Positions 1 through 25,720 of a stretch of 25,720 bases of DNA are shown here, in pieces. Origin of the DNA: a virus. The notes below the pieces were generated by a model. The model made no database searches. It was given only the letters and a program-made list of their open reading frames with translations, and was not told where the DNA came from. Within the stretch, counting starts at the first letter, position 1. Each line of letters begins with the position of its first letter. The stretch lies in the IMG/VR virus record IMGVR_UViG_3300014913_000071, positions 1-25,720 of that record; one strand, written 5' to 3'. A program made the position numbers and the translations under genes.

Positions 1-83
1 CGCGACGACCTGGCCGTGGCGGGCCGCGGCCTGACGGCGATCGTGCAGGAGGTCTGACATGGCGAGAATCAGCGGCAGAGACG
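1..83 (+). repeat. Left arm of 83-bp perfect inverted repeat
   Basis: Positions 1-83 are the exact reverse complement of 160-242; the match stops at 84/159. This arm carries, in plus orientation, the last 18 codons and stop of the tail-terminator gene (1-57) and the first codons of the tail-tube gene (from 59). The repeat may extend past the window edge. A 76-bp unique loop separates the arms. This geometry is typical of fold-back chimeras made during amplification or assembly. A hairpin end or invertible segment is the biological alternative. Confidence 0.95.
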
Positions 84-159
84 GCGCCGTGACGATCGGC
101 AGCACCGGCACGATCCACTTCCGCCAGTGGACGCTGCGCTACTCGCAGCCGGAGATCGA
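59..159 (+). pseudogene. Phage tail tube protein, N-terminal fragment
   Basis: From ATG 59 the plus strand encodes MARISGRDGAVTIG and continues to about QPEIDV before entering the inverted repeat. The opening, with a GxVTIG strand followed by xWTL and then EIDVS, resembles the first beta-strands of siphophage major tail/tail-tube proteins, which normally follow the tail terminator. The TGAC-ATG spacing to the preceding terminator end (1-57) is natural, so this copy shows the true gene junction, but in the opposite direction to every neighbouring virion gene. The remaining sequence downstream is antisense to the terminator gene and is not real coding sequence. Only about 34 residues are genuine. 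Confidence 0.5.
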
Positions 160-242
160 CGTCTCTGCCGCTGATTCTCGCCATGTCAGACCTCCTGCAC
201 GATCGCCGTCAGGCCGCGGCCCGCCACGGCCAGGTCGTCGCG
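160..242 (-). repeat. Right arm of 83-bp perfect inverted repeat
   Basis: Reverse complement of 1-83. It includes the real 3' end of the minus-strand tail-terminator gene and the first eight codons of the following gene (ATG at 184), after which the minus-strand frame departs from the tail-tube sequence. The fold point sits in the palindrome GACGTC (158-163), a plausible microhomology for template switching. Confidence 0.95.
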
Positions 243-620
243 CCGGACCGGACCGCTGACCGTGCCCACGCGCGTGTCGATCGTGACGTACTGCGTGTAG
301 TCGCCGCCGGCGAACGACAGCGTCGCGTGCGAGAAGAGCGTCCGCAGCGCGTCGCTGACGCGCAGGGCCGCCTGCACGTCGTCCGCGTCGGCCCACACCC
401 AGAGCATCACCGACACGCGCGCGCCGGGCGCGTCGAACGTGCTGTCCTCGCGCTCGTCGAGCAGCTCCGCGACGATGAACGGCCGCTCCGCGTCCGGCCG
501 CGCCCAGCCGACGTACCAGCGCCCGCCCGTCAGCGCGTAGGGCGAGCCCGCGCTCTGGTCCGCCCGGTAGGCGTCGTAGAGCGCCTTGAGCACGCTCTGC
601 TGCAGGGTCTTCACCGTCAC
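186..620 (-). CDS. Phage tail terminator / tail completion protein
   Basis: A 144-residue protein starting at GTG 620, whose GTGA overlaps the stop of the upstream gene. A GTG eight bases further in is a second candidate start. The pattern is that of tail-terminator proteins of the lambda gpU/DUF3168 kind: an N-terminal helix (LQQSVLKALYDAYRAD), a strand ending in RPFIVAELL, a central region VSVMLWVWADADDVQAALRV and a C-terminal strand LTAIVQEV. These proteins cap the tail tube and connect it to the neck. Position after a HK97-gp10-like gene and directly before a tail-tube start (ATG 184) fits this role. Its 3' end lies in the inverted repeat, so the downstream context is unreliable. Assignment rests on gene order and fold pattern, not on a signature motif. 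Confidence 0.6.
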   Translation of the reverse strand: MTVKTLQQSVLKALYDAYRADQSAGSPYALTGGRWYVGWARPDAERPFIVAELLDEREDSTFDAPGARVSVMLWVWADADDVQAALRVSDALRTLFSHATLSFAGGDYTQYVTIDTRVGTVSGPVRRDDLAVAGRGLTAIVQEV

Positions 621-1039
621 GCGTGCACGCTCCCCTCGATGGCCTCGTCCGCGATCTGCTCGATGTAGCGCAGCGCCGGCCGCAGGAAGGGCCGCGGCTC
701 CACGGTCTCGGTGCCCCGCTCCAGCCAGAGCCCGTACGGCGCGGTCGGCATCGGGCCGACGCGGACCGTCGGGGTGTCGGGGTCGTCCAGCTCGCTGGTG
801 TCCATCGCCAGCGAGGTGAAGAGCGTCCCCGTCTGCACCGCGGGCGCGTGGCCCGGCGCGCTCGGCGGACGGTACTGCCCGCGCCGCGGCTTGGCCCCGA
901 GCTTCGGCGGCGTCGTCTCCATCGCGTGGTGCATGTGCTCGATCGCGCGGTTGCCCAGCTCGACGAGCGCCGCGCGCAGCGCGTCCGCCACGTCCGACAT
1001 GAACTCCCTGCCGCGCCAGGTGAAGCCGTAGTCCGCCAC
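617..1039 (-). CDS. HK97 gp10-like tail completion protein
   Basis: A 140-residue protein. The C-terminal half carries the hallmark of the HK97 gp10 family (PF04883): a strand VRVGPMP followed by YGLWLERGTETVEPRPFLRPAL, the usual 'Y-x-x-W-x-E-x-G-T-x-x-x-x-x-R-P-F-x-R-P-A' layout. The N-terminal part is a helix (VADALRAALVELGNRAIEHM). Family members work at head-tail joining or as neck/tail completion factors, inside the assembling virion. It sits 3 bp after the head-closure gene and shares its stop with the start of the tail terminator, so the three are translationally coupled. Confidence 0.8.
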   Translation of the reverse strand: MADYGFTWRGREFMSDVADALRAALVELGNRAIEHMHHAMETTPPKLGAKPRRGQYRPPSAPGHAPAVQTGTLFTSLAMDTSELDDPDTPTVRVGPMPTAPYGLWLERGTETVEPRPFLRPALRYIEQIADEAIEGSVHA

Positions 1040-1042
1040 GTC

Positions 1043-1387
1043 TCACCCCTCGTCGCGCCCGCGCAGCCGCACGCACTGCAGGCCGAGCGACAGCGCGTCG
1101 TAGTCCTGCGCCGCGCCCACCACCTCGCGCGTCCTACTGCCGTCCGTCACGCGGTCGCGCGCCCGGATGTCCACCGTCGCCGCCAGCCAGAGCTTCTCGG
1201 TCGCGCCCTCCTGCTGCGCGCCGAAGGCCTGCTGCTCGACGGGCGTCAGCGGCTGGATCAGCGCCGGTACGTCCGTCGCCACGTCGGCCCAGGTCTCGGC
1301 CTGCCCGGCGCCCAGGTCGCCGTCGGCGACCGTGTAGCGCCGGATCGTCACGCGGTGCTCAAGCAGGTCGTCGAACTCGGTCGCCAT
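1043..1387 (-). CDS. Phage head closure / head-tail adaptor protein
   Basis: A 114-residue, beta-rich protein of the SPP1 gp16-like head-tail joining family (PF05521): LLEHRVTIRRYTVADGDLGAGQAETWADVATDVPALIQPL, then a second strand pair (KLWLAATVDIRARDRVTD) and a final strand. Length and the order RVTI-R/GQ-x-x-TW/V-x-A-x-I match the family. These proteins close the portal channel after packaging and form the interface to the tail. The ATG overlaps the upstream stop as TGATG, which supports the start. Confidence 0.78.
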   Translation of the reverse strand: MATEFDDLLEHRVTIRRYTVADGDLGAGQAETWADVATDVPALIQPLTPVEQQAFGAQQEGATEKLWLAATVDIRARDRVTDGSRTREVVGAAQDYDALSLGLQCVRLRGRDEG

Positions 1388-1617
1388 CAGCCCACCTGCC
1401 AGATCAGCTCCTCGGCGCCGCCCTCCTCGCTGGAAATCGCCCGGTTGATGCGGTCCAGCCAGTCCAACAGCTTCTCGATGCTGCTGGCCGGCTCGATGCC
1501 GAGCGCGCCTAGCCGCCGGTCGTAGAACTCCGACAGGTCGCTGGCGCCCTCCAGCTTGGCGCGCAGCAGCGACGCCAGGGCCTCGCGCGCCGCCAGCAGG
1601 TCGTCCTGGACGCTCAC
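1387..1617 (-). CDS. Small helical neck-region protein
   Basis: A 76-residue protein starting at GTG 1617, overlapping the stop of the gene before it as GTGA. It is almost entirely helical (DLLAAREALASLLRAK, then SIEKLLDWLDRINRAISSEEGG). Its place between the capsid-associated gene and the head-closure gene is where connector or gpW-like head-tail joining proteins are found, so such a role is plausible. No family motif is recognised and the C-terminal acidic stretch does not decide it. Confidence 0.6.
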   Translation of the reverse strand: MSVQDDLLAAREALASLLRAKLEGASDLSEFYDRRLGALGIEPASSIEKLLDWLDRINRAISSEEGGAEELIWQVG

Positions 1618-2009
1618 GCCGGGTACTCCACGTAGGCCAGGGTGATCGACGCCGGCGCGTCTTCGGTGCGCAGCGCCAGCGCCTCGCCCGCGGCCGTCTC
1701 GCACCAGCCGGTCGGCGACAGCGGCACCACCTCGGTTGCCGTCATCGTCATCGCGTTCTTGCCCGTGATCGCCGTGTAGCCGAAGCCGCCGTCGTAGCTG
1801 GCGAGGTGGTGCGAGCCGGCCCCGGCGCGCGCGACGACCCAGCCGAGCACCCTGATCTTGTGGCCGCTCACCGCCGCCACCACCGTCGTGTTGCCGGCGG
1901 ACTCCTGCGCCGCGCACGCGAACTTGATCGGCAGCCGGTCGCCGTCCGCGTCGATCACGTAGGCCGCGCTCGGCAGCGCGCCGAAGCGGTCTCCGACGTT
2001 CGCACCCAT
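1614..2009 (-). CDS. Capsid-associated beta-rich protein, putative decoration/fibre protein
   Basis: A 131-residue protein next to the major capsid gene. It has a beta-strand-rich pattern seen in many unassigned phage virion proteins: KIRVLGWVVARAGAG, then a short NAMTMTATEVVPL segment, then SPTGWCETAAGEALAL and a closing strand ASITLAYVEYP. The 'G-W-x-E-T-A-x-G-E-A-L' element recurs in that group, which is often taken to be a jelly-roll-like decoration or fibre domain. It starts 14 bp after the TAG stop of the capsid gene, with a GGAGGGG ribosome site in between. The function is inferred from position and fold pattern. Confidence 0.65.
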   Translation of the reverse strand: MGANVGDRFGALPSAAYVIDADGDRLPIKFACAAQESAGNTTVVAAVSGHKIRVLGWVVARAGAGSHHLASYDGGFGYTAITGKNAMTMTATEVVPLSPTGWCETAAGEALALRTEDAPASITLAYVEYPA

Positions 2010-2022
2010 CAGGCCCCTCCGG

Positions 2023-3177
2023 CTACGCGGTGTTCTTGATCACGAACTTGTCGTCCCGCGCGTACACGCGCGCCTTGCGCCGCGCGATGAACTGCGTCAC
2101 GATGTCGCGCCGCGGATCGCCGTCCGCCTGCTTCACCTCGCGCGGGATGATCACGTGCTCGTAGAACTGGGCCTTGAAGTCGCCCAGGTACCACGTGCTC
2201 GCGCTCTGCGCGTCGAGGTAGTAGGACGAGAGCAGCTTCAGGTTGCTCAGCCCCATCGCCTGCACGACGGCATTGGCGCTGGCGGTGCGCTGCGAGTCGC
2301 TGTCGGCGCCCGTCTCGACCTGTACGGCGTTCAGGACGTGCGCCGCCGTTGCCAGCAGCGCCGTCGGTACCAGCAGCACGTTCGGCTGGATGTCGATGTA
2401 GTCGCCGACTTCATCGGTCATGGCCTGCAGTAGCAGCCACGCCGCCTCCAGGTCGGTGTAGTTGACGAGCGCGTTGCTCGTCTTGAGGTTGACGCTCTTG
2501 TTGTACCACTCGCTCCCGGCCGCGCTCGAGCGGTACAGGTCCGTCTGCGTCGGCGCGCCCGCGACGACGGGATAGAACGCCTTGTACCCGGTGATGTCCT
2601 GGATCGCGTAAAGCCCGTGCTTCTCGCGGTCCATCGCGAGCTTGCGCCCGATGTCGCGCGCCTGGTTCAGGATGCGGCCGGTCTGGTCCATCCTGATTGC
2701 CTCGTCGGTGATCTCGATCGCCGCGCCGCGCTTCGGCGGCTCCGGTCCGATCACGGCGCGGTCGGTGAAGCCGACGCCCGGGTACTCCTGCCCCTCAGGC
2801 ACCTCGCCCAGCGAGCCGATCGCGCTGAAGGCGACCATCGGCAGCGTGCGCGTCGTGTCGTTCACCACCGTGACCAGATTGTCCAGGATGCTCGGCTGCG
2901 ACTGGTAGCCGGCGTCGAGCATCTTGATCAGGACGGCCTGCGTCACGTGGGCGAACGCCCCGGAGCGCACCTCTTCGACCGCGCGCGAGGGCAGCCCGCC
3001 GCCCGCCATGACCCGCGGTAGCGTGTCTTCGACCGGGCCGATGAAGGCCTCCCAGCAGGCGCGCAGCGAGTAGCTCTCGACCGGCGCCTTGCCGCGCTCG
3101 TAGAACTCGGCCACCTTCACCGCGGGGCCGCGCGCGCCGTCGCGCTCAACGATCCGTGCCAGCTCCTTCCAGTTCAT
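2023..3177 (-). CDS. Major capsid protein (HK97-like)
   Basis: A 384-residue protein, the expected size for an HK97-fold major capsid protein, between a decoration-type gene and the neck genes and downstream of protease and scaffold. A helical N-terminal arm (1-60) is followed by a segment with SILDNLVTVVNDTTRTLPMVAF, a P-loop-like GEVPEGQEYPGVGFTDRAV, the long spine helix (ITDEAIRMDQTGRILNQARDIGRKLAMDREK), an A-domain region with PNVLLVPTALLATAAHVL and a C-terminal beta segment (FYEHVIIPREVKQADGDPRRDIVTQFIARRKARVYARDDKFVIKN), which matches the usual capsid ending. It builds the icosahedral shell. It ends in TAG. Confidence 0.85.
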   Translation of the reverse strand: MNWKELARIVERDGARGPAVKVAEFYERGKAPVESYSLRACWEAFIGPVEDTLPRVMAGGGLPSRAVEEVRSGAFAHVTQAVLIKMLDAGYQSQPSILDNLVTVVNDTTRTLPMVAFSAIGSLGEVPEGQEYPGVGFTDRAVIGPEPPKRGAAIEITDEAIRMDQTGRILNQARDIGRKLAMDREKHGLYAIQDITGYKAFYPVVAGAPTQTDLYRSSAAGSEWYNKSVNLKTSNALVNYTDLEAAWLLLQAMTDEVGDYIDIQPNVLLVPTALLATAAHVLNAVQVETGADSDSQRTASANAVVQAMGLSNLKLLSSYYLDAQSASTWYLGDFKAQFYEHVIIPREVKQADGDPRRDIVTQFIARRKARVYARDDKFVIKNTA

Positions 3178-3205
3178 CTCACGCTCTCCCGCGCCGGTCC
3201 CGGGG

Positions 3206-4054
3206 CTACGTCTCCAGGCCCGGCAGGTCCATGTACTCGATGATCACGTCGGCGGTGCCGGCCGAAGCCGTCCCGTCGCACGCGATATCCATCTGGTCGT
3301 CGTGCGCGAAGATGTCGTAGCCGTTCGCGTCCGAGATCGCCGTGCGCAGCACGGTCCCGACGCCCGTCGCGGTCACCGTGTGCGTGTCGTCGAGCGAGTT
3401 CGCGCCGTTCTTGACCGTCAGCACGCTGTTGCCCGTCGCGGCGCTGCGCTCGACGGTCGTGATCGAGAGCAGCTGCACGCGCTTCTTGAACGTGAAGTTC
3501 GTCACGATGTCGGCCGCCGCGTTCAGGTCGCACGCGCCGAACGTCAGGAAGTGCTGCCGGCTCGCCAGCCCGCCCTCGACGTCGTACGGGCTGAACAGCA
3601 CGCACTCGACCGTCGTGGTCGCGGCCGTGTAGCGCTTCACGCAGTAGCCCACCGCGTCCGCGATGTCCGTCACGACCTCGAGCTGGTCGCTGTCCAGGTA
3701 CTGGTTCGAGCCGTCCTGGCTGAAGCCCAGCAGCGTGCCGATGACCGGCGTCGCGCTCTCGCACGGCATCTCGAAGACGCAGCCGCTCGGCACGACCATC
3801 ACCGTGTCGTGGTCCTCCTTGCCGGTGCGCCGCTCGACCGCCACGCCCACGAAGTACGGCATGCAGTTCCGCCGCGTCGTCGCCTCGTCGGTGTCCCACG
3901 TGAAGTCGTGCAGCGGGTAGACGTAGTGCCCGTTGCCCAGGCTGTCCGCCGCGTCGAACCAGAGCATGTCGCCCAGTTCGAAGTCCACGCTCTTCAGCAC
4001 GGGCCACTCCAGCAGCCGCGCCGGGCGCCTGATGTGTGGAAGCTTGTAGCTCAT
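3206..4054 (-). CDS. Capsid decoration-like structural protein
   Basis: A 282-residue protein between the protease/scaffold gene and the capsid gene, the usual slot for decoration or head-stabilising proteins. The N-terminal half runs GDMLWFDAADSLGNGHYVYPLHDF, then YFVGVAVERRTG, then VMVVPSGCVFEMPCESAT, the order seen in DUF2190-like or other small beta-barrel decoration proteins. The second half is another beta-rich domain ending in ADVIIEYMDLPGLET. A GAGAGGTGG ribosome site precedes ATG 4054. It ends in TAG. Reading through would add only eight residues before TGA just ahead of the capsid gene. Confidence 0.6.
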   Translation of the reverse strand: MSYKLPHIRRPARLLEWPVLKSVDFELGDMLWFDAADSLGNGHYVYPLHDFTWDTDEATTRRNCMPYFVGVAVERRTGKEDHDTVMVVPSGCVFEMPCESATPVIGTLLGFSQDGSNQYLDSDQLEVVTDIADAVGYCVKRYTAATTTVECVLFSPYDVEGGLASRQHFLTFGACDLNAAADIVTNFTFKKRVQLLSITTVERSAATGNSVLTVKNGANSLDDTHTVTATGVGTVLRTAISDANGYDIFAHDDQMDIACDGTASAGTADVIIEYMDLPGLET

Positions 4055-4082
4055 GTCACCACCTCTCTCATGAGTCCCGAGG

Positions 4083-4469
4083 TCAGAACACGGGCGCGCT
4101 GCCGGTCAGCAGCGCCTCGTAGTCGGTCGTCTCGCCGGTCGCGGGCGACAGCGGCGACGGCCGGCTCTTCGCCGCGCCGCCGGGCCGCTTCGCGTAGGCC
4201 TCCAGCAGCTCCTTGACCTCCTCGTCCTTCTCGGCGCGCTCACAGGCGCGCAGCAGCGCGGGCGGCAGCTCGCCGTCGAGGCGCAGCTCGCGCGCGTGCT
4301 GCTCGACGAGGCCGCGCCGCTTCATCGCCGCCAGCTCGGCCTGCGCCCGCTCCAGCTCCTGCCTGAGCCCCTCGACCTCGGCCTGCCACGACTCGCGCAG
4401 CTCGCCGAGCAGGTCGGGGGCGTTCTGCTCCAGGTCCGCCAGCGTGATCTTCTCCCAGTCGATGCTCAT
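4083..4469 (-). CDS. Nested scaffold protein (internal start in protease gene)
   Basis: Inside the protease frame, ATG 4469 (MSIDWEKITLADLEQ) is preceded by a ribosome site GAGGG seven bases upstream, in a linker between the protease part and the coiled-coil part. Translation from here gives a free 128-residue acidic, coiled-coil protein ending in the same residues as the long product. This copies the lambda C/Nu3 arrangement, in which the scaffold is made from an internal start of the protease gene. The site and domain boundary are visible; production of the short form is inferred. Confidence 0.6.
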   Translation of the reverse strand: MSIDWEKITLADLEQNAPDLLGELRESWQAEVEGLRQELERAQAELAAMKRRGLVEQHARELRLDGELPPALLRACERAEKDEEVKELLEAYAKRPGGAAKSRPSPLSPATGETTDYEALLTGSAPVF

Positions 4470-5219
4470 GTCTGTGCCCTCTAGGTCGTCTAGACTCTCG
4501 CGCCTCTTCGGCACGCCGTAGACCGGCACGACGCCGGGCGCCAGCGGCCGGCCGACGCGGAAGCGGATGAAGCCCTCGGGGTCGAGCTGCCGGATGCGCA
4601 GGTACTTGCCGCCCTCGGGCTCGTCGACCGCGCCCGCGCGGAAGCCGTGGTCCTTGGCCCAGGCCTTCGCCTGCGCCTTGGTGAAGCGCTTCTTGTCGAA
4701 CAGCAGGCTCTGGACCTTCACTCCGCCGCGCGGCGGCGGGTTACCGATCGTCGGCTCGGTGACGACCCCCTCGAACAGCCCGGCGTTGGTCGCCGGCTCG
4801 CTCACCAGGTCGACCGAGTACGCGCGCAGCACGCGCCGCACGACGGGCGTCGGCCCGGGCGCTATCTCCACGTCGGCCTCGATCGAAAGGCCGAAGGCCT
4901 CGGGGTCCCTCTCCGCGATCGCGACGAGCGGCCAGTAGCTCTCGTTGAGTACGCGCAGCTCGCGCGCGCGCACCTTGGCGTCCTCGACGCGCAGGCCCTC
5001 CAGCCGCCCGATGTAGTCGCGCACGTCGTGCGCGCTGCCGGGCGCGCGGTGGTTGGCGAAGACCTTGGCGCCCTCGAAGACGCGCGCCGCGTCCGCGAGG
5101 GCCTCGTCGCTGTAGCGCCGGCCGTTGCGCGACTCCGGCCCGAGCACGGCCACGTCCCGGACGACGCGCGCCTCCGCGTCGAGGCGGTCGCGCAGGTCGA
5201 GCGCGACCAGCTCGGTCAC
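4083..5219 (-). CDS. Prohead protease with C-terminal scaffold domain
   Basis: The first ~190 residues form a capsid maturation protease domain: RVVRDVAVLGPESRNGRRYSDEAL, then AKVFANH (candidate catalytic His), RDYIGRLEG, and FGLSIEADVEI (candidate catalytic Ser in the strand) followed by the typical YSVDLVSEPATNAGLFE. Next is an SLLFDKKRFTKAQAKAWAKDHGF segment, widespread in phage proteases. The last ~130 residues form an acidic coiled coil (LLGELRESWQAEVEGLRQELERAQAELAAM) like a scaffold. The enzyme cleaves scaffold and capsid arms during head maturation. GTG 5219 is chosen because it sits just before the conserved domain. The frame stays open upstream to 5468, but that part is Arg/Pro-rich and unlike a protease, so the true start is uncertain. 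Confidence 0.8.
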   Translation of the reverse strand: MTELVALDLRDRLDAEARVVRDVAVLGPESRNGRRYSDEALADAARVFEGAKVFANHRAPGSAHDVRDYIGRLEGLRVEDAKVRARELRVLNESYWPLVAIAERDPEAFGLSIEADVEIAPGPTPVVRRVLRAYSVDLVSEPATNAGLFEGVVTEPTIGNPPPRGGVKVQSLLFDKKRFTKAQAKAWAKDHGFRAGAVDEPEGGKYLRIRQLDPEGFIRFRVGRPLAPGVVPVYGVPKRRESLDDLEGTDMSIDWEKITLADLEQNAPDLLGELRESWQAEVEGLRQELERAQAELAAMKRRGLVEQHARELRLDGELPPALLRACERAEKDEEVKELLEAYAKRPGGAAKSRPSPLSPATGETTDYEALLTGSAPVF

Positions 5220-5551
5220 GCGCTCGCGGGTCGGAGCGGTCGCCTCTCTGGCCTGCCCGTCGCGGCGCGCCCGGGTCGCTCGCCGCCGCGCCCCGCTGCC
5301 AGCACGACTGCCCACCCGAGCATCGTGCAGGCCAAGCCTGTCGTCGCCGTTCAGGTTGCCCTCAGGGGGTGCGTAGCGTGACCGCGGGCGCGCCGCGTCT
5401 GGGAGGCTCCCGGCCGCCAGGAGAGGGGTAGACTTCGGGTGAGGAGGCGCAGGTCCGGTGCTCGACAACGCCTCGAAACTCCCCGGCGACGAGGGCTTGG
5501 GGCATGTAGTACGCCTTGACCGTAGTCGGGAGGGAATATGGAGTCAAGGCG
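5220..5551. other. Gap between minor head protein and protease
   Basis: About 330 bp with no convincing gene. It includes the open but compositionally odd upstream part of the protease frame and a possible promoter at 5519-5547. A 76-codon minus-strand frame (5362-5592) overlaps the end of the minor head gene. It has no recognisable features and no clear ribosome site, so it is not called. Confidence 0.5.
5519..5547 (-). promoter_or_regulatory. Possible sigma-70-type promoter for capsid genes
   Basis: On the minus strand TTGACT (plus 5542-5547) and TACGGT (plus 5519-5524) are 17 bp apart, just after the stop of the minor head gene in a locally AT-richer patch. The -35 is good and the -10 weak. 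It could give extra transcription of protease, scaffold and capsid. Confidence 0.25.
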
Positions 5552-7093
5552 CTATCTCGGCAGGGCGCCGAGAATGTAGACTCGCACGGCACCGCGCCGG
5601 CGGCCCCTCAGCAGCGCCTCGACGTAGCCGCCGCGCGCGCGGACGGTCCATAGCCAGCTCGGCCGGTGGGCCAGCTCTGGCGGGCGGCGCAGTCGCAGCC
5701 GCAGGTGCAGGTCGGGGGCGCGGGCCAGCAGGCGCTCTGCCACGGCGGCCGTCTGGTCCGCGTCCAGCCCGGCGACGCCCACGGACGGCACGACGCGCGG
5801 CCGCGGGGCATCGGGCGTGTGCCACGCGAGGGAGCGGCGGACGAGCTTGGCGCGCCCGCGCGCCGCCGGCGAGAGCACGGCCAGCGCCTGCTCCAGCTCC
5901 GCCGCGGGGGCCCTCAGCCCGACCGCCTCTAGGCTCGCCCCGACCAGCAGCGGGCTCGGCTTGCCGCTGCTTGCGGCCCACGGGGCGGCCGCGAGCGTGT
6001 CGTCTACGACCTGGTTGACCAGCTCCGAGGTCTCCGGCGGCGCGGCGGCCGGCCGGGCCACGGCGCGGCGGGCGGCGGCTCTCGGTAGCTCGTCGATCGG
6101 CAGCAGCTCGCCGCCGACCACGAAGCGGGTGATCGGCACACCGGCCTGGTAGGCGGCGTAGCGCGCCGTACCCATGACCGCGCGCTGCACCGTCGGCGGC
6201 TGGCGCCCGAGCCACTGCGCGTAGGTCTCGCGCGGCGGCAGGCGGCCGGTCAAGAGCCGGGCGACGGGGCTCGGCACGTCCTTCCGCCGCAGCCCGAAGT
6301 CGCGCAGAGACTTGGTGATCGGCACGTACTGGCAGCGGCAGCGCAGGTGCCGCGGCAGCATCGGCCGGCTCGCGTAGCTCGCCTGCCCGCGCTGCGGGCG
6401 GAACCAGTAGGTCTGGCCGTCGGCCGGGCCGCAGACCATGCACGTCCGGGTGTCCAGAATCGCCCGGTACTGCACGCCGCGCAGCAGGTGGCGGTGGTCC
6501 TTGAGCCAGCGGTCGTGCGCGCGCTGGTTCACCTCCTGCACGAAGGTTCGCGCGTAGGCCTCGTAGGCGCGCTCGTCGCCCAGTATGTCGCGCAGGCGGC
6601 GGCCGATCTGCTGCACTGTGTGCCCGGCTGCGAGCTCCTCCGACAGCGCGCTGCGCACCTGGCGCACGAGTCGGCCGCGCAGCCGGACCGAGTGCAGCGG
6701 AGAGCGGCGCCGCGCGAAGATGAGGTCGACCAGCTCGCGCGCCTGGTCGGGGCTGAGCTGCCCGGGCGCCAGCCCGATGCGCGCCGCCCAGTCGCCGGCC
6801 CGCTCGGCGGCGACGCCCGGCAGCCGCGCGGCGAACGGCCGGCGGACAGCAGCCTGGTGCGCGAGCACGATCTCGAGCGCGAGCGGCCGCACGGCCGCCA
6901 GCCCGGCCTCGAGCGCCTCTCGCACGAGCGCCGGCAGCTCGCGGCGCGCCGGTACGGAGTCGCCCACCAGCCGGTCCCACGCGCCGACCACCGCGTCGGC
7001 GAACTCGTCCACTACGGCGCGCTCGAAGCGCGCCAGCGAGTGGGCGTGCCGCACGACCAGGTCCAGCAGCCACGCCTCGGGCCGGGCCGCCAC
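5552..7093 (-). CDS. MuF-like minor head protein (SPP1 gp7 family)
   Basis: A 513-residue protein starting at GTG 7093, one base after the previous stop. Residues ~155-260 form the phage Mu gpF / SPP1 gp7 domain: helix QQIGRRLRDILGD, then RTFVQEVNQRAHDRW, AILDTRTCMVCGPADGQTYW (C218, C221) and MLPRHLRCRCQYVP (H249, C252, C254). The Cys/His set is the usual metal-binding signature. Such proteins bind the portal and capsid interior and can be ejected with DNA. About 250 residues follow the domain: an Ala/Arg-rich linker and a closing domain with no recognised motif. Some phages fuse toxins or enzymes at this place, but nothing here identifies one. Confidence 0.85.
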   Translation of the reverse strand: MAARPEAWLLDLVVRHAHSLARFERAVVDEFADAVVGAWDRLVGDSVPARRELPALVREALEAGLAAVRPLALEIVLAHQAAVRRPFAARLPGVAAERAGDWAARIGLAPGQLSPDQARELVDLIFARRRSPLHSVRLRGRLVRQVRSALSEELAAGHTVQQIGRRLRDILGDERAYEAYARTFVQEVNQRAHDRWLKDHRHLLRGVQYRAILDTRTCMVCGPADGQTYWFRPQRGQASYASRPMLPRHLRCRCQYVPITKSLRDFGLRRKDVPSPVARLLTGRLPPRETYAQWLGRQPPTVQRAVMGTARYAAYQAGVPITRFVVGGELLPIDELPRAAARRAVARPAAAPPETSELVNQVVDDTLAAAPWAASSGKPSPLLVGASLEAVGLRAPAAELEQALAVLSPAARGRAKLVRRSLAWHTPDAPRPRVVPSVGVAGLDADQTAAVAERLLARAPDLHLRLRLRRPPELAHRPSWLWTVRARGGYVEALLRGRRRGAVRVYILGALPR

Positions 7094-7094
7094 G

Positions 7095-7349
7095 TCAGCC
7101 CCCCGGGCGCGGCCCGCCGTGCTGCTCCGCCTGCCGCTGGCGCGCCACGACGTGCGCGAGGATGTCGCCGAGAGTCAGCACCGCCGAGCGCAGCGCCGCC
7201 AGCTCGCAGCATGTCGCGTAGGCCAGCGCGTAGCGGACGCCGAGCGCGTCCTTGCAGCGCCTGGCCCGCACGGCCTCGACGAAGCTGCGCTCCGCTGCCT
7301 TCGAGAGGCGATCCAGCGGCTCGCTGCTCGGCCCGAGAGGCGCGGTCAT
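7095..7349 (-). CDS. Small protein between portal and minor head genes
   Basis: An 84-residue protein (MTAPLGPSSEPLDRLSKAAERSF onward) with ATG 7349 overlapping the portal stop as ATGA. It is helical, with two Cys near the middle (YATCCELAALRSAVLTLGDILAHVVARQRQ) and a Gly/Pro tail. No family is recognised. Its tight coupling to portal and MuF genes suggests a packaging or head role. Confidence 0.6.
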   Translation of the reverse strand: MTAPLGPSSEPLDRLSKAAERSFVEAVRARRCKDALGVRYALAYATCCELAALRSAVLTLGDILAHVVARQRQAEQHGGPRPGG

Positions 7350-8677
7350 CCCTGGCTCTCCTGCCCGATGCGCTCCCGCTCTACGTCCGGGTCTAGCCCT
7401 TCTAGCTGCTGCCACGTCTGTGCGCTGAGCACCCCGTGGTCGTGCTGCAGCGCGCGGGCCTGCGACAGCTTCAGCGGGTCGCGGACGACGAGGTTCGGGA
7501 AGACGACCTCTGCCTGCAGCTCGTCGTCCCCGTACCACCATGCGAGGAAGCGGCGCAGGTCCCCGGCGAACGCGTCCTGCCACGAGCGCATCGCGATAAT
7601 GCCGGGGTTCTCCGCGACCAGGCTGCTGGCGAAGTTCGCGTTCGCCGCGTCGGCGGTGACCCAGTACTCGGGCAGGCTGAAGAAGGCGCAGATCAGCAGT
7701 CGCATCGCGCGGCCGTCCTCGGCGACGCTCCCGGCATCGATCTTCGCCGCGGGGAACTCGTACTCGATATCGCCCGTCGCGTCGATCACCGTGCCCGGCA
7801 GCCACTTGTCCGCCCACTTCTGCGCCTTGCCGCTGGCCCGCGTGATGGTGCCGGCCTTCACCGCGTCCGCGAACGCCGAGAGCTGCGCCGGCGTGGCCCC
7901 GCGGTGCGAGCGGATCGCCACAATCGCCGAGCGCAGCTCGTTCAGTATCGCGCGCCCCTTGATCCAGCGCTCGTACTGGTCGATCACGGGTATGGCGTCG
8001 TAGATGATCGGCCAGCCGCGCAGGGCGTTGAGGTCGCTGAAGGGGTCGAGCCAGTGGAAGCCCTCGCGCGCGGGCACGAACTCGGCCTGCCCGTTCGACG
8101 CGGCCTGGGGGCAGGCCCAGAAGCCCGTCCGCGCCTCCACGTCCCCCGGCTCGAACGCGATGCCGCTGTGCAACCCGGCCTCGATGCTGTCCGTCTTGCC
8201 CGGTGGCGTGCGCACGTCCTCGGGCTCCACGAAGCGCAGCTCCGAGCCGAAACGGCGCAGGAACACCTCGCCGTCGCGCACCAGCCGCCGCACGATCTCG
8301 CGCCGTCGACGGTACCAGTTCAGCCGCTGCGCGTCGCGCCGCCACCGCTGCTCGGCGCGCTCCTCCTCGAAGCGGACGCCGAAGCCCGCGCCGACGGTGA
8401 AGTTCACGATCTGCGTCGTCACGTTGCGCGCGTGCGCATTGCGCACGACGAAGCGGCGCGCGCGCTCGCGGGCGGTGGCCAGCCCGGCCGCGCGCTCCGC
8501 GGCGTCCGCCGGCGCGCTGCCGTCGGCCCAGCCGTAGAGGTAGCGGTCCACGTCGACGTAGCGCCGACCGAGGTCGCCCAAGTTCTGGAACGCCGCCTCC
8601 TGGTAGCGCGCCACCAGCGCCCGGCTGCGCGCCTCCGCCCGCCACGCCCGGATGTAGTCGCGGATGAGCCCGATCAT
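7346..8677 (-). CDS. Portal protein
   Basis: A 443-residue protein directly after the large terminase and overlapping its stop as ATGA at 8677. It shows the layout of lambda-type portal proteins: N-terminal helices with RARRFVVRNAHARNVTTQIVNFTVGAGFGVRFE, a wing region with RLVRDGEVFLRRFGSELRFVEPEDV, the clip/stem region LDPFSDLNALRGWPIIYDAIPVIDQYERWIKGRAILNELRSAIVAI, and a C-terminal region with RLLICAFFSLPEYWVTADAANANFASSLVAENPG. The last segment is close to the lambda gpB family motif with its conserved NYSS-like site. It forms the dodecameric DNA channel at one capsid vertex and anchors the terminase. Confidence 0.9.
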   Translation of the reverse strand: MIGLIRDYIRAWRAEARSRALVARYQEAAFQNLGDLGRRYVDVDRYLYGWADGSAPADAAERAAGLATARERARRFVVRNAHARNVTTQIVNFTVGAGFGVRFEEERAEQRWRRDAQRLNWYRRRREIVRRLVRDGEVFLRRFGSELRFVEPEDVRTPPGKTDSIEAGLHSGIAFEPGDVEARTGFWACPQAASNGQAEFVPAREGFHWLDPFSDLNALRGWPIIYDAIPVIDQYERWIKGRAILNELRSAIVAIRSHRGATPAQLSAFADAVKAGTITRASGKAQKWADKWLPGTVIDATGDIEYEFPAAKIDAGSVAEDGRAMRLLICAFFSLPEYWVTADAANANFASSLVAENPGIIAMRSWQDAFAGDLRRFLAWWYGDDELQAEVVFPNLVVRDPLKLSQARALQHDHGVLSAQTWQQLEGLDPDVERERIGQESQG

Positions 8678-10143
8678 CGCGCCCCGCCTCCAGCGGCCAG
8701 CTCGCGCCACGCCTGGGCCACGGCCCACAGCGCCATCGCAACTGCGTCCGCTTCGTCCGGCGACGCCAGGCCGGTGCGCCTAGTGTACTCCTCCTTCGGT
8801 TCGAGCTGCAACAGGCGGTCCGCGCGCACCCGGTATTCGCGCGTGCTGAGCTGCACGCCGACCTCCTCGTCGGGGAAGCCGTCCGCCAGGGCCAGTACGC
8901 GGTGCTCGCACAGCTCGCGCACGGTCCAGTAGGCCTCGGTGGCCAGGTTCGCGAAGCGCTCCGGCTCGGCCGCCTTCGCGCCGGCGACGAAGCCGTGCAC
9001 CGCGAGGCCCCGGCGCCGCAGCTCGTCCGTCACGCCGCCGCCGATGCCCACGTCGTCCACGATGATCAGCTCGACGCCCGCGCGCTCCGCCATGCGATGC
9101 ACCTCGTCGGCCGTCCAGGCCAGGCTCCGGTGCGTCCACTCGCGCAGCTCGGCGAGCTGCTGGCCCCGGCAGATGACCGCCACCGTACGCGCGTCGCCGA
9201 AGCGCGCCACGTCCAGGCCGAGCACCACCGGCGTCAGCGTGCGCGGCCGCGTGCCGCGCGCCGCGCGCCACCAGTCCAGCGGCACCACGCCCATGCGCGA
9301 GCCCGCCGGCGGGAACTCGGCGTCTATCGCCGCGCGCACCAGCGCCTCGTCGGCGTGGTACTCGCGCTCGAAGTCCTCGATCCACTGCCGCGTCACCGCG
9401 CCGGGTATCAGCTCGCGGCCGCTGCGCACGTTCGGGTGCCGGCGCGCGCTGATCGTCAGCCGGCCCGCCGCGCCGCCCTCCGCGAACGCGCGGTAGAAGC
9501 GCCCCGCCGAGACGATCGCGTTGCCGACCATGACCAACTGCGAGTCCTCGCCCGTCATGCAGCGGTCGATCATGCGGTAGAGGCTCTCGGGGTAGGCGTT
9601 GGCCTCGTCGACCAGGAAGCGCAGCCGCCGGGCGTGGAAGCCCTGCATGAGCTGCTGCTGCTCCGGCTCGCGCGGCCGGAAGCCGTAGGCCGCCCAGTCC
9701 GGCCCGAGGTGCAGCTCGCGCGTCAGCGGCTGGCCCAGCGCCGCGAGCACCGGCGACGCCGGCCACAGCCGGTTGATCTCGCGCCACAGCAGCTTCTCGA
9801 CCTGGCGATTGGTGGGCGCGCTGGTCACGACGATCGTCCCCGGGCCACCGGCGGCGAGCCAGTAGCAGACCATCACGGCCCCGAGACACGTCTTGCCCGC
9901 GCCGTGCCCGCTCTTGACCGCGACCACCCGGTGCCGCGGGTAGCCGCGCTCGTCCAGCGCGCTGATCAGCCGCGCGGCCTCGCGCTGCCCGCGCCACAGG
10001 CGGATGCCCAGCACCTCGCGCGCGAAGCGCACCGGCCCCTGGCGGCGCCACTGCTCGCGCTCCGTCTGGCTGCGCACCGTCGCGAGCAGCAGCCGCAGCC
10101 CCGAGGCGACCGCGTCGTCAGTCCACACGTCCGTCGTGCCCAT
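8674..10143 (-). CDS. Terminase large subunit
   Basis: A 489-residue DNA-packaging motor. The ATPase domain has Walker A SGHGAGKT (78-85), a TSAPTNRQVEKLLWREI segment and Walker B LRFLVDEA (174-181; D179, E180 catalytic), then a coupling motif near VMVGNAI (204-210). The C-terminal RNase-H-like nuclease domain has VVLGLDVARFGDARTVAV (D311, D317) and ELIIVDDVGIGGGVTDEL (D363/D364), the acidic residues that bind metal. Length and motif spacing are normal, so it should be active. The small-subunit gene overlaps its start by 26 bases. Confidence 0.95.
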   Translation of the reverse strand: MGTTDVWTDDAVASGLRLLLATVRSQTEREQWRRQGPVRFAREVLGIRLWRGQREAARLISALDERGYPRHRVVAVKSGHGAGKTCLGAVMVCYWLAAGGPGTIVVTSAPTNRQVEKLLWREINRLWPASPVLAALGQPLTRELHLGPDWAAYGFRPREPEQQQLMQGFHARRLRFLVDEANAYPESLYRMIDRCMTGEDSQLVMVGNAIVSAGRFYRAFAEGGAAGRLTISARRHPNVRSGRELIPGAVTRQWIEDFEREYHADEALVRAAIDAEFPPAGSRMGVVPLDWWRAARGTRPRTLTPVVLGLDVARFGDARTVAVICRGQQLAELREWTHRSLAWTADEVHRMAERAGVELIIVDDVGIGGGVTDELRRRGLAVHGFVAGAKAAEPERFANLATEAYWTVRELCEHRVLALADGFPDEEVGVQLSTREYRVRADRLLQLEPKEEYTRRTGLASPDEADAVAMALWAVAQAWRELAAGGGAR

Positions 10144-10615
10144 CCTCGCGGCCCTCGCCGCCCGCGCGCTCCAGCAGCGCGGCGCAGTCGCGCTCGAACT
10201 GCGCCAGGCGGTCCGGCGGCAGGTACTTCACGACGAGCTGCGCCACCCGCTGCACGAACGCCACGCCCGCCACGTCGTGCCGGAAGTGCCCCTCGACGCG
10301 CTGCAGGGGCCGGCCCTCCAGGCGCTCGAAGAGGGCGTACCAAAAGCGGTAGTCGCCGTGATCAATCGCCTCCTTGAGCCCGCGCTGCACCAGCGCCCGG
10401 CCGAGTCGGGCGTCGTTCTCCTCGATCAAGCGGCGCAGGAAGCGCGTGAGGCTGAACGGCTCGCGGCGCCGCCAGAGGTCGTTGCCCGGCTGGAACCCGA
10501 GCGTGTTGCCGCGCACGAAGCGGCCACGCTCGTCGCGCTGCCGGGCCGGCCCCTGCTGACCGCGCCCGCCGTGCTCGCCGTGATCAGCCCGTGATTCGGC
10601 GCCGTGCTCGGTCAT
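10118..10615 (-). CDS. Putative terminase small subunit
   Basis: A 165-residue protein starting at ATG 10615 (MTEHGAES). It immediately precedes and overlaps the large terminase gene, the standard place for the DNA-recognition subunit. The N-terminus is low-complexity and Gly/Arg-rich with a GRFVRGNTLGFQPGN element, common at the start of small terminases and phage DNA-binding proteins. A helical core follows (SLTRFLRRLIEENDARLGRALVQRGLKEAIDHGDYRFWYALFERLEG). Assignment is mainly by position. It is the last virion gene before the less GC-rich island. Confidence 0.65.
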   Translation of the reverse strand: MTEHGAESRADHGEHGGRGQQGPARQRDERGRFVRGNTLGFQPGNDLWRRREPFSLTRFLRRLIEENDARLGRALVQRGLKEAIDHGDYRFWYALFERLEGRPLQRVEGHFRHDVAGVAFVQRVAQLVVKYLPPDRLAQFERDCAALLERAGGEGREDGHDGRVD

Positions 10616-10718
10616 ATCGCATAGTGTAGCCGATAGTGCCGTCGCTGGCGGGTTTTGCGCCCCGGACGAGTGGCGCAACACTCGTAAACCCTTATCCTGC
10701 CTGAATTAAACAGAAGGC

Positions 10719-10747
10719 TTGACAAAGCGGTGCTGACCTGTTAGGCT
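10719..10747 (+). promoter_or_regulatory. Promoter of the desulfidase-like gene, predicts a leaderless mRNA
   Basis: A perfect -35 TTGACA (10719-10724), 17-bp spacer and -10 TAGGCT (10742-10747). The predicted start of transcription, about seven bases after the -10, falls on or beside the ATG at 10755. No ribosome site precedes the ATG. The -35 context GGCTTGACAA is shared with the minus-strand promoter at 16762-16790. Confidence 0.65.
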
Positions 10748-10754
10748 TCCAAAC

Positions 10755-11171
10755 ATGGCTCAGAAGCGGACAAAAACAAGCAAACCAGTCGTCCTCATCT
10801 CGCGTTGCCTGCTCGGGGTGCCTTGCCGGTATCATGGCCGGCGATACACGCGTTGGGGTAAGCGGATAGGCCGGCCTCAGTTAATTGCGCGCCTGCGCAA
10901 GAGGTACACGCTCATCGACATCTGCCCCGAAGTAGACGCCGGCTTGCCTACCCCCCGGCCACCCACAAGAAAAGAGAATGGCCGCTATATCGCCGCTGGC
11001 GCAGACGTTACGGCCGTTTTTCTTGCAGGTGCCAAGCTGGCGCTAAGACTTGCCCAACGTCATCACGTAGAGCGCGCCTATCTGCTGCGCGGTTCGCCTA
11101 GCTGTGATTCCATAGACGGCGCTACAGGCTGCCTCTTGCGGCAACATCGCATCAGGGTTTGCCCTGTCTAA
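10755..11171 (+). CDS. TudS-like DUF523 thio-nucleobase desulfidase
   Basis: A 138-residue DUF523 protein, the only plus-strand gene. Family blocks are in order: ISRCLLGVPCRYHG (C18, C24), DICPEVDAGLPTPRPP (C57, E59), GAKLALRLAQ, RGSPSCDS (S114, C117) and a C-terminal GCLLRQHRIRV. DUF523 includes TudS, a [4Fe-4S] enzyme that removes sulfur from thiouracil, and related tRNA 4-thiouridine desulfidases. The cluster uses three conserved Cys, which C18, C57 and C117 would supply. SPSC is normally followed by Gly but here by Asp, so substrate or activity may differ. The gene is visibly richer in A+T than its surroundings and its stop is one base from that of the convergent sulfur-related gene. Both signs suggest acquisition as a unit. 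Confidence 0.85.
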   Translation: MAQKRTKTSKPVVLISRCLLGVPCRYHGRRYTRWGKRIGRPQLIARLRKRYTLIDICPEVDAGLPTPRPPTRKENGRYIAAGADVTAVFLAGAKLALRLAQRHHVERAYLLRGSPSCDSIDGATGCLLRQHRIRVCPV

Positions 11172-11172
11172 T

Positions 11173-12447
11173 TTATGTTTCAGCCCGTTCACGCGCCTTC
11201 TCTCCAGAGCGCACGAGATCGTCGAAGCAGCAATCGTCCAGCGGGCGCATCGGCCCGATGCGCTTTTCCCACCGCCGTATATCGTCCGCCAGGCCCGGAT
11301 AATGATGCGCCAAGGCCGCTGCCTGCAACCCGCACTGGCCGGGACAACACCAGCACGCCGTCCGCACAAACCCGCGAGCGTAACCATCCCAGAGAGGCAA
11401 GTTGCAGGCCTCTACAACTGCCCGTATTACGTCTTTGCGCACGTTAAAACATGGCGCATAATGCTGGTAGTCATCGCGGCGCTTGCCGAAAGATGACAAC
11501 GGAGATTCGGCCGTCTTCTCCGTTCCTCGCACTGCTTCTTCCGCCCGGCTCCCGGTGAATATCGTTACTTCCCGGCTTTTGTATTTTGCCGTCACGTACT
11601 CAGCAAACGGCGCATGTATGAAGCGGTAAGCACACGGTCTGTAGACTAAGGAAGGCCATGCACCTTCTTGACGCAGCCAGCTCCACCATTCGTGCTTCGG
11701 CTTCACTATTACCGGTTCCGCCGAGAGCTGCTCGGCTATTTCGCAAACATACGCAGGCAACCCCGGAAACTCTACACCTGTATCCGTGAAGACGGCAATA
11801 CAGGGTAGTTCGGGAAAATTTCTGCGCACCCAGAGAAGCGTAGCTAGCGAATCGTAACCACCGGAGAATTGGACTATGCAACGGCCTCGTTTTTCGATAC
11901 CAGCGCGCACAGCTTCTGGACAAGCGAAAAAATCGTCCGTAGACCGCCAATCGCTCACCCTGTCTCGCAGATGCCCCTTGCCCGGACGAAACCCGGTTGC
12001 CGGCAGGAGCTTGTCCAGCTTCAGCGATTCCAGGTCAATTCCGCTGGCCTCTACTTCTAGCAATAGCGGCGCCAGCGCCGGTGTAAATTGCCCTTGCGTA
12101 TAAGGATTATTCAAACTTATGACTGCCGCCTTTTCCTCGGAACTGTCCGGTTCGTACTCGACCCACGTGATGTCGCGCGCGTCGATCCAGTCCTGCCCGA
12201 GCAGCCGCAGGGCCTTCACGCGCTGGTGCCCCGCGATGATGCGCATGCCGCGCCGGTTGATGACGATGCTGCCCTCCAGCCGGTAGCCGTCCCCGTCGTG
12301 ACCGGCCACGGCCGCGCTGCCGCGCCGGATGCTCTCGGCGAGGCCGCGCAGCGCGTCGTCGTCGATCGTCCGCGGGTTGTACGGCGCGGGCTTGAGCTGG
12401 TCGAGCGGCACGCGGCCAGTAGTCTCCGTCCGCTGTGGCGACTCCAT
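11173..12447 (-). CDS. ParB-like domain fused to PAPS-reductase-like PP-loop enzyme
   Basis: A 424-residue fusion. Residues 11-~120 are a ParB/sulfiredoxin-fold domain: PLDQLKPAPYNPRTIDDDAL and RIIAGHQRVKALRLLG (GHQR 73-76). Residues ~185-410 are a PAPS-reductase-like PP-loop domain: IVQFSGGYDSLATLLW (SGGYDS 195-200 binds ATP pyrophosphate), CIAVFTDTGVEFP, TIFTGSRAEEAVRGTEKTAESP and a Cys cluster CWCCPGQC (365-372) that could hold an iron-sulfur cluster. The pairing recalls the separate IbrB (ParB-like) and IbrA (PAPS-reductase-like) proteins of enterobacterial prophages. IbrAB activate surface-protein genes, but their chemistry is not settled. DndC is a more distant relative. DNA for the first ~97 residues is GC-rich like the phage; the rest, from about 12150 down, is AT-richer. 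The substrate is unknown. Confidence 0.82.
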   Translation of the reverse strand: MESPQRTETTGRVPLDQLKPAPYNPRTIDDDALRGLAESIRRGSAAVAGHDGDGYRLEGSIVINRRGMRIIAGHQRVKALRLLGQDWIDARDITWVEYEPDSSEEKAAVISLNNPYTQGQFTPALAPLLLEVEASGIDLESLKLDKLLPATGFRPGKGHLRDRVSDWRSTDDFFACPEAVRAGIEKRGRCIVQFSGGYDSLATLLWVRRNFPELPCIAVFTDTGVEFPGLPAYVCEIAEQLSAEPVIVKPKHEWWSWLRQEGAWPSLVYRPCAYRFIHAPFAEYVTAKYKSREVTIFTGSRAEEAVRGTEKTAESPLSSFGKRRDDYQHYAPCFNVRKDVIRAVVEACNLPLWDGYARGFVRTACWCCPGQCGLQAAALAHHYPGLADDIRRWEKRIGPMRPLDDCCFDDLVRSGEKARERAET

Positions 12448-12457
12448 CGCTGACCTC

Positions 12458-12685
12458 TCACGACTGCTCGGTGGCCGATGCCGCTTCGGTCACGCGCACA
12501 GGCGCGCCGCGCAGGAAGGCGGCCCAGTCGAAGTCCAGCAACTGCCGGCTGCCTACGAGCTGGACGTAGATTTTGACACCGAGGTCTGCCGTTATGTCGA
12601 TTACGCAGCGGTTCGCATTCGGCGGGAGGATACCCGCTTCAACCAGAGCGCGGCCAAGCCGGTGACCGGATATCGCCTTGCTCAT
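12458..12685 (-). CDS. Small conserved-looking protein of unknown function
   Basis: A 75-residue protein with ATG 12685, a GAGGAGA ribosome site seven bases upstream and an ATGA overlap with the HicB-like gene. It has a helix (LGRALVEAGILPPNANR) and a beta hairpin (CVIDITADLGVKIYVQLVGSRQLLDFDW). The partner upstream is antitoxin-like, but this protein lacks the small double-stranded RNA-binding-like fold and catalytic His of HicA, so it should not be called a toxin. Confidence 0.65.
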   Translation of the reverse strand: MSKAISGHRLGRALVEAGILPPNANRCVIDITADLGVKIYVQLVGSRQLLDFDWAAFLRGAPVRVTEAASATEQS

Positions 12686-13026
12686 CGCCAAGTCTCCTCG
12701 TTGCGGCGCGCCAGCCTGGCCGTCACCGCGATCCAGCGCACTACGTCGTCCGGCCCGGGCGGCTCAACCGGCAGCCGCCACGGAATCGGAGAGCGCTCGG
12801 CGACGAGCGCTTCCAGCGCCGCGGTCAGGGCTTCCCGGACGTTCCGCTGGGCCGACTCCAGGTCCGGTCCCTCGGAAACGACGCCCGGCAGCGCGGGTAT
12901 CCAGGCCGTGTAGCCGCCGCTGGGCTGCTTGCAGTAGCGGCTCTCGACGTGGCAGCGCAGCGCGTCGGCATCGAAGCAGATCGTGACCGGGCTGAAGTAT
13001 GCGGACCGGCTTTCCGTCGCTGCCAT
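12682..13026 (-). CDS. HicB-like protein
   Basis: A 114-residue protein whose centre matches the HicB N-terminal domain (PF15919 type): YTAWIPALPGVVSEGPDLESAQRNVREALTAALE, residues 39-72, with the G-x-x-A-x-x-P-x-x-P-G and E-x-x-x-N-x-x-E-A hallmarks. HicB proteins bind and neutralise the HicA mRNA interferase. No HicA lies next to it, as in many phage orphan HicB genes, which may counter host toxins or act in regulation. It lacks an obvious C-terminal ribbon-helix-helix DNA-binding part; instead it ends in a helix rich in Arg. Confidence 0.75.
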   Translation of the reverse strand: MAATESRSAYFSPVTICFDADALRCHVESRYCKQPSGGYTAWIPALPGVVSEGPDLESAQRNVREALTAALEALVAERSPIPWRLPVEPPGPDDVVRWIAVTARLARRNEETWR

Positions 13027-13037
13027 CGTCCAGCCTC

Positions 13038-13862
13038 CTATCCGTCACGCGGGTACGTCCCCGATGCCAACTGGCTCGACAGCACCTTCGCGCCCTCGAT
13101 CCAGTGCGCCCGACCGGTGTAGATGATCACGTCCGTCTTCTCGCCCCAGCACCAGCGCACCAGCGCCAGCGCCTCGCGCAGCATGTCGTCGCGCCACCAC
13201 ACGTGCCGGTGCTTCGGCCCGTAAAAGAACAGGTGCGGCATCGTCCTCGTCTCGCGCACCTCGTCGAACGCGGCCGCCGCCCTGCGGTGCCGCACGCCGC
13301 CCACCTCCTTGTACCCGCAGTAGCGCTGGTCGAGGAAGGTGACGCGGGGAATGGCCTCGATCGTCGGCACCAGGCTCAGCAGTCGGCGGTGGCTGCGCAT
13401 GCCGTCGATGAACCAGTACACGCTGGGGTACCAGAAGTGCCGGATGTCTATCGGCAACTTGGCGACACCTTGGGCAAGCTTCGTCCGGTCCACGGTGACC
13501 TGCCCGAGCGCGAACGGCTCGAGCGCGGCCTCGTGGTCGAGCAGAATCCAGTTCGTCTTCGTCAGGCGGATCGCGTCCTCGATGAAGCCGCGCAGGTCGC
13601 GCCAGGTGCCGAGGTCATCCAGGCGCCCGGCCAGGATGTTGATGGTCTTGAGGCCGGGGATGATGGTGATGCCACGCACCTGCTTGCGCAGCGCCGGATA
13701 GACGCGCTTGACCTCGGACGGCCAGGTGGACACGATCGCCCGGTCCGTCACCTTGCGCCAGATGCGCAGACCCTCGATCACCGTCTCGAGCTGGGTGCGG
13801 CCGGGGTTCTTCGAGTCGTCGGCGTCGGGCCAGTTGCACTCGACCCAGGGTACGATCGTCAT
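13038..13862 (-). CDS. Unknown 274-residue protein, barrel-like pattern
   Basis: ATG 13862 follows a GAGGAGG ribosome site by seven bases. The protein alternates strands and helices in a pattern compatible with a TIM barrel: DRAIVSTWPS, GITIIPGLKTI, NWILLDHEAALEPF, IRHFWYPSVYWFIDGM, RVTFLDQRYCGY, MPHLFFYGPKHRHVWW, DVIIYTGRAHWI. The DHE at the end of one strand and conserved aromatic residues at other strand ends are what a glycoside-hydrolase-like site would show, but no family is recognised. A cell-wall or polysaccharide hydrolase is one possibility, given the nearby membrane and lipoprotein genes. The N-terminal WPDADDSKNPGRTQL is echoed at 14340-14395. It ends in TAG. Confidence 0.7.
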   Translation of the reverse strand: MTIVPWVECNWPDADDSKNPGRTQLETVIEGLRIWRKVTDRAIVSTWPSEVKRVYPALRKQVRGITIIPGLKTINILAGRLDDLGTWRDLRGFIEDAIRLTKTNWILLDHEAALEPFALGQVTVDRTKLAQGVAKLPIDIRHFWYPSVYWFIDGMRSHRRLLSLVPTIEAIPRVTFLDQRYCGYKEVGGVRHRRAAAAFDEVRETRTMPHLFFYGPKHRHVWWRDDMLREALALVRWCWGEKTDVIIYTGRAHWIEGAKVLSSQLASGTYPRDG

Positions 13863-14074
13863 TGCGCGTCCTCCTCTACCTCGCGTCCTCTCCGGGTCTG
13901 CTCGTCGTGTGCGCGCCTCGCCGCGAGCAACAGTCCCCACTCCGGTTCCCGTGCGACATACAGCGCCGCGCCCTTGCCCGGCCAGGCCGCCAGCACCCGG
14001 CGCCGTGTCTGCTCCGGCAGCAGGCCGAGGCATCCCAGCAGCGCCAGCAGCCTGCGGGGTAGTGACGGCGCCAT
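13859..14074 (-). CDS. Small unknown protein with hydrophobic N-terminus
   Basis: A 71-residue protein from ATG 14074, stop overlapping the next start as ATGA. Residues 9-19 (LLALLGCLGLL) are hydrophobic but too short for a certain membrane span; the rest is Arg/Glu-rich. No good ribosome site precedes the chosen ATG, and the frame is open to 14167, so the start is uncertain. Confidence 0.5.
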   Translation of the reverse strand: MAPSLPRRLLALLGCLGLLPEQTRRRVLAAWPGKGAALYVAREPEWGLLLAARRAHDEQTRRGREVEEDAQ

Positions 14075-14114
14075 TTCGGTCGTGACAGCGCTTCCTAGCG
14101 CATGGTTGTCATGC

Positions 14115-14306
14115 TCAACTGGTCGCATGCACGTCGTACTGGTAGATGGGCTGTTGGACCACTTCATCGCTGCCTTGAAGCGGCCGCGAGAGATCGGGGT
14201 ACTGCCGCTCGTAATTGCGAATCAGCTCCGAGACGTTCCGCTGAACCTCGTCGAATCGCTCCCGCAAGTCCTGTTCCGTGAGCTTTTTCTCGGGCTTCGT
14301 GTTCAT
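14115..14306 (-). CDS. Small charged helical protein
   Basis: A 63-residue protein from ATG 14306: a Lys/Glu-rich helix (KKLTEQDLRERFDEVQRNVSELIRNYERQYPDL) with coiled-coil character and a Gln/Tyr-rich tail. A GGAGA ribosome site is about ten bases upstream. The same frame runs upstream past the ATG for 27 further codons to a TAG and contains SWSNAEDSKNPDRPQL, matching the N-terminal motif of the protein at 13038-13862. The real product may thus be longer. Confidence 0.6.
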   Translation of the reverse strand: MNTKPEKKLTEQDLRERFDEVQRNVSELIRNYERQYPDLSRPLQGSDEVVQQPIYQYDVHATS

Positions 14307-14414
14307 GGCACCATACTCTCCTACTGGGTCTTCGAATCCAAGCTGGGGCCGGTCGGGATTCTTCGAGTCCTCGGCGTTCGACCAGCTCTAGTTAATCGAG
14401 CAGCCACATTGTTG

Positions 14415-14738
14415 CTATATCTCATCCCGTTGCCGCTCGCTCTCGCAACGCCATTCAATGAGGGTGTGTTGCGCGCGTGGCCAGTGCTTCAACCCGGTTT
14501 CCAGCCCCTCGACCAGTTGTCGCAGCAGCGCCAGCCAGCGCTCCAGTTCTCTCCGCGTCGGCTGGTAGCCGTCGCCCGGTACATCGCCCAGGTATGCTTC
14601 GAGGGATGTGCGAGCGCCCGGATGAAAGGGCTCAAGCCGGTAGCCCTGCCAATAGCAGCCCCATGCCAGACGCACGATGCCCCACGCCCGACGCAGCTTG
14701 ATCGAGGCTGCTCGCAGTTCCCGGTCCTCGTCCGTCAC
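14415..14738 (-). CDS. Unknown 107-residue helical protein
   Basis: ATG 14738 overlaps the stop of the dockerin-like gene as ATGA. It is largely helical (MTDEDRELRAASIKLRRAW, then PTRRELERWLALLRQLVEGLETGLKHW) with a middle rich in Trp and Tyr. No family is recognised. It ends in TAG, and its frame continues through a second TAG, with no TGA or TAA, into the gene at 14115-14306. Confidence 0.65.
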   Translation of the reverse strand: MTDEDRELRAASIKLRRAWGIVRLAWGCYWQGYRLEPFHPGARTSLEAYLGDVPGDGYQPTRRELERWLALLRQLVEGLETGLKHWPRAQHTLIEWRCESERQRDEI

Positions 14739-15541
14739 GGCAGCGCCCTCAGGAGCAGGCCCAGATCGTCCAGGTCCACGTCGCCGTCGAAGTCCAGGTC
14801 ACCCCGGGCAGGCCCAAGGTCCCAGTCCGTCTCTCCGTAGTGCGCCAGGAGCTGCGCCAGGTCGGCCAGGTCCACGTCCCCGTCGAACTGGACATCGCCG
14901 AGTTGCCAGTCCTGAGGCACCACCCAGAACTCGATCAGGCCGAAGTCCCCGATGTCCCGGACCCGATCCCACACCACCGCAGCGAGCACCCGGATGAGGA
15001 CGTGCTCCAGCCGGCCTTCCAGCGGCTCGCGCTCCGGCGGTCCGCCCGGCGGCATGAACCCCCAGTGCAGCACGAAGTGGCCCGGCGGCTCGCCGAACGG
15101 CCGGCTGTAGACCGGGCAGCGCGCCGGCCTGACCGAGGTCACCAGCGTGGCGGCCGCGGCGTCCGGCTCGTACTGGATCCAGGCGTCGGTCGGGGCGCAG
15201 GACGGGCCGCCATGAGCATCGCCCCGGCACTGACCCAGCCACAGGCCCGTACCATCGACCTCGAACACGGTGCACGAGCCCTCGTCCCGCCAGGCGCCGG
15301 GTACCGTGACCTCAACCTGATCCCACCAGTAGTCCGGCATCTCGCCCGGCGCTGGGTCGCACGGGACCACACAGTGCGGCCGGAACCCGATCTCGATGTC
15401 CCAGGCCCAGCGCACCACGTGTGGCGGCAGGTCTGGGTCGTGCTGGGCGAACGCCAGGTCCAGCGTGACCGGCGCCTCGCCGCGCGCGGAGACTACACAC
15501 CAAGTACACAGCAAGAGGATAGCGAGCCGAAGTCTAGACAT
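14735..15541 (-). CDS. Secreted protein with C-terminal dockerin/EF-hand-like repeats
   Basis: A 268-residue exported protein. Residues 1-~22 are a signal peptide (RLRLAILLLCTWCVVSARGEA, cleavage near A19-A23). The middle (~24-205) is a Cys-containing, Trp-rich, beta-type domain of unknown function. The end has two near-identical calcium-loop units, GDVQFDGDVDLADLAQLL (215-232) and GDLDFDGDVDLDDLGLLL (247-264), each with the D-x-x-x-D-G-D-x-D spacing of dockerin type I loops. Such endings are very common on secreted proteins of Planctomycetota, often outside any cellulosome. An AGAGGTG ribosome site precedes ATG 15541. In a phage it might modify or bind the host surface. The gene may be host-derived. 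Confidence 0.82.
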   Translation of the reverse strand: MSRLRLAILLLCTWCVVSARGEAPVTLDLAFAQHDPDLPPHVVRWAWDIEIGFRPHCVVPCDPAPGEMPDYWWDQVEVTVPGAWRDEGSCTVFEVDGTGLWLGQCRGDAHGGPSCAPTDAWIQYEPDAAAATLVTSVRPARCPVYSRPFGEPPGHFVLHWGFMPPGGPPEREPLEGRLEHVLIRVLAAVVWDRVRDIGDFGLIEFWVVPQDWQLGDVQFDGDVDLADLAQLLAHYGETDWDLGPARGDLDFDGDVDLDDLGLLLRALP

Positions 15542-15680
15542 GGCGCACCTCTGGAGAACAAGAGCGCCGCGCCGCCGACGCGCCCGGAACGTCCGGGCCG
15601 TCCTCGCCTGCAGGACATTTCAGGAAGCGGAAACGACACAGGTTGTCTGCTTTTCTATACTTCGCCGACGGCGCGGCATG
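15542..15680. other. Short gap, no gene seen
   Basis: About 140 bp between the dockerin-like gene and two tiny hydrophobic reading frames. A 19-codon frame starting MPRRRRSIE is present but has nothing to support it. Confidence 0.4.
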
Positions 15681-15782
15681 TCAGCGGTCGGCCGCTACCC
15701 ACAGCAGGAGGGCCGCGGCCGTCAACAGCGTCACGCACCAGAGCGCGGCGACGGCCAGTCGGATGCTACATCTCTGTTCCAT
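15681..15782 (-). CDS. 33-residue single-span membrane peptide
   Basis: MEQRCSIRLAVAALWCVTLL followed by more hydrophobic residues and VAADR: a short positive N-terminus and one long membrane span. ATG 15782 lies within the preceding tiny gene, whose stop is 14 bases further on, so translation may be coupled. It is too small for normal gene callers. The overlapping pair of hydrophobic peptides suits a holin or holin-regulator role, but there is no family evidence. Confidence 0.45.
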   Translation of the reverse strand: MEQRCSIRLAVAALWCVTLLTAAALLLWVAADR

Positions 15783-15849
15783 ACGCCACGCCCGCCCACA
15801 GCCGGAAGATGATGCGGATGAGTTCGATCACCAGAGGCAGGTAAGGCAT
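15766..15849 (-). CDS. 27-residue hydrophobic peptide
   Basis: MPYLPLVIELIRIIFRLWAG followed by VAYGTEM and a TAG stop. A GGGAG ribosome site is seven bases before ATG 15849. It is one amphipathic or membrane helix. It overlaps the next tiny membrane gene in another frame. Confidence 0.45.
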   Translation of the reverse strand: MPYLPLVIELIRIIFRLWAGVAYGTEM

Positions 15850-15874
15850 CTCTAGACTCCCAAAGCCAGAACAC

Positions 15875-16426
15875 TCACCACACCGGCACCGTGCGCAGCA
15901 CGCGGACGGTCGCCTGCTGGCCGTCCTCGGCCAGCCGCAGGTACAGGCTCTGCCCGCCGACGCCCCAGCCCGACAGGTCCAGCGGCCGGCCGTCGTAGAG
16001 CGGGTAGAAGCGACCGCCCTGCTCCAGCGGCACCGTCCGAAGCTGCGCCTCCGGCGCGCCCTCCAGCGCCAGCAGCAGCGCCTCGGTGTTCAGCGGCACG
16101 ACGTAGGTCTGCTCCTGGCGCCCGCTCAACTGGATCAGGTCGATATGGGCTCGGCAGTTCATGGGCTTCCCCGTACAGTGCGCCACCGCGCGGACGGCCT
16201 GCCAGCCCTCGCGCGTGGCGTGGAAGGTCAGCGCGTCGCCGGCCGGCGCGGCACTGGCGATTCGCAGCGGTGTCGCGTGCGCCAGCGGCCACTCGACCGG
16301 ACCCTGCGCGCTGCGCATCGTCAGCGGCCCGTCGTAGGCCAGCACCTCAATGGCCGCCGCATCCTGCGGCACGGCCCACGTGGCAGGCTGGCCCGGATAT
16401 ACGGTCTCCTTCCAGATGCTCAGCAT
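15875..16426 (-). CDS. Unknown 183-residue beta-rich protein
   Basis: Many short strands (AAIEVLAYDGPLTMRSAQG, ALTFHATREGWQAVRAVAHC, QTYVVPLNTEALLLALEG, QSLYLRLAEDGQQATVRVLRTVPVW) without a signal peptide or membrane span. It could be a virion or adhesin-type domain. The ATG overlaps the end of the Cys-rich gene before it. No family is recognised. Confidence 0.65.
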   Translation of the reverse strand: MLSIWKETVYPGQPATWAVPQDAAAIEVLAYDGPLTMRSAQGPVEWPLAHATPLRIASAAPAGDALTFHATREGWQAVRAVAHCTGKPMNCRAHIDLIQLSGRQEQTYVVPLNTEALLLALEGAPEAQLRTVPLEQGGRFYPLYDGRPLDLSGWGVGGQSLYLRLAEDGQQATVRVLRTVPVW

Positions 16427-16635
16427 AGGGCACCCGCGCTGGCCGGCAGCAGCACCCGCTCGCCGGTCCGGTGCAGCTCGTCGCGGTCAACCCTGCCGGG
16501 CACGCAGTCGGTGACGCGCCCGCACCAATAGAGATCGTGCAGCTCGCAGCCGCGGCAGTCGCCGTCCGGGTCTGCCAGGCCGTCGTAGCCGCGGCGCCGC
16601 AGCGCCTCGCTCAGAATCTCGATTCCGCTCTCCAT
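16420..16635 (-). CDS. Small phage protein with four-Cys motif
   Basis: A 71-residue protein from ATG 16635, with an AGGAGGT ribosome site just upstream. IEILSEALRRRGYDGLADPDGDCRGCELHDLYWCGRVTDC has the layout G-Y-D-G-L-x(4)-G-x-C-x-x-C-x-L-x-D-L-x-x-C-x(5)-C, which recurs in small proteins of many actinobacteriophages and related phages. The four Cys could bind zinc. It is the first gene after the promoter at 16762-16790. Function is unknown. Confidence 0.72.
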   Translation of the reverse strand: MESGIEILSEALRRRGYDGLADPDGDCRGCELHDLYWCGRVTDCVPGRVDRDELHRTGERVLLPASAGALC

Positions 16636-16761
16636 CGCTACCTCCTGTTCTGCGGGGCGGCCCCGCGCGCCGCCCGGACCGCCCGGGCTCGAAGTGGCAG
16701 AAGTTCGCGGAAGATCCCGTCGGGTGCAGTACTTCCATCCCGCACGCACGGGGCCGCACCC

Positions 16762-16790
16762 AGTGTGGCCGACGGCCGCGCGCTTGTCAA
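16762..16790 (-). promoter_or_regulatory. Minus-strand promoter
   Basis: Minus-strand TTGACA (plus 16785-16790), 17-bp spacer and CACACT (plus 16762-16767). The 159-bp gap it lies in (16636-16794) holds no gene. Its GGCTTGACAA core is the same as in the promoter at 10719-10747. It would start transcripts for the genes from 16635 leftwards. Confidence 0.5.
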
Positions 16791-16794
16791 GCCC

Positions 16795-16980
16795 TTATTT
16801 TTTTATCTCCGCGCGCTTGTCCCATGCGTGCTTCACCGCCACACCCGTCCACGCGCCTATCACGGCCCAAAGCGTGCCAGCAGTGTCCTCAGTAATCCAC
16901 CCCTGAAACATCGCCACGCCGACCAGGCCGGCCGCGATCAGCCCCAGGTACGTCTTCACGCCGTTCAGCCACTCGAACAT
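16795..16980 (-). CDS. Putative holin-like membrane protein
   Basis: A 61-residue protein: MFEWLNGVKTYLGLIAAGLV with a first span, a GWITEDT turn, a second span TLWAVIGAWTGVAVKHAW and a basic tail (DKRAEIKK). The 'L-N-G-x-K-T-Y' start, two short spans and a charged end are typical of a large group of small phage holins and holin-like proteins. It would sit in the inner membrane and form lesions at lysis. Its neighbours are lipoprotein-type genes, as in spanin-containing lysis cassettes. It ends in TAA. Confidence 0.65.
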   Translation of the reverse strand: MFEWLNGVKTYLGLIAAGLVGVAMFQGWITEDTAGTLWAVIGAWTGVAVKHAWDKRAEIKK

Positions 16981-17146
16981 TGCGCACCTCTACCGTCACG
17001 GGCGGCTCGCCGTGCTCCACGCGCACGACCAGCTCGACCGAACCCGCGATTTCGTGCCGCATACAGCCGCCGGGGGCGGCAAGTGCCGCCCCCAGCGCCA
17101 CGCAAAGGAGGAGGAGAAGGAGAGGAAGAGGCCGTCGACAGCGCAT
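16889..17146 (-). CDS. Small putative lipoprotein
   Basis: An 85-residue protein from ATG 17146: a basic start, then a long hydrophobic stretch (PLPLLLLLLCVALGAALAAP) and Cys in PGGCM (C28), a weak lipobox. The exported part begins MRHEIAGSVELVVRVEHGEPP, strand-rich. Its last 92 bases overlap the start of the holin-like gene in another frame, and that portion is Arg/Asp-rich, so the end may be poorly constrained. A small lipoprotein next to a holin-like gene could be an outer spanin (Rz1-like), though no Rz partner is certain. Confidence 0.5.
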   Translation of the reverse strand: MRCRRPLPLLLLLLCVALGAALAAPGGCMRHEIAGSVELVVRVEHGEPPVTVEVRNVRVAERREDVPGADRGRPGRRGDVSGVDY

Positions 17147-17151
17147 CTGGC

Positions 17152-17553
17152 CTACTCCGGCTGCTCATCGTGTTCCGACGCGGCCGCGAGGCGCTCCAGC
17201 AGCTCGGGCCGCGTCGCTATCTCCGCCAATGCGCGCCTCGCCTCAGCCGTCAGCTCGCCGGAACCCACGCCCTCGCCGGCCAGCTCGACGCGACCGCTCG
17301 CGCCAGTCAGGCGCGCGCCGGCGACGTAGAGAACGCCGCCGTAGACCACCACGCCCGGCTCGATCACCTGGCCCTCCAGCCGCCCGACGAGCGTCTGCCA
17401 CACCGCCTGGTCTGCCATGCTCGCCGCGAGCTGGCGCGCCGCGTCGCCGAGCTCCCGACTGAAGCCCGCCGGCTGCATGGCTGTGCAACCGGCGCACGCG
17501 AGCGCCGCCGCCACCGCGACCGGCGCGCGCAGAAGCTGTGCCGCCTTGCCCAT
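17152..17553 (-). CDS. Putative phage lipoprotein
   Basis: A 133-residue protein from ATG 17553, with a GGAGGC ribosome site. The first ~24 residues form a signal sequence (APVAVAAALACAGCTAMQPAG) with a lipobox-like end at C21 or C24. The mature part has a helix (FSRELGDAARQLAASMADQAVWQTLVGRL), a strand-rich section on a Gly-rich background (EPGVVVYGGVLYVAGARL) and an acidic helical tail. It probably sits in the periplasm anchored to a membrane. The role is not known; spanin or superinfection exclusion are possible. It ends in TAG. Confidence 0.6.
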   Translation of the reverse strand: MGKAAQLLRAPVAVAAALACAGCTAMQPAGFSRELGDAARQLAASMADQAVWQTLVGRLEGQVIEPGVVVYGGVLYVAGARLTGASGRVELAGEGVGSGELTAEARRALAEIATRPELLERLAAASEHDEQPE

Positions 17554-17555
17554 GT

Positions 17556-17858
17556 CTAGCCTCCGTGGGCCTGTTCGTGGCGGTCGGCCCGCGCCTCGAT
17601 GCGCTCGGCCCGGCGCTCGAGCTGCTCCACGCGGGCGTCGAGCCGCGCCACGGTCTTGGCGAGTTCGATGTACGTCCCGGAGTTGCCGCCGTTCCGCCGG
17701 CCGGCGCGGAAGCGGTCGAGAAGCTGCAAGGAAAACTGCCCGACCACTACCAGCACCAGCACCACCAGCGGCAGCTCGGCTGCATCCGAGGACAGCGCCA
17801 GCAGCGCCCCCGACGCCGCCGCAACCGAAAGAGGCAAGCCGAATCCGACAGTGTTCAC
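17556..17858 (-). CDS. Membrane protein with C-terminal coiled coil, holin-like
   Basis: A 100-residue protein starting at GTG 17858 (GTGA overlap with the resolvase stop). Two spans near the N-terminus (LPLSVAAASGALLALSS and LPLVVLVLVVVGQFSLQLL) are followed by a linker and a long coiled coil (AKTVARLDARVEQLERRAERIEARADRHEQ). The layout resembles small phage membrane proteins of the holin or XhlA type. Directly followed by a lipoprotein gene, it could be the inner-membrane partner of a spanin-like pair. It ends in TAG. Confidence 0.6.
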   Translation of the reverse strand: MNTVGFGLPLSVAAASGALLALSSDAAELPLVVLVLVVVGQFSLQLLDRFRAGRRNGGNSGTYIELAKTVARLDARVEQLERRAERIEARADRHEQAHGG

Positions 17859-18343
17859 GCCGTCGTCCCCACCATTGCGTCGGCGACGTAGCAGGCCAGC
17901 GCGAGCGCATCGTACTCGTGGACGCGTAGCCCGTAAAGGGGGCCGGGCGCGGCCTTCCGGCCGACGGCGCGCTCCCTGCCCGGCCCGTAGCGGTGGACGA
18001 GTTCGTCGCGCACGGCGCGCTTGGGCGCCTGCCGGTCGCCCGTGAGCCAGCGCGCGACGTCGTTCCGCGGCACCAGCAGCACGCGCGCGCCGGCGTCCTC
18101 CGCGGCCTGCCAGAAGCGGCCGATCCACACGCACGTGTCCACCAGCGCGTGCCCAGCCTGCCTGGCCCAGGGCACGATGCGCTCGATCGCGACGAGGTGG
18201 ACGCGCGGCGCGGCGCGCAGCATGCCCAACAGGTCGGCGTTGGGGGTGAGGCCGTGCGCCAGCACTTCCGGCCGCTCCGGTTCGCCGAGGATGACCACCC
18301 AGCCGCTCTGCTCCGGGCCGGGGTCTATCGCCCAGACGCGCAT
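17855..18343 (-). CDS. RuvC-like Holliday junction resolvase
   Basis: A 162-residue RNase-H-fold nuclease. RVWAIDPGPEQSGWVVI (D7), HLVAIERI (E54) and the C-terminal VHEYDALALA (H142, E143, D145) are the three acidic motifs of RuvC-type resolvases, in proper order and spacing. It would cut branched DNA before packaging or during recombination. The length equals that of cellular RuvC (about 170). ATG 18343 has GGAG eight bases upstream. Confidence 0.85.
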   Translation of the reverse strand: MRVWAIDPGPEQSGWVVILGEPERPEVLAHGLTPNADLLGMLRAAPRVHLVAIERIVPWARQAGHALVDTCVWIGRFWQAAEDAGARVLLVPRNDVARWLTGDRQAPKRAVRDELVHRYGPGRERAVGRKAAPGPLYGLRVHEYDALALACYVADAMVGTTA

Positions 18344-18454
18344 GTTCAGTCTCCGAGACGGCCAGCGGGGGGCCGGAGGGAACCGCACCGGCCCGACGCG
18401 CCGCGGAGGGATCACTACGGCGCGCCGCGGACCCGCTGGCCACAGCAAGGAGGA

Positions 18455-18592
18455 TCAGATCAGGTTGGCGACCGCCCACACCAGCGCGATCACCACCCCG
18501 GCCGCCAGCGCGACCAGCCAGCACCAGATCACCGCCGCCAGCAGCGGGCCCTCGGGCTCGCCGCCGAAGTATCGTCGGCTCCATGGATTCAT
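18455..18592 (-). CDS. 45-residue single-span membrane protein
   Basis: From ATG 18592: MNPWSRRYFGGEPEGPLLAA, then a long hydrophobic segment with VIWCWLVALAAGVVIALVWA and a NLI end. A GGGAG ribosome site lies eight bases upstream and the stop is TGA. One clear membrane span with a positive cytoplasmic side. It lies between the XRE regulator and the resolvase and may belong to the membrane/lysis set. Confidence 0.55.
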   Translation of the reverse strand: MNPWSRRYFGGEPEGPLLAAVIWCWLVALAAGVVIALVWAVANLI

Positions 18593-18596
18593 CTCG

Positions 18597-18821
18597 TCAA
18601 CTCCCTTGCGCTGGCCCCCGGCCCCGCTGGGCGCAAATCCTCAGCCACAGCACGTAGACGCGCGCGCTGGGCTCATGCTTGCCGCGCTCGTAGTTCGACA
18701 CGCGCGGCTGCGTCATGCGGTAGCCGAGCGCGCGGAAGCGCTGCGCCAGCTCGGCCTGCGTCAGGCCGGCGGCCTCGCGCACTACCCGCATGATTTGCGC
18801 CAGCGGCAGCTCAGTCTTCAT
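18597..18821 (-). CDS. XRE-family helix-turn-helix regulator
   Basis: A 74-residue single-domain DNA-binding protein. ELPLAQIMRVVREAAGLTQAELAQRFRALGYRMTQPRVSNYERGKHEPSARVYVLWLRIC is a clear HTH_3 (Cro/CI) domain, with the LTQAELAQ helix, an insert, then the recognition helix TQPRVSNYERG. It probably controls a phage promoter. No repressor-type peptidase or dimer domain is present, so it is more like Cro or a small plasmid-type regulator. Its start overlaps the upstream gene by 11 bases. Confidence 0.88.
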   Translation of the reverse strand: MKTELPLAQIMRVVREAAGLTQAELAQRFRALGYRMTQPRVSNYERGKHEPSARVYVLWLRICAQRGRGPAQGS

Positions 18822-19224
18822 CGTCCGCGCCCTTCCCGCCGAGGCGCCGCGGTACCGCCCGGCGCAGGCGCTCCGCGGCCAGCGGTCCCGGCGCCAGGGC
18901 GCCAGACTCCAACTCGTCGGCCAGCGCCAGGCAGGCGCCTGCCAGGTCCACCACGTCGATCACGGCCTGCTCCTGCGTAGTGGGACAGGACTGGCCGTGT
19001 GCCACGCGCCGGCGCTCGAGCTCCAGCACGGCGGCCGCAACGGAGAGCATCGCCACGCGCTCGGCCCACTGTGCGTCCGCGCGCAGGCGGTCGGCCAGCT
19101 CGCCATACTCTTCCCGCACGGCGCACGTAGCGAAGAGCCAGGCCGTCTCCCAGAGTTCTTCATCACGCATATCCTCGGTCGCCAGGCGGAAGGCTATGCC
19201 CGGCGCCACGTCGACATCTGCCAT
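18811..19224 (-). CDS. Unknown 137-residue helical protein
   Basis: ATG 19224 with AGGAG eight bases upstream. It is mostly helical with an acidic character: EELWETAWLFATCAVREEYGELADRLRADAQWAERVAMLSVAAAVLELERRR, then QEQAVIDVVDLAGACLALADEL. Resembles in pattern the small 'acyltransferase-like' or nucleotide-metabolism-associated phage helical proteins, but no motif identifies it. Four bases separate it from the ParB-like gene. Confidence 0.65.
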   Translation of the reverse strand: MADVDVAPGIAFRLATEDMRDEELWETAWLFATCAVREEYGELADRLRADAQWAERVAMLSVAAAVLELERRRVAHGQSCPTTQEQAVIDVVDLAGACLALADELESGALAPGPLAAERLRRAVPRRLGGKGADDED

Positions 19225-19228
19225 GGCG

Positions 19229-19927
19229 TCACTCCTCGCTCGCGGCGCACGTCGTCGCCGCGTGTCTATCCAGGAACTCCTCCAGCGCGCGGTGCAGCCG
19301 CTGGAGCGCCTCCATCAGGTTGGCATTGCTCTCATCGACCAGATCATTCGTGAGCAGGATCAGCACCTGGTTCACGTAGAAGAGCTGGCTCATTCCGCCG
19401 AGCCGCCGGTTCGCGCTCGCCGTGGCCTTCGCAATGGGCTGGCCCGCGAAGTGGGCCAGCGTGCGCTTGAGCGCCACCGGCCGGCCCCTGTGCGTCGCCA
19501 GCTTGTGCCGCACGATGCGGTCGTAGGTGTCGGCGCTGATCGCCGCGCAGCGCGTGATGGTCTCGGGGTCGAGCTTCAGCTCCATCGCGCGCGTGATGCA
19601 CCGCGCCAGGTCGTACCTGCTCAGTGGTCGCCCGTGCCGCGCGTTGCGGCGCACGGCGTCGGCGAACATCTCCGCGTCGGTGCTGTAGGTGTGCACTTCG
19701 GCAGGCACCTTGGCGTCCGGCCCGGCAAACCGCTGGTACGCCGTCACGCGGTGGAAGCCGTCCACGACGCGCATGCTCTTGGCGTCGACGACGATCGGCG
19801 GCAGCGCCTCCTCGGCGCGCAGGGCGTCGACGAGCCGCGCGACGGCGGTGTCGTCCACCTGGTGCCGCGGGTAGAGGTTGTAGTCCAGCACGACTTTGCT
19901 TGCGGGAATTCTGGTAGTTTTCGGCAT
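19229..19927 (-). CDS. ParB-like DNA-binding/nuclease-fold protein
   Basis: A 232-residue protein. The first ~90 residues form a ParB N-terminal (ParB/Srx) domain: RIPASKVVLDYNLYPRHQVDDTAVARLVDALRAE, LPPIVVDAKSMRVVDGFHRVTAYQRF. The centre has a helix-turn-helix region (LSRYDLARCITRAMELKLDPETITRCAAISADTYDRIVRHKLA), as in ParB/KorB-type proteins and phage ParB-like regulators. The last 60 residues are helical. Such proteins bind repeated DNA sites for partition or regulation, and the ParB domain can bind CTP. Its AGGAGC ribosome site is preceded directly by a 420-bp GAC pentamer array, a candidate target for it. No ParA is seen. Confidence 0.8.
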   Translation of the reverse strand: MPKTTRIPASKVVLDYNLYPRHQVDDTAVARLVDALRAEEALPPIVVDAKSMRVVDGFHRVTAYQRFAGPDAKVPAEVHTYSTDAEMFADAVRRNARHGRPLSRYDLARCITRAMELKLDPETITRCAAISADTYDRIVRHKLATHRGRPVALKRTLAHFAGQPIAKATASANRRLGGMSQLFYVNQVLILLTNDLVDESNANLMEALQRLHRALEEFLDRHAATTCAASEE

Positions 19928-19953
19928 CTTCTAGCTCCTGACAGCAACAAATA

Positions 19954-20376
19954 CCTGACTCGACTCGACACGACCGAACAGGACCCGACTGGACTCGACA
20001 CGACCGGACTTGACAAGACCCGACGCGGCACTCGACCTGACGGGACACGACGAGACACGACGAGACACGACGAGACTAGACACGACGGGACCAGACTGGA
20101 CCGGACCTGATTCGGCACGCAACGTGACTCGACACTCGACTTGACCCGACGTGACGCGACAAGACATGACGTGACTGGACACGACTTGGCACCTGACTCG
20201 ACAGGACACGACCGGACTCGACTAGACTCGACCCGACGCGACAGGACCGGGCACTCGACTCGACACGACGCGACCGGACCAGACATGGCGCGACGAGACA
20301 GAACTCGGCACCTGACTTGATCTGACGTGACCGGACTGGACTGGACGCGACCAGACGGGACCAGACTTGAACTGAC
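19954..20376 (-). repeat. Pentamer array 1: GAC every 5 bp, punctuated by GGCAC
   Basis: About 77 units of NNGAC (plus strand; GTCNN on the coding strand) fill the whole leader upstream of the ParB-like gene. GAC is nearly invariant and the two other bases vary widely; tc, ac, cg, ct and cc are common. Five GGCAC elements (near 20026, 20114, 20188, 20250, 20307) break the array into blocks of roughly 10-16 units and shift the 5-bp phase. After GGCAC the next unit is usually tcgac or ctgac. Three perfect 10-bp copies at 20045-20075 show local slippage. The gene-proximal end, ACCTGACTCGAC, is the same as in array 2. Confidence 0.92.
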
Positions 20377-20384
20377 AGCGCATA

Positions 20385-20948
20385 TCACTTGTCTCTGACG
20401 AGCTCCACCGCATACGTCCCGAACTGGCCCGGCGTCTTCGGCGCGCCCGGCCGCTGGTCGCCAACGCCGACGAACTGCCCGGCGCGCCGGAAGAACCGCA
20501 GGATGATCTCCGGCGTCACGATCTCTTCGTCGTACTCGATGTTCACCGTCGTCGCCCACTCGTTCACGCGCGCCCGGCTGCGCAGCACGCCGTTGCCCTG
20601 CACGACGGCTCGCCGCGTGTCGATCACGTAGTCGTGCAGCGGCTTGTTCGTCTTCGGGTGGACCAGCGGGCACTCCTCCTCCAGGATGAAGACGCCGGCC
20701 GCGAAGACCGTCTTCGCGCTGGTCTTGGCGATGCGGTACCCGCTGGCCGCCTTCAGGAGACTGCCCCGGAACGCCTCGCCCTTGAGGTAGAGCTGGCCGC
20801 TCGGCAGCCGGTACGCCGAGCGCTCGGCCTCTTCTGCGGGCAACGGGACCTGCTTGCGCGATGGCGCGCCATCGACGTGGGACATGCCGGCGGGGTTGTG
20901 CATCAGCAACGGACGCTTGCCCAGGATTCGGAATACACATCTTTGCAT
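20385..20948 (-). CDS. Phage protein with VG-x-GD-x-RP motif, function unknown
   Basis: A 187-residue protein from ATG 20948 with AAAGGAGCC six bases upstream. RILGKRPLLMHNPAGM near the start, GEAFRGSLLKAASGYRI in the middle, then RSRARVNEWATTVNIEYDEEIVTPEIILRFFRRAGQFVGVGDQRPGAPKTPGQFGTYAVELV. This pattern (LLMHN, R-x-R-x-x-x-W, AG-x-x-VG-x-GD-x-RP, GQF) occurs in many unassigned phage and plasmid proteins. GEAFRGSLLKAA recalls the 'G-S-x-x-K-G-x-x-R' loop of RAMP/Cas7-fold proteins, so a nucleic-acid-binding role is possible but unproved. It is flanked on both sides by GAC arrays; the one upstream forms its leader. Confidence 0.7.
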   Translation of the reverse strand: MQRCVFRILGKRPLLMHNPAGMSHVDGAPSRKQVPLPAEEAERSAYRLPSGQLYLKGEAFRGSLLKAASGYRIAKTSAKTVFAAGVFILEEECPLVHPKTNKPLHDYVIDTRRAVVQGNGVLRSRARVNEWATTVNIEYDEEIVTPEIILRFFRRAGQFVGVGDQRPGAPKTPGQFGTYAVELVRDK

Positions 20949-20973
20949 CGCGGCTCCTTTCTGTAGAAGAAGA

Positions 20974-21184
20974 CCTGACTCGACCTGACCCGACACGACG
21001 GGACGAGACGCGACGGGACAAGACCCGACCGGACAAGACCGGACACGGCACTCGACTCGACGCGACAGGACTTGACAAGACCGGACCGGACACAACAGGA
21101 CTCGGCACCTGACCGGACAAGACCCGACTTGACGAGACGCGACGCGACGTGACCAGACGCGACACCAGACCTGACGCGCGACCG
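20974..21184 (-). repeat. Pentamer array 2: GAC every 5 bp, punctuated by GGCAC
   Basis: About 37 NNGAC units upstream of the gene at 20385-20948, with the same design as array 1. Two GGCAC punctuations (near 21047 and 21103) give blocks of about 14, 10 and 13 units. It starts next to the ribosome site with ACCTGACTCGAC, as array 1 does. The sequence of units is not a copy of array 1, so the rule rather than the sequence is shared. The 90 bp beyond it (21185-21275) hold no gene that I can support. Confidence 0.92.
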
Positions 21185-21275
21185 GCGAGGGGGCGCCGCG
21201 GCTCGCAACGCGACGCCCCGGGAGCAGTAGCAAGGAGGGGGATGCAACAGAGGCCCGCTCCCACGAACTCGCCGG

Positions 21276-21677
21276 TCAGTCTGCGATCTCTGCATCGATG
21301 CACCGGATTTCCGGCCGCACGCGGGCGTCCAGCGCCACGACCACCCGGTCGTAGCCGCTCATCAGCTCGGCCAGCTCGGCCAGCGTCCGCCCCGCCCAGC
21401 CGCGCAGCCGGAACCACGGGTAGCCGCTGCACTGCGCCACCGTCTCGATCTCGTCGAGCTGCGCGTCGGCCCAGCGGCGCGCGTGGTAGAGCAGCACCAT
21501 CTTCGGCCCGCCCTCGCGCATCCGCATGATGCGCGGCTCGCCGGCCTCCGTCGCCGGCCCCAGCACGATTGCGCCGCGCTCGCCCCGCGCGTCGCGCCGA
21601 GTCTGCCAGGAGGCCAGCCGGCCGACGAACTCGGCGTCCACTAGCCGGCCGGGTACGGTCTCGATGTCCACGATCAT
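21276..21677 (-). CDS. Unknown 133-residue protein
   Basis: ATG 21677 with GGAGGAGG eight bases upstream and an ATGA overlap with the zinc-ribbon-like gene. It opens MIVDIETVPGRLVDAEF, like the DxE motif of 3'-5' exonucleases of the DnaQ type, and later has KMVLLYHARRWADAQLDEIETV and LMSGYDRVVVALDARV. The further exonuclease motifs (a later Asp in HNxxxD, and H/YxxxD) are not clear and the protein is too short, so an active nuclease is not claimed. It is the last gene before array 2. Confidence 0.6.
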   Translation of the reverse strand: MIVDIETVPGRLVDAEFVGRLASWQTRRDARGERGAIVLGPATEAGEPRIMRMREGGPKMVLLYHARRWADAQLDEIETVAQCSGYPWFRLRGWAGRTLAELAELMSGYDRVVVALDARVRPEIRCIDAEIAD

Positions 21678-21988
21678 GTTTGGTCCTCCTCCCGCCAGCT
21701 AGGGTAGAGGTCCGCCGGCACGCGGTAGATTTGCTCCACCGGCGCCGGCAGCTCTAGGTCGTCGATCGTGCCAACCTCGCTCACGCCCTGCGGCACCAGC
21801 CGGCGATCCGGCCCTATGCCGCGCACCGCGTACATCGCCAGGCAGCGCCGACACGCGCGCGTACCCGGCACGTAGCGCCCCTCGGCCCACTCGATCGTCC
21901 CGCCGCACCAGCACTTCACGCCGGTCGTCCCGTCCCACCAGTCCTAGCCGGGCAGTTGCGGTATGCGAATCTTGTCGTAGACGTCCAT
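21674..21988 (-). CDS. Zinc-ribbon-like protein interrupted by an in-frame amber
   Basis: The clear part is 81 residues from GTG 21919: MKCWCGGTIEWAEGRYVPG, then ACRRCLAMYAVRGIG, a CxC...CxxC zinc-ribbon-like unit, then an acidic tail. GTG 21919 has only a weak ribosome site. The same frame reads upstream as DWWDGTTG, then TAG (21944-21946), then MDVYDKIRIPQLPG from ATG 21988, which has an excellent AGGAGGAG site and overlaps the upstream stop as TGATG. So the natural start seems to be 21988 and codon 15 is an amber. Coordinates given span the whole frame. Readthrough, suppression or a broken start are all possible. Confidence 0.6.
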
Positions 21989-23010
21989 CAGCTCCTCCTT
22001 TCCGGTTTGCTCCGTAGTTCCAGCGACGCCCCGCGCGCTAAGACCGCCGGCATCAGCGGCTCGACCGGTACATGCGGATATCGCCGGCGCAACGCGGCAA
22101 CGTGCCACGGCGGCGCGTAGAGCGCCTGTATCGCCGCGTACTCGGCGCGCCAGCCAATCTCGCCCGTCACGACTTCACCCCAGCCGGCGACCAGGCCCAT
22201 CGCCAGACCGTCGCAGGCTTCGTGCGCCAATCTCGCCGCCATGTCCTTGGATGCGTGTCCATCCTGCGCAGGCCAGTAGGCGTGGATGCCGCCCCGGCCT
22301 TCGACCGCCTTGCTCGTCGACCAGCCCCGGGCGCGCAGGACGCCGCGCGGCGCAGACCAAAGCCCAGGCCAGAAGGGCGACGCTACATAGCCGTCGGTGG
22401 TGACGTGCCAGTAGCGCCAGCCGACCAGCGTGCCGTCAGGCCAGCGCGCATCACGATCGGGCCGTGCGCCTGGTTGCTGAGCGCGGCGCTCGAACGCGCG
22501 GTGTAGCCGCCTCTGCAGCGCGACGATGCGCCGCAGCCTGGCTAGTGTCGGCGCGCACGTATCTGCGGCAGGCGTAGACGATACGTACTGTCCAGAGATG
22601 GCCAAATACCTGGGCTGCACGCGAGACCGTACCCGAGGTGGTAGTCGCGCTATCCGTTGCTCGGCGAGCCAGGCGCGCAGCGCGGAGCGGCGACTTCGGC
22701 ACCCCCGATCTATAGCTTCCGGTCGATCCGCGGAAACCGTGTATTGCCTGCACGGCCAGCGCCGCCACAGTGTGACGCCGCGGCGATACCCGCGCAGCGG
22801 CCGCCAGGGATTGTCCTCCTTGACGTTCGCAGCCGCACGCTGCCTGCGGAGCGCGAGACAGCGCTCGACGCGGGCATTCCACTCATCCGCGCGCCCGGCC
22901 ACCGCAAACAGCAGAGCGGCAACTGAATCGTCCGGGGAATAGCGGTCGGGGGCCATCGCTCGGAGCCGCTGTCGGCACGCTTCGATCGTGACGGCGTACT
23001 CCTCGGCCAT
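21988..23010 (-). CDS. Paralogue A of an unrecognised family
   Basis: A 340-residue protein. Residues 68-340 align along their length with the protein at 24126-24971: PLRGYRRGVTLWRR (71-84), RWPDGTLVGWRYW (189-201), SAPRGVLRARGWS (219-231), GGIHAYWPA (240-248) and GLVAGWGEVVTGEIGWRAEYAA (272-293). The 'GIHAxW ... WG-x-V-x(4,6)-G-W-R-A-E/Q-Y-A' arrangement also occurs in assorted uncharacterised bacterial and phage proteins. Residues 1-67 are extra, helical, and absent from the paralogue. No catalytic motif is recognised; conserved Trp, His and Arg suggest a binding or enzymatic pocket. Lower base bias than nearby genes. Confidence 0.75.
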   Translation of the reverse strand: MAEEYAVTIEACRQRLRAMAPDRYSPDDSVAALLFAVAGRADEWNARVERCLALRRQRAAANVKEDNPWRPLRGYRRGVTLWRRWPCRQYTVSADRPEAIDRGCRSRRSALRAWLAEQRIARLPPRVRSRVQPRYLAISGQYVSSTPAADTCAPTLARLRRIVALQRRLHRAFERRAQQPGARPDRDARWPDGTLVGWRYWHVTTDGYVASPFWPGLWSAPRGVLRARGWSTSKAVEGRGGIHAYWPAQDGHASKDMAARLAHEACDGLAMGLVAGWGEVVTGEIGWRAEYAAIQALYAPPWHVAALRRRYPHVPVEPLMPAVLARGASLELRSKPERRS

Positions 23011-23014
23011 AACT

Positions 23015-23350
23015 TTAGCCTACGACCAGTGCGGCCAGCAGCCTCGCTGCCGTTTCGCGGTCCCGGACAGTCCGGCGCCCACCGAGTCCCGGCAGCTCCG
23101 GGAGCCGCAACCTGTCGGCGTCCCGCTGCGCCGCGTAGCGCGACGGGCGCGGGGGGCCAACGAGCACCGCGGGGCGCAGCGTCAGCGCCCCGCGCCTGTT
23201 CCGCGCCAGCACATAGCGGCGCGCCGCATACATACCATGGCCGATGGCCGCGACGCGTGCGTATTGCAGCTCGCCGAGTTCATCGACGAGTCGCCCCAGT
23301 TCCTCGACCGGCTCGACCCGGCCGGCCTTCAGCTTTCGTCCTATGTTCAT
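23015..23350 (-). CDS. Unknown 111-residue protein
   Basis: ATG 23350 with AGGAGC seven bases upstream. MNIGRKLKAGRVEPVEELGR then LVDELGELQYARVAAIGHGMYAARRYVLARNRRG; the last third is Arg/Leu-rich. It ends in TAA four bases before the start of paralogue A. No family is recognised. Confidence 0.6.
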   Translation of the reverse strand: MNIGRKLKAGRVEPVEELGRLVDELGELQYARVAAIGHGMYAARRYVLARNRRGALTLRPAVLVGPPRPSRYAAQRDADRLRLPELPGLGGRRTVRDRETAARLLAALVVG

Positions 23351-23369
23351 CTCGTAGCTCCTAATTTCG

Positions 23370-23720
23370 CTAGGCGACCAGAGGTGGAGTAGTGATCGTC
23401 CAGGCCGCTCCGCTAAACGCCTGCGGCTCGACCGCCGGGTCCAGCTCGCGGCCGCCACCCGCGCGCCGGACGGGCCGCAACCCGACCCAGCGCTGGTAGT
23501 GCCCCGGCAGTGGCGGCGGGGCCTGCTCGCGCGACATCGGCAGCCCAAGGAAGCGCGCCGTCGGTTCGTGGCCGACGTAGCTGCGGATCACCACGCCGGC
23601 GCGACGCGCCTCGTCTATGCGCTGGCGCACCTCGGCCGGCGACAGCGCCCGCACTATGATCCGTCCCGACCACTCGGGCGGGGCGAACACCGTACTGCCG
23701 ACGTACAGCGTAGGCGGCAT
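23370..23720 (-). CDS. DUF1874-like protein, candidate AcrIII-1 ring nuclease
   Basis: A 116-residue protein with a GGGAGA ribosome site. It follows the DUF1874 plan: N-terminal strand TLYVGSTVFAPP, strand-helix VRALSPAEVRQRIDEARRAG, then VIRSYVGHEPTARFLGLPMS, then a strand region (RWVGLRPVRR) and a C-terminal strand. The GH-x-x-T-A block (GHEPT, H51) matches the one that carries the catalytic histidine of the archaeal-virus anti-CRISPR AcrIII-1, which degrades cyclic tetra-adenylate and so silences type III CRISPR effectors. Length fits the family. The C-terminal half is divergent, without the usual long loop. It lies among accessory genes of unknown function. Confidence 0.6.
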   Translation of the reverse strand: MPPTLYVGSTVFAPPEWSGRIIVRALSPAEVRQRIDEARRAGVVIRSYVGHEPTARFLGLPMSREQAPPPLPGHYQRWVGLRPVRRAGGGRELDPAVEPQAFSGAAWTITTPPLVA

Positions 23721-23739
23721 CGTGTGATCTCCCGGCGCG

Positions 23740-24144
23740 CTACTCGGCGCGCCACGGCTCCGGGTCCGGCCGCGCGATCTCGATCATCGCCCACGGCCGC
23801 GGGCCCTCGTCCTGCCCGAGCGGCCCGTAGCTGCTCGCCCACACCGTGTGCGCGTCCACGATGGCGGGCAGCTCGGCTCCCGTACACTGGCGCCACGGGC
23901 CGCGCTCGCGCTCGTTCGGTGCCGCGCGCCACCACACCACCTCCTCCGGGGCGACCGTGTGGTAGTGCTGCTGCCGACAAGCGGGCAGGTCGTCGAGCGG
24001 GTACTTCGGGAAGTCCCGATCGACCCCGGGGCAGTAGCGCACCGCCCAGCAGACCGTCCCGGGCGGCGGCGGCTCGATACCGAGCTGCGCCGCGTGTCGC
24101 GCGAGGCCGGGGTAGTAGCCGCGAACTAGCGTGACGGGACCCAT
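23740..24144 (-). CDS. Unknown 134-residue protein
   Basis: From ATG 24144, overlapping the end of paralogue B by 19 bases. MGPVTLVRGYYPGLARHAAQ, then GTVCWAVRYCPGVDRDFPKYPLDDL, HYHTVAPEEVVWWRAAPNE, CTGAELPAIVDAHTVWASSYGPLG and PWAMIEIARPDP. Conserved-looking Trp, Tyr and His suggest a compact mixed fold. Not recognised. The 19 bases between its stop and the next ATG hold that gene's ribosome site. Confidence 0.6.
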   Translation of the reverse strand: MGPVTLVRGYYPGLARHAAQLGIEPPPPGTVCWAVRYCPGVDRDFPKYPLDDLPACRQQHYHTVAPEEVVWWRAAPNERERGPWRQCTGAELPAIVDAHTVWASSYGPLGQDEGPRPWAMIEIARPDPEPWRAE

Positions 24145-24971
24145 CTATCGACCTCCTGCTCCCGCGACGCCACGGGCGCTACCACCGCCGGCGTCAGCGG
24201 CTCGACGGGAACCTGCGGGTACCGCGCGCGCACGGCCGGCAACAGCAGACGCGGCACGTAGACCACCTGCGCGGCCGCGTACTGCGCGCGCCAGCCGACC
24301 TCGCCAGTCACCACGCCTCCCCAGCCGGCGACCAGGCCGACTGCGCAGTCAACGACATATAGATCAGCCCATAGCAGGTGTGCGAGCGCCCTTGGCAGCG
24401 CGCCGCCCTCGGCCGGCCAGCAGGCGTGGATACCTGGCTGGCTGTCCACGGTACCGGACGCCGACCACTCCTTCGCGCGCAGCACCGCGCGCGGCGAGGG
24501 CCAAACCGTCTCGTAGCAAGGCGAGGATAGAACGCCGTCCCCACTGACCAACCAGTACCGCCAGCCGGCCAGCGTACCGTCCGGCCAGTGCGCAGCTCGG
24601 CCACAAGCCTGCTCCTGCTGGAGGCGGAGCCTGAGCGCCTGCGCGAAGCGCCGCCACTCGGCCCGCGCGCGCCGCAGCGCGCGCAGCGTCGGCGCAACGA
24701 AACCCCGATCGGCGAGGGAGCAATAACACCGACTCGGCGGATCATAGTAGACCGCCCTGCGCCAGGTGCGCGGCCGGAGCTGCGCGATCCGCCGATCCGC
24801 CACGTAGGCGCGCAGCGCGTCGGCAGCGCGCCGGATAGGCGACTCGTGAGGGCGCGGCAAGTCCTGGGCAACGACGTATCCTCCGCCGACGACCCGGACG
24901 CGCCGCCAGAGAGTCACGCCCCGGCGGTAGCGCCGCAGGGGCTGCCAGTATTGAGCGGTCAGAGCGCTCAT
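24126..24971 (-). CDS. Paralogue B of an unrecognised family
   Basis: A 281-residue protein paralogous to the one at 21988-23010: PLRRYRRGVTLWRR (11-24), HWPDGTLAGWRYW (128-140), SPRAVLRAKEWSASG (159-173), GIHACWPAEGG (180-190), GLVAGWGGVVTGEVGWRAQYAA (212-233) and PVEPLTPAVV near the end. It lacks the 67-residue N-terminal addition. Variable stretches separate the conserved blocks, so the duplication is old. ATG 24971 overlaps the preceding stop as ATGA. It ends in TAG. Function is not known. Confidence 0.75.
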   Translation of the reverse strand: MSALTAQYWQPLRRYRRGVTLWRRVRVVGGGYVVAQDLPRPHESPIRRAADALRAYVADRRIAQLRPRTWRRAVYYDPPSRCYCSLADRGFVAPTLRALRRARAEWRRFAQALRLRLQQEQACGRAAHWPDGTLAGWRYWLVSGDGVLSSPCYETVWPSPRAVLRAKEWSASGTVDSQPGIHACWPAEGGALPRALAHLLWADLYVVDCAVGLVAGWGGVVTGEVGWRAQYAAAQVVYVPRLLLPAVRARYPQVPVEPLTPAVVAPVASREQEVDRWVPSR

Positions 24972-25183
24972 GGCACCCCGACCGGCACCGCCGCGACCGG
25001 CTCAGCCGGCAAGTCAGCCGGTTCAGCCGCCGGACTGGGCGGCACAGGTGGGCGCGCGACCGGCCGGACGACCAGCCGGGCGCGCTCGGGGGTGAAGGCG
25101 AGGATGTAGACCCGGCCGACTTCCACGGCCGGGAGCTCGGCCGGGACCACCTGGCCGACCCAAAGAGTACGACCGATGTACAC
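24968..25183 (-). CDS. Small Pro/Ala-rich protein
   Basis: A 71-residue protein taken from GTG 25183 (VYIGRTLWVGQVVPAELPAVEVGRVYILAFTPERARLVVRP), followed by a Pro/Ala/Val-rich tail. An ATG two codons earlier (25189) touches the AAGGAGG ribosome site (25191-25197) with one-base spacing, too close to work, while the GTG has seven-base spacing. YIGRTLWVGQ resembles the N-terminal strand of the DUF1874-like neighbour, but the rest does not. Confidence 0.6.
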   Translation of the reverse strand: MYIGRTLWVGQVVPAELPAVEVGRVYILAFTPERARLVVRPVARPPVPPSPAAEPADLPAEPVAAVPVGVP

Positions 25184-25201
25184 GCTCATTCCTCCTTTAG
25201 T

Positions 25202-25225
25202 GCGGCGCCACCGACGGGGCGCCGC
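25202..25225. other. 8-bp GC hairpin ahead of small gene
   Basis: GCGGCGCC (25202-25209) and GGCGCCGC (25218-25225) pair around an 8-base loop, just upstream of the ribosome site at 25191-25197. It could restrain ribosome access or act in attenuation. No U-run follows it on the minus strand, so it is not a classical terminator. Confidence 0.4.
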
Positions 25226-25235
25226 CGACAAAACG

Positions 25236-25325
25236 AACGGGCGCCGCGGGAGTCGAACCCGCCGGACGACCTCCGGGCGCCGGGGCAGCATGACGCGCTA
25301 CCACCACGGCTAGCCGTCGGCCGCA
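25236..25325 (-). ncRNA. tRNA-like element, degenerate
   Basis: Minus strand: a perfect T arm (stem GCGGG/CCCGC with loop TTCGACT), a D-loop-like GTGGTGGTAGCGC and an AGGTCG-type variable region. A 5-bp stem CCGGA/TCCGG would make a long variable arm. However, the expected 5' partner of the acceptor strand GGCGCCC is missing, the D stem does not close, and the best anticodon stem lacks the invariant U33. It is a decayed tRNA, a tRNA-derived attachment remnant or chance similarity. The rest of the 25190-25460 gap is very GC-rich and shows no gene. Confidence 0.3.
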
Positions 25326-25460
25326 CTGCCCGCCCGCCCGGCGCGACCCGGGCCGCGGGACGCCCTGCGTGCGGCACTACGCGCGCCGCCAGCGGCCCCG
25401 ATGAGCCGCCCCGCCCGCGGGGCTCGGGGCCACACCCCGCGGACGATGGGGGTCGGGCGG

Positions 25461-25720
25461 CTAGGGCTCGAGTGGGCACCGATGCGGGTCACGAGGGTGA
25501 CCCGCTTCGGCTAGATTCGACGTCCAGGCCTCGGCCTGGACGCCGTCTGGTGTCGCGCTGAGGCGGACGTAGTCCACCTGCCCGCACGGGCAGCGGACCT
25601 CGAGCACCACCGGGCGATCCAGCTCGAGGTCGTCCGCCCAGTCGAGGGCGGCTGCCAGGGGGGACTCGGCGACGGCTCTGTAACCGTCGGCCAGATCGAG
25701 CACAAGATATTCCCGAGCCA
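25461..25720 (-). CDS. Small Cys-containing protein, 5' end open at window edge
   Basis: From GTG 25703 an 80-residue protein (LDLADGYRAVAESPLAAALDW onward), but the frame is open to the window edge (ARE-YLVLDLADGY), so the gene may start outside. VVLEVRCPCGQVDYVRLSATPDGV gives a CxC pair and the C-terminus has HPRDPHRC, a possible metal-binding set. It ends in TAG. An 8-bp inverted repeat (25484-25505) lies in its 3' part. No family is recognised. Confidence 0.55.
   Translation of the reverse strand, partial: AREYLVLDLADGYRAVAESPLAAALDWADDLELDRPVVLEVRCPCGQVDYVRLSATPDGVQAEAWTSNLAEAGHPRDPHRCPLEP

What the first reader, a model, noticed from the sequence alone, without database searches (positions are those of the whole stretch)
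19954..21184. Two punctuated GAC-every-5-bp arrays form the leaders of a ParB-like gene and a VG-x-GD-x-RP-type gene
Both arrays keep GAC at strict 5-bp spacing over ~420 and ~210 bp while the two spacer bases drift freely, and both are cut into blocks by GGCAC. Both end at the gene side with ACCTGACTCGAC, followed by an ordinary ribosome site. A fresh slippage product would keep whole units; here only GAC is kept, which implies selection for a half-helical-turn pattern in DNA or a GUC ladder in RNA. A ParB-like DNA-binding gene beside the arrays makes a centromere/operator role one option. Recombination sites, decoy sites for a methylase or nuclease (many GACTC sites fit GANTC) or an RNA leader are others. 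I know of no described element with this grammar.
Basis: partly seen in the sequence, partly recalled or inferred. Interest (0 to 1): 0.9.

Follow-up and report, generated by a model that had tools for sequence, protein, structure and literature searches.

The report
Phage VIPR guide-RNA arrays, GUC type
The odd repeats sit beside a virus gene for a CRISPR-like RNA-binding protein and very probably encode guide RNAs of the newly described VIPR system, in a variant whose fixed letters are GUC instead of the published GGC/GGU.

Summary
The arrays are real. They carry GAC every 5 bp on the + strand, so GTCNN on the coding strand. The longest exact run is 75 nt, against at most 25 in 2,000 shuffles.

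The same grammar (fixed triplet plus two free bases) recurs in many phages beside one protein family, phrog_4652. The window's member (20385-20948) is predicted to fold as a Csm3/Cas7-like RAMP (pLDDT 85, Z 11.7).

This matches VIPR, described in an April 2026 preprint: phage RAMP protein Vipr, accessory gene vap, and guide RNAs of GGY/NN repeats whose NN bases pair with DNA, skipping one base. The window is therefore a VIPR locus: vipr, a ParB-like probable vap, and nine guide blocks of roughly 10-16 repeats separated by GUG(C/U)C.

It differs from the characterised systems. The triplet is GUC(U); among 166 relatives it is GGC, GAC, GUC, CGC, GGU, GUU or CUC, on the vipr sense strand wherever orientation can be told. 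The vap is ParB-like, shared with three other loci. The guide blocks are contiguous, with no recognised tail.

No target was found, but the free bases behave statistically like codon positions 1-2. Centromere, methylase-decoy and recombination readings are not supported.

The parts
20385..20948 (-). vipr: RAMP-like protein, 187 aa, phrog_4652
   Evidence: phrog_4652 E 5.8e-18; AF2 pLDDT 85.4; PDB matches all Csm3/Cas7-like RAMPs, Z 11.7
19229..19927 (-). ParB-like protein, 232 aa, probable vap
   Evidence: phrog_1033 E 1.6e-14; homologues beside vipr in L032, L451 and weakly L454
20972..21176 (-). Array 2, upstream of vipr: three (GTCNN)n guide blocks
   Evidence: 31 counted units on the complementary strand
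19957..20378 (-). Array 1, between vipr and the ParB-like gene: six (GTCNN)n guide blocks
   Evidence: 57 counted units on the complementary strand
21109..21176 (-). Guide block B1
21052..21103 (-). Guide block B2
20972..21046 (-). Guide block B3, next to the vipr ribosome site
20312..20378 (-). Guide block B4
20255..20306 (-). Guide block B5
20193..20249 (-). Guide block B6
20119..20187 (-). Guide block B7, with an internal GTGTC step
20032..20113 (-). Guide block B8
19957..20026 (-). Guide block B9, next to the ribosome site of the ParB-like gene
20027..20311 (-). Array 1 punctuation: GTGCC (GGCAC on +) at 20027, 20114, 20188, 20250, 20307
21047..21108 (-). Array 2 punctuation: GTGCC (GGCAC on +) at 21047 and 21104

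Best explanation
The locus is a VIPR system carried by a phage or prophage. A transcript from the vipr strand carries nine (GUC-NN)n blocks. Vipr subunits, one per 5 nt, coat each block, hold the fixed GUC(U) as scaffold and present the NN pairs. The NN series pairs with double-stranded DNA of the form NNxNNx..., skipping one base that usually falls on the codon wobble position, and the bound complex silences genes of competing phages or prophages. The ParB-like protein is the probable accessory DNA-binding factor. Shown here: array grammar, gene family, RAMP fold prediction, sense-strand orientation, recurrence. Inferred from the published system: transcription, complex formation, 1-nt skip, silencing. 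Unknown: the targets of these nine guides and the role of the GUG(C/U)C punctuation, which may be a processing or hinge site.
For: Vipr preprint with matching anatomy. Window protein: phrog_4652, RAMP fold. High-entropy 5-nt arrays lie with vipr in 33 of 45 loci plus 4 more on the same record, 0 of 119 bacterial microsatellite controls. Triplets on the vipr sense strand, 0 of 89 orientable arrays antisense; GTC arrays deviate to GTT (16) not ATC (2), Fisher p 6e-4 against a flipped-GAC model. Block size 10-16 repeats agrees with the published 9-16. NN pairs look like codon positions 1-2: N1N2 against swapped p 4e-7 for GTC/GTT guides. Same vipr-array-ParB layout in L451.
Against: The triplet is not GGY, the form characterised experimentally. 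No structured 3' tail or Rfam match was seen. No target was found for the four guides tried and local decoding gave no signal. Coherence of guides within loci is not significant (p 0.05-0.1). 34 of 166 vipr loci show no array by my scan. No expression data.
Confidence: 0.88

Rival explanations
1. The arrays are leader sites for autoregulation: Vipr binds its own and its neighbour's mRNA leader, as TRAP binds (KAGNN)11, and controls translation, with no DNA targeting.
For: Arrays sit 20-60 nt before ribosome sites in many loci.
Against: Spacers are hypervariable yet codon-like; arrays also lie downstream of the genes or between genes; guide function was shown experimentally for GGY relatives (PMC13142463). 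A dual role is not excluded.
Confidence: 0.06
2. The window's guides are read from the + strand as GACNN, an inverted array of the common GAC type, rather than as GUCNN from the vipr strand.
For: GAC is a common sense-strand triplet elsewhere (30 of 166 loci).
Against: 0 of 89 orientable arrays are antisense to vipr; deviant triplets are GTT rather than ATC; GTT arrays exist in two loci.
Confidence: 0.08
3. Partition centromere or operator of the ParB-like protein.
For: A ParB-like gene abuts array 1.
Against: Among the fetched loci a ParB-like relative was found only in L032, although arrays occur in many more loci; it was later found in L451 and L454. The arrays follow vipr, and no ParA was seen beside it.
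Confidence: 0.02
4. Simple microsatellite slippage without function.
For: GACNN microsatellites exist in bacterial genomes.
Against: Those had low spacer entropy and no vipr (0 of 119), while phages keep the triplet and vary NN.
Confidence: 0.01

Closest known systems
VIPR systems (Viral Interference Programmable Repeat; PMC13142463, bioRxiv 2026.04.26.720920), type II of phage SUSP1 and a Pseudomonas fulva prophage
   Same: Phage RAMP protein of about 20 kDa, neighbouring vap gene, tandem 5-nt repeats of fixed triplet and hypervariable NN, about 9-16 repeats per guide, arrays around vipr.
   Different: Triplet GUC(U), not GGY; ParB-like vap; guide blocks contiguous and punctuated by GUG(C/U)C with no recognised structured tail. 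The paper allows 'a related consensus' and staggered arrays in supplementary figures that could not be read here.
Class 1 CRISPR effectors (Csm3/Cas7 RAMPs)
   Same: Predicted fold (Z 11.7) and, by inference, a protein filament on guide RNA.
   Different: No CRISPR repeats or spacers and no cas operon; 5-nt triplet/NN grammar instead of contiguous spacers.
TRAP-binding (KAGNN)n leaders
   Same: Triplet plus 2-nt spacer grammar in a leader RNA (from my own knowledge).
   Different: Different triplet, spacers without information, unrelated protein fold.

Membership tests
VIPR | RAMP homologue with RRM core and glycine-rich loop | tested here: met
   AF2 model and PDB search, Csm3/Cas7 top; conserved VGVGxxRP and GRF-type glycines in the alignment
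VIPR | Minimal locus: vipr plus a vap gene predicted to act on DNA | tested here: met
   ParB-like neighbour, recurrent beside vipr in L032, L451 and L454; whether it is one of the published vap1-6 is unknown
VIPR | Tandem pentanucleotide repeats: conserved triplet alternating with hypervariable NN | tested here: met
VIPR | Triplet GGY 'or a related consensus' | tested here: inconclusive
   Window triplet is GUC with GUU deviants; within one homologous family the triplet is GGC, GAC, GUC, CGC, GGU, GUU or CUC. Which consensus forms the authors list (fig S17) could not be read
VIPR | 9-16 repeats per guide RNA | tested here: met
   Blocks of about 10-16 units
VIPR | Invariant, structured 3' tail | tested here: inconclusive
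   Blocks end GTCGA/GTCAG then GTGCC and no Rfam match; no covariation test was made
VIPR | Guide RNAs expressed and bound to Vipr | not testable with these tools
   needs small-RNA sequencing and pull-down
VIPR | NN bases match DNA targets with a 1-nt skip | tested here: inconclusive
   No target found; NN letters codon-like
Class 1 CRISPR-Cas | CRISPR array of identical repeats and unique contiguous spacers with cas operon | tested here: not met
   Array is 5-nt triplet/NN; no CRISPR-Cas family among the eight proteins scanned, most of them neighbours of the arrays
ParABS partition site | Array constantly tied to a ParB gene | tested here: not met
   Arrays follow vipr; among the 226 vipr loci only L032 and the window had this ParB-like gene

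The most novel reading that the evidence does not exclude
The fixed triplet is an evolvable recognition handle: Vipr lineages repeatedly switch between GGY, GAY, GUY, CGC and CUC, giving mutually orthogonal guide scaffolds so that competing phages cannot load each other's guides; and a ParB-like partner marks a distinct VIPR subtype in planctomycete-linked phages, in which ParB may help hold or spread along the silenced DNA.
Probability: 0.35. Interest if true: 0.8.

Novelty: new variant of a known kind. Interest (0 to 1): 0.62.

Why it matters
VIPR is proposed as an ancestor of CRISPR and uses a gapped guide code. This locus and its relatives suggest that the scaffold triplet is not fixed at GGY but follows Vipr phylogeny and has switched many times (18 changes on the tree against 27 when shuffled). 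That makes the protein-RNA recognition code testable by swapping Vipr or triplet, and would give orthogonal scaffolds for programmable DNA silencing. It also adds a ParB-like partner in planctomycete-linked elements and a target-free test that the free bases are codon-like.

Tried and rejected
Target search: local decode of 260 guides against 2 Mb at skips 0-2 equalled shuffled guides. Exact 9-unit patterns of B6 and B9 gave 0 hits in viral contigs. 8-unit patterns of B7 and B3 gave 2 and 22 hits; none extended convincingly. In 372 genomes of the Planctomycetota phylum B9 gave 17 matches against 2 for the reversed control, and B6 gave 40 against about 34 (my count), all with 2 mismatches, so no target is claimed; the excess for B9 may only mean that the pattern is codon-like. 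Within-locus coherence test not significant. No Rfam family. No Pfam, NCBIfam or PADLOC family for Vipr. ParB-like model poor beyond its N-terminal domain (pLDDT 64). One alignment was too diverse for a collection scan. Centromere, GANTC decoy, recombination-site and microsatellite readings were rejected as given under the rivals and the first-reader verdict.

Full report
Observation. On the + strand GAC recurs every 5 bp at 19957-20366 and 20972-21163, 57 and 31 counted units, with spacer entropy 3.77 and 3.47 bits. The longest exact run is 75 nt, against 25 at most in 2,000 shuffles. Every gene beside them is on the - strand, so the coding-strand pattern is GTCNN. GTGCC (GGCAC on +) divides it into nine blocks, six between vipr and the ParB-like gene and three upstream of vipr. 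A typical spacing is 57 nt = 10x5+7. Each punctuation is a 7-nt step, so the phase shifts by two; GTGTC occurs as a variant.

Recurrence. I separated high-entropy spacers from microsatellites: 45 loci have the degenerate grammar. Some share a lineage (L012, L022, L052, L066, L101, L113, L117), but most do not share array sequence. The matching scan of bacterial genomes also returned 119 stretches, none with high-entropy arrays. In the viral loci the arrays lie next to genes, often 20-60 nt before a ribosome site.

The constant partner. The gene beside the arrays is repeatedly one family, only about 19-29% identical to the window protein, with conserved glycine motifs. All representatives tested match phrog_4652, function unknown; the second gene is often phrog_5926 or phrog_15946. 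A profile found vipr in 33 of the 45 high-entropy loci and on the record of 4 more, and in 0 of 119 genome stretches. Cultured phages (Pseudomonas LESphi2, Felixounavirus VSe11, Mycobacterium LittleE, DSL-LC04, Cyanophage Cy-LDV1) have the same gene with 5-nt GGC or GGT arrays nearby.

Identity. A literature search for pentanucleotide repeats in phages returned PMC13142463, which describes VIPR systems: Vipr, a phage RAMP homologue; vap; and vrRNAs of GGY/NN repeats, whose NN bases pair with double-stranded DNA with a one-base skip and silence competing phages. The window gene 20385-20948 was folded from a 15-row alignment (pLDDT 85.4, pTM 0.81). Its best PDB matches are Csm3 and Cas7-like RAMPs (Foldseek E 1.4e-5; Z 11.7 over 160 residues, 3.7 A). 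Fold, gene pair, array grammar and repeat number therefore agree with VIPR.

Which strand, which triplet. An unbiased scan around 166 non-redundant vipr genes, read on the vipr sense strand, gave GGC 71, GAC 30, GTC 13, CGC 10, GGT 5, GTT 2, CTC 1 and none detected 34 (first pass). The reverse complements GCC, ACC, GCG, AAC and GAG never led, so none of 89 orientable arrays is antisense. GAC and GTC are each other's complement, so I used deviant triplets as a second test: GAC arrays deviate mostly to GAT, GGC mostly to GGT, and GTC mostly to GTT (16, against 2 ATC). Flipped GAC arrays would be expected to show ATC (Fisher p 6e-4). The window's guide RNA is thus most likely GUY/NN. On a Vipr tree the triplets are clustered (18 changes against 27 shuffled) but have switched repeatedly; the window sits on a long branch, so its exact place is unsure.

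Partner gene. The ParB-like protein 19229-19927 has homologues beside vipr in L032 (38% identity, also GTC arrays), in L451 from a genome drawn from the phylum of a Planctomycetota MAG (41% identity, Vipr 38%, array between the two genes) and weakly in L454. That supports a ParB-like vap and a planctomycete-linked lineage. The window's dockerin-like protein end at 14735-15541 would fit such a host (my reading, not tested).

Guide content. No target was found for the four guides tried in public collections, nor by local decoding. I therefore tested whether the NN letters behave as the published rule predicts, with the skipped base at the codon wobble position. NN pairs score as codon positions 1-2 at the level of real coding sequence (GTC guides 0.167, expected 0.166; skip at position 1 0.109, at position 2 about 0). 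They beat N2N1-swapped controls in the GTC/GTT (46 guides, p 4e-7), GAC (84 guides, p 5e-5) and GGY (96 guides, p 1e-7) sets. Permuting units among guides lowers the score when pooled (p 0.004) but not significantly within loci (p 0.05-0.1 for the larger sets, 0.4 for GGY). This is support, not proof, and general dinucleotide bias may contribute. The window's nine blocks alone reject skip at position 2 but cannot separate wobble from position 1.

Mechanism. Shown: arrays, gene family, fold prediction, orientation statistics, recurrence. Inferred from the published system: transcription of the arrays, Vipr coating with one subunit per 5 nt, gapped pairing, silencing. The GUG(C/U)C steps may be processing sites or hinges between neighbouring complexes; that is a guess.

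Novelty. The system has been known since April 2026. New here, subject to supplementary figures that I could not read, are the GUC scaffold, the breadth of scaffold triplets in environmental phages, the ParB-like partner, the punctuated contiguous array and the target-free codon test.

Noticed in passing
window 11173-12447 (-): Second ParB-like domain, here fused to a phosphoadenosine phosphosulfate reductase domain.
   Followed up: no
window 10755-11171 (+): A gene on the opposite strand to nearly everything else that reads by eye like a DUF523 protein; not searched.
   Followed up: no
window 14735-15541 (-): Protein ending in a dockerin-like GDLDFDGDVDLDDLGLLLRAL repeat, a possible hint at a planctomycete host.
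   Followed up: no
L108, L043, L028, L025, L030/L082: Records with high-entropy GACNN arrays but no detectable vipr on the record: divergent Vipr, fragments, or guide-only elements.
   Followed up: partly
L026 10334-10680: Array, ribosome site, a four-codon ORF (ATGAAACAAACCTGA), then a second array and ribosome site before vipr, as if a leader had been duplicated.
   Followed up: no
L040 3185-3321 and 3969-4165 (reverse-strand coordinates): Two arrays in one phage share long identical stretches, suggesting recent array duplication.
   Followed up: no
L259 (Mycobacterium phage LittleE gp34-gp33): A vipr/vap pair inserted against the direction of the tail genes, with GGCNN arrays downstream.
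   Followed up: no
L449 (record of L055): vipr reading frame interrupted by one TGA although a GAC/GTC array lies beside it.
   Followed up: no
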